Assembly (NCBI RefSeq): GCF_009689005.1
Contig: NZ_AP021879.1
Coordinates: 1,302,001-1,366,000, forward strand
Direction of reading: 5' to 3'
DNA: 64,000 bases
From: Desulfosarcina ovata subsp. ovata
GTDB taxonomy: Bacteria > Desulfobacterota > Desulfobacteria > Desulfobacterales > Desulfosarcinaceae
The notes beneath the pieces were generated by a model. That model did not search any database. It worked only from the letters and a program-made list of their open reading frames with translations, and was not told the origin of the DNA. Shown in pieces: positions 1-64,000 of the stretch. A program made the translations under genes and the position numbers. Numbering within the stretch: the first letter of the stretch is position 1; each line of letters opens with the position of its first letter.

Positions 1-1
1 G

Positions 2-634
2 ATCACGGGAAAGGACGGTACTAGCGCCCTTTCAAACGAGGATATCGCTGCCGGGTTGAAAGAGGCCCTGCACATCGGCACGGAAAATGTGGTTGCGCAG
101 TTGGGCAAAACCGATGGGTTCAATGCCGACAGCGCCATCCATATCCCCCTGCCCGAAACGTTCGACACCATCCGATCGGCACTGGCCACCGTGGGCATGT
201 CGGAAACTCTGGACGATCTTGAACTCAAGCTCAACCGGGCAGCTGAACTGGCCACCCCCAAAGCCAAATCCCTTTTCTGGGATACCATCTCGGCTATGAC
301 GTTCCAGGATGTCAAAAACATCTACAACGGTGCCGATGATGCGGCCACACGCTATTTCGAAAGCAAGATGACCCCGGCCCTGACCCAGGAGATGCAGCCG
401 ATCGTTTCCGACAGCCTCTCACAGGTGGGTGCCATCCAGACCTACGATCAGATCATGGGCAAGTATAGCAGTCTGCCGTTTGTCCCGGACGTCAAGGCTG
501 ACCTGACCACGCATGTTATCGAAAAAGGCCTCGAGGGCATATTTTACTACATGGCCAAGGAAGAAGCGGCCATCCGTGAGGATCCGGTACGCCAGACAAC
601 GGATCTGCTAAAACGGGTTTTCGGTACAAAGTAG
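2..634 (+). CDS. DUF4197 family protein (5' end outside window)
   Basis: The reading frame is open from the first bases of the window, so the N-terminus, which in this family carries a signal peptide, is missing. The visible 210 or so residues run through SNEDIAAGLKEAL, a helical region with repeated TP/TPAL segments, and end in DPVRQTTDLLKRVFG. That ending is typical of DUF4197 proteins, which are small, mostly helical, probably periplasmic proteins of Gram-negative bacteria with no established function. An internal TTG at 56 could be read as a start, but the conserved GLKEAL segment already begins upstream of it. It ends 4 bases before the convergent thyA gene. Family assignment is from recalled sequence character. 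Confidence 0.75.
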   Translation: MTGKDGTSALSNEDIAAGLKEALHIGTENVVAQLGKTDGFNADSAIHIPLPETFDTIRSALATVGMSETLDDLELKLNRAAELATPKAKSLFWDTISAMTFQDVKNIYNGADDAATRYFESKMTPALTQEMQPIVSDSLSQVGAIQTYDQIMGKYSSLPFVPDVKADLTTHVIEKGLEGIFYYMAKEEAAIREDPVRQTTDLLKRVFGTK

Positions 635-638
635 ACGG

Positions 639-1493
639 TTAAACCGAAAACCGGTATGGGATGGCAGGATGGTGCCGGTAGCCTTCCAGTTCAAAATCAT
701 CCAGGGTGACCCAGGTTTCCAGATCAGATAGGGATTTGATGTCCGGATTGATCTTCAATTTGGGCAACGGATACGGCGTGCGCTGGAGCTGGATGGTTTT
801 CAACTGGTCCAGCTGGTCCTCATAAACGTGTGCATTGACGATTTTATGAAACGCCTTGGCCGGCCGATTGCCGGTGATCCGGGCGATGATCATCAACAGC
901 CAGCCCACCTGGACCTGGTTGAACCCGTGCCCCAGGGGCAAATCGTCCGAACGCTGGTAACTGGTCAGGTACAACCGGTCTCCCAGCAGGCTGAAGGTGT
1001 GAGTGTGCATGCAGGCGGCCAGACAGGCCCGGTCCAACTCCCCCGGGTTGTAGAAAGTCATGATTTCACGTCGATCATCGATTCCCCGGGACAGGTGATC
1101 GACAATTTTGCGCAACTGATCGATCTCCTTGCCCTCGGGATTGCGCCAGCCGCGCCCCTGCACCCCGTAACAGCGCCCCATGTCATCCTCGCCCTGGCGA
1201 TGGTGGTTGGCCAGCCAGGCGGCATTCTCGTTGGCGTTGGCATTCCATGTGTTGCACCCCAGGGCACGAAACTGTGCCGCACTCTGATAGCCGCGCAAGT
1301 AGCCCAGCATTTCGGCAATGGCCGGTTTCCAGAATAGTTTTTTTGTGGTTAGCACCGGCAGGGTACCATCGCTGACGTCGTATTCGAAGTCGGCATTGAT
1401 TACCGTCAAACACCGTTTTCCCGTACGGGTGTTTTCGACCCAGACCCCTTCGTCGATGACCCGTTGGCAAAGTTTCAGATACGCGTCCATCAT
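639..1493 (-). CDS. thyA: Thymidylate synthase
   Basis: Converts dUMP to dTMP using methylene-tetrahydrofolate in the cytoplasm. The 284-residue length fits the bacterial ThyA family (about 264 in E. coli). The catalytic cysteine is C161 in [10 protein letters not shown]. It is followed by the phosphate-binding QRSDDLPLG segment, the FNQ asparagine and the C-terminal [12 protein letters not shown] signature. Residues 45-56 ([12 protein letters not shown]) match the N-terminal family motif. Two ATG codons stand in tandem at the start, and GAGGAG lies immediately upstream, so the second ATG has the better spacing. The gene is convergent with the DUF4197 gene and only 22 bases from the next gene on the same strand. 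It looks intact and chromosomal. Confidence 0.95.
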
Positions 1494-1515
1494 TCTCCTC
1501 TATACGCCCGTTGTC

Positions 1516-2127
1516 TTACCTCGCAAAGGTATCCGTGATCGTGGCGATGCCGCATGGGATCATTCTATAGCATTCAAGATGATAGTGGTACAAACACACA
1601 TGGCCGAATTCATCGGGTTCAGCCAAATCGGGAATGGTGAAACTCTGCAACTGTCCGATTTTCCGGTATGGCGGATAATCGAATGTTTTTACCCGGGAAT
1701 CAGCAACCAGCACTTCAGGTGACCGTTCAATGAATCGGTCGAGATAGGCGAGGTTTGCCCGGTCGTATAATACGTCCGCGGCCAGAATCAGGTCGAGGGG
1801 TTCCGTACACACGGTCCAGTCTCCAATCACCTTAACGGAAACCGAATTCAACCGGCAATTCATCAGCGTAGCCTGCCTCGCCAATGGGTCAATGTCGCTG
1901 GCCCAGACTTTCGCAGCGCCTGCCTTTGCTGCGGCGATGGCAACCACGCCGGAGCCGCAGCCAAAGTCCAGCACCCGTTTTCCTGCCACCCATTCGGGAT
2001 GACTCAACAAAAAACGCACCATGGCCTGCCCGCTAGCCCAGCAGAAAATCCAGTACAGCGGTTCTTCCATCAGGCGCTGAAACTGCTTTTCTCTCATTTT
2101 ATGTTGGGTATAGTCGCGATTCAGCAA
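1516..2127 (-). CDS. Class I SAM-dependent methyltransferase, PrmA/ETFB-lysine type
   Basis: A 203-residue Rossmann-fold methyltransferase. Motif I is VLDFGCGSGVVAIAAA (residues 50-65), followed by an acidic residue in ASDIDPLA. The LAADVLYDR segment resembles the family of small protein-lysine methyltransferases (ETFB KMT/METTL20, PrmA-like). The WASGQA motif just before the Rossmann core is also characteristic of that group. The substrate cannot be read from sequence. It lies upstream of thyA on the same strand with a 22-base gap, so the two may be co-transcribed. Intact. Confidence 0.75.
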   Translation of the reverse strand: MLNRDYTQHKMREKQFQRLMEEPLYWIFCWASGQAMVRFLLSHPEWVAGKRVLDFGCGSGVVAIAAAKAGAAKVWASDIDPLARQATLMNCRLNSVSVKVIGDWTVCTEPLDLILAADVLYDRANLAYLDRFIERSPEVLVADSRVKTFDYPPYRKIGQLQSFTIPDLAEPDEFGHVCLYHYHLECYRMIPCGIATITDTFAR

Positions 2128-2508
2128 ATAGAGCGAAATGGCGTTGCATTGAGGTAAAACCGTGTTTTCGAGGCGAGCCCCCGGTAAAAAAACCGAAAGC
2201 CGGTCTGCAATGTTATAAGGAGTCTCTCTCTACTACCTGAGAAGAGAGAAAAAAAGTCAACTTACGCTACCATCAGAGATAAACCCCATGTATCCCTTCT
2301 TGAAAATAGGCAGGTAGAATAACCTGCCATCTGGCTTTTCCAGACAATCATCCCCAATCGACAGATAGTCAGGCGGAACTGAGCAGCCCAAACAGCAGGA
2401 ACCGCCCCATGCCTTGCATCCTTTCCCCCTTTGGGGGGGATAAAAGGGGGGGCATGTGCTATTGATCCGGTGCACATTTATTTTTTCAAATAAAAACGGA
2501 GAATAGCC
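2128..2508. other. Non-coding flank of first four-gene transposon
   Basis: No supported gene. It contains a short perfect hairpin (GGCAGGT at 2310-2316 with ACCTGCC at 2323-2329) and a C-tract/G-tract palindrome around 2425-2455. It probably includes the left end of the transposon whose first gene starts at 2509, but I could not define a terminal repeat or a target duplication. Confidence 0.5.
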
Positions 2509-3015
2509 ATGCCCCACCCAGTATTGACAATTCTATTGGTTCTGAACAAAATTGCCAAGGAAAATCAGACCGGACCGATCGCCTGCCATTGGTGCAACAA
2601 CCAAGTCAATATTATCAAATACGGCACCTACGAGCGCTATGGCTTTTCCGGCCAGGAGCAAATCAGGATTCAGCGTTATCTTTGTAAACATGATCAGTGC
2701 CGGCGGACATTTTCCATTCTACCGCATCCATTTCTACGAATAACCCGATTGACGTTATGCATGCTTACCGCCTTGATCCAGTTGGTGGATCGACAGCTCG
2801 CCACTGCTGAGATATGCCGTCGCCTGTGCCTTACCCGTTCCGTGGTGGATGGATCCATCAAAAAATGGCACGGCCTTTTGGACTGGATCGATCAGGAGGC
2901 TAAAACAACGCCGGTCTGGGCACCTTCACCATGCATCGACCCACCGGGGCATTGGTCCGATTTTATCCGCATGTTTGCCATGAAATTTTACCCGAAACGG
3001 TACGGTTATGCCTGA
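2509..3015 (+). CDS. Transposon-borne zinc-ribbon/HTH protein
   Basis: 168 residues. The N-terminal half carries CHWC (about residues 27-30) and a second cysteine pair in CKHDQCRRTF, forming a zinc ribbon. The C-terminal half has a helix-turn-helix-like stretch ending in a KKWHGLLDWI helix. Proteins of this layout precede DDE transposases of Mu/Tn7-like elements and presumably bind DNA ends or target. That role is inference. It is shorter than its counterpart at 25487-26356 (290 residues), and the C-terminal residues after about 140 look eroded. It lies 77 bases upstream of the transposase gene. Confidence 0.6.
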   Translation: MPHPVLTILLVLNKIAKENQTGPIACHWCNNQVNIIKYGTYERYGFSGQEQIRIQRYLCKHDQCRRTFSILPHPFLRITRLTLCMLTALIQLVDRQLATAEICRRLCLTRSVVDGSIKKWHGLLDWIDQEAKTTPVWAPSPCIDPPGHWSDFIRMFAMKFYPKRYGYA

Positions 3016-3092
3016 CCAACAGAATCTATAAATTGTGAATAACCAGTAGATTACGTACATGGGGGCAAACTTTTTATCAAAGGAGGCCCCTT

Positions 3093-4337
3093 ATGCAAGA
3101 TGATCGGCAAATGGACTTGGCGTTGTGGCGCTACGGGATTATCAGCCCGCTTTTGCACCGCGATGCCAACGATGTTCAGTTGTGTGAAATGCTGGCCGTC
3201 GTATCACAAAGCAGCTACATTCATCCCCATGACGGTCGCTATGTTACGCTATCGGCCGAAGCCATTCGAAAGTGGCTGTACCGGTTCAACCATGGCGGGC
3301 TCGGTGCGCTTTGCGACAAAGAGCGATCCGACAAAGGCACGCACGATGTGCCGGCACCCCTTGCCAACGAGATGTTTGAACTCCGGCTGGCACATCCCCG
3401 CTGGACCCTGTCACTGATGCTTCGGGAACTGGTCGAGCGCCAATTATGGGATGAAACCCGTCCGAGCCGCTCCACGTTGTATCGATTCGCCCGGAATAAC
3501 AACCTGATGCGCGATCCTCATTTGGCAACCGCCGAAGTGGTTCGTCCGTTTGAATTCGATAAATTCGGTCAGATGTGGATCGGAGACTTCATGCACGGGC
3601 CCAAACTGTACGAGGGCAAGAAAAAACGCAAAAGCTACCTGCATGTCATCATCGACGATTGCACCCGCTATGTGGTCAGCGGAAGGTTTTATTCCACGGA
3701 ATCGACCCAAAGCCTGATCATCGAATTGATGACTGCCATAAGGCGCCATGGTATCCCCCATCGGCTGTATACGGACAATGGGTCGGCATACAACAGCCGC
3801 CATTTGAAAATCGTTTGCGCTAACCTGTCCATGCGACAACCCCATACACCTCCCGGGCGTCCCCAGGGCCGTTCCAAAGTGGAGCGATTTTTTCGTACCG
3901 TCCGGGACCAGTTCCTCGCCAAACAGCGGTACAAAACGTTCGATGAAATCAACACGGCGTTCACCCTTTATCTGAACGACTATCACCGCCGAATCCACAG
4001 TACCCTGGAATGCTCACCCATGCAAAAACGCCTGGGGGTCGATAGCGTTTGCCAACCCGTGCCCGAAGTCGCCGATATCGAATCGTTGTTTCGGCTAAAG
4101 CGTCGTTGTCGCGTTTACAACGACGGTACGATTCGTCTGAAAAAAAAGGCTTTCGAAGTGCCCGGATGTCTGCCGGGACAGCGGGTAACCATCTATTACA
4201 TGCCCTGGGATCTTTCCCGCATTTACTACGGCGATGATCTTAAACCGGCCAAGCCGGTGGACCTTACCGCAAACGCATATCGTTTTGACAACGCCAATTT
4301 CGCTCATACCAAGGAGAAAGACAATGACACCGAGTAA
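3093..4337 (+). CDS. DDE transposase, rve/Mu type
   Basis: 414 residues. An N-terminal HTH region (residues 1-120) begins with the LALWRYGIISPLL segment that the transposase of the second element also shows. The rve catalytic core follows, with first Asp in WIGDFMHGP, second Asp in LYTDNGSAY and Glu in SKVERFFRTVRDQ. The C-terminal part is a Mu-type beta-barrel (RVYNDGTIRLKKKAF). It would catalyse strand transfer together with the ATPase encoded next. AAAGGAGG lies just before the ATG. Intact. Confidence 0.85.
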   Translation: MQDDRQMDLALWRYGIISPLLHRDANDVQLCEMLAVVSQSSYIHPHDGRYVTLSAEAIRKWLYRFNHGGLGALCDKERSDKGTHDVPAPLANEMFELRLAHPRWTLSLMLRELVERQLWDETRPSRSTLYRFARNNNLMRDPHLATAEVVRPFEFDKFGQMWIGDFMHGPKLYEGKKKRKSYLHVIIDDCTRYVVSGRFYSTESTQSLIIELMTAIRRHGIPHRLYTDNGSAYNSRHLKIVCANLSMRQPHTPPGRPQGRSKVERFFRTVRDQFLAKQRYKTFDEINTAFTLYLNDYHRRIHSTLECSPMQKRLGVDSVCQPVPEVADIESLFRLKRRCRVYNDGTIRLKKKAFEVPGCLPGQRVTIYYMPWDLSRIYYGDDLKPAKPVDLTANAYRFDNANFAHTKEKDNDTE

Positions 4338-5142
4338 CCACCAGAGTCTGGCCGAACACTTCGGATGGAAGTTTCATCCATTTGCCGATACCTGGAAAAT
4401 GGAACAACCGTTCTACAGCCAAAGGGATCAACGAATCGCCGATCAAGGCTTGCAGCTTTTACAGCACGGAAAAAGTTTTGCCGTCAGCGGGCCTTCCGGT
4501 GCCGGGAAATCCACCCTGGTTCAGCACCTTTTGGCAAGCCTGGACGCCAATTATTACCACGGACTTTACATCCATTACGGCGGCTTGCAACGAACGGCGC
4601 TGCTAAAGACCGTTGGCGAACAACTCGGCGTGGAAACCCAAACCAGGGCCGTGCCCCTCTTGGTAAAATTGCAAAAACACATCGGCATGATGGCTACCGG
4701 AAAGCATCCGGTCCATCCGGTGATCCTGATCGACGATGCCCAACTGCTCGAACGGGAATCGCTGATGGACCTTTGTTCCCTGATTGTCTGTCCCCCAAAA
4801 AAGGCCGCCGCCGCCTCCTTGATCATCGTCGGTGATGATATGCTCGCCAAGCAGATGACATTGTCGGTGATGACGCCCATTCGCACCCGGTTGACGGTGA
4901 ACTTTCGCATCGACCCTCTGGACGAAAAAGAAACCGAGCAGTTTATCGACTTCAGACTCCGTTGTGCAAAAGCACCCAAGGACCTCTTTGAATCCGATGC
5001 GCTGGCCCTTGTCGCGGCGCATTGCCACGGCAATCGACGGGAAATCATGAACCTGGGCACCTTACTGCTAAGCGAGGCATATTATCGCAACGAGAAAACC
5101 GTCAGCGCCGAACTTTTTACCGATTGTGATCTGATTGCCTAA
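4324..5142 (+). CDS. AAA+ ATPase, TniB/ExeA-like transposition partner
   Basis: 272 residues. Walker A is GPSGAGKST (about residues 57-65) and Walker B is VILIDDAQ (about 133-140), with an arginine-rich sensor region in MTPIRTRL. Such ATPases act with rve transposases like MuB, TnsC and TniB in target capture. The chosen ATG at 4324 overlaps the end of the transposase gene and has AAGGAG upstream, which suggests translational coupling. An open frame extends further 5' but has no better start. Intact. Confidence 0.8.
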   Translation: MTPSNHQSLAEHFGWKFHPFADTWKMEQPFYSQRDQRIADQGLQLLQHGKSFAVSGPSGAGKSTLVQHLLASLDANYYHGLYIHYGGLQRTALLKTVGEQLGVETQTRAVPLLVKLQKHIGMMATGKHPVHPVILIDDAQLLERESLMDLCSLIVCPPKKAAAASLIIVGDDMLAKQMTLSVMTPIRTRLTVNFRIDPLDEKETEQFIDFRLRCAKAPKDLFESDALALVAAHCHGNRREIMNLGTLLLSEAYYRNEKTVSAELFTDCDLIA

Positions 5143-5169
5143 CCCAAATAACACAAAGGAGGCCGTGCC

Positions 5170-5343
5170 ATGTTTGATCCGGAACAGGATTTCGAATATG
5201 AGCAAAAGTGTGAACGAATCGCCATGGAAATCGAAACGATCATCCTCGATGGCGTTATCGCTGCGTTGGGAAGAGTAAAACAATACCTTCAAGACGATGA
5301 CATACAAACCCAAAAACCATCCAAGGACGTCGAACCGTTTTAA
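5170..5343 (+). CDS. Small acidic protein of transposon
   Basis: 57 residues, beginning MFDPEQDFEYEQKCER and ending DVEPF. It is preceded by CAAAGGAGG with good spacing and lies 27 bases after the ATPase gene. No recognised domain. A helical, charged sequence with a hydrophobic centre (TIILDGVIAALGRV). The second transposon also has a fourth gene in this position, although the two products are not similar to the eye. It may be an accessory transposition factor. Confidence 0.6.
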   Translation: MFDPEQDFEYEQKCERIAMEIETIILDGVIAALGRVKQYLQDDDIQTQKPSKDVEPF

Positions 5344-5423
5344 ACCCAGATGAAACGGAGGCGCTCGAGAGGGGACTCCGGCGCCAAGGGATAATCTGGT
5401 GCGGTAGACTGCTGTCTACTATC

Positions 5424-5452
5424 AAAGGGGCTTGGTATCACCAAGCCCCTTT
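5424..5452 (+). terminator. Rho-independent terminator after transposon operon
   Basis: Perfect 12-bp stem (AAAGGGGCTTGG with CCAAGCCCCTTT), 5-base loop, followed by CTTTGTCTTTGT. It ends the four-gene operon. Confidence 0.8.
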
Positions 5453-5745
5453 CTTTGTCTTTGTCACACTTTCACCGAGAATTCTCTCCCATAGGTAATA
5501 TATATTGGAATTACGTAGGGTTAATATCGTGACAATCTACACAATGTCATGTTCTATCATGGGTTTATTTCAGCCCCAGCGTAATTCCAATCGGGTTCCT
5601 GCAAATGGCCTCCCGTTCGTCCAGGATCGCGTTGAGTATTTCCTTTGTCGAGCGGGGCTTCGTGGTCAGCTAGCAGTTGAGGACGACGCTTCCCACCTGC
5701 CGATCAGCGAAAAGGCATACTGGGCTGGCGGCTCTTACCAATCCA
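5453..5745. repeat. Gap with 12-bp inverted repeat
   Basis: No supported gene. A perfect inverted repeat ATTGGAATTACG (5504-5515) and CGTAATTCCAAT (5580-5591) bounds an 88-bp segment that could be a small repeat unit. On the minus strand, a short open segment ending in NPIGITLGLK at about 5560 may be the tail of a lost gene. Confidence 0.4.
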
Positions 5746-6537
5746 TTAGCCTTTGACGCCCTCTGCCATCCGCCAGACAATGCACCCATCCCCGGTCATA
5801 TCCTTGAGGGTGGCAAACAGGCGTCTGGCCAGATCGTGTCGTTCGTCGTAGTCGCGACCGGGAAAAAGGGAGGCGGATTGGGCCGGAATGGAAAAGAAAT
5901 CCTGGATAAAGCCGATATCCAAAGGCTGTGTCCAGCGATGGTGTCGGATATTGCCGCAACGCGTCTCCAGGGCTTTGCAGGCATCCGGATAATCCGTAAT
6001 CATTCGGTACCGGGGCATCGGTTCTCCCAATCGTTCGAAGGCAACGGCGAATAAATCGGCGTCATCCTTGCCAATCAACTGCGGATAGTAGGAAAATGCG
6101 ATTTTACCGCCGTTGCGAAGGCATCCGAACGCTTCATCGATGGCCCTGGCGGCGTCGGGGAAAATAAATATCGAGGCGTTGTAAACAACGTAGTCGAATT
6201 GGCGGTCACCGACAACCGGGAAAAGATCTTCACCGTCGGCGACCATCAGGCAAATGTCTTCGTTCTTGCACAGGGAAAGGCCGGCAGCGATCATTTCGGG
6301 CGACAGGTCCACACCCATGACCTGGCATCCATAGCGTTCGTTGAGCGCTTTCGCAGACAATCCATAGCCACAACCGACGTCCAGAATCGATGAACCGTCA
6401 TCCAAGCCAATGGCTTCAGCCAGTTTCAGCGCATAGGCCGCAAAAAAACGATGTTTTTCCTCGAATGCTCGATAAATCTGAATGCTGCGGTCAAAATTTT
6501 TAGCAACATTGCGTTTGACTTTCTCATTGAAATCCAC
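5746..6537 (-). CDS. Class I SAM-dependent methyltransferase, UbiE-like
   Basis: 263 residues. Motif I ILDVGCGYGLSAKALN (about residues 51-66) is followed by GVDLSPEM with the ribose-binding Asp, and then a DYVVYNASIFIF post-I segment. The C-terminal half is variable, as expected for a small-molecule methyltransferase. The substrate is unknown. It has no operon partner: the transposon lies to one side and an IS4-family element to the other. Intact. Confidence 0.75.
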   Translation of the reverse strand: MDFNEKVKRNVAKNFDRSIQIYRAFEEKHRFFAAYALKLAEAIGLDDGSSILDVGCGYGLSAKALNERYGCQVMGVDLSPEMIAAGLSLCKNEDICLMVADGEDLFPVVGDRQFDYVVYNASIFIFPDAARAIDEAFGCLRNGGKIAFSYYPQLIGKDDADLFAVAFERLGEPMPRYRMITDYPDACKALETRCGNIRHHRWTQPLDIGFIQDFFSIPAQSASLFPGRDYDERHDLARRLFATLKDMTGDGCIVWRMAEGVKG

Positions 6538-6609
6538 GCTGACATCTCCCTTCCAGTGATACTCACTAATGATTCCAAACGATCATTTTCCCAATCATAT
6601 GTTTCTCAT

Positions 6610-8016
6610 CAATACTGTTCGGCACATTCATTGATAAGAGTATTGAGCAATAACTTTGGCGATATTCACATCAAATATTTCTAACAAATTATTTTTTACT
6701 GCTAATAACCAGTGAAGACCAATTTTATAAAACTGTTTTAATTTTTCTCCAAGAAGAGTTACTAACCCGCAAACATATGGTCTTTTTGCATTTGAATTGG
6801 AGCATGAAGATGAAGTTAGCAAGGTTTCGTTCTTATTATTTTCTTCAGATTCATGCTCATCTTTTTCATTTTCTCTGCTTATTATTTCCGTATCTTGTTT
6901 GAATGATAATAACAATAGATAAGCAATCATATACAAGTAGAATTGTATCTGTACGCCATGAGGAGATTGGCTCATTAAGTGAATTCCCTTGAAGGTTCTT
7001 TTTATGAAGCGAAAAAAAAGTTCCACTTGCCACCTGTAAGCGTAAAGCATTATAATTTCGTAAGTTGTCAAATCATTTCTGTTTGTGATCAAAATGTAGT
7101 TTTCGCCCATAGCCGTAAAGCTAACAATACGATAACTTGCTTTGTTTTCATCGCTATTGAATATTATATTTGAATCTGTGATGTCACTGAAAAATTTCAA
7201 GAATGTATCCGGTACGGTGGCAGTGAGACACTCTTTTACAGTGTACGTCATATTCGACTTTCCGCGAATAATAAAAAATGCATTGCTGTCGGATATCTGC
7301 TTGAACAGATTGAAAGCGATATAGCCTCGATCACAGACATATGTAATGCCTTCGCGAAGAATTTGCTTAACAAATTCTTTTTCGGAAAAGTTACCTTCCG
7401 TACTGATAAATTCGGTTGGAATCATTCGGTTGAGTTCAAAAGATAAATGCATTTTGATCGCATTAGCGGTTTTCTTGTAACAAGCCCATGCCATATTGGA
7501 AATGGCCGGAAAAAGCGAACCATCTACAATTAGCATTTTTCCAAGATGACTGATTTCCGGAATTTTATGCAAATCCAATTCTTTTACCAACTGATGGAAT
7601 ATATCTTTAAATATTTCTGGGGGATAACGATTAAACGCTTCATTATACATAGACTTCGATGCGACGACCAATCCTAATGCCTTAGCAGTTGGTGATGTTT
7701 TGATCTCAGTGACGATTTGTCCAACGCTTTTAATTCTGGTTATTATTCCAAAAAGCAAATTTGTGGTGAACGATGATAATGAAAGCTTGTAAGTGTCCAA
7801 ATCATTATGGAGACTATTTTGATTAACCTCAATCAATGGTAGCACCGGTGATAGAATTGTTTGAAAAACATTTTTGTCGATGTGTTCGCTCATGGAGACC
7901 TCCTGATTAATTAATTGTACCCACCATGATTAAAACACAAAGCGATCTTTTTGTCCAGTGCTATTTTTTATTTTAATAACAGGATGTTATGGCAATATAT
8001 ATGCCGAACAGTATTG
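6610..8016 (-). mobile_element. Complete IS4-family insertion sequence
   Basis: 1407 bp, bounded by the perfect inverted repeat CAATACTGTTCGGCA (6610-6624) and TGCCGAACAGTATTG (8002-8016). It is flanked by a 9-bp direct repeat GTTTCTCAT (6601-6609 and 8017-8025), the target duplication. One transposase gene fills it. It is more AT-rich than its surroundings, and the intact ends and gene suggest recent arrival. Confidence 0.92.
6628..7893 (-). CDS. IS4-family transposase
   Basis: 421 residues with an RNase H-like DDE domain. First Asp is in GKMLIVDGSLFP, second in ITYVCDRGYIAF, and Glu in YRWQVELFFRFIKR, which matches the Y-(2)-R-(3)-E-(6)-K signature of IS4 elements. An acidic, low-complexity insertion (residues about 340-365, rich in E, N and S) lies in the C-terminal part. 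AGGAGG stands ahead of the ATG. It lies wholly within the inverted repeats described for the element. Confidence 0.92.
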   Translation of the reverse strand: MSEHIDKNVFQTILSPVLPLIEVNQNSLHNDLDTYKLSLSSFTTNLLFGIITRIKSVGQIVTEIKTSPTAKALGLVVASKSMYNEAFNRYPPEIFKDIFHQLVKELDLHKIPEISHLGKMLIVDGSLFPAISNMAWACYKKTANAIKMHLSFELNRMIPTEFISTEGNFSEKEFVKQILREGITYVCDRGYIAFNLFKQISDSNAFFIIRGKSNMTYTVKECLTATVPDTFLKFFSDITDSNIIFNSDENKASYRIVSFTAMGENYILITNRNDLTTYEIIMLYAYRWQVELFFRFIKRTFKGIHLMSQSPHGVQIQFYLYMIAYLLLLSFKQDTEIISRENEKDEHESEENNKNETLLTSSSCSNSNAKRPYVCGLVTLLGEKLKQFYKIGLHWLLAVKNNLLEIFDVNIAKVIAQYSYQ

Positions 8017-8091
8017 GTTTCTCATAGAGAAAAGTATAGATTTTTTTTGCGGGCTGCATCGCGACACGCGAGCCTAACCCTTTTCCGTTTT

Positions 8092-8420
8092 ATGGATGGG
8101 CCCATATTGGCAAGCCACTGCGGAGCCGGTACGCAAGGATATCGTTTCTCTGGAAGATGTGCTGCGGGCGATTAGGCGATTGGCGGATAAGCATATACCA
8201 GGATGCGCAGGATTTTCATTCGTATTCAAGGCGGGCTTTTTTACGCATAGTGGGGCTATGTGTGGAAACGCCCAACGCAGAAGACGGATGAAAAGACAAG
8301 CAGGCGGGTATATTCTTTGACAGAAATCGCCTTAAAACCAAAAGCGACAAGCTGGAGAAAAACAACAAGAAGCTTGAAAAGCAAAAACCCAGAACTCGAC
8401 CAACTCCAGCAAACGGCATC
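8092..8420 (+). pseudogene. IS66-type transposase N-terminal remnant
   Basis: Segments 8105-8175 and 8335-8415 match the first 170 bases of the intact IS66 transposase gene at 29666, for example WQATAEPVRxxIVSLED and KLEKNNxKLEKQK, with frameshifts. A stretch of about 160 bases with no counterpart there separates the two. Everything after about residue 55 of TnpC is absent. It is a decayed relative of the active copy. Confidence 0.8.
8176..8334. repeat. Small insert in the IS66 remnant with inverted ends
   Basis: About 159 bp absent from the intact IS66 gene, with AGGCGATT at the left and AATCGCCT at the right. The size and inverted ends suggest a miniature element or a REP-like repeat. No target duplication is clear. 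Confidence 0.45.
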
Positions 8421-8459
8421 TCAGTTGAGTATTCGAGGTTGGACGCTCATCAACATTTT

Positions 8460-8756
8460 TTATTTGAAACAATTATGTGGACAGTTAGAGGCATAGCACA
8501 AACCACATACACCAACGTTTTTTGAAAAATTCTTGTCTTCGTCTCTGCCATCTTTTTTATCTTGCTGAGTTCTTGCCTCAATACGACTTCTAACAACAGA
8601 CATTTCAACCTCTGGAAAAACTCTAATAAAAGCACGTTCAACTTTTACAATATTATCCATTCCAAATTTGGCACAATCCCCAAGAACTTTTATAAATTCG
8701 ACTTTTTCTTCTTTATCAGAATCGATGAATGTTACTCGATAGCAATCGCCGTTCAT
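8460..8756 (-). CDS. Small protein of unknown function
   Basis: 98 residues starting MNGDCYRVTFIDSDKEE. AAAGGAGATATT stands ahead of the ATG, a strong ribosome binding site. The first 60 residues look like a small alpha/beta fold. The C-terminus has three cysteines (VCGLCYASNC), possibly metal-binding. I do not recognise the family. It lies between the IS66 remnant and an intron remnant, so it may be part of degraded mobile DNA. Confidence 0.5.
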   Translation of the reverse strand: MNGDCYRVTFIDSDKEEKVEFIKVLGDCAKFGMDNIVKVERAFIRVFPEVEMSVVRSRIEARTQQDKKDGRDEDKNFSKNVGVCGLCYASNCPHNCFK

Positions 8757-8829
8757 AATAATATCTCCTTTTAATAAATCACAATTCCAAGACCCATTGA
8801 GTCTCTTTTAATGGTGGAAACATATGGTT

Positions 8830-9070
8830 TCTGTGGCAGAACACTGCCTTTCACCAGTTCACTTTCACCCAATGATAAAAGCGCCATATCGATTCCAGGT
8901 TTCCCGGAATGTTGTAGTCGTTATAATACCCTCGCCATTTTCCATTCAGCGTTTTTATCAAAGTGCGTCCTTTCAGATGTCAATTCAGCTTTATCCATTC
9001 CTCGACACGCCTACAGGCGTCTTGCAGCTTTTGTGTGGCGTTCCCTTTGTAGAAAGTTCGTTTTAATTCG
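8830..9070 (-). pseudogene. Group II intron reverse transcriptase C-terminal fragment
   Basis: Reading the minus strand gives KLQDACRRVEEWIKLN, an in-frame stop, then LIKTLNGKWRGYYNDY and NLESIWRFYHWVK. The L-x-x-K-x-RGYYxxY...GN...L..F..W pattern is that of the end of group II intron-encoded reverse transcriptase/maturases. Only this tail remains and it carries a stop, so it is non-functional. I could not identify the intron RNA domain V. Confidence 0.55.
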
Positions 9071-9208
9071 ATTACCACATAAAGGTCAATGAAATTATGC
9101 TCAATAATCCACAAGGAAGTCGCAAATCAATATAGAAGTCCGCATTTGGAGGACAAAGCATCAATAATCGGCCTGTAGGTGGGAATTTTTAGAACGCCGT
9201 AGAAACAT

Positions 9209-9244
9209 AAAAGCCACTTATCAGCATCAAGCTGCGTAAGTGGC
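9209..9244 (-). terminator. Terminator downstream of tRNA-Glu 3' fragment
   Basis: On the minus strand, GCCACTTA pairs with TAAGTGGC (9213-9244), with an inner CAGC/GCTG helix, followed by TTTT. It sits 33 bases after the tRNA-Glu CCA end and is most simply read as that gene's own terminator, so the chromosomal flank lies on this side. Confidence 0.7.
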
Positions 9245-9276
9245 CGTAAACAGGGAAATAAAATGTATGTAAAAAG

Positions 9277-9320
9277 TGGCGTCCCCAAGGGGATTCGAAC
9301 CCCTGTCGCCGGCGTGAAAG
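9277..9320 (-). other. tRNA-Glu(TTC) 3' half: integration site (att) of conjugative element
   Basis: The minus strand reads CTTTCAC (anticodon loop with TTC), a T arm AGGGG-TTCGAAT-CCCCT, acceptor strand TGGGGAC, G73 and CCA. This agrees with the 3' 44 bases of bacterial tRNA-Glu. The 5' half is absent: upstream on the minus strand is unrelated sequence (9321 onward). Tyrosine-recombinase elements that use tRNA 3' ends leave exactly such a duplicate at the end distal to the complete tRNA. The element therefore extends to higher coordinates, and a full tRNA-Glu is predicted at its other end. Confidence 0.85.
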
Positions 9321-9372
9321 AAGTGCGACACGATACCAACATAACAATAACTTACTGATTTCACTTAATCAT

Positions 9373-9396
9373 AAAAAGACTCAGATGAGTCTTTTT
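9373..9396 (+). terminator. Hairpin with T-tract at element left end
   Basis: AAAAAGACTC-AGAT-GAGTCTTTTT, a perfect 10-bp stem with U/A tracts on both sides, so it can act in both directions. It insulates the first element gene from the att side. Confidence 0.75.
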
Positions 9397-9452
9397 CCCC
9401 TTTTTCATGGGTCGTTAGTTTCCGGATTGGTGTCCGCCTGGAGGTACGTCCC

Positions 9453-10871
9453 ATGAACGACAATCACGCCCAAATCAATCCTGTTTGTCAGCAGATGTTG
9501 AACTGCCGGCTGACCGGGAACATCACGCCAATCAGCTGGTTCCGCAACATATTGACTGGATCGGGCAAGCCCGATGTGGTCGCTATCATCCTTTTATCCG
9601 ATATTGTCTATTGGTACACGCCGGTAATGACCCGGGACGAGCACACCGGCGATGTGATCGGGATCCAGCAAAAATTTCAGGCCGACAAACTCCAGAAGAC
9701 CTACCAGGAATACGCCGACATTTTCAGTTTTTCCAAAAACCAGATTAAAAACGCCATCGACAATCTGGTCAGCCAGAATCTGATCACCCGCGAGTTCCGC
9801 CACATCAAAACGGGAAGCGGCCTTGCCATCACGAACGTGATGTATATCGAGCCGAATATCGAAAATATCATCAAAATTTCCAATAAATCCAGATCCCCCC
9901 AAAAAGCAGGGGGATATCCCCCTAAAAAGTTGGGGGATATCCCACCAAAAAGTTCGGGGATATCCCCCCAAAAAAATGGGGGACCTCCCCCCAAAAAGTT
10001 TGGGGTCATCCCCCCAAAAAATGGGGGGACGTATACAGAAACCACTACAGAGATTACTACAGAAACCACAACAACAACCACCGAAGCGGCGGCTGTCGAT
10101 CTTAGAAATCGTTTTCCAAAATCCATCCGCTCCCGCATCCCCAGGATTTACCAGGACCACAGGGACGTGTTGGCGAGCATCGACGCGTATCTGAAAACCC
10201 ACGGCAAGTCGTACGTCACAACCGAGCTCGATTATGCCATCCACAATTCGACCAAAAATGGCGGATTTCCCGCATTCCTGAAGCGCTCGCTGGAAAATGG
10301 CTGGGGCGCCGAGGACCTGAAGGTTCTGCAGGCAGCCCAAAAGGAGCAACGTATTCTGGAGCGCCGGCAGAAGGAAAGAGACCTTGAAGCGCTACGCGCC
10401 GAACAGGAACGCCTGGCTGATATCGAAAAGTGGGATCGACAGATTGATCAGAAAGTTCAAGAAACCCTCGAGTGTATTTCCCCAACTGAGCTGAACCGCA
10501 TCAAAACCGAGGCCTGGGAACAGGCCGAAAAGAAAACACCCAGTCTGAAAGGCCAGACAAGCCAGGAGCTTGCAGCGGCAAAGGAAAAACTGTCCACCCT
10601 TTCGGATCCCGAACGAAAGAGTCTCTTGGAGGTTGCCAAGGCAGCCGTACGTGCTTCGATCGGCAACCTGTTGGGAGAAAATCATCCCGGATTCCACAGG
10701 GCGGTGGATAGCCAGGTGCTCAAGGAAATCCAGGAAAGGTATCCCCTGCACACGCCCCTGACCGACCTCTGGAAAGAGCGCGTCAAGACGGAATCCGATC
10801 GGATTTTGAAAGTCATGGTCATACGAAATTACGGGCTTTTGAAAAGCCAAACCGTCGGGGACTCGCCATGA
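9453..10871 (+). CDS. Winged-helix replication-initiator-like protein
   Basis: 472 residues. Residues 20-135 match the HTH family found in plasmid and phage replication modules. They include PISWFRN, VVAIILLSDIVYWYTP, the KxxFSKNQIKNAIDNL winged-helix segment and ITNVMYIEPN. A proline/glycine/lysine linker (about 148-195) is encoded by G- and C-tract repeats and is followed by a Thr/Glu stretch. The C-terminal half is helical and charged (coiled coil around 295-340). A good Shine-Dalgarno (GGAGG) lies 9 bases before the ATG. It is the first gene of the element and overlaps the next by ATGA. A replication role is inferred from family character and position. Confidence 0.6.
   Translation: MNDNHAQINPVCQQMLNCRLTGNITPISWFRNILTGSGKPDVVAIILLSDIVYWYTPVMTRDEHTGDVIGIQQKFQADKLQKTYQEYADIFSFSKNQIKNAIDNLVSQNLITREFRHIKTGSGLAITNVMYIEPNIENIIKISNKSRSPQKAGGYPPKKLGDIPPKSSGISPQKNGGPPPKKFGVIPPKNGGTYTETTTEITTETTTTTTEAAAVDLRNRFPKSIRSRIPRIYQDHRDVLASIDAYLKTHGKSYVTTELDYAIHNSTKNGGFPAFLKRSLENGWGAEDLKVLQAAQKEQRILERRQKERDLEALRAEQERLADIEKWDRQIDQKVQETLECISPTELNRIKTEAWEQAEKKTPSLKGQTSQELAAAKEKLSTLSDPERKSLLEVAKAAVRASIGNLLGENHPGFHRAVDSQVLKEIQERYPLHTPLTDLWKERVKTESDRILKVMVIRNYGLLKSQTVGDSP
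9893..10028 (+). repeat. Iteron-like repeats inside the initiator-like gene
   Basis: About six imperfect units of 21-24 bp with the pattern CCCCCC-AAAAA-NNN-GGGG-GATAT, in frame with the surrounding gene. Neighbouring units form GGGGGATATCCCCC palindromes. An A/C-rich tract follows (10029-10085). An initiator gene with iterons inside it is the arrangement of lambda O and several plasmid or phage replication genes, so this may be the element's origin. Runs of G and C could alternatively form quadruplex or hairpin structures. Confidence 0.6.
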
Positions 10872-11044
10872 AACGCATCGTTTACGCAATCGTGATTGTA
10901 ACCGTGTTGATCGGCTGCGCCAAACATCCGGTCACCGCCCTTAGGAACGCCACGATAAATGTCGCCGAGCCGAGGGTTTTTCATGGCAGCGATATCATCG
11001 ATTGCAAAATCAACCATCAACAACATCGTCAAAGGGAGGACTAA
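10868..11044 (+). CDS. Small lipoprotein at head of transfer operon
   Basis: 58 residues. A signal peptide with lipobox VLIGC (Cys16) predicts an outer- or inner-membrane lipoprotein with a short mature domain. The ATG overlaps the stop of the preceding gene (ATGA), so translation is coupled. It sits just ahead of the pilin gene, a position where small VirB7/TraV-like or exclusion lipoproteins occur. No family recognised. Confidence 0.65.
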   Translation: MKRIVYAIVIVTVLIGCAKHPVTALRNATINVAEPRVFHGSDIIDCKINHQQHRQRED

Positions 11045-11048
11045 AGTC

Positions 11049-11384
11049 ATGCAAGCCGTCCGAAAATTAAGTATCGCCCTGATTGTTTTAACCGTCGGCT
11101 TTTGCCCAGGGGTGGCATCCGCTTTCCAGGCGCCGGCCTCCGGAAGTTTTGCGTACAGCGTTTACGACCTTTTCATGAACGAGATCCTGACGGGCGCCAT
11201 CGGGTTCGTCATTGCCGCCGGCCTGGTCCTCTACGCCATATTCTGGGCGGTCCGCAGCAACGTATTCGGCACCATCGTCTGTGCCATCTGTGCAGGGCTG
11301 ATCATCTTCATCGAGGATGTCGTGATCTCGCTTGGAATAACCGTCGCGGAGGTTGAAAACATCGTCTCGAAATCTCTGTTTTAA
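11049..11384 (+). CDS. traA: F-type conjugative pilin precursor, TraA-like
   Basis: 111 residues with a cleavable signal sequence ending near VASAFQA. The mature part has two hydrophobic segments, EILTGAIGFVIAAGLVLYAI and FGTIVCAICAGLIIFIED, as in VirB2/TraA pilins. GGGAGGACTAAAGTC precedes the ATG. It opens the tra gene order A-L-E-K-B-V-C and lies 26 bases before traL. The assignment rests on size, topology and position, since pilins diverge quickly. Confidence 0.75.
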   Translation: MQAVRKLSIALIVLTVGFCPGVASAFQAPASGSFAYSVYDLFMNEILTGAIGFVIAAGLVLYAIFWAVRSNVFGTIVCAICAGLIIFIEDVVISLGITVAEVENIVSKSLF

Positions 11385-11410
11385 CAACTTTGGTTCGTGG
11401 AGGTTGCCCA

Positions 11411-11682
11411 TGCGATACCAGATACCCCGCTACTTGAACGAGCAAGTCCGGTTTGTCGGGCTGCAAAGCGATGAGTTCATCATGTGCCTTCTATCCGTTT
11501 ACATTTGCATGATCTTTCGATTTCAGTGGATGGTCCTGATCCTCAACCTGGCGATGGTCGCTTCCTTCATCTGGATAGGCCGCAATTTTCCCAGGGGGTT
11601 CATCCGGCATGTTGCCTATTTCAGCGGATTTTACAGATTCTCCAATTATCCGAATTTTTTTGCCAACAGGTTTATCGAATGA
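11411..11682 (+). CDS. traL: T4SS protein TraL
   Basis: 90 residues from the ATG at 11411, which has GTGGAGG upstream. The start MRYQIPRYLNEQVRFVG and the two hydrophobic segments (residues about 25-60) match TraL, the small inner-membrane component of F-type pilus assembly (VirB3-like). Its stop overlaps the traE start (GAATGA). Confidence 0.88.
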
Positions 11683-12239
11683 AGCTTTCCATTTACGGCG
11701 ACAAATTGGCCAATACCATGGCCGAAAACAGGCTCCTCAAGCTCTGCTTGCTTGTGACCTTGGGGCTAACCATTGTCAATTCGCTCGTGGCCTACCATGC
11801 GATGAACAATCAGAAAGTGGTGATCCTGCCTCCGGTGGTGGATCATAAAATCGAGATCAGGGGCAACGATGCGGATGACGAATATCTCAAATTGATGGGT
11901 CGGTATTCGATCAAGCTGCTTCTTGACTACACACCAAGCAACGCAGAGCAAAACTTTTCCGATTTTCTTAAACTGGCGTCCCCTCGCGTATTCAGGTCCA
12001 TGCGAATCGATCTCGACAAAATCATTGAAGAAGTGATTCGTCTGAGGATCAGTTCCTCGTTTCAAATCAATACAATTAAAAAATTGGGAACCACAAACCG
12101 GATCGAACTGATCGGCCTGCGAAGCAAGTTTGCCGATGACGTGCGCATCGCGGATGCCATCGAAAACCACATTATCGAGTATGAAATCGATGATGGAACC
12201 TTCAGGATTACAGGAGTATCCCAAAAAAATGGCACGTAA
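11679..12239 (+). CDS. traE: T4SS protein TraE (VirB5/VirB8-like)
   Basis: 186 residues. There is a short cytoplasmic N-terminus, one transmembrane helix at about residues 20-40 (LCLLVTLGLTIVNSLVAYHA) and a periplasmic domain with the VILPPVVDHKIEI segment typical of TraE. TraE is an inner-membrane pilus assembly protein with a VirB8-like fold. It overlaps both neighbours by a few bases, which shows a tightly coupled operon. Confidence 0.9.
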   Translation: MKLSIYGDKLANTMAENRLLKLCLLVTLGLTIVNSLVAYHAMNNQKVVILPPVVDHKIEIRGNDADDEYLKLMGRYSIKLLLDYTPSNAEQNFSDFLKLASPRVFRSMRIDLDKIIEEVIRLRISSSFQINTIKKLGTTNRIELIGLRSKFADDVRIADAIENHIIEYEIDDGTFRITGVSQKNGT

Positions 12240-13008
12240 ACAATTATCCAATTTTTTAGTCGTCCTTTTATTCGCCTCACTGTTTCCGGTGCCTGTCCAG
12301 GCATCCGACCAGATCGGCAATCAGACGAGCGGTTACCAGATGACGGACCAGATGACCCCGGTCAAGCTGGCGCCGGGAGCCATCAACCGTATCCATTGCA
12401 GCGAGCCCATCCAAAACATCAACGCCCCCCATGGACTCCATATGGAAGTGGAGTACCAGGGAAACGATGCCTTCGTTACGTTGGGCAGGAACGCAAAACA
12501 GGGGGTTGTTTACGTCATTACGAAAAGCGGGGACGTATTTTCACTGGAAATCATCCCTAAAAATGGTCTCAAGGCCAGGGTCATCCGACTGGAGTCTCCA
12601 ACCCACAAAGCCAGGGAGAACCTGCTCAAGTTCGCCGGGCTGGATAAGGAAACGGCCGCTGTGGATCTGATTCGAAACGCCTTTGTCGACACGATTCCCG
12701 AAAATTTCAATGTGATTTCAAAGGATCAGAAAATCGATGGAATCGAGCATTTGCGGATCCGGTTGCGGCGTATCGTGGCTATCGATGGCGTTCCCCTCAG
12801 GCTGAACGAATACCTCGTAAGCATCGCACCTTCGGCGGACATGAAAGAGATGATGGTGGACGAAACCAGTTTTCTGGTTCCAAAACTGACCCGCAATCCA
12901 ACGGCCATCTGCCTGGGAAGGGATTTGGCGCATTTTACAGGCGGCAAGGTGCTCTTGCGCGCCGGCAAAACCGTGCGCCTGTTTATTGTTGAACATTCAC
13001 CCAATTGA
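12229..13008 (+). CDS. traK: T4SS secretin-like protein TraK
   Basis: 259 residues with a signal peptide (cleavage near VQASDQ). The mature protein contains the LAPGAINRIHC segment and a beta-rich C-terminal domain, as in TraK, the VirB9-like outer-membrane core component that works with TraB and TraV. The ATG lies 11 bases inside the end of traE. Confidence 0.88.
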   Translation: MARKQLSNFLVVLLFASLFPVPVQASDQIGNQTSGYQMTDQMTPVKLAPGAINRIHCSEPIQNINAPHGLHMEVEYQGNDAFVTLGRNAKQGVVYVITKSGDVFSLEIIPKNGLKARVIRLESPTHKARENLLKFAGLDKETAAVDLIRNAFVDTIPENFNVISKDQKIDGIEHLRIRLRRIVAIDGVPLRLNEYLVSIAPSADMKEMMVDETSFLVPKLTRNPTAICLGRDLAHFTGGKVLLRAGKTVRLFIVEHSPN

Positions 13009-13017
13009 TTGAATCCA

Positions 13018-14283
13018 ATGAAAAAACTAATCGATCTGTTTCGAGACTTAAAAAGCAGGGACAAAAGCCGGCTGGTAAAAATCGCCATCGGTTCGGTGCT
13101 GGTTATCGTTGTGTTCAGCGCCTATCAATTCACCAAGGACAAAGACGGGCAGATCCCAACCCGCGCGGATGTCAAGAAAAACACGCTGCAATTCGACAAG
13201 CGGACCTTCGAGAAGACCATCTATAACAAGACCCGTGCGGACGTCGAAGAATTGCGAAGCGAGCTGTCAGCTTTCAAAAAGGAGGTGCGGGACATGCTCG
13301 CCGAGAAATTTCAGGCGGTCGAACAAATACAGCGGTACGGAGAAAAAAAAGGAACGCCGGACTTCCTTTCGAATCCCCCTGCCAACGACAAAGCCATCGG
13401 CAAGGTTCCACCAAAGAACCTGTCGTTTACCACACCGCTGCCCGTTGTCGAAAAAATGCAAAGAAATGGGCCTGCCTCCCCTGAAAAGAATTATTTCCAG
13501 GGATATCGGATCCGGGGAAAATCCTCGGGCAACAATAAAAATCAGCCTCCCGTCAAACAGATTGCGGTTTTTGTAAATCCTCAAGCGACCGCAGCCGGTT
13601 CGCAGGATGCCGATAATATCGAGGTTCACCTGCCGCCATCCTTCATGGAAGCAAATTTGCTCAACGGTGTCACCGCACCTGCCACGGATGTGGGCAAGAA
13701 CAATCCCATCCCCATGCTGATCCGGGTCAACAACCTGGCGGTGCTGCCCAACAACGTGAAAAGCAATACCAAGGGCTGCTTCGTTGTGGCGGAGGGGTAC
13801 GGGAGTCTTGCAGACGAACGGGTTCACGCCCGCCTGTTGTCCTTATCCTGCATCAACCAGAAAGGGGGTACCGTGATCGATCAGGCCATCAAGGGGTTTG
13901 TGGTCGATACCGACGGCAAGGAGGGCATGAAAGGCCATGTTTACGCTAAATTCGGGCAACAGATCGCCCGGGTGGCGATCGCCGGCTTTCTGGAAGGTCT
14001 GGGAGACGCCATGAGCCTGGGGCAGCAGGAATTCACTTACGGCGTCAATACCGGCGTTCGAACCGGCCAGTTCAAGGATACCGATCCGGAGACCCTGGCC
14101 AAGGCCGGCATCGGCCAGGGCATTGTCAATGTGGCCCAGGATCTTCAAAAATTCTATCTGGATCTGGCCGAACAAAGCCTGCCGGTCATCGAGGTACACC
14201 CCACCAAAAATATCACCATCGTGATCAGCGAAGGGGTGGATATCGCTATCAAGAAACAAGAAACCTCAAAGGTGGAACTATGA
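13018..14283 (+). CDS. traB: T4SS core protein TraB (VirB10-like)
   Basis: 421 residues from the ATG at 13018. A TTG at 13009 is also in frame. One N-terminal transmembrane helix (about residues 22-38) is followed by a coiled coil (about 65-105), a proline-rich linker and the C-terminal TraB/TrbI domain with IPMLIRVNNLAVLPNNV and KGCFVVAEGYG. It spans the envelope and forms the T4SS core with TraK and TraV. The last bases overlap the traV start. Confidence 0.92.
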   Translation: MKKLIDLFRDLKSRDKSRLVKIAIGSVLVIVVFSAYQFTKDKDGQIPTRADVKKNTLQFDKRTFEKTIYNKTRADVEELRSELSAFKKEVRDMLAEKFQAVEQIQRYGEKKGTPDFLSNPPANDKAIGKVPPKNLSFTTPLPVVEKMQRNGPASPEKNYFQGYRIRGKSSGNNKNQPPVKQIAVFVNPQATAAGSQDADNIEVHLPPSFMEANLLNGVTAPATDVGKNNPIPMLIRVNNLAVLPNNVKSNTKGCFVVAEGYGSLADERVHARLLSLSCINQKGGTVIDQAIKGFVVDTDGKEGMKGHVYAKFGQQIARVAIAGFLEGLGDAMSLGQQEFTYGVNTGVRTGQFKDTDPETLAKAGIGQGIVNVAQDLQKFYLDLAEQSLPVIEVHPTKNITIVISEGVDIAIKKQETSKVEL

Positions 14284-14738
14284 GAACGATATGGCTATTG
14301 CTCATCCTGGCTGCCTTCCTCTCGCTGGCAGGCTGCCAGACCCTGAACCCTTATGATGAGTACAGTGACTGCCCGGATCCGTTCAACGGCGATTGTGTCC
14401 CCATGGATACCGCCTACCGACGATCCAAGGCCGATCCAAAAAACGCGGCGGCCATCGACATCGATCCACAGCATGATTCACCGCTGATAAAGGATCGACC
14501 CGAAACGAGCGAAACCGGCAAAACACTTCAACAACGCCAGGATCAGGTTTACAAAAACGAATTGTATCAGGAGATCGCCGGTCTGGTGAGGCGTCCCATC
14601 ACACCCGTCCGGATTCCCGCCAAGTTGATGCGGGTTTTGATTTTAGGATACGACCGCGAGGATCGCTTTTACAGCCATCGCTATATCTTTTTCAAAAGCG
14701 ACAGATCCCGCTGGATCCTGGATATCATCGACGAGTAG
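14280..14738 (+). CDS. traV: T4SS lipoprotein TraV (VirB7-like)
   Basis: 152 residues. The signal peptide ends in lipobox SLAGC (Cys19). It is followed by two close cysteines (SDCPDPFNGDC) as in TraV, then a C-terminal segment with PVRIPAKLMRVLILGY. It anchors the outer-membrane end of the TraB/TraK core. It overlaps traB by 4 bases and is 4 bases from traC. Confidence 0.88.
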   Translation: MRTIWLLLILAAFLSLAGCQTLNPYDEYSDCPDPFNGDCVPMDTAYRRSKADPKNAAAIDIDPQHDSPLIKDRPETSETGKTLQQRQDQVYKNELYQEIAGLVRRPITPVRIPAKLMRVLILGYDREDRFYSHRYIFFKSDRSRWILDIIDE

Positions 14739-14742
14739 AATT

Positions 14743-17238
14743 ATGCTGCTACTGGATAAAATATTGGGTGTGGGCGACGCATTCAACGCAAAGCGATTTG
14801 TCAACCTGGCCAATCGGGACAAGCTTTCGGCCTACCTGCCCTATCAGTCCTGGGACAGGAAAGCCGGCGTCTACCATAGCGCCGATGACACCTTCGGCTA
14901 TGTGTGGGAATGCACCCCCCTGGTGTATGCCGCGGCAAAGGTGTTCGAGAACCTGAAAGGGTGCATCCACAGCGGGATTCCCTCCGGCAGCGTTCTCCAG
15001 TTCATGATGTACGCCGATCCGGACTGCACCGACCTTTTCGACCATTACCGCTCGCTGAAAAGCCGCCAGAATCCATTTTTGGATACCCTCACCGACAACA
15101 TGATCCGGCATTTCTCCGAAGCCGAGTTTGGTCTGAGAAGCACCAACAGCATTCCCGTGAGAAATTTCAGGTTGCTGGTGAGCCTCAAGTTCCCGCCGGG
15201 AGAACAGCTTAGCGATCAGTTCGAATTCGCCGCCCTTTCGGTGGCCGAGGCACTCAAGGGGGCCGGTTTGGATCCCATGCCCCTGGATCCCAGCGGCCTG
15301 ATCGGACTTTTGTCAAAGATTCTCAACACCGGGGCAAATACACAGCTTTTCCCTTATGATCCGGATCTGGAAATCCGCAAACAAATCGTCCGCGCCGGTA
15401 TGATCGATACCAAATTCACCCATGTGGAAATACGCGGCGGGTGTGCTTCGAAATACCTGAAGGCCCAGACCGTAAAAGGATGGCCCATTGGTGAGATCGA
15501 ACCCCTCACCATGAATCGCATCATGGGTGGGATCATGGGCGCCGTTGATGACAACAATCAGATTACCTGCCCGTTCTGGGTTACCGTTAACATTGTTTTC
15601 GAAGGGCTGTCCAAACGCATTCGCTCCAAAACCGAATTGATGATCCGCCAGGAAAAAAGAGGCGTGCGCGGTCAAAAGGAAAACGAAAGGGAAGCCGAGT
15701 ATCGCTGGGCAGCCAAGGAATTGATCAGTGGCAACACCTTCGTGCGCGTCGTCCCCATTATCTGGAATATCGGCCGCTCAACCGAGGAAATCGATACCAA
15801 CTGCGCCCAGATCAGGCGGATATGGCATTCCCAGGGAGGCGGGTTCGTGCTTCAGGAGGATATGGGAATCCTGACGCCGCTTTTGATCGCATCGTTGCCC
15901 CTGGGTCTTTACAACATCGGCACCAACATCGATTTCATGGAACGCGACAAAATCATGCCGGCGGAAACCGCCCTGCGCCTTCTGCCCGTACAGGGAGATT
16001 TTACCGGATCCGGCCAGCCCACGGCCCTGTTCTTGGGACGCAAAGGGCAGGTGGTTTCCTACGGCATGTTCAACGAAGGATCGACCAACAACAACGCGGT
16101 GGTTACCGCAACGACCGGTGCGGGCAAATCCTACCTGATGAATTATCTTCTCAAGGAGATCTATTCCAATGGCGGATTGATCCGGGTTTTCGATCTGGGC
16201 AGAAGCTACGAAAAGCTGGCCAAGATTTTGGGCGGCAACTTCATCGAGTTCACCGAGGACTCCACCGTATCGCTCAACCCTTTCACCCACATCCGCAATA
16301 TCGACGAATCCATCGATTCCATTTCGGCAATCCTCTACCAGATGTGCTACTCGGCGACAGGCCAGATGCCCACGGAAACCCAAATGACCATCTTGAAAAA
16401 CACGGCGCGCATAGCCTGGGAACTGGAAGGAAACGATGCCGGTATCGATGCGATCTATCGGTTCCTGAACCGTTTCACGGAAGTGTCCAAGCGAATGGAG
16501 TCCGACATCGATCTGTCCAAGATCAAGGACATCGATTCCATTGCCGCCGAACTGGGATTCAACCTCAAGGATTTCACTACCAAGGGTCCCTATGGCAAGT
16601 GGTTTGCCGGACCGGCCACCTTGGACATCGGCAGCGACGAGTTCGTGGTCCTTGAAGTCGATTCGCTGAAAGACATGGACTCGCTGTTCAGGGTGGTTTG
16701 CATGCAGATCATCCACTACATCACCCAGAATCTCTATCTTTCAGATCGTCAGCGCCCGCGTGTGATCGTCTTCGAGGAGACGGCCCAGTGGGTCAGCAAG
16801 GACAGCTTCATCGCCATGGTCATCGAGTCCGGGTACCGACTGGCGCGTAAATATTTCGGGTCCTTCATCACGGTGCTGCAATCGCCCCTGGACATCGTCA
16901 ATTTCGACAAGGTCGGCCGGGTAATCAATTCCAACTCGGCCTACAAATTCTATTTGCAATCCAGGGACTACCCCCAGGCAATCAAAGAGAAAATCATCGA
17001 GTACGACGAATTCATGGGCGCCATCCTGAACTCGGTGCGTCTGGTGAAGCCCAAATACTCCGAGTTCCTGATGGAAACCCCCAACGGAACCGGCGTGGCA
17101 CGGCTGTCCCTCGATCCGGTGGCCTACTATGCCTTTACTTCCGATCCCCAGGACAACGCCCGCATCAACGCCCTTTTAAGAAAAGGATATCCATATCATG
17201 AAGCGATTCAAAAGCTCGCCGGTCAAAGGCGTTATTGA
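14743..17238 (+). CDS. traC: T4SS ATPase TraC (VirB4-like)
   Basis: 831 residues, the usual size for F-type TraC. The N-terminal TraC_F_IV region (about 30-270) is followed by the motor domain with Walker A TTGAGKS at about residues 457-463 and Walker B VIVFEE at about 674. The late segment TVLQSPLDIVNF is typical of the VirB4/TraC RecA fold. It powers pilus assembly at the inner membrane. Its 3' end overlaps traW by 41 bases. Intact. Confidence 0.95.
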   Translation: MLLLDKILGVGDAFNAKRFVNLANRDKLSAYLPYQSWDRKAGVYHSADDTFGYVWECTPLVYAAAKVFENLKGCIHSGIPSGSVLQFMMYADPDCTDLFDHYRSLKSRQNPFLDTLTDNMIRHFSEAEFGLRSTNSIPVRNFRLLVSLKFPPGEQLSDQFEFAALSVAEALKGAGLDPMPLDPSGLIGLLSKILNTGANTQLFPYDPDLEIRKQIVRAGMIDTKFTHVEIRGGCASKYLKAQTVKGWPIGEIEPLTMNRIMGGIMGAVDDNNQITCPFWVTVNIVFEGLSKRIRSKTELMIRQEKRGVRGQKENEREAEYRWAAKELISGNTFVRVVPIIWNIGRSTEEIDTNCAQIRRIWHSQGGGFVLQEDMGILTPLLIASLPLGLYNIGTNIDFMERDKIMPAETALRLLPVQGDFTGSGQPTALFLGRKGQVVSYGMFNEGSTNNNAVVTATTGAGKSYLMNYLLKEIYSNGGLIRVFDLGRSYEKLAKILGGNFIEFTEDSTVSLNPFTHIRNIDESIDSISAILYQMCYSATGQMPTETQMTILKNTARIAWELEGNDAGIDAIYRFLNRFTEVSKRMESDIDLSKIKDIDSIAAELGFNLKDFTTKGPYGKWFAGPATLDIGSDEFVVLEVDSLKDMDSLFRVVCMQIIHYITQNLYLSDRQRPRVIVFEETAQWVSKDSFIAMVIESGYRLARKYFGSFITVLQSPLDIVNFDKVGRVINSNSAYKFYLQSRDYPQAIKEKIIEYDEFMGAILNSVRLVKPKYSEFLMETPNGTGVARLSLDPVAYYAFTSDPQDNARINALLRKGYPYHEAIQKLAGQRRY

Positions 17239-17782
17239 AATCGGCGTCCTGATACTTTGCCTTTTCATGAACCAAGGCGGTCTCCAGGCCAGGAACCTGG
17301 GCCGTGTGGGACCGGTATACCCGATCATTGAAAAAAGCGCCGCGTTTTCAAAAAACGGCAACGATAGCCGACCCAATCCCATCACGTCCATGACACTGCC
17401 GACCACGTCGGTCGAAACGAAACAATTCCTGGATTTAACCTACACGGTCCCCTGGGACATCACCGACGCCGAAGGAAATATCGTCTACCCGAAAGGGTAT
17501 CGCTACAACCCTCTGGCACATCGCCGGTTTCGCACCATGATCGTCATCGATGGAAGTAAGCCTGACCAGCTTGACTGGGCCGATCATGCAGAGGGCACAG
17601 CCGATCCCATGACACGCATCGTGATCACCCAGGGCGACCTTACCACCGTATCCAAACGATTCCATCGGCATGTCTATCGATTGCATCCCCAGGTGGCCCA
17701 ACGCTTTGGGATAAAAAGCGTTCCAACAATTGTTCAACAGAAAGGAGCGGTCCTTGCGGTTACATCCACACCTGTCCATTAG
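17198..17782 (+). CDS. traW: T4SS protein TraW
   Basis: 194 residues with an N-terminal hydrophobic signal (GVIEIGVLILCLFMN). The mature domain ends with the thioredoxin-like cis-Pro segment FGIKSVPTIVQQKG that TraW shares with TrbC. It is a periplasmic pilus assembly protein. It overlaps traC by 41 bases at the 5' end and traU by 29 bases at the 3' end. Confidence 0.85.
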   Translation: MKRFKSSPVKGVIEIGVLILCLFMNQGGLQARNLGRVGPVYPIIEKSAAFSKNGNDSRPNPITSMTLPTTSVETKQFLDLTYTVPWDITDAEGNIVYPKGYRYNPLAHRRFRTMIVIDGSKPDQLDWADHAEGTADPMTRIVITQGDLTTVSKRFHRHVYRLHPQVAQRFGIKSVPTIVQQKGAVLAVTSTPVH

Positions 17783-18689
17783 TTTGATTTTGATTCTCAT
17801 CCTGCCCACGCTCGTGGGCTCGACGTGTATCGAACAGGAATGGAACCCGGACGGATTCGACTACGAATTCGAGGTGCTTGGCACCTGTGAATGCTGCTAC
17901 GGTTGGTGGTGTCGATACGGTACTTTAATAGCATTCTGGGAGCCTCACAGGATAATCGAAACGGTAAAGGATCCGTATTGTTCGCCGACCGCGTCCCAAT
18001 CCCTGCTGCTCAGCCTATCGGCAGATGATGCGGGGTCCTTGGATGAAGTGTTTCTCGGCGGGACCCACGCCGATCATTCCAACACGGAAGGGGCCACGGT
18101 TTTCGCACAAGTTCATTATCTCACGCATCCCATGCTCGATGCCATGATCGATGAGTTCGACGACATGTGTTGGGAATCTTCCGACAACGGCATGGAATAC
18201 ATATCGGAGACCGACAGTGAATGGCAGGAAATCTACAGCTCCATGTGGTGGCCTGAGGCTTCATTGTTTGCCACATACCCCATGGTCGAGACCTGCATGG
18301 CCGATGCGGCAGCGGCTCAGTTCGGTACACCCATCGATGCGCTTTACTGGTGTTTGGGCGCATGGGGGACCCTGTTTAACATGAACGGGCATTTCAACCA
18401 GGACGAATACACCACGGGGAATGCCGGTCTTGCTGCGCGAACCATCGCCCATATGGGTCGCCGTGGTTTATTGATGGATGCGGCATCCGTACAATGCTAC
18501 GCCATTTCGATGCCCATCTGGATAAAAAGCTATTTCAAGCTGCAGCCAATACGTCCCAATGAACACCCCTTTAAAATCCCCATCGGTATGGATCCTCTGT
18601 TTTGGTCAGAGGGTCTTAATCGTGTCGATCCGGGCGGGGATAATTTCGCATGGCTTTTATGGCGGCTGCGTATTTGCTGTGCCAGCTGA
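17754..18689 (+). CDS. traU: T4SS protein TraU
   Basis: 311 residues. A signal peptide (SISLILILILPTLVGS) is followed by a cysteine-rich periplasmic domain, including CECCYGW, CWESS and CLGAWG, as in TraU, which is needed for DNA transfer and pilus assembly. I chose the TTG at 17754 because AAAGGAG lies 6 bases upstream and it puts the signal peptide at the N-terminus. An upstream TTG at 17730 lacks such a site. Confidence 0.88.
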   Translation: MRLHPHLSISLILILILPTLVGSTCIEQEWNPDGFDYEFEVLGTCECCYGWWCRYGTLIAFWEPHRIIETVKDPYCSPTASQSLLLSLSADDAGSLDEVFLGGTHADHSNTEGATVFAQVHYLTHPMLDAMIDEFDDMCWESSDNGMEYISETDSEWQEIYSSMWWPEASLFATYPMVETCMADAAAAQFGTPIDALYWCLGAWGTLFNMNGHFNQDEYTTGNAGLAARTIAHMGRRGLLMDAASVQCYAISMPIWIKSYFKLQPIRPNEHPFKIPIGMDPLFWSEGLNRVDPGGDNFAWLLWRLRICCAS

Positions 18690-18701
18690 TCGCAGGTGGA
18701 T

Positions 18702-19379
18702 ATGAAACCGATCACCTTGGCAATATCATTGATCGTCATTTCGAGCCTTCTTTCAAGCGGGCAGGATATTGAAAGAATGGTCAATGGGATTGAAAAAAGC
18801 CCCTACTTCCAAAGGGCCGAACAGGCCGTCAAGCGAAATGAAAAAACGCTGCATCGCAAGGTGCAACAAAAAATCGAAGAGAAGAGAGTCACCGTCAGCG
18901 CCATCAACGAGCAAATAAAAAACGAACTGATCCAAGCGGCGGCCCCTGAAACTGAAAATGCCGATGCCCATGTCGATACAACATCCAGAATTTATATTTT
19001 CGTGTCCCGGTCGGTTCCCCTGGCGGTTCTCAAATCTTTTGCCGCCGACATCGATACTCTTGGCAGCAATACGCTGCGCCTTGTTTTCAGGGCGTTCCCG
19101 AAGAATTTCCTGCATACGTTTTTACAAAAAGAGCAGGCCGGTACAAAAGGAGATGGTGTGGTCAGGGCGAAGATCATCGTCGGTGAGAAAATTTTCAATC
19201 GCTATCACGTGGACCGGGTACCGGCCGTGGTTTTCGATCCAGATCCCATGACCTCACACGACGACTGGCTGCTTGTTTATGGGGCGGACTCCCTGCATCA
19301 GGCATTGACATTGTTTTATCGGGAGTCCGGCCGGCACGAATTGAAAATGGCCGCAAACCGGGTGGTCAAAATTGAATAA
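18702..19379 (+). CDS. trbC: T4SS protein TrbC (F-type)
   Basis: 225 residues from the ATG at 18702. There is an N-terminal signal sequence, a coiled-coil segment (about residues 30-80) and a C-terminal TrbC domain with IYIFVSRSVP and VDRVPAVVFDPD, a thioredoxin-like fold with the cis-Pro position kept. It works with TraW in the periplasm during pilus assembly. Twelve bases separate it from traU, and its end overlaps the next gene. Confidence 0.85.
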   Translation: MKPITLAISLIVISSLLSSGQDIERMVNGIEKSPYFQRAEQAVKRNEKTLHRKVQQKIEEKRVTVSAINEQIKNELIQAAAPETENADAHVDTTSRIYIFVSRSVPLAVLKSFAADIDTLGSNTLRLVFRAFPKNFLHTFLQKEQAGTKGDGVVRAKIIVGEKIFNRYHVDRVPAVVFDPDPMTSHDDWLLVYGADSLHQALTLFYRESGRHELKMAANRVVKIE

Positions 19380-19836
19380 ACCGAGGCTGAACGCCAAATT
19401 TTCATGCTGCCTGGCGCTGCTCTGTTTATCGCTTGCCGCCGGCATGGCCATACCGGACCGCCTGACCATAACCAAAACCGACAGCGTCAAATATCATCTG
19501 TTTTGGGAGATCGATCGGAAGAGATTGCAAAGGGGCGATTACGTCCGTCTCCCACTCTTCGATCCGGGAGTGGGCTGCAAACCGTGCAGCATTGTCAAGC
19601 GCATCGGTTGCCTGCCGGGAGATCGATTGGTAAGCGAGGATATGAACTACTACTGCAATGGCAAGTATTTGGGTCAGTGCATGACCGGCAAAAATATCGC
19701 GCCATTTCGATTCACCGGCAAGGTGCCGCCGGGCATGGTTTTTCTGGTCGGTGACAGGGACAACAGCTATGACTCACGATACTTCGGATTTAAATCGATC
19801 AGCGACATCGAAACGGTGCTTTCTCCTCTTTTTTAG
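19372..19836 (+). CDS. S26-family signal peptidase of T4SS (TraF/TrhF type)
   Basis: 154 residues with an N-terminal membrane segment. The catalytic serine is in TKTDSVKYHLFW, in place of the more usual SMxP context. The lysine is in SIVKRIGCLPGD, the most conserved S26 box, and the GDRDNSYDSRYFG box follows. Such TraF/TrhF peptidases mature pilins in RP4- and H-type systems, so the TraA-like pilin is the likely substrate. It starts with TTG overlapping the trbC stop and overlaps traF by 86 bases. Confidence 0.85.
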   Translation: MNKPRLNAKFSCCLALLCLSLAAGMAIPDRLTITKTDSVKYHLFWEIDRKRLQRGDYVRLPLFDPGVGCKPCSIVKRIGCLPGDRLVSEDMNYYCNGKYLGQCMTGKNIAPFRFTGKVPPGMVFLVGDRDNSYDSRYFGFKSISDIETVLSPLF

Positions 19837-20632
19837 CCTGCTTCTCATTGCAGCACCCGCATGGTCTGCAGACACGTTCTGGGAAGATCGCCAAAGAGGC
19901 TACTTTTGGTATGAAGACCCTGACCTGCCAGTTTACGAGGAACAAGACGTTCCGATTGAGGATCAGCCAATGATTGGAAATACCGGACAAGATACCAGGC
20001 CTGATCGATACAGCTATGACGAACTGTTCGATCTGCATCCGGACCGATTTCAAGTAGTGATCGACGCGCGGCTCAAACATGCGGTTCATCGTCCAACCGA
20101 AGAAAATGTGCTGAGGTTTCTGGAAGCCACGGATGTGGCCAAAAAGAAAAGCCGCCTGATGGCCAATGTCGCCGGCTATGTGGCCATGCAGAACCCGTGG
20201 TTGACCGGTGAGTCCCGATATCCCTATTCACAGCCCGGCCGCGGCGTATACGTCCGGCAGCGCAATAGAGACATCCAAGCAACGCTTGCAGAATTCAAGG
20301 ACCGATATGCCATCATCGCCTTTCATCAAGCAGGATGCGGATATTGCACGGCACAAGAGGAGATTCTGTCTCACTTCGAACATCTGAACAGCTGGACCAT
20401 AAGGCGGATCGATATCACCGAAAACCCGGGTTTGGCGGCCAGATTCCATGTCGACATCACACCGACATTGCTTTTGGTTTCTCGCAGCACCCAAAACTCG
20501 AGCATCCTCTCCTCGGGAGTGATCTCGTTGGATCAACTCACCACACGTGTTTACCAGCTGATCCGCCTGATGGAGCGCCGCGCCGATCCAACGGATTTTT
20601 ATCCCATGGCCTTTCACGAAACCGTAAAATAA
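19751..20632 (+). CDS. traF: T4SS protein TraF (thioredoxin-like)
   Basis: 293 residues from the GTG at 19751. The ATG at 19769 is an alternative. The signal peptide (FLLFFSLLLIAAPAWSA) lies at about residues 25-41. The C-terminal thioredoxin-like domain keeps a CxxC (GCGYC) and the cis-Pro segment DITPTLLLV, so it may act in disulfide formation. F-plasmid TraF lacks the cysteines, whereas many chromosomal element homologues keep them. It lies 13 bases before traH. Confidence 0.87.
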   Translation: MTGTTAMTHDTSDLNRSATSKRCFLLFFSLLLIAAPAWSADTFWEDRQRGYFWYEDPDLPVYEEQDVPIEDQPMIGNTGQDTRPDRYSYDELFDLHPDRFQVVIDARLKHAVHRPTEENVLRFLEATDVAKKKSRLMANVAGYVAMQNPWLTGESRYPYSQPGRGVYVRQRNRDIQATLAEFKDRYAIIAFHQAGCGYCTAQEEILSHFEHLNSWTIRRIDITENPGLAARFHVDITPTLLLVSRSTQNSSILSSGVISLDQLTTRVYQLIRLMERRADPTDFYPMAFHETVK

Positions 20633-20645
20633 CCGGGAGATAGCC

Positions 20646-22061
20646 ATGCATAAACACTTCCTGCTCAGCATCGTCCTTATTCTAACGGCAGCCGGTACAT
20701 GCTTTGCCGATGATTGGATCGACAATTGGATCCAACAGGCCACCGCCAACGGCCCCAATATGTTCGAAAGCCAGAAGCGGGGCTACGCCTCGGCCGGGAG
20801 CCTGTCCCTTCGCTTTAAAAACGAGAAGGACTACCTGGTCAGTTTCGCGCCGCCCCGTTTTCGGGCCGGCTGTGGCGGCATCGACATGTTCATGGGAAGT
20901 TTCTCCTACCTGGATGCGGAATATCTGATGGAAAAACTGGAACGTATTGCAGAGGGTGGCGTGGCAACCTTTGTTTACGATATCGCCATGTCGGTGCTTT
21001 CCGAGCCCATTCAAAAGTCCATGAAATCGCTGGAGGCGATGGTGGATCGGCTCAATCAATTGCAGATCGACGACTGCCAGGCTGCCAAGGGTGTATCGGC
21101 CTACCTGAAGAGTACTTCGTCGGGAGAGGATCAATCCGAGGCACTTCAAAAATTCCTGATCGAAAGCGGTATCAACGACTTTTATCAGGGCGCCCAGGAC
21201 GATTACAATAGCTCAAACACCCAACAGGTCATGCAGGATGCGGGGGTGACGGTAAGCGACATGACCTCAGGCTGCCCCGAAGAAATGCGGCGCGTATTTT
21301 TCAAAGACGGTTCACTGCTCGCCAACGTTGCCGTGGAAAACAATATCCCCGAATCCCAGACCCGGATCATGTCGGCGCTCACAGGGGACGTGCTGATCGA
21401 CAGCGGCCGTTATTTCATGATCGGTCCATGCTACAACGATCCCGGGGATGTGGATGCGCTGGTCTATGGTGACCTGATCACCCGGGATGCCAGCGGCGCT
21501 TGCAGGCAACTGGATCACATTCGTATCGACGGCATCAACTATGACTCTTTATACGCCTGGGCCTATGCCATGATAGGTGAGGTCATCACGGCCATCGGCA
21601 CGAAAGCGGATCTATCGCCGGCGGCACAAGCCTTCATCGAAAGCATGCCTTCGCCGGTATATATGCTTGTATTAAACGACATCAAGGCGGTCGGGGATTT
21701 GAATAATGTGGAAGAAATCTCCGGCCGTCTCGCCTATGTGGGTGCCCTCTCCTACGCCTACCAGATGAGCAAGTCGCTTTTGTTCAACACCTATAAACTC
21801 TATCACGATGCCATGCGCATCGCTCACAATCAACTGGGTCCGGATGCCGGCGGCAGATGCGTGCAGCAGCTTGTGGAACAACCGGCCGGCTATATCGAAA
21901 CCATACTGGGCCGTTTGGACAGCATGTATGGTTATCTCGAACAAGCCTATGCAGCTTCCCTGCAGCGAATCACCAACGATCTGCAGCAGGAACGGTTGAT
22001 CCAGGATAGAGGTGATCGTCTGAATCGTATTTCTTTTGACAAAACGGGAATCCGTAAATGA
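20646..22061 (+). CDS. traH: T4SS protein TraH
   Basis: 471 residues with a signal peptide (ending near TCFADD). The conserved TraH start includes PNMFESQKRGY, GSLSLRF and APPRFRAGCGGIDMF. TraH is an outer-membrane-associated periplasmic protein needed for F-pilus extension. It overlaps traG by 4 bases. The usual size and features suggest it is intact. Confidence 0.93.
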   Translation: MHKHFLLSIVLILTAAGTCFADDWIDNWIQQATANGPNMFESQKRGYASAGSLSLRFKNEKDYLVSFAPPRFRAGCGGIDMFMGSFSYLDAEYLMEKLERIAEGGVATFVYDIAMSVLSEPIQKSMKSLEAMVDRLNQLQIDDCQAAKGVSAYLKSTSSGEDQSEALQKFLIESGINDFYQGAQDDYNSSNTQQVMQDAGVTVSDMTSGCPEEMRRVFFKDGSLLANVAVENNIPESQTRIMSALTGDVLIDSGRYFMIGPCYNDPGDVDALVYGDLITRDASGACRQLDHIRIDGINYDSLYAWAYAMIGEVITAIGTKADLSPAAQAFIESMPSPVYMLVLNDIKAVGDLNNVEEISGRLAYVGALSYAYQMSKSLLFNTYKLYHDAMRIAHNQLGPDAGGRCVQQLVEQPAGYIETILGRLDSMYGYLEQAYAASLQRITNDLQQERLIQDRGDRLNRISFDKTGIRK

Positions 22062-25000
22062 AACGACTCTGCGAAATACCCCCCTTTATGATTTTGCTCG
22101 CTCCGGGTTATGCCTTGGCCGATATTCCGGATACGTTCAGGGAGTATGTCACCTATGGAGGGTTCCACAGCATCCACAACGCCTTGAGCCGGATCGCGTT
22201 GAGTTTCTCGGACAATTCCTATGAGGGGCTTTTCGTTGCCTTCATGGTGGTGGCCCTCACCTTCTGGTTGGGCTGGGGCGCCATCGGCTATTTTCGAAAT
22301 GGCAGCGCCCTGGGTTTTATCTACATGGCGTTTACCATTTTGACCGGGGCCATCGTCTATATCGCCTTGATCCGCCCCACGACATCCATGGTGGTGTATG
22401 ACGAACTTTTGAATATTCATCAGGAAGTGGCCGACGTTCCCGAGGGTGTGGCGCTTTTAGCCGGCATGCAAAACAGCTTTACCCGCACCATGACCGACAT
22501 CATATGGACATCCGCCGATCCGGAAGTGTACGACTACCGGGAAAACGCCAATGGCGATGTCTACAATATCGTTCGCCAAGTCTATAATGGAGAGATCGAT
22601 ATCTCTACCCAAAACGGAAACGGACGTTACATCAATGCGTCCTTGCGGCGATATTGCGAAGATTGCGTCGCTTTTGAGATCCTGCGGCCGCAAAGCGATC
22701 TGAATGTCAATATGTTCGCCACCAGTTCGGATCTGACCGAGCTTCTGGAGGCGGCCCGGAGCCCTTCGGTATTCACGGTGTATTTCAACAGTGCCAGCCC
22801 CACCGGTACGACCATGAGTTGTGCCGACGCCTATGATCGGATTGTCGGCGACCTGAACGCCATCACCGACATCTCGGATGAGAACATGAATTTCTGGCAA
22901 ACCAAATGCGCGGAGGCCGGCTACCACAACAGCACGGGAATGATCGGTGAGGACCAGATCAAGCGCTGCATGCAGCGCACCACGCAATTTTTATCCTACA
23001 TCACCCAGGGCAATGTGGCCCCATCGGAAGTTACCCGCAACCTGTTGATTGCCCGTGAACTCTGGAACGCGGCCCTGAATGCAGATATCGCCGCTCTCGG
23101 GAATTATAAAATCGGCACGGCCCTTTCAGGTGAAGCCATTTCTACGGATCGATGGCTGCCGCTGATCAAGGAGGTAATGACTGCCATCTATTTAGGTCTG
23201 GTGCCCTTTCTGGTCATTTTATTGCCGACACCGCTTATCGGCCGGGTCGGTGGTCTCATCATCGGTTTTTTCTGTTTCCTGACGGCCTGGGAAGTCTGCG
23301 ATGCCCTGGTCCACAGCTATGCCATGGATCATACCATCAACTTTTTCGATGAAATTCGTCGCAACGGGCTGAGCTTTAAATCCATTGCCATGATGGAGAG
23401 CCATAGCCACCAATCCATGCTGATGTTCGGCAAGACCCGGTCCGCCACGATGATCCTGGCCGGCGTGATTTCTGGAGTCATCGCCAAATTCGGCGGCGCT
23501 GCCCTGGCCCACTTTGCCAATACAATGAACTTCGGTCATTTGGGCCGCGAGGCGGCAACCCAGATAAACGATCCCAACGGGCAGGCAAGTGCCCTGGAGT
23601 CCTATGCCAAATCGCCGGTTCCGGTTGAGACACACCGCAACCAAGGCTATCATGAGATGGTCCGCCTCTCCAATCTCGCTTATGCCGGTAACATATCGGG
23701 AAGTGAAATTTTGATTGACGATAGTGACGGATCGTTTACGGCCGCGGCCGCACATAAGGGCAGGGAAACCACCAACCGCACGCTCGATGGTTCCGCCAGA
23801 TATTCTGCCGTCAACAAACAGTCCGGGATCAGGGACATGAACGCCCAGGATGCCCGCGAACTGATGCAGGAAAGCCAGGTGGCAGGTGGCTTGGCGTCGG
23901 CAGTGACAGCCGAGAGTCTCGGTATGGAAGAGCACTACGACCGGACCAGTACGGAAATGGTCAGAAGCGATTCTGCCTTGAAAGCCTTGGGAAAAGATGG
24001 TGATCTAAGTGAAAGGCAGTCCCAGGTGGGAACCATTCAGGGAACGCAACAGCGCGGAAACCTGGACGCCAACCGCGCTGTCGGCGCTCAAGGAATATAC
24101 CAGGCGGCCTACACGGACACGGCCCGCCACAGCGCCCATTCCATCGTGGCAAACATTGCGGCAACGGATATTCTCCAGAATGGGGCCGTCAGCCCGGGAA
24201 ACCGTGATCTTCTCAATCGGTTGAATGCGAACCCGGATGTAAAGGGCTATCTTCAGACGGCCACCCATATGGACGTTTCTCCAAACGCGGATGAAGCCGC
24301 CGCCCTGGCAACCTATTTTGGTTCCCACGGTCATCATTTTACGCCAGGCATGCTCCAAGGCTCCCAAGTGAGTTTTAAAATGGCCTATGATCCGAAAAGC
24401 GGCGACATTGTTCCGTCCAATATTAACGTATCGACCGGCGCGGGCTTCCATAATTTCGGTCAATACTTCGAGCGGCCCATTACACCGGCCAGCCCTTATG
24501 CCCTGACCAATCCCTCATCGGGGGATACCGTGACGATTACGTCGGGACGGGTTTACGGTCAATCCGGCGTTTATCAGCAAGCCGAAGGTTTTATGGCCGA
24601 CGGTACACCCGTCAGTTTGGGATCTTCCGATGGACACGTATTGGATCGGATGTCATTGGGCGAACGATTCAGCGGATTTGGGACCCCTTATGTGCTGTCT
24701 CGTCTGAGCCAGGGTATCGACTCTATGATCAGGGGGGCTGACCTCACGGAAGCGTCACAACGAGCTGAAGTAATACCTCAGATTGCAAAGGCAGTTTCTT
24801 CTAATTTTGTATCTGCAAATCAAAGCTATGTTGATCAGGTGGCTTCTGCAATGGGAGGTTCTATTGGTGGTGGCTTAAGTAAATTTATAGGCGCTTCAGG
24901 AAACGTAGGTGCCTCGTTTACCAAACGGGATGTGAACGAATTTGCCCGTAACGTTATCACCCAACGACTTATGGATGTGACTGCGAATGCTACTAATAAT

Positions 25001-25120
25001 GAAACGGCAAGAAAAGCTCTACAAAATGAGATCAGTTCCATGACAGCCGATGACTACAGATATATGAAATCAGCCATTAATGAATATCGCCGCAATCACA
25101 TCAAGGATATGGTGTCGTAG
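22058..25120 (+). CDS. traG: T4SS mating-pair protein TraG
   Basis: 1020 residues. The TraG_N membrane region has hydrophobic segments at about 54-106, 376-413 and 462-484. A long hydrophilic C-terminal part (about 500-1020) reaches the periplasm or cytoplasm and is involved in mating-pair stabilisation in F. It is the last gene of the uninterrupted operon, directly followed by repeats and the second transposon. Base composition drops towards AT in the last 300 bases, but the frame remains open to a normal-looking end. Confidence 0.9.
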   Translation: MKRLCEIPPFMILLAPGYALADIPDTFREYVTYGGFHSIHNALSRIALSFSDNSYEGLFVAFMVVALTFWLGWGAIGYFRNGSALGFIYMAFTILTGAIVYIALIRPTTSMVVYDELLNIHQEVADVPEGVALLAGMQNSFTRTMTDIIWTSADPEVYDYRENANGDVYNIVRQVYNGEIDISTQNGNGRYINASLRRYCEDCVAFEILRPQSDLNVNMFATSSDLTELLEAARSPSVFTVYFNSASPTGTTMSCADAYDRIVGDLNAITDISDENMNFWQTKCAEAGYHNSTGMIGEDQIKRCMQRTTQFLSYITQGNVAPSEVTRNLLIARELWNAALNADIAALGNYKIGTALSGEAISTDRWLPLIKEVMTAIYLGLVPFLVILLPTPLIGRVGGLIIGFFCFLTAWEVCDALVHSYAMDHTINFFDEIRRNGLSFKSIAMMESHSHQSMLMFGKTRSATMILAGVISGVIAKFGGAALAHFANTMNFGHLGREAATQINDPNGQASALESYAKSPVPVETHRNQGYHEMVRLSNLAYAGNISGSEILIDDSDGSFTAAAAHKGRETTNRTLDGSARYSAVNKQSGIRDMNAQDARELMQESQVAGGLASAVTAESLGMEEHYDRTSTEMVRSDSALKALGKDGDLSERQSQVGTIQGTQQRGNLDANRAVGAQGIYQAAYTDTARHSAHSIVANIAATDILQNGAVSPGNRDLLNRLNANPDVKGYLQTATHMDVSPNADEAAALATYFGSHGHHFTPGMLQGSQVSFKMAYDPKSGDIVPSNINVSTGAGFHNFGQYFERPITPASPYALTNPSSGDTVTITSGRVYGQSGVYQQAEGFMADGTPVSLGSSDGHVLDRMSLGERFSGFGTPYVLSRLSQGIDSMIRGADLTEASQRAEVIPQIAKAVSSNFVSANQSYVDQVASAMGGSIGGGLSKFIGASGNVGASFTKRDVNEFARNVITQRLMDVTANATNNETARKALQNEISSMTADDYRYMKSAINEYRRNHIKDMVS

Positions 25121-25486
25121 CTCACGAACTCAGAGACTCGCATCTCACGGACTCAGAGACTCAAAGCCCACTAACCCACTGACTCATTTTCAATTGTAGA
25201 AAAAAATATAGAACAAATAATCACGGCTCAGTCCTCCTCACCTCACTCACTCCGAACCTCCCATCACATACCTTGGCAATCGCATGTCCGCCCCCTTCAA
25301 TTTTCATTCAGAGAGTTATCAAAAACAAAATCCGGTGCTCAGCATTTTTCACTGAAGCACCAGTTCATTTGTTCACCCGTAGAAAAAGGGTATTATACAG
25401 GGAGTTACAAACCGATTAGGAGGCGGGCTACAGAATTCGTCGATAAGGATGAAGGGGGCATTGGCCTGCCCCCTTCGGCAACCAAG
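25121..25486. repeat. Gap after traG with tandem repeat
   Basis: No supported gene. Immediately after the traG stop, a 19-bp unit CTCACGRACTCAGAGACTC occurs twice (25121-25139 and 25144-25162). The rest should contain the left end of the second transposon, but I did not find a terminal repeat. Confidence 0.6.
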
Positions 25487-26356
25487 ATGGAGGCACCCAT
25501 CCCGATCACCATAGCAATTACCAATGCTACCTACATTTGCCTTTATTCGCAAGGACTTCTTGCCGATTATCTGGCAGAGACGATCTGTCCAAAATGTTCT
25601 GTTGATTGCGCTTGCCAGCAGCCACTGCCATCGCTTGAATTGACCAACTCTACCGTTTGTCGCACTTTGTACAAGCTTGAAAAGGATCACGAGGGGATCG
25701 ATACGGTGGTCAAGGATATGGCCCAGATTGTTCTGGTCAGATGTCCCATATGTAAAAGCCGGTTCCGGTTGCTCCCGGCGGATATTCTTCCCTACAAACT
25801 TTACTCACTTTCGGTGATTGAGCTCTCGGTAAGCCTATACAACCGAGGAGACATGGCATTGCGCCAAGTGGTATGGGATCATCTTTACGGTGATCACACC
25901 CCTGAGCACGCGACACTTCACGCATGGACAGAAGGGTTGGGTGCCTGGTGGCTGGGCAGGCCGATGGGGGAAACGGCCTTTTCAATACCGGCCACCCGGA
26001 TCCAGGCGGAGTTGGAAATCCGTTACCCACAGATGTGTTCATTGCATGGTCAACCGGTTTGGATCAACCCGGATCGTTACCGCAGCCAGGGGCGCCGGGA
26101 ACGTCTTGAAGCCTGCAAACAATTTGAATTTGTCAGTACGCTGATCGCGTCCGAAAACCCGCCAAACTTCGCTGAACTCAACTGTCTCATCGTCAGTTGG
26201 GGCAATTCGTTCGGCCTTGGCTTTAAAACCGGCATTAGCTGCACGGCGGCTGAACACATCAATTTTAAAAATATGCGAACATGGGGCCACATTCTTCCAA
26301 AGGAGCCCTTGTCATGTCCGATTCATGGGAGATCGCCGCCTGGCGGTTCGAAATGA
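25487..26356 (+). CDS. Transposon-borne zinc-binding HTH protein
   Basis: About 289 residues. CPKC (about residues 36-39) and CPIC (about 87-90) form a likely zinc ribbon. They are followed by FRLLPADILPYKLYSL and an HTH region ending in LHAWTEGLGAWWLGRP, which mirrors the layout of the 168-residue protein in the first element. The last 43 bases overlap the transposase gene. The role in end or target binding is inference. The start codon is uncertain because no strong ribosome binding site is visible. Confidence 0.6.
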   Translation: MEAPIPITIAITNATYICLYSQGLLADYLAETICPKCSVDCACQQPLPSLELTNSTVCRTLYKLEKDHEGIDTVVKDMAQIVLVRCPICKSRFRLLPADILPYKLYSLSVIELSVSLYNRGDMALRQVVWDHLYGDHTPEHATLHAWTEGLGAWWLGRPMGETAFSIPATRIQAELEIRYPQMCSLHGQPVWINPDRYRSQGRRERLEACKQFEFVSTLIASENPPNFAELNCLIVSWGNSFGLGFKTGISCTAAEHINFKNMRTWGHILPKEPLSCPIHGRSPPGGSK

Positions 26357-27876
26357 TCAGTCCACTTTTGGATGACAAACTGACCGAAGCAAAAAAACGG
26401 CACATTCTTAGCGATCGTACGCGGAAGTCTGTTCAATGGCCGTGTTCGTCCCAAAAAAGGCCGATCGGCAGAAGCACACTGTTCCGATGGCTGAAAGACT
26501 ACCGCGAAAAAGGCTTTTTGGGGCTGATGCCCAAGGTCAGAAAAGACAAAGGGATGGCCCGCACCGACCGCTGTGAACAGGTGAACTACGCCCTGGGGCT
26601 TTTGTACGAAGAGCCCGGACGTTCTTTGACCCAGCTGATGATTTACCTCGAATTGGAGTTCGGTGAGCTGTCCATGAGTCGCTCGACCCTTAGCCGGGAT
26701 CTTCACGCACACCCGGCGTTTATGGGCATTTTGCGACGCCGAAAGACAGCAGGCAAAAAACTGCGGGACCTGTACGAGACCGACCAGCCGCACGAAATTT
26801 GGCAGTTGGACGCCAAAGGCCCGTTTTCAGTAATGTTGACCAACAGCCAAACGATCCGGGTCCATGTGCTGTCGATTCTCGATGATTTTAGCCGTTACAT
26901 TCTGGCCGCCATTATCGCACAGGCTGAAAATATCCAAGCCGCCGTCAGGGTCTTTCGCCTGGCCGCGTCCAAGTGGGGGATTGCCCTTCGCATGCAGTTC
27001 GATCGCGCCTCGGCTTATGACTCCGAAGTCTTCCGCACCGGCCTTGCCTTTTTGGGGGTTCATCGAAACTGGGTAAAATCCCGCAACCCAGAGGCACAGG
27101 GGAAAATCGAGGCTTATCACCGATCCCTGAAAAAATGGTTCGTCAAAGAGCTGCCAAACCAGGAGGTGGTCGATATCCATCATCTGGAGGCCCTGCTTCA
27201 GGCGACGATCGCTTTGGTCTACAACCGGCACCACCATCGTGAAATCAAGATGACCCCGGAACAAGCCCTGGCCCGACGCATCTCAACACGGCGCGTCGGT
27301 GCCGACCAACTTGCCCAGGCATTTCAAATTGCCGCCCAGGCCAAAAGCCACCCGAAGACCGGCCAGGTGAATCTACCCAACGGCCTTTTCCGTGTGCCGG
27401 CCCGCTTTGCAGGAAAAAAATGTCATTTTCGCTATGATCCGGTAAACACAGACCAAGCCTTGCTGATCATCGATGACGCGCACCAGATCCCGCTTGAACC
27501 CTTCACCAAAAAGCATCCCTTCGATTTTCAAAAGACAGAGGAAAAACGGGGCACCGGCCAGCTGCAAAAACTTCTGGATGTCTGGCAGGGTCGCTGCCGG
27601 CCCAATGCCCAGCCCGGCTTCGGTTTGCCGGAAGTGTTTCGTGAGTTCAGCCGGCTGCTGCAGCGCCCCGTTCCCATCGACCAACGAGAAGCCGCGGCCA
27701 TCGAAGCCTTTTATCGACAAAACGGCCCGTTGCCCGCACAGCCGTTTCGCCGGGCGATCGACAAAACCGCTGACGCCCTTGGACCCAACCGTGCCCTGAA
27801 AGCCTATCTGCAATACCTGGAAAGGCTTGTAAAGGCACAGATAAAGAAACCCGACCCGCAGGAGGAACCACTATGA
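26314..27876 (+). CDS. DDE transposase, rve/Mu type
   Basis: 520 residues from the ATG at 26314, which has AAAGGAG upstream. The N-terminal HTH region starts with IAAWRFEMISPLL, which is related to copy 1. Catalytic residues are Asp in IWQLDAKGPF, Asp in MQFDRASAYD and Glu in GKIEAYHRSLKKW. A Mu-type C-terminal barrel follows (about residues 345-400), then a charged tail. It is longer than the copy 1 transposase by about 100 residues at the C-terminus. It overlaps the ATPase gene by 4 bases. Confidence 0.88.
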   Translation: MSDSWEIAAWRFEMISPLLDDKLTEAKKRHILSDRTRKSVQWPCSSQKRPIGRSTLFRWLKDYREKGFLGLMPKVRKDKGMARTDRCEQVNYALGLLYEEPGRSLTQLMIYLELEFGELSMSRSTLSRDLHAHPAFMGILRRRKTAGKKLRDLYETDQPHEIWQLDAKGPFSVMLTNSQTIRVHVLSILDDFSRYILAAIIAQAENIQAAVRVFRLAASKWGIALRMQFDRASAYDSEVFRTGLAFLGVHRNWVKSRNPEAQGKIEAYHRSLKKWFVKELPNQEVVDIHHLEALLQATIALVYNRHHHREIKMTPEQALARRISTRRVGADQLAQAFQIAAQAKSHPKTGQVNLPNGLFRVPARFAGKKCHFRYDPVNTDQALLIIDDAHQIPLEPFTKKHPFDFQKTEEKRGTGQLQKLLDVWQGRCRPNAQPGFGLPEVFREFSRLLQRPVPIDQREAAAIEAFYRQNGPLPAQPFRRAIDKTADALGPNRALKAYLQYLERLVKAQIKKPDPQEEPL

Positions 27877-28607
27877 ACCCATCGTCCTACTTTGCCTTTG
27901 ACGATTTTGCACGGGCGCTTGAAAACCTTGAAAACGCCTTTCGAAACGAAAACGACCGTTATCTGATGTTAACCGGCGAGACCGGTGTCGGTAAAACATG
28001 GCTGTGCCGGCAGTTGAACACCGTCCTAGACCGCTGCCGGCATCGCGTGTTCTATTTTTCTCACGCACGTCACCTGAGTGCAACCGCCCTGATCCGCGTG
28101 CTGGCAACCTGGATGAGACTGCCCACCCGACGCTCTCACAGCGAAACGCTCCAAGGCCTGATATCCGCCCTTGGCGAACACCCCCACCAGTTGCTGTTAT
28201 GGTTCGACGAAGCACACGAACTGGCCGATGAAACCCTGCTGGAGGCAAAGGCGCTGGCCGAAAGCGACCTTGACGGCAGTTGCCCGGTACGCATCCTTTT
28301 AATCGGCATGCCTTTGCTGCGGGACAGAGTTCAGGCCATTGCCCCTTTGTGGCGGCGTATCGTGGTGCGCGAAGAGTTGACCGGTCTGACATTCGATGAA
28401 CTGCCCCCTTTTATCGAACATCACTTCGGTGCCGAAAATCTGCAGCGCATCTGTCAGCAGGGGCTGCATATCCTGTTTGAACGCGCCAGAGGTATCCCGG
28501 GCCTGGTTGTCCCCAGGTTCAAAAAAATCCTGGCCGAAAACAAATCCGGCGGCCCCATCGATCCTTTGTTTCTCGACGACATGCTCCAACGCTGGGAACT
28601 GACATGA
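27873..28607 (+). CDS. AAA+ ATPase, TniB/ExeA-like transposition partner
   Basis: 244 residues. Walker A is TGETGVGKTW (about 31-40) and Walker B is LLWFDEAHE (about 109-117), followed by the ILLIGMPLLR sensor 1 segment. It is expected to work as target-selecting partner of the upstream transposase. The ATG overlaps the transposase stop (ATGA), which shows translational coupling. Confidence 0.82.
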   Translation: MNPSSYFAFDDFARALENLENAFRNENDRYLMLTGETGVGKTWLCRQLNTVLDRCRHRVFYFSHARHLSATALIRVLATWMRLPTRRSHSETLQGLISALGEHPHQLLLWFDEAHELADETLLEAKALAESDLDGSCPVRILLIGMPLLRDRVQAIAPLWRRIVVREELTGLTFDELPPFIEHHFGAENLQRICQQGLHILFERARGIPGLVVPRFKKILAENKSGGPIDPLFLDDMLQRWELT

Positions 28608-28620
28608 AAGGGGATATGCC

Positions 28621-29079
28621 ATGAACCCGCAGCAAGCCGAAATCCTGCGTGACATCGTACAGCGTATGATGGCGCGCTACATCACCGTCAGACCTCAGGG
28701 CATCGATCTGGGTAACAAAAGAAAACCGATCCCAGCGCTTGACAGCCGGATCCTTGATTACGGCGCCGCCCGAACGCTCTACCGGAACCGACGCCCTGTC
28801 TGCCGATCTCTGGATGCCGTCAACCCCATCGGTGATACGGAAAAACGCTGCCAGAAATGTCTCGACAGAGATCAATGCACCGGTCAGGTGCGCTTGGACC
28901 TGCTGTTCGACAACACCCCTTACAGGCTCCTGCTCGCCTACACTTCCGCTAAAAACTTCCTGATTTACACCGGTAAACTCGTTGAAAAAAAACTTGAAAT
29001 TCGTTCAATCAATACCAAGATCGTCGTTGTTAACAGAGGCTCATGGGGTGAGTTGCGGTTCTGCGTTGCTGACGTGTAG
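28621..29079 (+). CDS. Accessory protein of transposon with cysteine cluster
   Basis: 152 residues. A central cysteine cluster RCQKCLDRDQC looks metal-binding. It is followed by QVRLDLLFDNTPYRLLLAYTSAKNF, a hydrophobic beta/alpha segment. I do not recognise the family by name. It lies 13 bases after the ATPase gene with AAAGGGG upstream, so it belongs to the transposon operon. The cysteine layout recalls zinc-binding target-site proteins, but no function can be assigned. Confidence 0.6.
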   Translation: MNPQQAEILRDIVQRMMARYITVRPQGIDLGNKRKPIPALDSRILDYGAARTLYRNRRPVCRSLDAVNPIGDTEKRCQKCLDRDQCTGQVRLDLLFDNTPYRLLLAYTSAKNFLIYTGKLVEKKLEIRSINTKIVVVNRGSWGELRFCVADV

Positions 29080-29462
29080 CGGATAGATATACTGGTTTCT
29101 TGTTGTAAGTCGGTTCTTTCCGGTTGTTGGCGAAACGTCATCCACGCGGTAAGCTTTATCATTTGTTCATTTGAACGCGTCTCGATTATGAACGATATGA
29201 TATAGGTTAACGCGGCGATATCGGATGTCATCCGAATGATCTCATGAAACGTGGGATGACAGTCTCAAAAAGCGTGGCACACGACAGATATGGCTAGCGA
29301 GACTGTAGATAAGATGAAGAATGGTCTTAAGGATTTCGATAAAAACATTAAAAACATGGACGAACATCTCAAGGACTGGGATGATATGGGCATGTAATCT
29401 GCCCAATCACATAAAATCCAAGGGGAATCAAAATCCATAATAAATAGTTAGGGAGGTCGAGG
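29080..29462. other. Gap after second transposon
   Basis: It probably holds the right end of the transposon and the old target sequence. A 35-codon frame at 29290-29397 (charged, helical, DKMKNGLKDFDKNIKNMDEH) lacks a convincing ribosome binding site and may be the tail of a gene cut by the transposon. Nothing else is supported. Confidence 0.4.
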
Positions 29463-29517
29463 ATGGACGATGAAACATATTTTCTACTATTATTGTTTTT
29501 TGGGATGCTTTTTATCC

Positions 29518-31104
29518 GTAAGCGTTCACGGGGTATATTGGGCGCTCAATCCGGCGCACTTTTTTCGCTCCGCTAACCTCTCGTAATTTCAATATTTTTA
29601 TACAAAATCAATAACTTATTGAAATAATTAAAAATATCTAGACTTTCCATTTCTAGTATGCTATCGTGCTTTTCATGAAGCCCGATAGACCCATTTCAGA
29701 TGCCGATTGGCAAGCTACTGCTGAACCGGTACGCCAGTACATCGTTTCTTTGGAAGATGAGCTGCGGGCGATTAAAACTCAAAACGACAAGCTGGAGAAA
29801 AACAACGAGAAGCTTGAAAAGCAAAAACGCCAAAACTCGACCAACTCCAGCAAACCGCCCTCATCCGATCCGCCCTATAACAAACCCAAACGCGAAAAGC
29901 CCAAAGGCGAACGCAAGCCGGGCGGACAAAAAGGACACCCGGGGCATGGGCAAATGCTGCTAACGCCCAACAATACTCAAAATGTGATGCCCGAGTGCTG
30001 CGGTTGCGGTCTCCATTCATCGGATTGGGATAATCTGCGACCCTTTCATACTCACCAACATATCGAATTGCCTGAAATCGAGATGGACATCACCCATTTT
30101 GTTCTGCACCAAGGTCAATGCCCTGGGTGCGGCAAGATTGTCAAAGCACAGGTTCCGGAGGCGTTTAGCACCGGCTACGGCCCGCGGTTTTGTGCGTTTA
30201 TCGCCGAACTGAGTGGTATCAAGGCCATGAGTCGGAGAAATGTGCAGCAACTGGTCCACTCCGTGTTTGATATCAAAATCGCCACCGGCACGATCCAAAA
30301 GGTTATCGACCGCGCTTCCGAGGCCATTGCCTCCACCTATGAGCGTATCGGCCAGGTGGCCCGCAGCAGTGAGTGCAACTTCATCGATGAAACCAGTTGG
30401 TTTAAAAAGCACAATCTGCAATGGCTCTGGGTAATGGTCAATACGATGGTGGCCTTTTTCCGCATCGATCCGAAAAGATCCAAACAGGCCTTTCTCGAAC
30501 TGATCGCCGACTGGAAAGGCATCTTGATCAGCGATGGTTATCGCCTTTATTGCAAATGGGTCCATGGCCGGCAAACCTGCCTGGCCCATTTGATCCGAAA
30601 GGCCAAGGCGTTAATCGAGAGTAGAAAACTCAACGAAAGGCGAGGCGGCAAGTTAATCTTGGCACATTTGAATACCCTGATCGAATTTTCAAAAAACAAA
30701 CCGCCACCTTTAAAATGGGAGCGTTTTTATAACTCCTTGTTGCTCATCCTCAGCCTTTTTGAAGACGACACCGACGGTGCCGGTCGCCTGGCCAGGCAAA
30801 TAATACGAGAAATTGACGCATTGTGGACCTTTCTCGAACATGATGGCGTCGAACCCACCAACAACCGTGCCGAACGCTCTCTGCGCTTTGGCGTGCTATG
30901 GCGCAAATGTAGTCTGGGAACGCAAAGCGACAAAGGCAACCGCTGGGTCGAACGAATCTTGTCTGTAAAAGAAACCTGCCGACTGAGAGATAAAGCCACA
31001 TTTCCGTTTATAGTCGAATGCCTGGAATGTTACTTTGCAGGCATCTCTGTTGATGTGAGTTGGATCTAAGCCTCTCTTCAGCTAATAGCCCCGTGACCGT
31101 TTAC
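29518..31104 (+). mobile_element. Complete IS66-family element with tnpC only
   Basis: 1587 bp. Imperfect terminal repeats begin with GTAA (GTAAGCGTTCACGGGG at 29518-29533; the right end reads GTAAACGGTCACGGGG on the opposite strand). An 8-bp target duplication TTTTATCC lies at 29510-29517 and 31105-31112. Both features are standard for IS66. There is no tnpA or tnpB, as in the smaller ISBst12-like subgroup. Confidence 0.93.
29666..31069 (+). CDS. tnpC: IS66-family transposase TnpC
   Basis: 467 residues. A coiled-coil leucine-zipper segment (about 30-55) is followed by a lysine/proline linker, a zinc-finger region (CCGCG and CPGCG) and the DDE_Tnp_IS66 core with Asp in NFIDETSW, Asp in ILISDGYRLY and Glu in TNNRAERSLRFG. 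The C-terminal domain ends VSWI. Intact. A decayed relative of its 5' end lies at 8092-8420. Confidence 0.93.
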   Translation: MLFMKPDRPISDADWQATAEPVRQYIVSLEDELRAIKTQNDKLEKNNEKLEKQKRQNSTNSSKPPSSDPPYNKPKREKPKGERKPGGQKGHPGHGQMLLTPNNTQNVMPECCGCGLHSSDWDNLRPFHTHQHIELPEIEMDITHFVLHQGQCPGCGKIVKAQVPEAFSTGYGPRFCAFIAELSGIKAMSRRNVQQLVHSVFDIKIATGTIQKVIDRASEAIASTYERIGQVARSSECNFIDETSWFKKHNLQWLWVMVNTMVAFFRIDPKRSKQAFLELIADWKGILISDGYRLYCKWVHGRQTCLAHLIRKAKALIESRKLNERRGGKLILAHLNTLIEFSKNKPPPLKWERFYNSLLLILSLFEDDTDGAGRLARQIIREIDALWTFLEHDGVEPTNNRAERSLRFGVLWRKCSLGTQSDKGNRWVERILSVKETCRLRDKATFPFIVECLECYFAGISVDVSWI

Positions 31105-31306
31105 TTTTATCCTGGTTTGCCTGTATCGGTTATTATCCAACCGATATAAGCCACGAGGAGAAAAGAAAAATGAAAAAATCGTCCATTCCACGGCCCTGGA
31201 TATGGACAAGGAATTTGATGATGATGTGGTTACAAATCCTGCATTTTCATCTCTAAAGGCAAACATCTTCCATAAAGACAGATATGACGATGATAAATAG
31301 GAACTA

Positions 31307-32910
31307 CTAAAGTTTCCTAAATTCAATCAAGCCGCCATGCGCAGCAGTACGTCCACGAGAGAATTAAAGACGGATTTGCGTGGCACCGGGAAGAGCCTAC
31401 CAAAATCCTTGTCCATCGCGGCCTTTGTAACGGATCGGCGGACATCCGAAAAGGCAAAATGACGGCGGCCGCCGACGGCATGCCGGCGAGATGGCGTTTT
31501 CTCGACCCGGCTGGCGTAAATCCAGGCGACGGTGGTCGCCAGCATGCAAAAGTGCAGATGGTTGCTGACGGCCTGCGGATGACGGCTTTGCGTGTCAGCG
31601 CTGCCGATGTCGTTTTTCAATTCCTTGAATAAGGCTTCGATCTTCCAGCGGGCCCCATAGTATTCGATAATCTGCTCAGCCGAAAGGGACAGGTCGGTGG
31701 AATAAAGTGCCACCCACTGTGTCTTACGATAGACCCAGACCACCTTGACCGCACATCGGATGGTCTTGAGCATCACCACGCGTTCATAGGCTACGATGTT
31801 CCGGTTGCGGCCATACAGGTTGACGATGTATTCTTTTGCCAGCGATTTGAATCGAACGGCCAACGCTGCCGCATTCCCCAGCTTGCGGCCATATTTACGC
31901 GGGCGGCCTTGTCGTCCGGTCGGAGGTGGCGGCAGTTCAAATATTGTGCTGTTGGATCGAAGCCTGGAAATCATATCCACCCATATGCCCAACTGTTTTT
32001 TCAATGGCTTCCACAGGCCGCCATTGCCGAACCATGAGTCGGTGATGATGACAATCCGTTTTCTGGGAAACACCGCGGCAATCTCACCGATCATGTCGAC
32101 CGCCATGGCAAGCTTGCTCTTGAATGTCACTTCCGGTCCATTGCTGTCACGGTTCATTCGTTCGATGGTTTTCTTCAGGAGGTAGAAACGATAACTCAGC
32201 GGCAGACAGGCCCAACGTCCCTTGATCATCTTCAACAACCCCACAGCAACGATGTTCTGGGCCCACGGATACCTGGACTGGTTTTGCTTGGCAGCATGAT
32301 CGAAAACCTTGTCGCAGGCGAAAATCTTCTTGCCTGTCTTGGCGTTGATACTGTCATCCAGAGCCAGCATTAACCGCCCACCGGTCGTTGGCAGCGGAAT
32401 CAATTTCCACAGCGTGGGCCATAACCGTTGCCATGGAATCCGTGGGGATGCCATGAAGGTATAGAACTTTTTACGACTGATCCCGGAAAAGCCGAACACC
32501 GTCTTCAAGCACCGTAGAATGTTTGAGGTCCTCGATGAGGCGAAAGGAACAATGATCGCCACGATCGTGTATACGAACCATATTCCCCGTTCCTGACCTT
32601 TACTGGACTGAGCAAATTCGTTTTTGAGTTTTTCAAGGATGTCGTGTAGGATAAGCATGCGAGGCCTCCGGTTGGGTTGTTTGTTTGTGGAAGAAGAAAC
32701 ATACCACAACCGAGCCTCGCAATCAACATTAACATACTGTATTAACTAAATATTTGATCATATTGCCAAAAATCGGTCCCGATATCTGTAATGATTTCAA
32801 TAGGTTACAGGCGACCGCCATTTTGCTAACCATCTGTTATTACAGGAAATATTAATATTCTTCAGTAGTACTCACCCCGCCGGGCTGCTTTCAAAAAGGG
32901 GAAACTTTAG
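31307..32910 (-). mobile_element. Complete IS4-superfamily element
   Basis: 1604 bp. The 11-bp terminal inverted repeat is CTAAAGTTTCC (31307-31317) and GGAAACTTTAG (32900-32910), flanked by the 9-bp direct repeat TAGGAACTA (31298-31306 and 32911-32919). One transposase gene on the minus strand. It inserted at the stop codon of the small membrane protein gene. Confidence 0.92.
31327..32658 (-). CDS. IS4-superfamily (IS701-like) transposase
   Basis: 443 residues from the ATG at 32658, which has GGAGG 7 bases upstream. DDE residues are likely Asp in LMLALDDSINAK, Asp in IVIITDSWFGNGG and Glu in YGARWKIEALFKELKND. The FKELKND segment and the DD start are like the DDE_5/IS701 and related groups. 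Exact family placement is uncertain. Intact and enclosed by terminal repeats. Confidence 0.85.
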   Translation of the reverse strand: MLILHDILEKLKNEFAQSSKGQERGIWFVYTIVAIIVPFASSRTSNILRCLKTVFGFSGISRKKFYTFMASPRIPWQRLWPTLWKLIPLPTTGGRLMLALDDSINAKTGKKIFACDKVFDHAAKQNQSRYPWAQNIVAVGLLKMIKGRWACLPLSYRFYLLKKTIERMNRDSNGPEVTFKSKLAMAVDMIGEIAAVFPRKRIVIITDSWFGNGGLWKPLKKQLGIWVDMISRLRSNSTIFELPPPPTGRQGRPRKYGRKLGNAAALAVRFKSLAKEYIVNLYGRNRNIVAYERVVMLKTIRCAVKVVWVYRKTQWVALYSTDLSLSAEQIIEYYGARWKIEALFKELKNDIGSADTQSRHPQAVSNHLHFCMLATTVAWIYASRVEKTPSRRHAVGGRRHFAFSDVRRSVTKAAMDKDFGRLFPVPRKSVFNSLVDVLLRMAA

Positions 32911-33000
32911 TAGGAACTATTCAATTCCTAATAAATGTTTTTTCTTATAATAATTATAAGTTATATAAAAACAACTTCATTTTAGGTCTGCAGATTACAA

Positions 33001-33317
33001 GTGTCAGATGGCCCCGTGAAAACAAGCCTAATCACTTTACTGATGATACCTTGTCTCCTTGTCTCCTTGGCCTGCTCGGTTGCGGAGGGTCGTCGGATTC
33101 TTCTGTATCAAATAACTTCTCATCGTCTGAGGACAGTGGTCCATTGGCAGGCGTGTGGATCGGATCAGCAAATGGCGTCACGCACACGATTACAATCCAC
33201 GGTCATGGGAATACCTGTTTGACGGGATGGAATACAAGCGATGAATACTTTACCAGGACATTTATAAAAATACGGGATCGTCGAGTCCATGGAGCAATCA
33301 TCAATAAACCTGAATGA
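33001..33317 (+). pseudogene. Lipoprotein gene broken by 8-bp tandem duplication
   Basis: The signal peptide (SLITLLMIPCLL) and the lipobox plus mature part (LGLLGCGGSSDSSVS) are in different frames. At the switch, CCTTGTCT is present twice in tandem (33048-33063). Deleting one copy joins them into IPCLLGLLGCGGSS. The mature part (about 80 residues) is small and has a SGPLAGVWIGSANG segment. The start codon is probably GTG at 33001 or 33016. It may be a pseudogene or a reversible slipped-repeat switch. Confidence 0.7.
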
Positions 33318-34002
33318 AATCACGGAGGGCACTGCCTACCAGGCCATCGAAACGGCCATCATCCAGTATTTTCAGGTACGGGATTGTATTGTCAATTTCG
33401 ACACCCAAAGCGCCTGCATTCTCTTCGATCCTGTTGTTCATCGAAGATGGATTGCACGGTTCAATGGGCATATTGATTCCTGCGATTCAAAGGACATCCC
33501 GATTTCGGTACCGCTGAGGCGTCTGCCGCCCCAAATCAAACAGATGACCCGGCCCATATTAGAAAATCTTATGGCGGGTCAGGAGTCGCTGGAATCATAT
33601 CTCAAATGGAAACCCCTTGAACGCAAAATCGTACTTGGAACCATCACCGAAGTGCACCATACCCACTACAAAATCAGTTTGAAGGGGGAAACAGGTAAAT
33701 TGGATATTAGGGACGCAATCAAACGCGAAAACTACTCGCTTGGGAAAACCCATTTGTTTCATGTAAAGCGGGTTCGGATGGATGGTGAAAATGTCCGGAT
33801 TCAATTATCGCGCAGGTCCAAAAGTCTTCCAGAGTTCGTTCTATCAAGCAAATTTCCCAAGTACCGGTTCAAATGCTATCGGCGCCTGCCGGGCATCAAA
33901 TCCTGGATTCGAACAACTGCACCCCGATTCAGGTGGAGCTTGTTTTTTTCCAAGGAGATTCGCCAATCCCTGGCAGGAGAATACCTTCAATTTTATTCTT
34001 GA
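33289..34002 (+). CDS. Element protein with S1/OB-like region
   Basis: 237 residues. The middle part (about 108-175: KIVLGTITEVHHTHYKISL ... HVKRVRMDGENVRIQLSRRS) has the length and strand pattern of an S1/OB fold as in NusA. The following YRRLPGIKSWIRTTAPR recalls the start of a KH region. A nucleic-acid-binding role is inferred. The ATG overlaps the end of the broken lipoprotein gene. It belongs to the group of genes leading to traD. No named family recognised. Confidence 0.55.
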   Translation: MEQSSINLNEITEGTAYQAIETAIIQYFQVRDCIVNFDTQSACILFDPVVHRRWIARFNGHIDSCDSKDIPISVPLRRLPPQIKQMTRPILENLMAGQESLESYLKWKPLERKIVLGTITEVHHTHYKISLKGETGKLDIRDAIKRENYSLGKTHLFHVKRVRMDGENVRIQLSRRSKSLPEFVLSSKFPKYRFKCYRRLPGIKSWIRTTAPRFRWSLFFSKEIRQSLAGEYLQFYS

Positions 34003-34018
34003 GGAAAAGGAGTGGACA

Positions 34019-34384
34019 ATGACGGAGACACAAAAAAGCCCCAGCAACGGACCGACGAAAGGAAGGGATTTTTTCATCGAAATGGCCAAACATCCCCGAT
34101 CTCGGGTAATCATGGCCAACACCTCGGACACTTACATGATGGCCGATATCACCCGCCAGGGGGACATCATCATCAGCAGACTGAGGGATGAATTGATGCG
34201 ATCGATTACCATCGAGGATTTTACCCGTTACATGGATGAATACTATAAAATCATATTCGGTCTCGAGGACCATCTGCAACTCATCGGATCTAAGGTGGGC
34301 ATCGGCTATCGTCCCTCACGCACCTACAAATCCATGAAAAAGAAGAATAATCAGGATTCGATGGACACTCCAACAGAGACTTAA
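34019..34384 (+). CDS. Element protein of unknown function
   Basis: 121 residues from the ATG at 34019, which has AAAAGGAGTGG upstream. Acidic and basic helices (SRLRDELMRSITIEDFTRYMDEYY) with no membrane segment or cysteine motif. It lies 16 bases after the S1-like gene and 14 bases before the next gene, so it is part of the same operon. Not recognised. Confidence 0.6.
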   Translation: MTETQKSPSNGPTKGRDFFIEMAKHPRSRVIMANTSDTYMMADITRQGDIIISRLRDELMRSITIEDFTRYMDEYYKIIFGLEDHLQLIGSKVGIGYRPSRTYKSMKKKNNQDSMDTPTET

Positions 34385-34398
34385 AATACCACAACGAT

Positions 34399-35022
34399 AT
34401 GTTTGAATTTTTCTCAAAGAAAAAGAGATCCCGTTCTTCGAACGTCCGCACCATATCCATTGTGGACCTGGCACCCCTCTGGCGTGATCCCAATGAAGGT
34501 ATCACAGGTAATGGTCAGACTGCTGATGGCAATTCCGATGACTCACAAAAGAGGACGGTGGGCGGCGGATCCGATAGCAATACAAACTTGGAAGACCGGA
34601 TAATTAACTCCGATTCTAAACCAAAGGAAGGGATCTTAGTAGATGACAACGCGGCATGGTTTGATGAAAAACGTTTTTTTTCGGAGTTGAAGGTTAAATT
34701 GGACGTAAACCAGACCTCAGCCTTCCGGTACAACGGAAATGCATACTATAGCCTCGACACCGTTGCCCGGGCATTGAACCGTCAACGGCAGGATAAATAT
34801 CTCGAACCCATGCAGCCCCAAGCCGTCATCGATTTTTTTCAATCCAGACGCATATTGAAAAGCGGCAAATACATAATGCGGTTCGATGCGGGCTTGCCCG
34901 CTAAAATCTACCTCTACTCGCACCCCTGCCAAAAAAGTGAGAAATCGAAAAGCAAGCTACCCATCATTGAAAACGGCCGCCGTCTGAAAAGCATAAAACC
35001 CATTAAAAAGATAGAACTATGA
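34399..35022 (+). CDS. Element protein of unknown function, two-part
   Basis: 207 residues. A basic N-terminus (MFEFFSKKKRSRSS) and a long polar linker (about 30-85) are followed by a folded C-terminal part with FRYNGNAYYSLDTVARALNRQ and KSGKYIMRFDAGLPAKIYLYSH. The spacing pattern suggests a small winged-helix or DNA-binding domain. It overlaps the next gene by 4 bases. Not recognised. Confidence 0.6.
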   Translation: MFEFFSKKKRSRSSNVRTISIVDLAPLWRDPNEGITGNGQTADGNSDDSQKRTVGGGSDSNTNLEDRIINSDSKPKEGILVDDNAAWFDEKRFFSELKVKLDVNQTSAFRYNGNAYYSLDTVARALNRQRQDKYLEPMQPQAVIDFFQSRRILKSGKYIMRFDAGLPAKIYLYSHPCQKSEKSKSKLPIIENGRRLKSIKPIKKIEL

Positions 35023-35276
35023 TTTTCCCCAGGGTAAAAGCCGTGATCGGTATCATAGCACTTTTGGTTCTGATTGCCGGATTCCACTATCGGATGGAAA
35101 TCCAGCAGCGATACCCGGAATTCGATCCAACCCTGATGGCGACAGGCATTTTTTTTCTTGCGGGGATAATCTATGCGGTCATCGACCGGAATATCATCAT
35201 TGCCTTCATCACAATGGCCGTTGCTGTCGCCATCCCTTATTTAAGGCAGTGGATAGTGGTCTACTGGCCCTATTGA
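35019..35276 (+). CDS. Small membrane protein
   Basis: 85 residues with three predicted hydrophobic helices (about 8-22, 42-56 and 60-78). It overlaps the upstream gene by 4 bases. It is located just before the larger membrane protein and the coupling protein, a position where F-like elements often encode exclusion or coupling-associated membrane proteins. No family recognised. Confidence 0.65.
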   Translation: MIFPRVKAVIGIIALLVLIAGFHYRMEIQQRYPEFDPTLMATGIFFLAGIIYAVIDRNIIIAFITMAVAVAIPYLRQWIVVYWPY

Positions 35277-35312
35277 ATCCCCAACCCTGTTCGTGTGCTT
35301 TAAGGTTGCGAC

Positions 35313-36044
35313 ATGCCCAAAGACGAAAATATTAACGCGATTCCCATTGGCAGTAACGCTAGTGCCGGCACGCGCACCTATTTCAAGAATATCGTCGATG
35401 CCATTTCGCAGATTCAACAATTTGCCGTCATGGAAAGATCGGATTACGAGATTCCCGAAGATTTTCTCACCCTTCGCGGATCGCTTAACTTTTTCAGCAT
35501 CGGATTTGGCAACGGCTTTATCGAAGGCATGGTGTTTGCGCTTCTGTTGGCCATCATCATGCCGCTCACGCACAGTGAGTATCTGATGGAGCTGGTCTCC
35601 CTCAGCTTCCCGCTGGCTCGATCGCGTGCCTTCCTGTGGATGTTGAACCTGTTGCCCGTTATCATCGCGGTGACGCTTTGCTCCTATCTGAGCCGATATC
35701 GGATAGGCAAAATTGCCAAACGTGCCGTCGATGCACTTTTGGTGGGTCGCATGTTCAGTTTGATCATCAAGGCCATCATCATTTTCGTTTTGTTGATTGC
35801 CTTTTACAACTACAACGATGTCGTTGCCTATGGTTTGGGTCGTGCATTGGCAAAAATTAATGTCGGCTTCGGACACGGTGTTTTTTTGACCATCAGCAGA
35901 ATGAAAGAACACCTTTTGATCACCGCCTTTCGAATTCTGGCCATTTTTGCTGGAGCGATACTGGCCCCATTTTTCACGATCTGGCTGGTTTCCCTTTACC
36001 GGGCGTATCAGCGAAAAAAAGCCGAACGATTTTGGATGGAATAA
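35313..36044 (+). CDS. Multi-pass membrane protein next to traD
   Basis: 243 residues. At least four hydrophobic segments (about 65-90, 105-125, 145-165 and 205-230) with a soluble N-terminus. The last three bases overlap the traD start (TAATG), so the two were co-translated. Membrane proteins of about 220-250 residues (DUF4400 type) sit beside traD in SXT-like elements. I cannot confirm that family here. Confidence 0.65.
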   Translation: MPKDENINAIPIGSNASAGTRTYFKNIVDAISQIQQFAVMERSDYEIPEDFLTLRGSLNFFSIGFGNGFIEGMVFALLLAIIMPLTHSEYLMELVSLSFPLARSRAFLWMLNLLPVIIAVTLCSYLSRYRIGKIAKRAVDALLVGRMFSLIIKAIIIFVLLIAFYNYNDVVAYGLGRALAKINVGFGHGVFLTISRMKEHLLITAFRILAIFAGAILAPFFTIWLVSLYRAYQRKKAERFWME

Positions 36045-37201
36045 TGTTCTGGTCACGAAAGCGTAGCACCCTCATCGGCCGGGGTGTGCCTATACACGAT
36101 TTAAAAGGTGCCATCCGCAGGATCGAACTCCCGGACAGAGACCGGATCGGCCACATCGGATGCTTCGGCACTACCCGCATCGGCAAATCCAAGTTGATAG
36201 AGAACATGGTCGCCCAGGACATCGCCAAGGGCTATAGCGTCGTCATAGTGGACCCCAAAGGGGATCTGGAGCTTTTTTCAAAAATCGTACAGATTGCGCA
36301 TGATAACGATAGAGGCAACGAACTGTGCCTGATCAACCCCATCTACCCCGAATTTTCGGCCACGATCAACCCTCTGGCCTACTATTTCAGTCCGGAAGAA
36401 ATCGTCAATCATGTGGTCGCAGGCGTCCAGGCCAAGGATGCCTATTTTCATAATGTAGCCTATGAAACGACACTCATGATCGTTTTAAGCCTGTTGGCAT
36501 TGAAGGCGAAGGTAGATCCAGAGTTGCCCATCAATTTCGCGGAAATCAGCAGACGATGCGGTGCTGAGGAAATAGAGAACCTGATGAGTGCATTGACCGA
36601 AATTGAAGATCCCGGTACACGGGAGATCGTTCACATTGCCAACAAAATTCTTCAGGCCAAGGAAGAGTTTTTCGGGAAGGTTACTTCCTCTCTTCGCACG
36701 GTGCTGACGGCTTTATCCATTGGCAATATGGGCAGGATTATCGGCAAAGCCCGTTCCAATCGCTTCGTGAAAAGCCTGGAAAACGGACAACGGGTCATCC
36801 TTGTGGTTCAGACCGGCAGCATGCTCTCCGGTAAGGTCAGCGACATGATGGCTCGGATTCTGATCTCCATGATCCAAAGTTTCATCGGCCGGCGTTTTGC
36901 GTCGGGTCAAAAGATTGATCCTCCCCTATCCATCTATATCGATGAATTTTCCAACGCCTGCTACATGGGCATCGAGGATCTCTACAGGGTCAGAATGCAG
37001 TTGGATTTTTTAACCCACTGAAATGTAAGCAAATATATCGTTGTATTCATTCATAATTGTATCGCTGTTCGATGATTATGGCGGCACTAAAAAATGTAAC
37101 CATTTGATATTATTAAACCCGAGGATTGACATGGGAGAGCTAAATTGATACGATTATTTGAATAATTTACATTCAAACAAATAATTGTATCATGAGGCCA
37201 T

Positions 37202-37894
37202 ATGCTCTCACCTGAAGAATCCAAGACAGTACTTCGGAACTTTTTCAATAAGAAGTATATCGCAGATATTGGCCAGTTATATCATTTACTTCAAACGACG
37301 TCGCGAATGAGTGTTTTTCGAAGACTCAAACGCATGGGATATTTAACGAGTTTTACGGATGCCGGTCGTTATTATACGCTTCAGGATGTACCGATTTTTG
37401 ATGAGTGGGGATTGTGGTTTCATAAGGGGATTGGTTTTTCACAATATGGCACGCTGAAAAACACCATCATCAAAATCGTCCATTCTTCAGATGCCGGCAT
37501 GATGCCCAAAGAAATGCTGAATTTGTTGAAAATAAGAATTCCCAACACGTTGCATAATGCACTGCATGGGCTGGTTAAAAACAATCAGATCGGTCGCCGT
37601 CGGCTGGAACGTTTCTTTCTATATACAGATGCAAATCCTGAAAAAGCACAACTGCAGTTAAATACGCGCCGTTTTCTTTTGCAAAAGACAGCACCGGTTG
37701 TTGAACCACCATCAGCAGAATTAACCATCGCCGTGCTGATTGAAGCGTTTAAAACCGTAAAGATCAGGGTGTCTCCAACGTTGGTTGCTGAGCGCCTGGA
37801 CGTACGAGGGATGTCGGTTACAGTCGAGCAAGTCAAACAGATTTTTACTCGACACGGGATCCCGACAGAAAAAAAAACGGCAAGCCTCCCTTAA
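37202..37894 (+). CDS. Transposable-element frame A: winged-helix DNA-binding part
   Basis: 230 residues. Two repeated winged-helix-like regions, about residues 1-65 (FFNKKYIADIGQLYHLLQTTSRMSVFRRLKRMGYL) and about 75-140 (KEMLNLLKIRIPNTLHNALHGLVKNNQIGRR), suggest recognition of element ends. It ends EKKTASLP after an A9 run. The next frame is open in -1 across that run, so this may be the N-terminal part of a frameshift fusion. An AT-rich upstream region (37040-37200) probably has the promoter. Confidence 0.7.
   Translation: MLSPEESKTVLRNFFNKKYIADIGQLYHLLQTTSRMSVFRRLKRMGYLTSFTDAGRYYTLQDVPIFDEWGLWFHKGIGFSQYGTLKNTIIKIVHSSDAGMMPKEMLNLLKIRIPNTLHNALHGLVKNNQIGRRRLERFFLYTDANPEKAQLQLNTRRFLLQKTAPVVEPPSAELTIAVLIEAFKTVKIRVSPTLVAERLDVRGMSVTVEQVKQIFTRHGIPTEKKTASLP
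37869..37877 (+). promoter_or_regulatory. Candidate -1 ribosomal frameshift site (A9)
   Basis: Nine A residues near the end of frame A. A -1 slip gives the open continuation NGKPPLNVLSDLRDEARR into the transposase frame with no stop, whereas the zero frame ends 15 bases later. The transposase frame lacks an ATG near its beginning. A-run slippage is a standard way to make IS transposases. Confidence 0.65.
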
Positions 37895-37908
37895 ACGTCC
37901 TGAGCGAT

Positions 37909-39798
37909 TTGAGAGATGAGGCGCGTCGTTTGAATGACCGTTGTTGTAAACAGGCTTTCGGACTGACCGATGTTGTTGTTTCGGCCAAAGAGGAGCGTGG
38001 ACGCTGTGAAATCTGTCATGGCCCAATGAAAGTTCAGAAAACATACCGCCATGAAGGCAGGACCCTTCGACATGGAGTATTCGAAGTATGTGAAACAGTG
38101 TATGTTTGTGCCGGCCGATGCCATCATCCCGTCGGCACCTTGGTGACCCAAAGATCTTTATCCGTGTCGCAAACTATTATGCCAAACTGCAATGCCGGCT
38201 ATGATTTGATGGTTTTTGTCGGACGCCAGCGGTTGCTTGAACATCGGCAGCGAGAAGAGATCATGGCAGCGCTCAATGACGACTATGGCATTCGTATCTC
38301 AGCTGGTGAAGTCAGTGACTTGGCCATGCGGTTTTCACAATATTTTCTACGGCTTCATTATGCAAAAGCCGACCGCATAAGAAAAATATTGGAAAATGAC
38401 GGTGGATGGCCGATGCACATCGATGCAAGCGGAGAAAACGGCCGAGGCACGCTTTTTGTTGTGATGGCCGGTTGGCGAAAATGGGTGCTTGGCGCATGGA
38501 AGATAGCCACTGAGAAAGCTGAACTTATTTTGCCATGTCTGCGCGACACCGTTGAAAGATTCGGCCCGCCTTGTGCGGGGATGCGAGATTTAGGGCGAGC
38601 GGTCACACCGGCGCTGAACGATTTGGTTTCCGAATTGGGATTGGAGATCCCTGTTTTGGCCTGCCATCAGCATTTTCTGGCGGATATCGGCAAAGATCTT
38701 TTAAATTCTGACCATTGTGCCCTTCGCGACCTTTTTCGCAGAACCAAGGTTCAGGCCGACATTAAGCGCCTGATTCGCGAGTTCGGCGGAAAGATTGGTT
38801 TACAGATCGATGATGCTCGGCAAACGGTTATTGCATGGCAAGAGATGGAAGACCATACATATCAATTGCCGCCGGGAAAAAATGGGATAGCGGTTGTCCG
38901 TGCGCTAAGCCAATGGGTGATCGACTATCATGCCGACGCCTCCGGGCTGGATTTTCCATTTGACCGACCCTATTTCGATTTTTTTAACCGCTGCATGATC
39001 GGATCAAAAGCGATTGATGCGTTTCTTCGTATCCCATCCGATGATCGAAAAGTAACGGGTGCACTCAAACGGCTTGGCCGGATTTTGACCAAAGTTGCAT
39101 GTGAAGTTCCTTTTCGTCACATCATCAAGCGTCTTCAACGCCGTGCTGAGCTATTCGATGAATTGCGGGATCAACTGCGGACCGCGAAAAAACTGCCCGA
39201 AAATGAAACAGTGGCAGACATTGATTTGATGCGGAAACGATTTTACGATTGGACGGCATCGCTCAAAGAACGTCGTCCCAAAAGAGGCCCGGCCCAAGAT
39301 ATGCGTGATGCCATTGATATCATCTTGAAACATATCGATGTTCATGGCGAACACCTTTGGGGCCACGTTATTACGTTACCGGAGAACGCCCCTTCTCGAA
39401 TGCGACTTGTGAGTCGTACAAACGAAATTATAGAAAATTTTTTCGGCACCATAAAACATGGCGAACGACGCAGGAGTGGGCGGAAAAACCTCACACATGA
39501 TTTTGAACGATTACCGGCTGAGGCAGCGCTGGTGTACAATCTGAACCAACCCGATTATGTCAGTGCCGTTTGCGGATCCATTGATCGTCTTCCTCTTGCT
39601 TTTGCACAACTCGATAAAGAAGAAGCGCGGAGAAAAGAAAAAGGGTTACCGTCCCAAAAGATGTCAAATCTGGATAAAATACTTCAACTTTCCACTTCAG
39701 CTTTATCTTCCGCTGATCGCCATGTTGTAAGAACGGAAAATATGAATCAACGCATCATCAAGGCAGCCAGAAGCCGCGCTCCGCGCGTCGCGTGTTGA
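37909..39798 (+). CDS. Transposable-element frame B: large DDE-type transposase
   Basis: About 629 residues from the first possible non-ATG start (TTG 37909). More likely it is translated by frameshift from frame A, giving a product of about 865 residues. A zinc-ribbon (CEICHGPM ... CAGRC) is followed by a core with likely acids Asp in WPMHIDASGENG, Asp in AGMRDLGRA and Glu in RTNEIIENFFGTIK. That pattern suggests an RNase H-like fold related to the IS66/ISL3 type. It ends next to the right terminal repeat. Confidence 0.7.
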   Translation: MRDEARRLNDRCCKQAFGLTDVVVSAKEERGRCEICHGPMKVQKTYRHEGRTLRHGVFEVCETVYVCAGRCHHPVGTLVTQRSLSVSQTIMPNCNAGYDLMVFVGRQRLLEHRQREEIMAALNDDYGIRISAGEVSDLAMRFSQYFLRLHYAKADRIRKILENDGGWPMHIDASGENGRGTLFVVMAGWRKWVLGAWKIATEKAELILPCLRDTVERFGPPCAGMRDLGRAVTPALNDLVSELGLEIPVLACHQHFLADIGKDLLNSDHCALRDLFRRTKVQADIKRLIREFGGKIGLQIDDARQTVIAWQEMEDHTYQLPPGKNGIAVVRALSQWVIDYHADASGLDFPFDRPYFDFFNRCMIGSKAIDAFLRIPSDDRKVTGALKRLGRILTKVACEVPFRHIIKRLQRRAELFDELRDQLRTAKKLPENETVADIDLMRKRFYDWTASLKERRPKRGPAQDMRDAIDIILKHIDVHGEHLWGHVITLPENAPSRMRLVSRTNEIIENFFGTIKHGERRRSGRKNLTHDFERLPAEAALVYNLNQPDYVSAVCGSIDRLPLAFAQLDKEEARRKEKGLPSQKMSNLDKILQLSTSALSSADRHVVRTENMNQRIIKAARSRAPRVAC

Positions 39799-40250
39799 AA
39801 ATAATGGAAAATCCAACCGCAAAATGACGCTTAAGGAGGATCTATTCAACAAGGCCGGCGGCGCCGGCGCCATGGTGAGCGTGTTCACCCAATCGCTGGC
39901 TGATATTACCGCCGCCATCGGCGATCAGATGGCCCGTAAGATCCTGGACAACCTGAATACCAAGATATTCATGCGCGTCAACGACCCCTTGACAGCCAGG
40001 TATGTCAGTGATTCCTCGGGTACTCGAAAGAAATACGATCCTTTTCTTCAGTTGGGGGGCGGTATCACCATGCGCTGTTCGGAGGAAGCGGCCGTGCGCC
40101 CGGAAGATGTACTCAATTTGAACAGACGTATCTTCTTTCTATTCGGCATCAATGGCCGGTACAAGGGAAAGACCGAACTGGTCAAACCGTCCAGATTAAA
40201 GGTGGAGTACCCTGACATTATCTCCAATGCGGTTTAAAAAGGAATCCTCC

Positions 40251-41009
40251 ATGAAAAAGATCGGAATCTGCAACAATAAGGGCGGTGTGGGCAAAACCAC
40301 CATCACCCTATGTCTGGCCGGAGCCCTGGCCGAGATGGATCTGAAAGTGCTCCTGGTGGACATGGATCAGCAAGGATCTTTAAGTTCTTCCTTTTTGCCC
40401 GATATCCATAACCTGCCGTTGGTGGTCACGGATGTGATCCGGGATGATGGAGTATCCATCGAAGAGGCAGTACATCGGACCCAATATGCCAACATCAAGA
40501 TCCTTCCTTCCAATTTGAGTCTGGCCAAACTGGAAAGCGAACTTCAATCCGAGCGGGACGCTCACTATTATCTGGCCGACAGGCTTGATGAAATCAATGG
40601 TCAATACGATGTGATCATTATTGATTCTCCTCCCAATTTAGGACTGGCCACCTGGTCGGTATTAACAGCTGTTAAAGATCTGATCATCCCTTTGGAGGCC
40701 CAGGATTACAGTGTCAAAGGCACGGGGTATGTCCACGGGTTGATCGACAAGGTAAAAAAGCGGGCCAATCCCCGGCTGGAGATTTTGGGTTACCTGATCA
40801 ATAGATACGATGGCCGTCGGCGTATCGAACAGGATTTCAAGGCCATGATCCAAAACCATCTGGGCAATCGGGTGTTTGATCAGGTGCTGAAAGATGCCGT
40901 TGTTTATGTGGAAGCCGTCACCTTGGGGACACCGGTTACCATGCTTTATCCCAAAAGCGAGCATGCCGAGGTGTTTCGCCAGCTTGGCAGGAAGGTCATG
41001 TATGGCTAA
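40251..41009 (+). CDS. parA: Partition ATPase ParA
   Basis: 252 residues. The deviant Walker A KGGVGKTT (residues 9-16) and the IIIDSPPNLG segment identify a ParA/Soj-type ATPase without a long N-terminal HTH domain. It separates element DNA at cell division together with ParB. It follows the traD end by 13 bases and overlaps parB by 8 bases. Presence of parAB suggests the element has a replicating circular phase or once was a plasmid. Confidence 0.93.
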   Translation: MKKIGICNNKGGVGKTTITLCLAGALAEMDLKVLLVDMDQQGSLSSSFLPDIHNLPLVVTDVIRDDGVSIEEAVHRTQYANIKILPSNLSLAKLESELQSERDAHYYLADRLDEINGQYDVIIIDSPPNLGLATWSVLTAVKDLIIPLEAQDYSVKGTGYVHGLIDKVKKRANPRLEILGYLINRYDGRRRIEQDFKAMIQNHLGNRVFDQVLKDAVVYVEAVTLGTPVTMLYPKSEHAEVFRQLGRKVMYG

Positions 41010-41880
41010 GGATTTCTCTCAAGATGCCCGGGACCGATCTCTTTTCCTGGTCCCTTCGACATTGGATACAGCTGCAAATAGGGGCGATCGTTTAGATACC
41101 CGCCCGCTCCGGGAGGCAAGGTGGATTGAAATCCAGCGTATCCAGCCGGACCCGAACCAACCCAGAAAAACCTTTGTTCAGGAAACCCTTGAGTCCCTTG
41201 CCCGATCCATCCGCGAGATCGGCGGCATCATCGATCCGATAACGGTCCAATTTTCTGAAAATGAAGATGGTTTCCTGATCATCAGTGGAGAGCGGCGTTA
41301 TCTGGCCGCCAAGATCGCCGGTCTCGACACGCTTCCCTGCATCATCAAACAACCCGATGATAAAACCCGCTTTCTCATGCAGTTTATTGCCAACATCCAG
41401 CGGGAAGATATCCCGCCCCTGGAAGAGGCCGCAGCCATTCGGCGATTGGTTCAGACCTTCGGGTTCACCCAACACGAAATCGCAAAACTGATCAATAAAT
41501 CAAAAAGCTATGTCAGTCAGGTCCTGGGCCTGGAGCGACTCTCCGATGAAGCCAAAAAGAAAGTTCAGACGTCTGAACTTTCCAAAGAGGTTCAGATTCA
41601 GGCATCCCGGGAAACGGAACCTGAAAAGCAGATTGAAATCCTGAAGATGGCATCCGATGGGAAAAAGACCGTTCGGGATATCCGCAATCAAACCAGACAG
41701 GGCGAGGTCCAAAAGCCGGATCACAATGAGACTTTCAGCCAGTGGACTTGGCGATCAAAAAAGGGACGGTTTACGGTGTCGGTACGGTTTATGGAGAAGC
41801 ATCCTTCCGAAAACAAGACGAACATGGTTCGGGTTGCTTTAAAGGAAGCGGTCAATCAGATTTCTGGTAAGTGCAGATAA
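41002..41880 (+). CDS. parB: Partition protein ParB
   Basis: 292 residues from the ATG at 41002, in parA overlap. The CTPase/ParB box is present (IQPDPNQPRKTF, GGIIDPITV, ISGERRYLAAKIAG), followed by the HTH (TQHEIAKLINKSKSYVSQVLGLERL). The C-terminal part is short and basic. It binds parS-like sites near the partition locus. I did not locate those sites by eye. Confidence 0.93.
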   Translation: MAKDFSQDARDRSLFLVPSTLDTAANRGDRLDTRPLREARWIEIQRIQPDPNQPRKTFVQETLESLARSIREIGGIIDPITVQFSENEDGFLIISGERRYLAAKIAGLDTLPCIIKQPDDKTRFLMQFIANIQREDIPPLEEAAAIRRLVQTFGFTQHEIAKLINKSKSYVSQVLGLERLSDEAKKKVQTSELSKEVQIQASRETEPEKQIEILKMASDGKKTVRDIRNQTRQGEVQKPDHNETFSQWTWRSKKGRFTVSVRFMEKHPSENKTNMVRVALKEAVNQISGKCR

Positions 41881-41973
41881 ACCGGCGGTGAGTTGAGAGA
41901 GCAAGAGGCCCGTGCCAATGAGAATGAAAGAATCAGTCGGTGAGCTGATCGATGGATAGGCCCATAGCTCCTT

Positions 41974-42069
41974 TTTGGTATCAATGGTCGGTACAAAGGG
42001 AAAACCGAACTGGTTGATTCATCCCGGATAAAAGTGGAATTTCCAAGCATTACATCAAAAGTCGCTTAA
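41974..42069 (+). pseudogene. Second traD 3'-end remnant
   Basis: Thirty-one codons plus stop, FGINGRYKGKTELVDSSRIK..., match the end of traD (FGINGRYKGKTELVKPSRLK...) at about 70 percent identity. Nothing upstream (41881-41973) is related. This is the tail of another, diverged traD, placed after parB and before the toxin gene. It suggests an old duplication or recombination between related elements. Confidence 0.75.
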
Positions 42070-42143
42070 TAACATCGAAAAGGCCCCAAAACGCTTTCGA
42101 ATGTTGGTGTTGACAGATGGTAACACGAAGGTTACTTATATTT

Positions 42144-42464
42144 ATGATATACGAAATCATTGAATATACCAATGACATTGATCAAAACCTGTTTCGTGAA
42201 TGGTTTTTCAGTTTGGACGCCAAAGCAGCCGCCAAAGTTACCACGGCGATTACCCGGCTTGAGAACGGCAACACGTCAAACGTTAAAAGCGTGGGCGGCG
42301 GCGTTTATGAGTACAAAATCAATTTTGGTCCCGGCTACCGGATATATTTCGCTTATGACGGGAAAAACATTATCCTTTTGCTGGCCGGAGGAAGCAAGCG
42401 GCGGCAATCTAAGGACATTGAGGCAGCCAAAGCCCGTTGGGCCGATCATAAGGTCAGAAAGTAG
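42144..42464 (+). CDS. RelE/HigB-type toxin (Gp49-like)
   Basis: 106 residues. The FREWFFSLDAKAAAKVTTAITRLENGN and GVYEYKINFGPGYRIYFAYDGKNIILLLAGGSKRRQ segments are characteristic of phage-derived Gp49/HigB addiction-module killers, ribosome-dependent mRNA interferases. The basic GSKRRQSKDIEAAK end carries probable active-site residues. The toxin gene precedes the antitoxin gene by 8 bases, the usual order in this group. It likely stabilises the element. Confidence 0.88.
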   Translation: MIYEIIEYTNDIDQNLFREWFFSLDAKAAAKVTTAITRLENGNTSNVKSVGGGVYEYKINFGPGYRIYFAYDGKNIILLLAGGSKRRQSKDIEAAKARWADHKVRK

Positions 42465-42472
42465 AGATTATC

Positions 42473-42781
42473 ATGGCACTGACACGCAAATTTAAAGAGA
42501 CCGTGCAATTGCGGGCACAACAAGATCCGGAATACCGCAAGGAACTTATCATCGAGGCTACAAACGCCTTCCTCGATGGCGATATCAGCACAGGGAAAAC
42601 CTTGCTCAGGGACTATATTAATGCCACTGAAGCGTTACCTTCCATTGCACAAGAGCTTGCCCAGGACGAAAAAAGCATACGACGTATGGTTGGTCCCCGT
42701 GGGAATCCGACTTTGAATAATTTCATTAATTTGCTGGGAGCGTGCAAGAAACGTGAGAACTTGGATTTAAAAGTCGCGTGA
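42473..42781 (+). CDS. HTH antitoxin of addiction module
   Basis: 102 residues. The central region LLRDYINATEALPSIAQELAQDEKSIRRMVGPRGNPTLNNFINLL is the HTH of the addiction-module antidote family that pairs with Gp49/HigB toxins. It binds its own promoter and neutralises the toxin. It follows the toxin at 8 bases and nothing else is in the operon. Confidence 0.88.
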   Translation: MALTRKFKETVQLRAQQDPEYRKELIIEATNAFLDGDISTGKTLLRDYINATEALPSIAQELAQDEKSIRRMVGPRGNPTLNNFINLLGACKKRENLDLKVA

Positions 42782-43469
42782 TCTCAAATGACCCTTTGCT
42801 TGCGCTGATGATTTAAATAGCTAATCAATTGGTTAAGAGAAAAAACGCGAGTTTCCCCTTAATATTCGCTCAGGGATAAAGCTCATCCCCTTTCGCTTCT
42901 TTCGTGTGTCAAAGGAAAGATGCTTTTGAAGTACTGTTTAAAAATGCAAATAGCATCTTCCGCACACTGTTGAAATCTTGGATAAATCTATGATGTTTGA
43001 ATCTGTGACAAAGTAGAATTAACAAGGATACACGAATTCTGGTTTATAAATACGCCGCTAAGAAGTAAATTTTTACTTGACGATCCATGTCTTTTTCTTT
43101 AAAATTTATGCAATTATTCGCTCAATGAAATCTCATTTCATTGTTCCCTCCGCCGCTGAGCGGACCTCGGGATGACAGGATTTTTCCTGAATAATCCTTA
43201 TTTCAGATTCATTCTTTCTTTTAATGGATCGGTGTCAATCAATCAGCCGCCATTCCCAAAACGGCATAAGCCAAACCTTGGGTAGATGCTTTTCTGCAAC
43301 GGCCAAGCCAAACAGCAGAATTGCCATTCGGTGGTCGTGTCATATCCACACCCCACAAATTACGATCAAAAGCCTCCAATAAACATCCATTAACGAGGGA
43401 CCAAAGCACTTGTGCGCATTTTCAGCGCTACAGGTGTTTTTTGTGCCCGGCAAACGAAAGGAGCGTCTT
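42782..43469. other. 688-bp gap without a gene
   Basis: No supported coding region. AT-rich, with only short frames. Directly before the ssb start there is GAAAGGAGCG. The size and place, upstream of the DNA-processing genes, would fit an origin of transfer or a promoter region, but I see no strong inverted repeat or nick motif. Confidence 0.4.
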
Positions 43470-44174
43470 ATGAACAAGGCCATCATCATCGGAAGATTGG
43501 GACAAAATGCCACATTTTTTATCGGTGGCGAGCAAACCGCCTGTCGATTTCAATTGGCGGTAAAGGAGACATGGAAAAGCAAAAACAACGAACCGCAGGA
43601 ACGAACCGAGTGGGTGAATGTGGCTGCTTTTGGTTCCGTTGCCGAACAGATGAATAGTGTGGCCAAAGGCACGCTCGTGTTTGTTCAGGGATCGGCCAAC
43701 ACAGGCAGCTACACAAAGAATGATGAAACCCGCTACTATTTTGAAATCCGGGCCAGGCAGCTTCGAATTTTGCCTGAAACCGGAAGACAATCACTTAAGG
43801 ATCTGGACCAGAATGAGATCGCCTTGGTCGGCCGTCTTGGACAGGATCCGGTGACTCCCAAGGAGGGAATTACCCACTTCTCTTTGGCATGTAACGAATA
43901 TTTCAAAGGTAATGACACTACCCAGTGGATCAGCGTTGCCACATTCAACGGTCTGTCGGACAACGCGGCCAGAATATTGAGCAAAGGCCGGCTGGTCTAT
44001 GTGGAAGGGAAAGTACGAACGAGAAAATACGACAAGGATGGGCAAACCCGCCATGCCACGGGGGTTGTCGCACACCGGTGGCGCGCGCTGGACGCCAGGC
44101 CCAAAAAGCAAGAATCAGGTGAGTACCACGAATCCGCATCCTATGATTATGCGGATGACGATATTCCGTTTTAA
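43470..44174 (+). CDS. ssb: Single-stranded DNA-binding protein with two OB folds
   Basis: 234 residues from the ATG at 43470, which has AAAGGAG upstream. OB fold 1 spans about 1-100 (MNKAIIIGRLGQNATFF ... TEWVNVAAFG ... LVFVQGSANTGSY). OB fold 2 spans about 110-210 (NEIALVGRLGQDPVTP ... TQWISVATFNG ... LVYVEGKVRTRKY). The acidic tip DDDIPF is the standard protein-interaction tail. Bacterial SSB normally has one OB fold per chain and works as a tetramer. Two folds per chain, as in Deinococcus/Thermus, imply a dimer. It probably coats transferred or replicating strands. Confidence 0.9.
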   Translation: MNKAIIIGRLGQNATFFIGGEQTACRFQLAVKETWKSKNNEPQERTEWVNVAAFGSVAEQMNSVAKGTLVFVQGSANTGSYTKNDETRYYFEIRARQLRILPETGRQSLKDLDQNEIALVGRLGQDPVTPKEGITHFSLACNEYFKGNDTTQWISVATFNGLSDNAARILSKGRLVYVEGKVRTRKYDKDGQTRHATGVVAHRWRALDARPKKQESGEYHESASYDYADDDIPF

Positions 44175-44180
44175 TCAGTG

Positions 44181-44220
44181 CCCCTGGATCCCGAATGGAA
44201 TATATCCTTGGATCCAGGGG
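44181..44220. repeat. 11-bp inverted repeat after ssb
   Basis: CCCCTGGATCC (44181-44191) and GGATCCAGGGG (44210-44220) are perfect inverted copies with an 18-base loop. No T-tract follows, so it may be an attenuator, an operator or an mRNA stabiliser rather than a simple terminator. Confidence 0.6.
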
Positions 44221-44243
44221 TCTAGCATGGTGTGAGGTTATCG

Positions 44244-45023
44244 ATGGAACGAATTTTTCGAAAACTCGAACGATATTTTAGCGCATGGAAAATCGGTATC
44301 CTGAATCCGGACAGAGGGCTATGGTCGCTTTCGCCCTCAGTGAATAAGCTGGGATATTTGAAAGCAATGAACGCCAACGGCTATCACATCTTCATAAAGC
44401 CTGAGGATGAAAGCCGCTTCCTGCTTTTGGATGATATCCCGGGAAACAGGCTGCTACACCAAAAGGAGTTGAAACGTTTTAAACCCGGACGTCTCGTGGT
44501 GGAAACCAGCCCCGGCAATTTTCAGGTATGGATCAAAGCCGGCCGGAGCATCAGCAATCCGGAAAAAAGATACTGGATCAGGTTTTTCCGCGCAGATTCC
44601 GCCTGCGATCCGAATTTGCGTTGGGGCCGCTGTCCGGGATTCCGCAATTGCAAACCAAAGTATGGTAAAAATGGACGATTTCCCCTCTCCCGGCTTGTTT
44701 GGGTGGACTGGGAAAAAGTGGCCCAAGTACCGAAGGTAACCCTGCCGAAAAGAACAGTTGATCGGCTGCCAATCAAGGTAAAAGCAATAGAGCAACGTCT
44801 ATCGGGCAACCCCATTTTGCGTACCGATTACGATCGCGGGGATGAGTCGGCAACCGATTTTGCCTATGCGCTAGCATTGCTTCGCCGGGGAACGGATCCG
44901 GAAGTCATCGCCGACAGGCTGTTGCAAGAAAGAAAAGATTGGACCCACCACAAAGGCCAACGGCGCCAGGCCGCTTACCTTCAGCGCACGATCAGGCGCG
45001 CCGTCGAGATCATCAATCAATAA
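44244..45023 (+). CDS. RepB-type DNA primase
   Basis: 259 residues from the ATG at 44244. The core matches the archaeo-eukaryotic primase fold of RepB-primase proteins. It includes NGYHIFIKPEDES and LLLDDIP (likely metal-binding acids), VVETSPGNFQVWIKAG, and a RCPGFRNCKPKYG loop with cysteines. A C-terminal helical part (ATDFAYALALLRRGTDPEVIADRLLQER) is typical of the PriCT-like tail. It is expected to prime replication of the element or of incoming strands. Confidence 0.8.
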   Translation: MERIFRKLERYFSAWKIGILNPDRGLWSLSPSVNKLGYLKAMNANGYHIFIKPEDESRFLLLDDIPGNRLLHQKELKRFKPGRLVVETSPGNFQVWIKAGRSISNPEKRYWIRFFRADSACDPNLRWGRCPGFRNCKPKYGKNGRFPLSRLVWVDWEKVAQVPKVTLPKRTVDRLPIKVKAIEQRLSGNPILRTDYDRGDESATDFAYALALLRRGTDPEVIADRLLQERKDWTHHKGQRRQAAYLQRTIRRAVEIINQ

Positions 45024-45058
45024 AGAAGAGGTCTAATTCTTAAATCCAACCCCAAATC

Positions 45059-45136
45059 CGGGGTACCGCAATGGTTCCCCGATACGGTGGTGTTCTCCCT
45101 TTGGTGGGAACCAGTGCGGTTTTATCCAAAGGGAGG
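45059..45136 (+). promoter_or_regulatory. Structured leader RNA of DUF932 gene, copy A (RBS-sequestering)
   Basis: Hairpin 1: CGGGGTACC (45059-45067) pairs with GGTTCCCCG (45073-45081) with one mismatch. Outer helix: CTCCCTTTGG (45095-45104) pairs perfectly with CCAAAGGGAG (45126-45135), which contains the ribosome binding site GGGAGG. An inner AACC/GGTT stem closes a loop ending TGC. The ATG follows 6 bases after the GGGAGG. Copy B before radC has the same architecture with paired changes. It resembles the published radC RNA motif by name and gene context, from memory. Confidence 0.85.
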
Positions 45137-45142
45137 CAAACA

Positions 45143-45943
45143 ATGAAATCACAAATTATTCCCCTGACCAATGACCAAATCGTCGAATTGGCTCCGGCTG
45201 CTGGAGCGATAAACCCACACGAAACGGTTTCCGACCGGTATAGCTTTGTGCCAACTATCGAGGCTGTCGATCTGTTGAGGTCGGCCGGATGGCAACCCGT
45301 GCATGTGAAGCAATCCGGAACAAGGAAAAATGACCGCAGCGGCTATCAAAAACACATCATCCGATTCATGCAGGGATCCCTTTCAACCGACCGGGAACGC
45401 GTCGATCTGGTAATGGCCAACTCCCATGATCGCGGGTGTGCGTTTAAGCTTTGTGCCTCGATCTGGCGTAAAATATGCGGAAATGGATTGATGGTATCCT
45501 CGAAACTGTTCACTTTTTCGCACAGACATGTCGGCTTTGACATAACCGCTTTTTTGAATTCTGCCTACCAGATTGCCGAAGGTGCAGGAGATATCGCCGC
45601 ACAAGTCAATGATTTAAAGGCGATAGACCTCTCCCCGAATGAAAAAGGCGTGTTCGCCATGGCTGCGCACAAACTGGTTTATGACGATATCGAAAAGGCA
45701 CCGATTTTGCCAGCACAGCTACTTCAGGAACGGCGCTACGACGACCAAGGCAATGATCTGTGGACGACATTCAATGTGGTCCAGGAAAACATCATGAAAG
45801 GGGGCATATATGGAAGTAAGCGAAATGTGAATGGCCATATTCGTCGAGTCAAGACCCGCCCTGTGAAATCCATTGATCGGGATGTCAAGCTCAACAAGGC
45901 ATTGTGGGTCCTGACCGAAGAGATGGCCAGACTAAAAAGCTGA
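45143..45943 (+). CDS. DUF932 phage/plasmid-like protein
   Basis: 266 residues from the ATG at 45143. The family pattern includes SDRYSFVPTIEAVDLLRSAGWQP, HIIRF, LVMANSHDRGCAFKLCASIWRKICGNGLMVS and YHRK-like later segments with WTTFNVVQENIMKGG. DUF932 proteins are common on plasmids, phages and conjugative elements near radC-like and SSB genes. They are suspected to act on DNA, and no mechanism is established. Its leader RNA is shared with the radC gene next to it, so both are likely controlled in the same way. Confidence 0.85.
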   Translation: MKSQIIPLTNDQIVELAPAAGAINPHETVSDRYSFVPTIEAVDLLRSAGWQPVHVKQSGTRKNDRSGYQKHIIRFMQGSLSTDRERVDLVMANSHDRGCAFKLCASIWRKICGNGLMVSSKLFTFSHRHVGFDITAFLNSAYQIAEGAGDIAAQVNDLKAIDLSPNEKGVFAMAAHKLVYDDIEKAPILPAQLLQERRYDDQGNDLWTTFNVVQENIMKGGIYGSKRNVNGHIRRVKTRPVKSIDRDVKLNKALWVLTEEMARLKS

Positions 45944-46010
45944 ATAAGTAGACAGGCAACGCTGTACGGTTCTTCAAAAAATGCGTTAAATCAAACAAGA
46001 AATCCCCAGA

Positions 46011-46087
46011 ATCGGGGAACCGTAAAGGTTTCCCGATGGGGATGCCCTCCCTATTCCTGGGAGCCTTTGCGGCTGACAATAGGGAGG
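46011..46087 (+). promoter_or_regulatory. Structured leader RNA of radC gene, copy B (RBS-sequestering)
   Basis: Hairpin 1: ATCGGGGAACC (46011-46021) pairs with GGTTTCCCGAT (46027-46037). Outer helix: CCTCCCTATT (46046-46055) pairs perfectly with AATAGGGAGG (46078-46087), covering the ribosome binding site. The inner stem AGCC/GGCT has the same loop end TTTGC as copy A. Against copy A, the lower half of the outer helix changed on both strands (TTTGG/CCAAA to TATT/AATA) and the inner stem changed AACC/GGTT to AGCC/GGCT, so structure rather than sequence is kept. Confidence 0.85.
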
Positions 46088-46093
46088 ATGAAA

Positions 46094-46642
46094 GTGAAAA
46101 AGAAAGAATATCGTTTTTATTCCTATAAGCTGCATATGGTCAAGGAACAAGAAATCCGCTTCTTGAGTGACCAGGCAATCTACAATAGCTTCTCCGGCTC
46201 CAAATTAATCAAAAAGGTAATCCGCCAACTCGGTCAGACTGATCGGGAAAACTTCGTGGTGGTGATGCTGAATACAAAGCTAATACCCATCGGCACAAAC
46301 CTGGTATCCACTGGAAGCCTTACCAGTTGTATCGTGCAACCCAGGGAGATCATTAAAGCGGCATTGAACATGCCTTGCAAAGCCTTGATCCTCGGACACA
46401 ATCATCCATCAGGAGATTCCTCGCCTTCCATGGAAGACAAACTGATCACCCTCATGATAATGGCGTCTGCGCAACTGTTCGATGTTGATATTCTGGATCA
46501 CATTATCGTGGACATGGATTCTGATGCCTACCTGTCTTTCGCGGACGAGAAAATTATCGAAGATACGAAACGAAAAGTACGTTCCGTATTGGATCAAATC
46601 TCAAGGATGCAAACAAAAATAGGAAGCAAGGAGACATCATGA
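46094..46642 (+). CDS. radC: RadC-like JAB-domain protein
   Basis: 182 residues from the GTG at 46094. I chose it over the ATG at 46088 because that ATG abuts the GGGAGG, whereas the GTG has the same 6-base spacing as the DUF932 gene with the twin leader. The JAB/MPN metalloprotease-like motif is intact: EIIKAALNMPCKALILGHNHPSGDSSPSMEDK with HxH...D zinc ligands. RadC-like proteins of mobile elements have no proven role in repair. It lacks the N-terminal HhH domain of chromosomal RadC. Confidence 0.88.
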   Translation: MKKKEYRFYSYKLHMVKEQEIRFLSDQAIYNSFSGSKLIKKVIRQLGQTDRENFVVVMLNTKLIPIGTNLVSTGSLTSCIVQPREIIKAALNMPCKALILGHNHPSGDSSPSMEDKLITLMIMASAQLFDVDILDHIIVDMDSDAYLSFADEKIIEDTKRKVRSVLDQISRMQTKIGSKETS

Positions 46643-46992
46643 TCGACAATACAGGCAAAGATTTTGAAAATCCTTACGCACATGTGGTGAAATGGATTAA
46701 TCGGCATGAAGGTACGGGGTCGGCAAACGGACTGGCGAAAATGATTCTTTCGCTATGGTCTGAAGATGCGGCTTTTAGCTTACGTGAATGTATATCATCG
46801 TTCGATGATACGCGCCTTGCATGGGCTGAAAAAATGATCAGGCACTTCTTTCGTTTCCGCTTCGATCGATTTTTGGAAGATGCCGCAAAAAAAGTTGCTT
46901 TGATATGCCCTCACCTTGTTGAAAAAGGACTTGCCGGCAGCCATGCCAAATGCAATTGGGAACGCTCTAAAACCACAATGGAGCAAAATTGA
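46639..46992 (+). CDS. Small helical protein after radC
   Basis: 117 residues, overlapping the radC end by 4 bases (ATGA), with AAGGAGA upstream. Helical and charged, with aromatic residues (WAEKMIRHFFRFRFDRFLEDAAKK). No recognised domain, no signal peptide. Part of the leader-controlled radC operon, which ends at the terminator at 47006-47052. Confidence 0.65.
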   Translation: MIDNTGKDFENPYAHVVKWINRHEGTGSANGLAKMILSLWSEDAAFSLRECISSFDDTRLAWAEKMIRHFFRFRFDRFLEDAAKKVALICPHLVEKGLAGSHAKCNWERSKTTMEQN

Positions 46993-47005
46993 CCGATCAA
47001 ACTAC

Positions 47006-47052
47006 CCGACCGTCTGTTTTTGAGGCTTGCCGAAAAAAAAACAGACGGTCGG
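47006..47052 (+). terminator. Strong bidirectional terminator after radC operon
   Basis: CCGACCGTCTGTTTTT (47006-47021) pairs with AAAAACAGACGGTCGG (47037-47052), a perfect 16-bp stem with A/T runs near the loop. Confidence 0.75.
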
Positions 47053-47420
47053 CAAACCTGATTGATCCATGAATACGCATACGAGTCTTACTACATGAAA
47101 TAATAAGATTATCTTCATACCTTCTCGAAATGTTTTCCCAATTACTCATGCCCTGAAAAAACAAATTGACGACTGACGATCATTTTTTTTTCGGCACACG
47201 ACAAGGGCAAAAGGGAAAAAATCACCATTGCCAAATTCCCATTCTTTGTAACCGCTGGTCGATACATCAGCGTATATATAAAGCGATTATCCTTACCCTG
47301 TACCCATTCCCGGGGCGTCGCCTACGGCGATGCGGGGTAAAATCGCATTAACCAAGACTTTTTTTAATCCGGTGAACCCGCCGTTTTAATAGATCGCTAT
47401 AAGATTACAAAAAAAGGGAG
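47053..47420. other. Gap before integrase, with G/C-rich hairpin
   Basis: No supported gene. A stem GCGTCGCC-TAC-GGCGATGC (47315-47333), flanked by CCCGG and GGGG, lies about 90 bases before the recombinase start and may be an RNA leader or recombinase binding site. GGGAGGTGATC at 47416-47426 is an exceptionally good anti-Shine-Dalgarno match. Confidence 0.5.
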
Positions 47421-48383
47421 GTGATCAAACTGAGCAACTCGACGAGAACAGACACCCTGGTAATGCAAGCGATACGAGGTATAAAACAAACCAAATCGGG
47501 GTCCGCCAAGACCAGACACAATCACATAAAAGAAGCCCGCAGATTTGTAATAACGATACGGGAGTTGGGTTACGGTGTCAAAAGATGGAAAAATGTAACC
47601 AATATTCACATTCAAAAAGCGGTCGACAAATGGAAAGAAGAGGGTTTGCAGGCAGCAACCATTAAAGAATATTTATCCGGCGTTCGAACTGTTTGCAGGA
47701 TTTATGAGAACGATCGAATCAAACCGGACAATACACAATTCGGCATCCCCAATCGAGTGTTTGTTGACAATCGGGATAAATCAATACCTCAGGATGTGTT
47801 TCAAAAAGCGGTGACAGAATTGAAGCAAAGCAACAATAGCGATGACAAAAGAGTGGCTGCCCAGTTACAATTAGAACGGTATATAGGATTAAGAGTCGAG
47901 GAAGCATGTAAATTTAATGCCCACCAGGCAGTAATGACAGGCGGGAGGGTATTCATTCAGCATGGAACCAAAGGCGGAAGAGAGCGGATAATAAACGAAC
48001 TGACCGAAAATGGGAAAGCAGCGATTGAATATGCAAAAGCGCTATCAGGTATCAACAACCTAATTCCAAATGATCATAGCGAAAAACAATGGATTCAGAA
48101 ATATTATCGAATAACAAGAGCCAAAGGAATTTCAAAGAAAGAATGTGGCGCATCAAGTCATGGATGTCGACATGCTTACGCACAGGATCGCTACGAAGAA
48201 ATTACCGGATTTAAGGCGCCGTGTAAGTTCGAATCAAAAAAAGCATTCAGAAAGAACGCGATAATAATAGGCGGTGAAAAATGGAAAAAGTTAAACCAGG
48301 ACGCAAGGCAGATAATCAAAGCTGAGTTAGGTCACGGCCCGGACCGTGATGATGTGGTAAGTCAATATTTGGGCGCAATATGA
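47421..48383 (+). CDS. int: Tyrosine recombinase/integrase
   Basis: About 320 residues if read from the GTG at 47421. That GTG is part of GGAGGTGATC, so the true start may be CTG 47430 or ATG 47463. A SAM-like N-terminal domain (about 15-100) is followed by the catalytic domain with Arg in YIGLRVEEACK (about 157), HGCRHAYAQ (HxxR, about 248), the GHGPDRDD histidine and Tyr316 five residues before the end. It is the only integrase in the window and a candidate for the tRNA-Glu insertion, although it lies 38 kb from that site. Confidence 0.85.
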   Translation: MIKLSNSTRTDTLVMQAIRGIKQTKSGSAKTRHNHIKEARRFVITIRELGYGVKRWKNVTNIHIQKAVDKWKEEGLQAATIKEYLSGVRTVCRIYENDRIKPDNTQFGIPNRVFVDNRDKSIPQDVFQKAVTELKQSNNSDDKRVAAQLQLERYIGLRVEEACKFNAHQAVMTGGRVFIQHGTKGGRERIINELTENGKAAIEYAKALSGINNLIPNDHSEKQWIQKYYRITRAKGISKKECGASSHGCRHAYAQDRYEEITGFKAPCKFESKKAFRKNAIIIGGEKWKKLNQDARQIIKAELGHGPDRDDVVSQYLGAI

Positions 48384-48408
48384 AAAAGCTTAGATATAGT
48401 TTAAAAAG

Positions 48409-48437
48409 CCTTCGCTCTAAAGCGAGGGTTTTTTTTT
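48409..48437 (+). terminator. Terminator after integrase
   Basis: CCTTCGCT-CTAA-AGCGAGGG with a run of nine T, 25 bases after the integrase stop. A canonical rho-independent terminator. Confidence 0.88.
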
Positions 48438-48555
48438 GGCAAGGCATGGAGGGTAGGGTAAACCAACCCTAATTGCAAGGCACCGAACAAGCAACAGAAA
48501 ACAAATTTTATTATTTTTTGTTGGAATAGAACTCTTATTGTGATTCGTCCATGAA

Positions 48556-49638
48556 TTATTTAAGTTCTGGATACTTTCTATCCCATTTTGATTTCGCATC
48601 CTTTATTTTGTTGTAAAAATCATCTCTTATTTGTTTATCTTGGAACTGTATAGCATCTGCATGACGGCCTGGACAAATATTTATTTTCTTTTTTAGTTTA
48701 AAACGTATGCTATACGCCTGAGGAGGGTAAGCCGGATTGTCTTGAAGATCAGTTTTGTAGATACTAATTATGTTCCCAAACCAAAATATTACATCAACAC
48801 TATCAACAGCATTTCGAACAGAACTTTTAAAAACATGTACGTAAGAAGCATCTACATTTGTTAAAATTGCATCACCATTGGCATGAGGATTTCTTTGACC
48901 CATTGCAATTGACGTACTAATACACTTGAAAGTACCAATAGTTTCTGTGTGATTTTTTGATTCTTGTATTAATTGCGCAATTCTTTCTTTTTCCTTTCGT
49001 TTGATTTCTTCCTCTTTCATTTTTCTTTCTGCTTCGATCCTTTGTAGCTCTTGTTTTTTCTCTTTGATAGTTGTTCTGTCTAACTCCTCATCATTTAATT
49101 CACTAATAGATAACTGAATGGCATTTTTATTATAAAGAACATCGTTAAATGATTCTAATCGCCAACCATCATCATAAAGACGAAAATAGGCTTTGCCTTT
49201 CCCGCCATCAGCGCAAACCCACTTAATTTGAGATGGAACGTTAATATAATTCCATATAAATTGGGCTTCTTTAACACCTGTTGCATCAGTTTGCGGTAAA
49301 ATTGCATCTGCAATACCAGTAACCTCAACCTTAATATCAAGCGGATTTTTTAGTGTTATATATTTATCATCTATATTTTTAAAATAAGATTCGCCTCTCT
49401 TTGATAATAGGGTATTAGTTATAGTGTATTTTTTCTTTTGATACCAGAAATCATGTTGTAAACCAACCTGTAAACCGTTTTCATGAGGACTGATAATCCG
49501 TTTTATTATGAATTGAGAGTTTTCAATTAATGCTTCTGCTGTTGAGCGATCTAAGCTTTTACTTCCACAACCATAAATAAAAAATTGGTAAAATAACATT
49601 ATTATAAAGATAAATGATATACATTTTAAACGAGACAT
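48556..49638 (-). CDS. Lipoprotein with coiled coil, unknown function
   Basis: 360 residues, AT-rich. Signal peptide with lipobox FFIYGCGS (Cys24). The N-terminal domain (about 30-180) is followed by a charged coiled coil (about 195-230, rich in E, K and R) and a C-terminal domain with paired strands around VHVFKSSVRNAVDSVDVIFWFG. No family recognised. It is convergent with the integrase. Composition unlike the transfer operon marks it as separately acquired cargo. Confidence 0.7.
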   Translation of the reverse strand: MSRLKCISFIFIIMLFYQFFIYGCGSKSLDRSTAEALIENSQFIIKRIISPHENGLQVGLQHDFWYQKKKYTITNTLLSKRGESYFKNIDDKYITLKNPLDIKVEVTGIADAILPQTDATGVKEAQFIWNYINVPSQIKWVCADGGKGKAYFRLYDDGWRLESFNDVLYNKNAIQLSISELNDEELDRTTIKEKKQELQRIEAERKMKEEEIKRKEKERIAQLIQESKNHTETIGTFKCISTSIAMGQRNPHANGDAILTNVDASYVHVFKSSVRNAVDSVDVIFWFGNIISIYKTDLQDNPAYPPQAYSIRFKLKKKINICPGRHADAIQFQDKQIRDDFYNKIKDAKSKWDRKYPELK

Positions 49639-49940
49639 TCTAATATGACCCCCCTTATTATTATTTGAATTTATGATATTGTTTAAATAAGTATGCTTTG
49701 AGTTTTAATCCTTATACTATCAAATTGGTAAACGTCACTGACGCTAGCTTTTAAAAGATCCAATTATATCCAGCTAAAATTATGGAATATGTCCGCAAAG
49801 TAGCCATTCCAGTCAATATACAAAAAGGGGCAGTATATTTACCTCTAAGATGGCAGATATCACTCAGTAATAGAATATTATCAAACCATTGGTTGCCTTT
49901 GTCGTTTTGTGTTTCCAAACTACATTCAGAGTATATTCAT
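49639..49940. other. 302-bp AT-rich gap between lipoprotein genes
   Basis: No supported coding region or strong structure. It should include the promoter of the lipoprotein gene at 48556-49638 and the 3' end of the transcript from the right. Confidence 0.5.
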
Positions 49941-51515
49941 CTATTTTTTAAACAATTTATCAAAAATGTTATCAATCGTTTTATCTATTTTGTTTTCAAG
50001 TGTTTCAGTTTTATTATTGCTTATTGAAAAACGCTTTGTATTAGATTCTAAATGAACTTTTAATGAATTTGTTAATTTACCATCAATTTTTAAATTGTTA
50101 TCTTTTTGGTATGCTTTAACAGAAGAAATCGTTCCTTTACCAGCGATACCATCAATTCCACCGTTATAATAGCCTAATCGTTTTAAATTTTTTTGAATAT
50201 TAACAACAAATTCAGCATGGTTTTTGTTTTTGTCGTCGTCTTCCTTTTCCACATTATCATTTTTATTAATATCAAATAATTTGGTTTCATATTTAGTTGG
50301 TTTAAAATGAAGTATTTTGTAGTACGTATCGCCATTATTTTTGTTCGTCCATTTATCAAGATATACTTCTACAATACAGCTTTTCACTTTTTTATTTTTT
50401 TTATAATTAAAATATGGAGAGTATTCTTTATCGAAATACTCGAGACGCACAAAACCAACTTTGTTACATCGTTCACATTCACTCAATCCTGATGGAGAAT
50501 AATCACGAACTTCCATAACTTCGTAATTAATTTTAGGATACATCAGATCTAGAAAACTCGCACCACCCCCAAAAGCATTTTGCAATATAGAATTAGATGT
50601 GCTAGAATTATCAAAAAGAGTGCCTCTCTTTTCTTTTGATTTTTCATATGATTTTATGTAATTAAATTTTTCCGAAAAATACTTTTCATTTTCTTTATCT
50701 TGCAATTGCTTTGGGGCTTTTTTTGTTTTGTTCACTACTTCTCTATACATGCTTGAGTCATGTTTGATTAAAGTATCATATTCGCCTTTTAAATACGACT
50801 CTATATATTTATCGATTGAAAGTATAACTCTTTGGCTTTCACTTAAATCACCTCTATCAGTTTGTTTTTTTCGTTTAGTTTTTTCTTCTTTTTCAAGCTT
50901 TTCAAGCTTCAAAACTACCATCATCAATGATTTATCATGTGCATTAAAGAATTTTATCATTTTCTCAGTATTGCCATTTATTTGCAATAATGGAACATCG
51001 TTTCTAGAAACTTCTTTTGCTTCAATATTATATTTTTTTAAAAGAGCTTCAATATAATCACCTTTGTTCATAAGATCGGCAACAAGTATTAAAGCAGTTT
51101 TGTCATCTATGAAATCTACAAACGCATACTCGTAACGTTTCCCATTTTGCACACTTTCCTGAGCCAAATATAGCTCAGATGAAAGTTTCTTAAAAAGAGT
51201 AATATCGCCATCTTGATCTTTGTATCTATAGTGTGATAGCGGCCAAATACCATCTTTTTGTTCGGTGAATTTAACTGTTTTAATAGATCCACTAATTTTA
51301 TCTTGCTGTTTATATGAACCTGAAAGATCAACTTTTTCTCCCTTATCAATAATGGGGTATTCAGATTCATAGCAGCCATTGAATAGCAAAGAACAAATTG
51401 AAATACAAAGTATCAAAAAAACAAATCTTTTCATCTTACATTTCGCATTATTGATGCAGTATCTATTGAATTTCAGATCCAAAATATCGAAAGCCCTGAG
51501 AAATATAAATTTCAT
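49941..51515 (-). CDS. Lipoprotein with C-terminal peptidoglycan-binding domain
   Basis: 524 residues if read from the ATG at 51515, which has AAAAGGAGG upstream. Another ATG at 51434 begins directly at the signal peptide KRFVFLILCISICSLLFNGC and would place the lipobox Cys normally, but has a weak site. The C-terminal region (VNIQKNLKRLGYYNGGIDGIAGKGTISSVKAYQ) is a PG_binding_1 repeat. A CERCNKVGFVRLEY segment shows a cysteine pair. A cell-wall-attached envelope protein of unknown job. AT-rich cargo. Confidence 0.7.
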   Translation of the reverse strand: MKFIFLRAFDILDLKFNRYCINNAKCKMKRFVFLILCISICSLLFNGCYESEYPIIDKGEKVDLSGSYKQQDKISGSIKTVKFTEQKDGIWPLSHYRYKDQDGDITLFKKLSSELYLAQESVQNGKRYEYAFVDFIDDKTALILVADLMNKGDYIEALLKKYNIEAKEVSRNDVPLLQINGNTEKMIKFFNAHDKSLMMVVLKLEKLEKEEKTKRKKQTDRGDLSESQRVILSIDKYIESYLKGEYDTLIKHDSSMYREVVNKTKKAPKQLQDKENEKYFSEKFNYIKSYEKSKEKRGTLFDNSSTSNSILQNAFGGGASFLDLMYPKINYEVMEVRDYSPSGLSECERCNKVGFVRLEYFDKEYSPYFNYKKNKKVKSCIVEVYLDKWTNKNNGDTYYKILHFKPTKYETKLFDINKNDNVEKEDDDKNKNHAEFVVNIQKNLKRLGYYNGGIDGIAGKGTISSVKAYQKDNNLKIDGKLTNSLKVHLESNTKRFSISNNKTETLENKIDKTIDNIFDKLFKK

Positions 51516-51615
51516 CTTGCCTCCTTTTAACACTATATTGGGAACTTTCATATGCAGAACAGTAATGATACGTGGAAAATGAAGCGTAAAATTTTTCACT
51601 TATGCTTTTTATCAT

Positions 51616-53916
51616 ATGCTTAAAGGATTCTTCTACGATAAAATTATTGGGGATTATTCAAAGGCAATGGGAAGCTTCAGGAAAGTCTTAGATGCGTCCA
51701 AAGCATTGGGCGTGATGGACGCCGATGCCAAATATGCCTATGCCCTTCAAGCCTATCGCCGCATGATGCTTATTGATATAAAACTTGGCAGGCTTGAAGA
51801 CGGTAAGAATATAATGAAAGAGTATGAAAACCTTGCAGATGATGTGCTGCTAAAAACAGGTAAATCGATGTTCGGAACAACTGAATATTTCCGTGGTTAT
51901 CTCTCGATCATGGATACAAATGCAGGAATGCTCTATTCATTGCTTCGAGACTTCAAAACCGCTGAAACATATTTCAAGAAAGCCTGGAAAAGAATTGACA
52001 GCATCGACCCGCAATCCAAGCATATGTGGGATCGCAATGCAATGGGTTCTTACTATGTCATGTATGGCACCTATTTTCTTGGTTTGCAGAACCGATACAC
52101 TGAAGCGGCAGAATATATAGATAAAGGAATTAATTACCTGACACCATATTATATTGAGTCTATTGCAACGGAAATCGACATTGAAAGCGCTTGTATGAAT
52201 GCGGCGGAGATGTATTATTTGCTTGGCGATAAAAAGAAAGCTCTTGATAGATTGGAGGCTGCGATTCAGTATGCTGACCGATACCACCGCAAGGTGGTAG
52301 CCTCCCAAGCCTTCACCCTTAAGGGGAAAATATGTTTCGACCAAGGGCAATATAATGAGGCGGCCAGCTCTTATAGCAAGGCGTTAGAGCTGATGAAAAA
52401 CATTGAGAGCACTGAAAATTGGAAACGATACTACTATTCAGGCTTGTTAGCACAAAAAACCGGAGGGATCGAAAAGGCACTGGATTATTATAGAAAATCC
52501 ATTCAGGAAATAGAAAAACTGTGGAGTGGACGTTTCAAAGACGTTCGGAGACAACTGTCTTTCATGGAAAACCGTCTGGTTGTTTTTGAACCCGCCATTG
52601 ACTTGATGGTCCAGCAAACACAGTTCTCAAATGCCGTTGAATACATGGAAAAGGCCAAGTCTAGAAGCTTTTACGAAACAACATCCTTTTACAGAAAAGA
52701 CTCTACGTCTGAACTTAACAGCACACCAATGACCGCCTCTGAGATTCGAAAATTTATTCCTAAAAATATGGTCACTATCGAATACTATGTCGGTGAAAAG
52801 GTAGCTATTGGATGCTTGATGACGCGAGACAGAATTTATGCCAAACGACTCGACATAAATGCTAAAGCGCTCGGCAAATTGGTAACCGATATGAGAGAGA
52901 ACATAACAAATATGGGGGATTATGCTGATCCAGCGATTAAATTATACCAGAAAATCGTGTCGCCCTTTGAAAGCCGAATGCAAGATTTCGAACGGATTTG
53001 CATTATCCCTCACGGCGTCTTGAACTATCTGCCGTTTCAGGCCCTGGTGACAATCCCTCCCCAAAAAGGAAAAGAAATTGTGACGGAGGTATCTTTGCAA
53101 AGGGATATCCAAGTCGTGGCACGAAAACCCCATAAAGTGTTCTTTAAAGCACAAACAGGTTTCTTGATCGAACATTATGGTATCCTTTATGCGCCCAGCG
53201 CCACCATATTAAAAATGGTTCATAAAAAGAACAGATCACATAAGAACCGCTTATTTGCAGTAGGAAGTCCTCCACAAACCGAACAAGAAGGTATTGGAGA
53301 AATTCCGAAACTCGAATTCGCGGAGGCTGAGGTTAAAGATGTTGGCCGGCTTTTCAGCGATAAACTGGTACTGTTTGATACGCAAGCTACTGAGACGGTG
53401 GTCAAAGACAATATGCAACATTATGATTTGATACTGTTTTCAACTCATGCGAAGATGATGCGGACCGATCCTTTTCGTTCCTTCATTCTTTTCGATAAAG
53501 ATTCGCAAAATGATGGCAGATTAACAGTTTCTGAGCTGAAGCATGTTTCACTAAATGCCGATCTGGTAGCGCTTAGTGCATGTGAGTCCGGTTTAATGGC
53601 CGGCCATAAAGGCTTTTCAGGCCAATCATTAGCAAACCTTGCGGATGAAAAATTTCCTCCCGGTGATGACATTTTCGGTTTTCAGCGCGCCTTGTTGCAG
53701 GCGGGTGCTTCTTCAGTCATTTCAACCCTATGGAGTGTGGCTGATGAATCAACTAGGGAATTAATGGTCCGGTTCTTCAATGAATTTCAAGAGCAGAAAA
53801 AAATTGACAAAGTTATGGCGCTACGCAACGCACAGATGTATCTCATTCAAGAAAAACCAGAATGGGCGCATCCGTTTTTCTGGGCACCTTTTTGCGTGAG
53901 CGGGGATTGGATGTAG
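51616..53916 (+). CDS. TPR-CHAT caspase-like protease
   Basis: 766 residues. TPR-like helical repeats cover about 10-290 (for example NEAASSYSKALELMKN, EKALDYYRKSIQEIE). The C-terminal CHAT domain (about 430-766) has catalytic His611 in FSTHAKM and Cys656 in ALSACESG, followed by GFQRALLQAGASSVISTLW. CHAT proteases are bacterial relatives of caspase and separase that cleave partner proteins. There is no signal peptide or good ribosome binding site at the first ATG, so the N-terminus may have been cut during rearrangement. Convergent with the sigma operon to the right. Confidence 0.85.
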   Translation: MLKGFFYDKIIGDYSKAMGSFRKVLDASKALGVMDADAKYAYALQAYRRMMLIDIKLGRLEDGKNIMKEYENLADDVLLKTGKSMFGTTEYFRGYLSIMDTNAGMLYSLLRDFKTAETYFKKAWKRIDSIDPQSKHMWDRNAMGSYYVMYGTYFLGLQNRYTEAAEYIDKGINYLTPYYIESIATEIDIESACMNAAEMYYLLGDKKKALDRLEAAIQYADRYHRKVVASQAFTLKGKICFDQGQYNEAASSYSKALELMKNIESTENWKRYYYSGLLAQKTGGIEKALDYYRKSIQEIEKLWSGRFKDVRRQLSFMENRLVVFEPAIDLMVQQTQFSNAVEYMEKAKSRSFYETTSFYRKDSTSELNSTPMTASEIRKFIPKNMVTIEYYVGEKVAIGCLMTRDRIYAKRLDINAKALGKLVTDMRENITNMGDYADPAIKLYQKIVSPFESRMQDFERICIIPHGVLNYLPFQALVTIPPQKGKEIVTEVSLQRDIQVVARKPHKVFFKAQTGFLIEHYGILYAPSATILKMVHKKNRSHKNRLFAVGSPPQTEQEGIGEIPKLEFAEAEVKDVGRLFSDKLVLFDTQATETVVKDNMQHYDLILFSTHAKMMRTDPFRSFILFDKDSQNDGRLTVSELKHVSLNADLVALSACESGLMAGHKGFSGQSLANLADEKFPPGDDIFGFQRALLQAGASSVISTLWSVADESTRELMVRFFNEFQEQKKIDKVMALRNAQMYLIQEKPEWAHPFFWAPFCVSGDWM

Positions 53917-54028
53917 CCTACCAAAGCAAGAAAAAAAGTACTTTCATTTTAGACTGAGTCCGATCAAATCAGGCATGGTGATTTTATAAATTTGATGCAT
54001 TTAGTTTTGGTTCTCCGGATTGAGAAGT

Positions 54029-54487
54029 TTAAAACCTGGCTCCAATTTGCAGCAACAAGACCCCATCGTCATGCGGTGGCCCACCGATCAGCGCACGACC
54101 TTTGTCTACAAGTAGTAGGATTGTTCGAAATGTTTCCTTGCCCTTTTCAAGAATTCTTACCAACACCCTTGCCTGACTATCCGAGAATTCAAGAAAAGTA
54201 ATTTCCAATATACGATTTGAAGGAAGTGTTATTTTTTCCTTTGCCTTTTCAGATAGCTTGGTCTCTGACCGTTTCAGTAAAGAAAAGCCACTAAAATTCA
54301 GAAGTGGCGATACCTCCTTGACCAGATATTCCAATCCGGGATCAACAGTGGTCGTATTTCGAGTTGCTTTAACAATTACCACCTCAATTTTTATCGTAGA
54401 TGCAGAGGCAAATGAATTATGCGGACAGATTAAAATCCCCATGAAAAGCAACATTGATATTGACCGGATAAATGGTATTACATTCAT
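54029..54487 (-). CDS. Secreted protein of sigma-factor operon
   Basis: 152 residues from the ATG at 54487. Signal peptide ends near NSFASA. The mature part is beta-rich with ILEITFLEFSDSQARVLVRILEKGK and ends LLQIGARF, which recalls regulatory or outer-membrane-associated proteins found after ECF operons. The ATG overlaps the anti-sigma stop (TGATG) and AAAGGAGG lies upstream. No named family. Confidence 0.65.
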   Translation of the reverse strand: MNVIPFIRSISMLLFMGILICPHNSFASASTIKIEVVIVKATRNTTTVDPGLEYLVKEVSPLLNFSGFSLLKRSETKLSEKAKEKITLPSNRILEITFLEFSDSQARVLVRILEKGKETFRTILLLVDKGRALIGGPPHDDGVLLLQIGARF

Positions 54488-54999
54488 CAACCGGCCTCCT
54501 TTTCGGATGTTTTTTCAGGTTGATACCAGATTAACGGCTGGCCACTTGCAGCGGTTTTTAACATGAGGACCTGTCCGCTGCCTGCATTGACTTCTTCCAC
54601 GCTACTAACCAGGGTTGGTTTTTTGCCTATATGCATGGGAAGGAAAATAATCACGAGAACCGCAGCCACAGCTCCTATTGCCGACGGTATCCACACAGCA
54701 GGTAATTTAAGCCGTTCTTTAAATTGTTCCCACCGGCCACGCAATCGATCGGAAAAAGTTGGCAAAAAATCAACTTGGGCTTGGATGTTTTCCCACATTT
54801 TGTCAAAATCTATAGCTTGATCAGAATAATCGGCAGCGGACATGATTAATTCATTTGTCTCTTTCAATTCGGCAAGTAGTTCCCGACAAGCTGTGCATGT
54901 CTTCAAGTGGGCACCCACTCTTTGTTTGTCATTTTCTGACAGTTCATTATCGATGAACGCTGCCAACATGTTTTCAATAGATTCACAGGACATGTTCAT
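54487..54999 (-). CDS. Transmembrane anti-sigma factor with zf-HC2 domain
   Basis: 170 residues. The zinc-binding anti-sigma motif HLKTCTACRELL (H31, C35, C38) is preceded by AAFIDNELSENDKQRV, typical of zf-HC2. One transmembrane helix lies at about 103-122 (SAIGAVAAVLVIIFLPMHI). The C-terminal periplasmic part is about 45 residues. It would bind and hold the ECF sigma factor encoded upstream. It overlaps the sigma gene by 4 bases. Confidence 0.88.
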   Translation of the reverse strand: MNMSCESIENMLAAFIDNELSENDKQRVGAHLKTCTACRELLAELKETNELIMSAADYSDQAIDFDKMWENIQAQVDFLPTFSDRLRGRWEQFKERLKLPAVWIPSAIGAVAAVLVIIFLPMHIGKKPTLVSSVEEVNAGSGQVLMLKTAASGQPLIWYQPEKTSEKEAG

Positions 55000-55589
55000 T
55001 TCTTTTTGTCCTTTTTGATTTTTTTCAGGATAGCTCTCAAATTTTTAAGAGCCTCTGTTTTATTAGTACCCACAGCAATCCTGCTAATTTTAAGTTTGTG
55101 CACAATTTCATTATAGTTAAGGCCTTTCTGGGTCAATTGAAGGATTTCACGTTGCCTTTTCGGTAGTTGCTGAATACCAGCGTTGACCTTATCCATTTTT
55201 TCTTTTTTTTCTATTAGCGCTTCAATATCACCTCTGAGGTTTTTATCTATATCTTCTTCGATGCCAAATGGCACTTCGTCGCCTAATCTTTTTAGAGCAT
55301 GCTTTCGTCTATGGTAATCCCTAAATTGATTAATCGCTATGGAGAACAGCCACGTTTTGAAAGATGAATCCCATTCAAAATCTCTCAAACCACGATAAGC
55401 TCTTAGTAGAGTTTCCTGGGTCAAGTCTCTTGCGACCTCATGATCGCCTACTTTTTTTTTAATGTAGATAAACAGTACCTGGCGGTGCCTATCGAAAAGG
55501 GAGTTGCAGTCTTGTTGATCACCTCCAAGGCACGATTCAGCTAGATCTATATCATCTAACTGCGGCTTAATATCATCTAACTGCGGCAA
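54996..55589 (-). CDS. ECF RNA polymerase sigma factor
   Basis: 197 residues from a TTG at 55589, supported by AGAGGAA upstream. Sigma-70 region 2 is at about 30-95 (LFDRHRQVLFIYIKKKVGDHEVARDLTQETLLRAYRGLRDF, then WLFSIAINQFRDYHR). Region 4 is at about 140-185 (LPKRQREILQLTQKGLNYNEIVHKLKISRIAVGTNKTEAL). The first codons contain a 21-bp tandem duplication (PQLDDI twice). It heads a three-gene operon with its anti-sigma and a secreted protein. Confidence 0.9.
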   Translation of the reverse strand: MPQLDDIKPQLDDIDLAESCLGGDQQDCNSLFDRHRQVLFIYIKKKVGDHEVARDLTQETLLRAYRGLRDFEWDSSFKTWLFSIAINQFRDYHRRKHALKRLGDEVPFGIEEDIDKNLRGDIEALIEKKEKMDKVNAGIQQLPKRQREILQLTQKGLNYNEIVHKLKISRIAVGTNKTEALKNLRAILKKIKKDKKK

Positions 55590-55865
55590 GGTGTTCCTCT
55601 ACTTATTAAGTTAGACGTAGGATAATTTTTTTTATACAATGCTTTTTTCATAATATTTTCTGAGAATTATTTCAACAAGCTTTCTAAAGCCAACCAAATC
55701 TATTTTAGCATTTTCCCTGCCGCTTATCTTTAATGACAATTCTTTTTTAAGGCGTTGTTTGAATAAAATCGGGAAGGCTGCGTCTGAACTCTCAAAAAGC
55801 TCAATTCAAATTCAGAGAATTTTTTCTGAAACAAAAACATCAACATAAAGGAGAAGGAGGAAAAA
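55590..55865. promoter_or_regulatory. Divergent promoter region between ECF operon and RCC1 gene
   Basis: 276 bp, AT-rich, no gene. It must hold the promoters for the leftward ECF operon and the rightward RCC1-repeat gene. AAAGGAGAAGGAGG precedes the RCC1 gene ATG. No clear -35/-10 pair can be named with confidence. Confidence 0.5.
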
Positions 55866-57932
55866 ATGAAAAAAAATGAATTGACCATAACTGTGGCGAT
55901 TTTGTTGACCCTGTATGCCCTTATAAACCTTGGGGCAGGATACGGCCAATTCGCCAAGGATAGCCTGGTAAGTGGCACGGAATCCCTTGCAGCCGACATG
56001 GGGCAATGGGCCGGGGACGAAGCCGGATCAAAACGGGTCCGCAATCAGGGAATGGAAGCATCCACCATTCTTTATGGCATCGCCATTTTCATACTGGCGA
56101 CCGGTGTGTTGGATCTTACCGGTTCAGTTGGTCTATTTGCTGGCGCGCGATGGGCGGTGCCTCTGGTAGCTTTCTTTCTGTTTTTTTCGAAACCTGCCCT
56201 TGTTAGCGCCACCGAGCCGATGGTGGCGGCGGGATCTCATCATACAGTCGGGTTGAAAAGCGATGGCGCTGTAGTGGCGGTTGGTGATGGCAATGGTGGG
56301 TTGGATGTATCGGGCTGGAGCGATATCATTCAGGTCGCGGCGGGGGATAACTATACTTTCGGACTGAAAAACGACGGCACGGTGGTGGCATCTGGTTTTA
56401 ATGTTCGATTTGAGACGGATGTTTCTGGTTTGATCGACGTCATTCAGGTTGCCGCAGGATTTAATCATATCGTCGCATTGAAAAGCGACGGCACGGTGGA
56501 GGCAGTCGGTTATAATACTCATGGTCAATTGAATATTTCAGGCTGGACCGACATCATTCAGGTTGCTGCGGGAACTCATAATTCCGTGGGTCTGAAAAGC
56601 GATGGCACGGTGGTCGCGGTCGGACATGACGAATATGAAGAACTGGAGGTCGATGACTGGACCGAAATCATTCAGGTTGCCACGGGAGGCTATTGTACAG
56701 TCGGATTGAAAAGCGACGGCACGGTGGTCGCGGTAGGGCATGGCATCTCTGACAGCCTGGATGAATTGGAAATCACCGGTTGGACCGACATCATTCAAAT
56801 CGCAGTGGGATATAATCATATCATTGGCCTGAAAAGCGATGGCACTGTAGTAGTAGCGGAGCACAGTATAGTCGCATGTCAATTGGATGTTTCAGGCTGG
56901 ACCGACATCACCCAAATCTCCGCAGGATATAGCCATGTCGTCGGTTTGAAGAGCGACGGAACGGTGGTGGCTGCCGGAGATAACGAATATGGCGAGTTAC
57001 AAGTTGCCGGATGGACCGGAATCATTCAGGTCGCAACGGGAAATGATCATACCGTTGGCCTGAAAAGCGACGGCACAGTGGTGGCGGCAGGAGATAACGA
57101 AAACGGTGAGCTGGAAGTCGCCGGCTGGTCGGACATCATTCAAGTTGCGGCGGGAGGTAACCATACCGTGGGCCTGAAAAGCGACGGAACGGTGGTGGTA
57201 GCTGGCAACAGTCATTGTAGTATATTTGTAGCCGACTGGACCGACATCATTCAGATTGCTGCAGGAGGTGACAATGCCGTGGGGCTGAAAAGTGACGGAA
57301 CGGTGGTGGCAGTTGACTATATTTCCCCCGGTGTAACCGCTTGGACCGACATCGTTCAGGTTGCGGCTGGAGATTACCATATTGTCGGACTGAAAAACGA
57401 CGGTACGGTGATGGCGGTCGGAGATTACGTTACCGGAGATTACGTTACTGGCACTGATGTTTCGAGCTGGACGGACATCATTCAGGTCGCGGCGAGAGCA
57501 TCTCATATCATCGGTTTGAGAAGCGACGGCACGGTGGTCGCGGTCGGATATATTTATGGCAGCCGGGACGCGTTGGAAGTTGATGGATGGACCGGAATCA
57601 TTCAGGTCGCAACGGGAAATGACCATACCGTGGGCCTGAAAAACGACGGCACGGTGGTGGCGGTAGGAGATAACGAAAACGGTGAGCTGGAAGTCGCCGG
57701 CTGGTCGGACATCATTCAAGTTGCGGCGGGAGGTAACCATACCGTGGGCCTGAAAGGCGACGCTACGATTATGGCGATCGGAGATAATAGCATTGGCCAG
57801 TTAAGCTTTTTCACCAACCCATTGCTGGTATCAGGAGATAGTAGCGATGATGACGGTGACGATGATAGTGATGATAGTGATGGTAGTGATGGTGGCGGTG
57901 GCGGTGGATGTTTCATTAACACACTGAAATAA
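55866..57932 (+). CDS. RCC1-repeat protein with N-terminal membrane anchor
   Basis: 688 residues. Two or three hydrophobic segments (about 8-25, 65-82 and 95-115) are followed by 14 repeats of about 36-40 residues of the type W(S/T)DIIQVAAGxxHxVGLKSDGTVVAVG, forming one or two RCC1 beta-propellers (about 118-650). The tail is aspartate/serine/glycine-rich and ends GGGGGCFINTLK. That resembles the CFIATA tail seen on many secreted proteins of Desulfobacterota. Presumably surface or periplasmic, binding a partner. Divergent from the ECF operon. Confidence 0.85.
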   Translation: MKKNELTITVAILLTLYALINLGAGYGQFAKDSLVSGTESLAADMGQWAGDEAGSKRVRNQGMEASTILYGIAIFILATGVLDLTGSVGLFAGARWAVPLVAFFLFFSKPALVSATEPMVAAGSHHTVGLKSDGAVVAVGDGNGGLDVSGWSDIIQVAAGDNYTFGLKNDGTVVASGFNVRFETDVSGLIDVIQVAAGFNHIVALKSDGTVEAVGYNTHGQLNISGWTDIIQVAAGTHNSVGLKSDGTVVAVGHDEYEELEVDDWTEIIQVATGGYCTVGLKSDGTVVAVGHGISDSLDELEITGWTDIIQIAVGYNHIIGLKSDGTVVVAEHSIVACQLDVSGWTDITQISAGYSHVVGLKSDGTVVAAGDNEYGELQVAGWTGIIQVATGNDHTVGLKSDGTVVAAGDNENGELEVAGWSDIIQVAAGGNHTVGLKSDGTVVVAGNSHCSIFVADWTDIIQIAAGGDNAVGLKSDGTVVAVDYISPGVTAWTDIVQVAAGDYHIVGLKNDGTVMAVGDYVTGDYVTGTDVSSWTDIIQVAARASHIIGLRSDGTVVAVGYIYGSRDALEVDGWTGIIQVATGNDHTVGLKNDGTVVAVGDNENGELEVAGWSDIIQVAAGGNHTVGLKGDATIMAIGDNSIGQLSFFTNPLLVSGDSSDDDGDDDSDDSDGSDGGGGGGCFINTLK

Positions 57933-57968
57933 TAGTCCAACATTTTCATTGATCAAGGTGTGGTTTAG

Positions 57969-58076
57969 TACATCGATGGTGAATACCAGCACCCATCGGA
58001 GGCCACCAGCGGAATGTGGAGCTACAACGCCAATAATAAGTTACGACTCTGGACGCTTTATTCGGGTTCGTTTTAG
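57969..58076 (+). pseudogene. C-terminal fragment of a lost gene
   Basis: An open frame with no start, running YIDGEYQHPSEATSGMWSYN and ending LWTLYSGSF, directly before a terminator. It looks like the tail of a larger protein whose body was lost when the RCC1 gene or its cargo moved in. Not recognised. Confidence 0.45.
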
Positions 58077-58078
58077 TT

Positions 58079-58104
58079 AACTACCACCGCCCTTGGTGGT
58101 AGTT
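58079..58104 (+). terminator. Hairpin after RCC1 region
   Basis: AACTACCACC-GCCCTT-GGTGGTAGTT, a perfect 10-bp stem. It lacks a long T-run, so termination is possible but not certain. Confidence 0.6.
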
Positions 58105-58176
58105 GACTATCTACGTTCTGTTTCTGCTGAATTCTGTTTTTTGGCAAGCCTTCGCCTCGTGAACACATACATTAAA

Positions 58177-58443
58177 ATGGGGAGGATGGAAAATTTTATG
58201 GTTGAAAAACGACGATTTGAAGATGTTGAGGGCAAATTCCCTGCCGTAATAGATGAAAAAAGATCGGGCGAAAGGACAAAGGATCCGGTAATTCGCAAAA
58301 TCCACAGACGAAATCTTCAGGCAAAACTTCGCTTGGCAAAAGGATTGCTGGCGCTGGGGCTCGAACCGAGCCGTGTGGAAATAGTACTTAACATTCAAAT
58401 GCACAATGCGAATGGAAAAACAAAGTCAAAGGAAATAGTATAG
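58177..58443 (+). CDS. Small basic protein before VirD4-like ATPase
   Basis: 88 residues from the ATG at 58177. The ATG at 58198, with GGGGAGG 12 bases upstream, is also possible. Basic and helical (IHRRNLQAKLRLAKGLLALGLEPSRVEIVL). It is 9 bases from the ATPase gene, so probably in one operon and possibly functionally linked. No recognised domain. Confidence 0.55.
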   Translation: MGRMENFMVEKRRFEDVEGKFPAVIDEKRSGERTKDPVIRKIHRRNLQAKLRLAKGLLALGLEPSRVEIVLNIQMHNANGKTKSKEIV

Positions 58444-58452
58444 GCATTAAAA

Positions 58453-61086
58453 ATGACGACTTCCCTGAAGATACCTGCTGTAATCACAATAGCAAAGGGT
58501 GGCTGTATTGAAGCTACGGCGGCACTAACGCTCACCTCAATTGTATCCGCCGAACTCGTATCATCAACCAATGACAAATACCTATTGAATAACGAGGCGT
58601 TATGGATGATCCAGTGGGAAGGTCGGTTAAAACTAATGCAGGCCCTGGCACTGTGGCCCGATCACACAGTACTGGAGCTTCGATGGACTGCCCATCCGGA
58701 CTTTCAGCAGCCCTCTCAAGGGCAATTATGGATCGATTTGGTTCTTAAGGCATCGGCCGATACCAAAGATGTGGCGGTTCAAGCTGTTGTCCAGGGTTAT
58801 TTGCGCCTTCTCCCGCTATTGGAAACCCATTTGCCTAATATAACTTTCGAACCGATCATTCGGGAAAGTGTTCTAATATATCACCAAACCCCCTTTAAAA
58901 CCCAATCCGTTTTGTCAATCGGGAGACTTAAACGGCGAATCGTTCTGTCTGATTCCTTGCCTCGGATATCACTGGGTTTCGGCCCTCTCAAAGAAGAAAC
59001 GGGTAAGGAGGACTGTTTGGATTTGTGCTTTCCATGGTCAGCGGCTATGTTGACTTCGAACGAACTGGCTCGTGGGCTGATGTCATTGTTGGATCCCATC
59101 CAGCTGGTGGTTCGGCTGAAGGCGCACCGGCCTACATTCGACGATCTGCAGCGACTCGAGAATCAAATTGCCGAATGTGAGCGGTTTTTATCGGCCGGAC
59201 GTGCGGACCACATTGCCTCGACGAAACAGGTGGCCATGATCCGGGATATGACTTTGCGGCAATTGATCCAAATCAGGGATGCTTCCTTTTGTGCTGATGC
59301 CTTTTTGCTCTCTGGTGTGCCCATGGATGAGGCTTTCGCCGTTGGCTTGGTCCAGATGATACTTGCCTCTACCTCTGATAGGGATGACAACAATTTATTT
59401 GCGGGTGGGTTCACTGTGAGCCCTTTGGACTTGGATAATTCGACACAACAGCGGGGCTTCAATGAAAAACCCATTTCGCCCCAAGAAGCAGCTGCGATCT
59501 TCTCGCTTCCCCTGCCGGCAAAAAGTGATGTGCCCGGATTGCCAATTCGGCGATGGCGGACTTCAACCATTTCCTTTTACGATGGAAACACTATATCAAA
59601 AAAAAAGATTGCGCTTTTCGATAACTTTCACAACGGGTGGTTGCAGCCGGTATCTTTGACCAATGAAGACCGAATGCGACACATGTTTGTCGTAGGGGCC
59701 ACTGGTACCGGGAAAAGCGTATTCCTTGCCAACATGATTCTTCAGGATATCGCAAAGGGGCATGGGTTATGCGTCATCGATCCCCATGGGGATATGGTAG
59801 AATCCATCCTTACGCGAATCCCTGAACGGCGTGCCGAAGATGTTATTGTAATGGATGTTCTCGATGAATGGCCAGTGAGCTTCAATCTACTTCAATGGGA
59901 CTCGATTGAACAGCGGGATATGATCATTGACGAAATGTATCATGCTATGGACCTGATGTACGACATGAAAGAGACTGGTGGGCCGATCTTTGAAAATCAC
60001 TTTCGGAACATGCTCAAACTGCTTTGCGGTGACGGAAGTAAGCAGCGGAGTGGGTTCTCTCCCACGGTTCTGGATTTCGAGCGATGTTATCAGGATTCTG
60101 ACCTGAGGAAATGGCTGAAGGAGAGAACATCGGAAAAAGAGGTAATCGATTTCCTACAGCAAATCGAAAAGGCTGATTATGGTGACATACGGATTTGCAA
60201 TGTGAGCCAGTACGTTACAAGTAAATTTGGGCGATTTTCCAGCGATACCAGATTAAGACGTATTTTCGGCCAAAATAAAAGCAGTTTTTCTTTCGACGAT
60301 ATTCTGAGCCAAGGAAGAATTTTTCTGGTTAAAATGGGCAGAGGGCGTTGGGGAACCGAAGTAAGCAGGCTTTTGGCCAGTCAGCTGGTGGCTCGTTTTA
60401 AAATCGCCGCTATGAAGCGTGGAGCAATAAGCGAAAAAGATCGCAAGGATTTTTTCCTGTATGTCGATGAAGCCGGATTGATACCACCCGACAGTGTAGG
60501 GGATTTGCTATCAGAGGCCCGCAAATATCGCCTCGGCGTGGTTTTGAGCACTCAGTACACAAAGCGGCACTGGTTCAGTTCAATAGGTAATTTAGCTAAG
60601 GGGGTACAATTTTTCATTTTAATAACAGATAGTTATATTCAATATGACTGGTTTTTCAAGCCTGCTATAACATATTGATATTATTGGATCACCTATTGAA
60701 CTGAACCAGTGCCCACAAAGCAGCTCAGCAGCCAAATATCAAAGGGTCGCAAGGACACCTTGATAGATAGTGTGATCGGTAATGTGGGGGCCACGATCGC
60801 ATTTCGCTTGGGGCGCTCTGATGCCAAAGAAATGGCTGATATTTTCTGGCCTGATTTTTCCATGGTAGACGTTGTTCGACTGCCTAATTTCCATGGGTAC
60901 GCTAAGATTCAACAGAACGCCCAAGTCACTCCACCATTCAGCTTTCGGACACGGCCGTTGAAAGGTCGCGGCAATGCAAAACGGTCTGAGCGAATTCGCA
61001 AGCTGTCTTCTGATCGTTATGGGACTGACCCCGCGACCATTGACGCTCAGATTCGGATGCGAAGAAAACCGTGGAAAAAGGATTGA
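58453..61086 (+). pseudogene. VirD4/HerA-like DNA translocase ATPase, split by MITE
   Basis: Without the 148-bp insert and one CACAAAGC, the gene is 826 codons in one frame, joining LSTQYTK to QLSSQISKGRKDTLIDSV. It has a poorly conserved N-terminal domain (about 1-380) and a P-loop ATPase with Walker A GATGTGKSV (about 416-424), CVIDPHGDM and Walker B LYVDEAGLI. The end, with GNVGATIAFRLG, is typical of VirD4/TraG-like and DUF87 transfer ATPases. The existing 741-residue frame stops inside the MITE and lacks the last 125 or so residues, including part of the motor domain. Confidence 0.85.
60566..60713. mobile_element. 148-bp MITE with 23-bp perfect inverted repeats
   Basis: Both ends carry GGCACTGGTTCAGTTCAATA plus GGT in perfect inversion (60566-60588 and 60691-60713). 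The target duplication CACAAAGC lies at 60558-60565 and 60714-60721. No gene is inside. The GGCACTG start and 8-bp duplication suggest mobilisation by an IS6- or IS1595-like transposase. No such transposase gene is in the window. Confidence 0.93.
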
Positions 61087-61099
61087 TCTCTTTTTTATC

Positions 61100-61360
61100 A
61101 TGGTGTGGTTTGTAAGCCAAAGCAAACAGCTATCTCCTAACCCAAAACAAAAATGGAGGTATTCGATAGCAACTTGTCCAAATTGCGGTCACACCCCTTA
61201 TGGTTTCAGCAGTTCCTGGATGTGGATTTATCAATGTAATGATTGTGGCAGGCACTTCCGTCACAACTGTGGATCCACAACAGGGAGCGGAATGCGATGT
61301 GCCCATTGTGGTTCTGAAAACACTAAAAAGGATCACGAGTGTCACGAGAAACCGGATTAA
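61100..61360 (+). CDS. Small zinc-ribbon protein
   Basis: 86 residues. Two or three zinc-knuckle pairs: CPNCG, CNDCGRHF and CAHCGS. The frame stays open and the cysteine spacing is regular. The ATG at 61100 has no strong ribosome binding site. It follows the VirD4-like gene by 13 bases, so it may be its last operon member. DNA or RNA binding is plausible, no family named. Confidence 0.55.
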   Translation: MVWFVSQSKQLSPNPKQKWRYSIATCPNCGHTPYGFSSSWMWIYQCNDCGRHFRHNCGSTTGSGMRCAHCGSENTKKDHECHEKPD

Positions 61361-61604
61361 GTTGAGAAGTTATTTCGGTTATCAGACGATTTATTGTATG
61401 GCGTCATTTAACATTGCGTCTCCATGCATGTCCTCTCTTTTCTTTGTTGATAACGTTGAACCGGTTCAAGGAAATCGGCAGTTTACCAGATTCACGGCAT
61501 GGTCGCGCTCGTAATCCGAACTCCGGCCCAGTACATACCTTTCCCCGTCGAAAAGCGAGGCGACAATGAAAAATTCCAAGTTTTTTTACTGGTATCTGTC
61601 GTGC
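61361..61604. other. Gap between zinc-ribbon gene and darG
   Basis: 244 bp at the convergence of two transcripts. No supported gene and no clear terminator hairpin seen. Confidence 0.4.
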
Positions 61605-62666
61605 TCATGCATTTCCCTGGACTTCAATCCCGTCGATCCAGCCCTTTCGTGCCAGCACATCGACGGCGATGGCAATTTGGCGTGGTGTGAATTGTCGCTT
61701 ACGGTCACTCCAAGCATAGGCGTGTTTCTCAACGTCGAACAGGGTGCGCAAGTTTTCCTTTTTGATCACCCAATGCACCGTAGAAAGCAGTTCCAGGCCA
61801 AAGGGCGATTCAAAGCCTTCGACCAGTTCAGCCACCTTGTCAAACCTGGCGCGTGTTTCCGCGTGTTGTTTCAAAAAAGCTGTGGCGTCCTCAATGGCAC
61901 CCGGCACCAGTTTGAGCTGCTTGTCCGGTGCATCGCCGCCATCAGCATAGCCTGCAACAAGATGGCCCTCGATGGCATGTAAAACATGGCGCAGATTTTC
62001 GGCATATGGGCCGTAAATCGCTTTTTGGTATTTGAGCCGTAAGGGTTCCCCGGCTTCCTGCATAAAATACATCAGCTTATGAAGTTCCAGCAGGGTCACC
62101 ATGGGATCCAGCAGGCCGTTGAGGTAACGGTGCATCAATTCCACAAGGGCGGCCCGGCCAGCTGTCATCTTGGGTACCTCCCGGCTGTGCTCCATTTTCT
62201 CTGTTTTCGGTGCCCCTTTGGGCTCATAGATGATCACCTGCACATCTGTGAGCGGTTCAACCGCCGCCTCGATGCGGGACTTCACCTGCTGCCAATTCAG
62301 CCCGCCCAGACCGCTACCCAACGGTGGGATGGCGACCGAGCGGATAGTGTAACGGCGAATGACTTCCACCAAAGATCTAAGCCCGGATTCAATGTCCCCC
62401 ATGCGGCTTTTGCCGCGCCAGTGGCGTTTGGTTGGAAAATTGATGATATAGCGGGGAGGAATCAATTGGCCAGTCTCATACACGAACATGCGGCCGGGCT
62501 GCACTTTGTCCTGCTTGCAGGCCAGCGCATAGGCCTTGAAATTCTCAGGAAAGGCGTTTTTAAACTGCAACGCAATGCCCCGTCCCATCACGCCGACACA
62601 GTTGACTGTATTAACAATGGCTTCGGATTGATCTTTGAGAATGTCGCCGCTCTTGTATTCAATCAT
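61605..62666 (-). CDS. darG: DarG antitoxin: DNA ADP-ribosylglycohydrolase
   Basis: 353 residues from the ATG at 62666, which has GGAG 6 bases upstream. The N-terminal macrodomain (about 1-150) has IEYKSGDILKDQSEAIVNTVNCVGVMGRGIA and the phosphate loop PPLGSGLGGL. It removes ADP-ribose from thymidine in DNA. The C-terminal domain (about 165-353: VTLLELHKLMYFMQEAG, YGPYAENLRHVL) matches DarG proteins, which also bind the toxin directly. It lies 16 bases after darT in the same transcript. Confidence 0.93.
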   Translation of the reverse strand: MIEYKSGDILKDQSEAIVNTVNCVGVMGRGIALQFKNAFPENFKAYALACKQDKVQPGRMFVYETGQLIPPRYIINFPTKRHWRGKSRMGDIESGLRSLVEVIRRYTIRSVAIPPLGSGLGGLNWQQVKSRIEAAVEPLTDVQVIIYEPKGAPKTEKMEHSREVPKMTAGRAALVELMHRYLNGLLDPMVTLLELHKLMYFMQEAGEPLRLKYQKAIYGPYAENLRHVLHAIEGHLVAGYADGGDAPDKQLKLVPGAIEDATAFLKQHAETRARFDKVAELVEGFESPFGLELLSTVHWVIKKENLRTLFDVEKHAYAWSDRKRQFTPRQIAIAVDVLARKGWIDGIEVQGNA

Positions 62667-62682
62667 AATCGACTCCAATTTA

Positions 62683-63339
62683 TCAATAATACCAGTCTGT
62701 TTTTATTTCAATTCGAGGGTTGTGACCACTTTTTCCAAGCGCGTTGACCGCAGCATGATACGTTGCTCTTGAACAAACCCCGATACGGTCTATCAACTCC
62801 CAGGGGAAGCTGAGTTCCAATAAAAATTCCGCCTGCTTGCCTTCCTTTGCCGAAGGGGAGACCACTCGACCACCCCATTGATTGCTTTGGACTGCATTCC
62901 AGTCAATCTCATCAAGCCGGGCCAGATCGCAACGGTCCTCGAAGTAGTAGGCCCCCGCATTGGACAGGGTGAAGGCCCATGACCGCTGATACTGCTGCGC
63001 CCAGGCCACCGACCGGCGAAGATCGGCTTCCAGATGAATGATCGGGCCTTGTCCACCTGTGTAAGTCAAGTCGGGATGATTGCCTTGGTAAATCAAATAT
63101 AGCATAATCGAGCGCGGACAGAAATAAAACGGAACACAGTCGCCCACATGCAAGTGCGGATGACTTGTCAGAGACAATTGCAGCCGTCGTTGTTTGATAT
63201 GGTTCATCCCTACGGTAGTGCCGGGCGGTAACCGTCGGATGATTTCCGCATCGCACCAAAGGCAGCCATCGGCGATAATCGACGGAAGCCGGTCCACGTG
63301 TACAATGTGGTAAATCTTGGGTTGTAGTGGTACAGCCAA
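62683..63339 (-). CDS. darT: DarT toxin: ssDNA thymidine ADP-ribosyltransferase
   Basis: 218 residues. NAD-binding His in IYHIVHVDRLPSI (H11/H14), VGMNHIKQRRL loop, Arg76 in FCPRSIMLY, and catalytic Glu171 in KQAEFLLE. DarT attaches ADP-ribose to thymidines in single-stranded DNA and blocks replication. DarG reverses this. DarTG pairs act as addiction and anti-phage modules. The short spacing to darG means joint transcription, and the XRE gene upstream may control them. Confidence 0.93.
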   Translation of the reverse strand: MAVPLQPKIYHIVHVDRLPSIIADGCLWCDAEIIRRLPPGTTVGMNHIKQRRLQLSLTSHPHLHVGDCVPFYFCPRSIMLYLIYQGNHPDLTYTGGQGPIIHLEADLRRSVAWAQQYQRSWAFTLSNAGAYYFEDRCDLARLDEIDWNAVQSNQWGGRVVSPSAKEGKQAEFLLELSFPWELIDRIGVCSRATYHAAVNALGKSGHNPRIEIKTDWYY

Positions 63340-63463
63340 TTTTAACCCCCCTCACAATCAGGTGGCAGCGTATCGTCTAAGGAGTCGGAATCATATGCGA
63401 TATTTTTGTCCATTTTGAAGTTTTTTTGAAACAATCAGAGCTTACGAATTTTACTGCACTTTC

Positions 63464-63829
63464 CTACTCCCTGTCTAATTGTGGATGGTGAGCAACAGAG
63501 GCACCACCGCACCCCAATAAATAATCGATTGAACACCGCAGGGTATCGGCCAGTTTGACGATCACATCCGTACTTGTGTGACTGCCAGCCTCAATGCTTT
63601 TGATCAGATCGACAGGTAAGCCGGAACGTTTTGAAACTTCTGCTACACTGAAACCCATATCTTCACGCCAATAGCGCACCCGTTTACCCATCTCAGGGTC
63701 TTGGGTCGCCGAATCTATCATATCTTTGCTGGTGCCAGGGGCCGAGTATGTTTTTTCATCCTCTTTTACCATCGGGTCAGGAAGTTCAGATGGAATGTAG
63801 GAAACTCGTCCCCATAGAAAATAGTCCAT
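63464..63829 (-). CDS. XRE-family HTH regulator upstream of darTG
   Basis: 121 residues. The HTH_3 domain lies at about 48-105: MGKRVRYWREDMGFSVAEVSKRSGLPVDLIKSIEAGSHTSTDVIVKLADTLRCSIDYLLG. The first 45 residues are polar, and internal ATGs could be the real start since no good ribosome binding site precedes the first. Same strand as darTG and 124 bases upstream, so it is a candidate repressor of the pair. That link is inference. Confidence 0.75.
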   Translation of the reverse strand: MDYFLWGRVSYIPSELPDPMVKEDEKTYSAPGTSKDMIDSATQDPEMGKRVRYWREDMGFSVAEVSKRSGLPVDLIKSIEAGSHTSTDVIVKLADTLRCSIDYLLGCGGASVAHHPQLDRE

Positions 63830-64000
63830 TTATTTTTTATGTAACGATGAATCACAACCCTACAATTGAGCCTGATCCCCCTCTGAAATACAAATTACCG
63901 CATATCATACTCGCCTGATTTAGATCACATTTTTTTCGCCAAGAATACGAAGTAGGCTCCTGGCAAGACATCCTCAATCCGCCTGACCAAACCGTTTCCC
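63830..64000. other. Window end, no gene seen
   Basis: 171 bp AT-rich sequence that should include the promoter of the XRE regulator. Nothing else supported. Confidence 0.4.

Follow-up and report, generated by a model that had tools for sequence, protein, structure and literature searches.

Translational riboswitches and erm attenuators control access to the ribosome binding site by a logic of sequestor and antisequestor, and a structured RNA known as the radC RNA motif precedes DNA-processing genes of mobile elements. The radC RNA motif is entered under Proteobacteria in a table of PMC2864571. In the MS2 maturation-gene leader, according to PMC6733600, the Shine–Dalgarno sequence (SD) is hidden in the final fold and accessible in an earlier fold. 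The same paper describes sequential, mutually exclusive folds that decide SD access in the hok and aapA3 type I toxin mRNAs, where transient folds prevent premature toxin translation (PMC6733600).

We have analysed two leaders of Desulfosarcina ovata subsp. ovata that, in the reading we consider probable on the strength of structure prediction and comparison with relatives, would be default-OFF bistable translational switches in mRNA, turned ON when the first hairpin captures the 5′ half of the second. The genome is a single contig of 7.63 Mb; the window referred to below is the whole 64-kb stretch analysed. The window carries, on the forward strand like the elements of its two leaders given below, a gene for a DUF932 protein (45143–45943, 266 aa; Pfam PF06067, E = 1.4e-31) and a radC-like JAB gene (46094–46642, 182 aa; Pfam PF04002, E = 1.1e-32). 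Since their neighbours encode a RepB-type primase, SSB, ParA, ParB, a TraG/TraD C-terminal piece and an integrase, the locus resembles part of a conjugative or integrative element. The window also holds a direct repeat of 102 nt (40139–40240 and 41971–42072, 71% identical), one copy at the 3′ end of a TraG/TraD-like ORF (39824–40237) and the other after the ParB ORF, which ends at 41880. Contig NZ_BBCC01000025.1 of Desulfosarcina cetonica, a species of the same genus, has both leaders and DUF932, 93% identical.

The DUF932 leader (45050–45136) and the radC leader (46004–46087) are each built of two hairpins: hp1 at the 5′ end, then hp2, which has the ribosome binding site as its 3′ strand. In the DUF932 leader, hp1 is predicted at 45050–45090, with base CCCC at 45050–45053, arm GGGG at 45060–45063 and loop GCAAT at 45068–45072, and is kept in D. 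cetonica. The anti-SD strand of its hp2, CTCCCTTTGG (45095–45104), pairs with CCAAAGGGAG (45126–45135) to make the outer helix, which encloses the inner stem GGGAACC/GGTT with loop AGTGC; the SD strand as a whole, CCAAAGGGAGG (45126–45136), includes the SD GGAGG at 45132–45136, six bases from the ATG at 45143, and is hidden in this predicted fold. In the radC leader, the predicted hp1 (46004–46041) is made of CCCC at 46004–46007, arm GGGGAACC at 46014–46021, loop GTAAA at 46022–46026 and GGGG at 46038–46041. Its hp2 has the anti-SD strand CCTCCCTATT (46046–46055) in an outer helix with the SD strand AATAGGGAGG (46078–46087), around the inner stem AGCC/GGCT with loop TTTGC; here the SD GGAGG (46083–46087) also stands six bases from the start codon, GTG at 46094. 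The original prediction, made from the letters of the stretch, had proposed just such a twin structured leader with the SD in the 3′ strand and a six-base spacing, and both copies have it, in sequence and in predicted fold; only the 5′ hairpins begin slightly earlier than it placed them, at 45050 and 46004. Its preference for the GTG start of radC also holds, because the in-frame ATG at 46088 directly adjoins the SD and GTG at 46094 is thus the likelier start.

Both leaders fold more stably than dinucleotide shuffles, with z = −3.1 for 45040–45146 and z = −5.4 for 45990–46100 (none of 200 shuffles as stable in either case); the shorter stretches gave z = −3.7 (DUF932, 45054–45136; 2 of 200) and z = −5.0 (radC; 0 of 200). 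That the SD is hidden in the ground state of the leaders is well supported by prediction. Paired changes between the two copies had been taken as direct evidence of selection on RNA structure. The changes are real, with only two pairs altered on both sides; that they amount to direct evidence has no support from the window alone. In the window-type alignment A3, which joins the two window leaders (W1, W2) with the two of D. cetonica, 91.3% of cells pair in the OFF structure, and its two pairs changed on both sides were reached by 341 of 500 shuffles, so that evidence for selection on RNA structure comes from the relatives. Covariation in these four sequences was not above shuffles for either the OFF structure or the ON structure described below.

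Membership of the radC RNA motif (RF01754), which had been suggested for these leaders, was not borne out: a covariance search of the 64-kb window gave no match at or above the gathering score, the cut-off being 40 bits. Neither leader matches any Rfam 15 family at gathering score, and relaxed thresholds over 44950–46150 yielded four chance-level matches (E 4–10), all to other families and none to RF01754. There was no RF01754 match in the whole genome and none over the cut-off in 192 class genomes, four of which had a match at E 0.1 or better; a weak match of 26.7 bits was seen at locus L097. Control genomes were likewise without a match over the cut-off, so that the genome searches lack a positive control; the direct scans of the leaders do not depend on them. 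At the leader loci of relatives no Rfam family reached gathering score; in six related loci searched up to E 1, a single sub-threshold match lay outside the leader, and none was to RF01754.

A second fold, overlooked in the original prediction, arises from complementarity between part of hp1 and the 5′ half of hp2. In the DUF932 leader the hp1 loop and 3′ arm, ACCGCAATGGTTCCC (45065–45079), are complementary at 14 of 15 positions to the hp2 interior, GGGAACCAGTGCGGT (45106–45120), which would form the inner stem-loop in the OFF state and become the partner of hp1 in the ON state, in a duplex of 15 nt. In the radC leader the corresponding segment, ACCGTAAAGGTTTCCC (46019–46034), is complementary to the predicted hp2 interior GGGAGCCTTTGCGGC (46059–46073), and in the ON fold the anti-SD strand can pair with GATGGGG at 46035–46041. 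Kissing of the two apical loops, our initial reading, is contained within the longer 15-nt duplex and was abandoned. The DUF932 leader of D. cetonica is predicted to favour the alternative fold, with a ACCGCAATGGTTCCC-type hp1 segment on a GGGAACCAGTGCGGT-type hp2 interior, and across the A3 sequences 97.3% of cells pair in the ON structure versus 91.3% for OFF. The idea that the leaders switch thus gains support from prediction, with hp1 itself as the capturing element.

Leaders of this kind were found in 14 assemblies, the window's included, before radC, DUF932, ssb, recT, exonuclease, helicase and other genes. Two covariance models were used. The first, R1, was built from the four window-type leaders only. 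The second, R2, was built from five leaders: two of G074 (before DUF932 and before a gene start at a contig end that by eye resembles the BuS5 JAB gene), two of the Desulfosarcina sp. BuS5 plasmid NZ_CP087953 (before DUF932 and JAB) and one of a radC paralogue in the window's own genome. Scanning relatives with a model that includes the window's own copies, much as proposed alongside the original prediction, did reach other leaders: R1 matches the leader of a 787-aa gene of G021 related to the G179 helicase (E = 5.6e-5), the own-genome radC leaders (E = 0.00095 and 0.0021) and the ssb leader of G649 (E = 0.0013). It also gives matches of similar E that are no such leader, at window positions 9966–10038 (E = 0.01) and at L115, with no gene behind (E = 0.00055); the R1 match in G166 was rejected, having no gene behind it. 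The site at 9966–10038, matched by both models, is a coding CCCCCAAAAA-type repeat and was rejected as a leader. Imperfect CCCCCAAAAA-type repeats of ∼20 nt fill 9870–10035, within the ORF 9453–10871, and encode a GG-I-PPKK-like protein repeat; these repeats mimic hairpins and produced false model matches.

R2 also picked up another radC paralogue and a gene of 212 aa in the window's own genome, and radC and an SNF2-like helicase, twice, in G179. Leaders were added in G021, G013, G053, G110, G144, G052 and a Desulfobulbaceae MAG by means of R2, folding, homology and a pattern scan. Elsewhere in the own genome, L108 (846000–865500) and L070 (1385000–1390500) contain radC and the 212-aa protein, with an exonuclease-like gene at 855 kb, each of these genes having an L-type leader. 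An R2 scan of the phylum led outside the class to G609 and G649, whose 19-kb regions hold seven and eight leader-bearing genes, respectively, for ssb, recT, a PD-(D/E)XK nuclease, an AAA ATPase, DUF3150 and small proteins; the Pfam assignments were made on G609 proteins and one G649 DUF3150. The phylum scan took in ten other genomes, and these two yielded leaders; matches in G468 and G620 lack a start codon with SD, and the remaining six were covered by the scan only.

Among 389 genomes of the class, 40 had an R2 match of E 0.1 or better, four of them at E ≤ 1e-8 (G000, G074, G077 and G179); at the matches of four of the other 36 (G353, G042, G193 and G299) no leader stands before a start codon with SD. 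Several homologues of DUF932 and radC lack such a leader, among 11 DUF932 and 20 radC loci examined. The leader is present at four of the 11 DUF932 loci read (L009, L012, L013 and L018), L008 and L017 being one contig; L021–L023 and L025 were scanned by model and pattern only, and L014, with two hairpins before DUF932, is uncounted. For radC it is present at five of 20 loci (L077, L081, L091, L094 and L096); three were unreadable by script, and at one of these, L082, the leader was recovered by the pattern scan. Peptide patterns retrieved nothing related to DUF932 or the G179 RadC from viral contigs. A 211-aa protein (L065:9255–9890) has relatives in viral contigs (583 of 600 among the matches listed) and matches phrog_11717, of unknown function; the three pattern-scan hits in 80 viral loci with relatives of this protein were judged unrelated.

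The relatives share one layout, P (CCC), A (GGGAG plus loop), A′ (CUCCC), Q (GGG), B (anti-SD) and C (SD), with predicted pairs P:Q, A:A′ and B:C in the OFF fold and A:B, usually with A′:Q inside and C free, in the ON fold. Examples of A with its B are TACTGGGGAAAACA with TGTTTTTCTCAGTA, GGGAGCGGATATATT with AATATGTCCGTTCC and, from the single-region set of G609 and G649, ACCGGGAGGAGACA with TGTCTCCTCCCGGT. The captured strand is the anti-SD in most relatives and the hp2 interior, alone or together with the anti-SD, in the window leaders; the hp2 interior is also used by one small-protein leader each in G609 and G649. Counting back from the CCC of hp1, the adjacent base is A or U in all 18 families, and the next one is A in 16 of them. 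Since the genes sit among those for conjugation, partition, primase and ssb, the hairpins might instead act at the DNA level, in transferred single-stranded DNA, as a promoter or protein site. We regard this as very improbable: in the leaders listed, hp2 stops at the SD (in part by construction, the searches being anchored on start codons), and a simple scan of 44900–46150 found no sigma-70-like promoter.

The fit of hp1 to its own hp2 proved specific. In a swap test, the RNAduplex energy of each hp1 was computed against each downstream part up to the SD; as the leader types could not usefully be aligned together with MAFFT, families were compared in this way, with no third model. Over all 18 families the own hp1 was best in 15, and none of 20,000 permutations reached the native sum; for the 14 families not found via complementarity it was best in 11, again with 0 of 20,000. 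After five leaders were added, the figures were 17 of 23 and, for those not found only via complementarity, 13 of 17 (0 of 100,000 permutations each); removal of the G649 ssb leader, first seen in the pattern scan, left 13 of 16 (0 of 100,000). The fit holds within single regions as well: the own hp1 was best in five of seven leaders of G609, where 2 of 5,040 permutations were as good, and in five of eight of G649, where 1 of 40,320 was, namely the true assignment alone. Against dinucleotide-shuffled downstream parts the mean z over 23 leaders was −3.5, the weakest being the G649 ssb leader (z = −1.3, 56 of 500). The hp2 loop alone showed no specific fit to hp1 in the L-type leaders (45,682 of 50,000 permutations as good).

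In a plain sequence alignment of orthologous G609 and G649 leaders, the ON helix has 78 pairs the same, 16 changed on one side, 4 compensatory and 20 broken. The A-B-C pattern scan itself returned 29 hits at a score of at least 64 versus 0.5 expected, a count that includes alternative starts, paralogues and some plain terminators; families found by it alone are given apart from the main tests because the scan is circular for complementarity. An anchored pairing profile was dropped as evidence, as it favours the native register. Selection on the captured fold is supported by the swap tests. A leader in which hp2 simply keeps translation low by hiding the SD, and hp1 protects or insulates the RNA with no second functional state, agrees with OFF being the predicted optimum in nearly all leaders and with the high barriers given below; it leaves the fit of hp1 to its own hp2, and not to others, unexplained, and we hold it to be unlikely.

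The order of synthesis bears on how the two folds might interchange. When the RNA was cut just before the SD, the predicted optimum had hp1 paired downstream in all 30 leaders computed; at full length hp1 was on its own again in 28, the exceptions being the D. cetonica DUF932 and G053 radC leaders. This flip was seen in 13 of 14 native families versus 40 of 182 with swapped hp1, and in 106 of 360 with shuffled hp1 over 18 families; the cut-transcript test is by itself not specific, as unrelated twin-hairpin sites also refold without their 3′ strand. Across the 30 leaders, the best fold with the SD open is only 0.8–10.9 kcal/mol less stable than the optimum, and it is the captured fold in 28, that is, in all except the G021 DUF932 leader and that of its 62-aa neighbour. 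When 95 nt before the start codon were folded, including upstream bases, the captured fold was the optimum in five of 30 (the D. cetonica DUF932 leader, the G179 helicase, the radC-like genes of G074 and BuS5, and a 196-aa gene of G021), and in most of these five the SD is paired instead to bases further upstream. Direct-path barriers in the model are 12–23 kcal/mol from hp1 to the captured fold in nascent RNA and 10.6–26.3 kcal/mol from ON to OFF. Since the former is slow against transcription, the ON fold may need help. We read the energies as pointing to a default OFF state and a long-lived ON state that would be set during transcription if hp1 stays open.

The same energies suit, in part, a kinetic timer of the MS2 kind, in which a nascent open fold would be translated briefly and then shut itself, with no outside trigger. 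This variant overlaps with our main reading: the captured fold is the optimum before the SD is made, and the ON to OFF barriers would keep the ON fold long-lived once formed. The first step, at 12–23 kcal/mol, is probably too slow for the 20–40 nt between hp1 and the SD unless polymerase pauses, and we think a self-acting timer rather unlikely, though it deserves consideration.

Two kinds of attenuation fit the leader set poorly, since the features that they require are found in a minority of leaders. If the captured fold were an intrinsic terminator, a U-run should follow it; at least six U in the 8 nt after the captured helix occur in four of 33 leaders, and the other 29, both window leaders among them, lack such a run, which makes transcription attenuation a faint prospect as a general explanation. 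The U-rich leaders are L072:8920–9001, L082 radC, the L072 196-aa gene and the L208 exonuclease, and this subset perhaps works by attenuation. Many leaders have a GGGAG-like core in hp1, and the DUF932 leader has an ATG at 45071, as an Erm-type translational attenuator with a leader peptide in hp1 would; an ATG 4–12 nt after the core is present in only four of 33 leaders (13 of 33 when GTG and TTG are counted), and we give this explanation the least credence of all.

For the bistable switch that we favour, the steps would be as follows. In the OFF state, the predicted ground state of nearly all leaders, hp1 would be closed on itself and hp2 would pair the SD with the anti-SD strand. In the ON state, predicted to be metastable, hp1 would open and its arm and loop would capture the 5′ half of hp2, taking its interior in the two leaders of the window and the anti-SD strand in most relatives; the SD would then be free because the captured half keeps hp2 from forming. 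As transcription would yield hp1, then the anti-SD strand and then the SD, each transcript's fate would depend on whether hp1 is kept open at this point, and anything that opens hp1 or delays its closure could turn the leader ON. Computation shows the SD pairing, the specific hp1–hp2 complementarity and the recurrence before many genes; the ON state would, we infer, occur in cells and raise translation. A common signal may act on all leaders of an element, e.g. an RNA-binding or unwinding protein or pausing of RNA polymerase, during transfer or damage. Such a trigger is not expected to recognize the hp1 loops, which vary between leaders in step with the strand that each pairs with; its target would have to be the stems, the flanks or transcription.

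Taken further, mobile elements of sulfate-reducing bacteria and their phylum might carry a regulon of bistable switches on the genes of a recombination module (ssb, recT, exonuclease, helicase, radC, DUF932, AAA and DUF3150), answering to one common signal and with a private hp1–hp2 code for each switch; this extension is tentative, and we would not yet bet on it. If true, mobile elements would have an RNA layer of control, gene by gene, for their recombination and DNA-processing genes, one with no Rfam 15 match. With a complementary code particular to each switch, swaps and compensatory mutants make a clean test, and a common trigger would reveal what tells such an element to make proteins that handle single-stranded DNA.

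We found no description of such leaders in a search of titles and abstract openings in the open-access literature. The logic of sequestor versus antisequestor is already known; what seems to be new is the leader family itself, its position ahead of a DNA-processing module and the code private to every copy. Like the radC RNA motif, the window's second copy stands upstream of radC; the consensus of RF01754, a model of 149 positions, has another layout than the window leaders. With translational riboswitches and erm attenuators the present leaders share sequestor/antisequestor logic. They differ from metabolite riboswitches in having no conserved ligand-binding core, the hp1 loops varying with the partner strand, and from erm attenuators in having no general leader peptide. 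The MS2 leader is close in that the present leaders, too, are predicted to have the SD sequestered at full length and exposed earlier. MS2 is an RNA phage whose leader forms a cloverleaf, whereas here one design recurs ahead of many genes of DNA elements, with hp1 predicted to re-form in the OFF fold. Compared with the hok and aapA3 mRNAs, where transient folds prevent premature translation, the alternative fold of the present leaders would do the reverse and free the SD.
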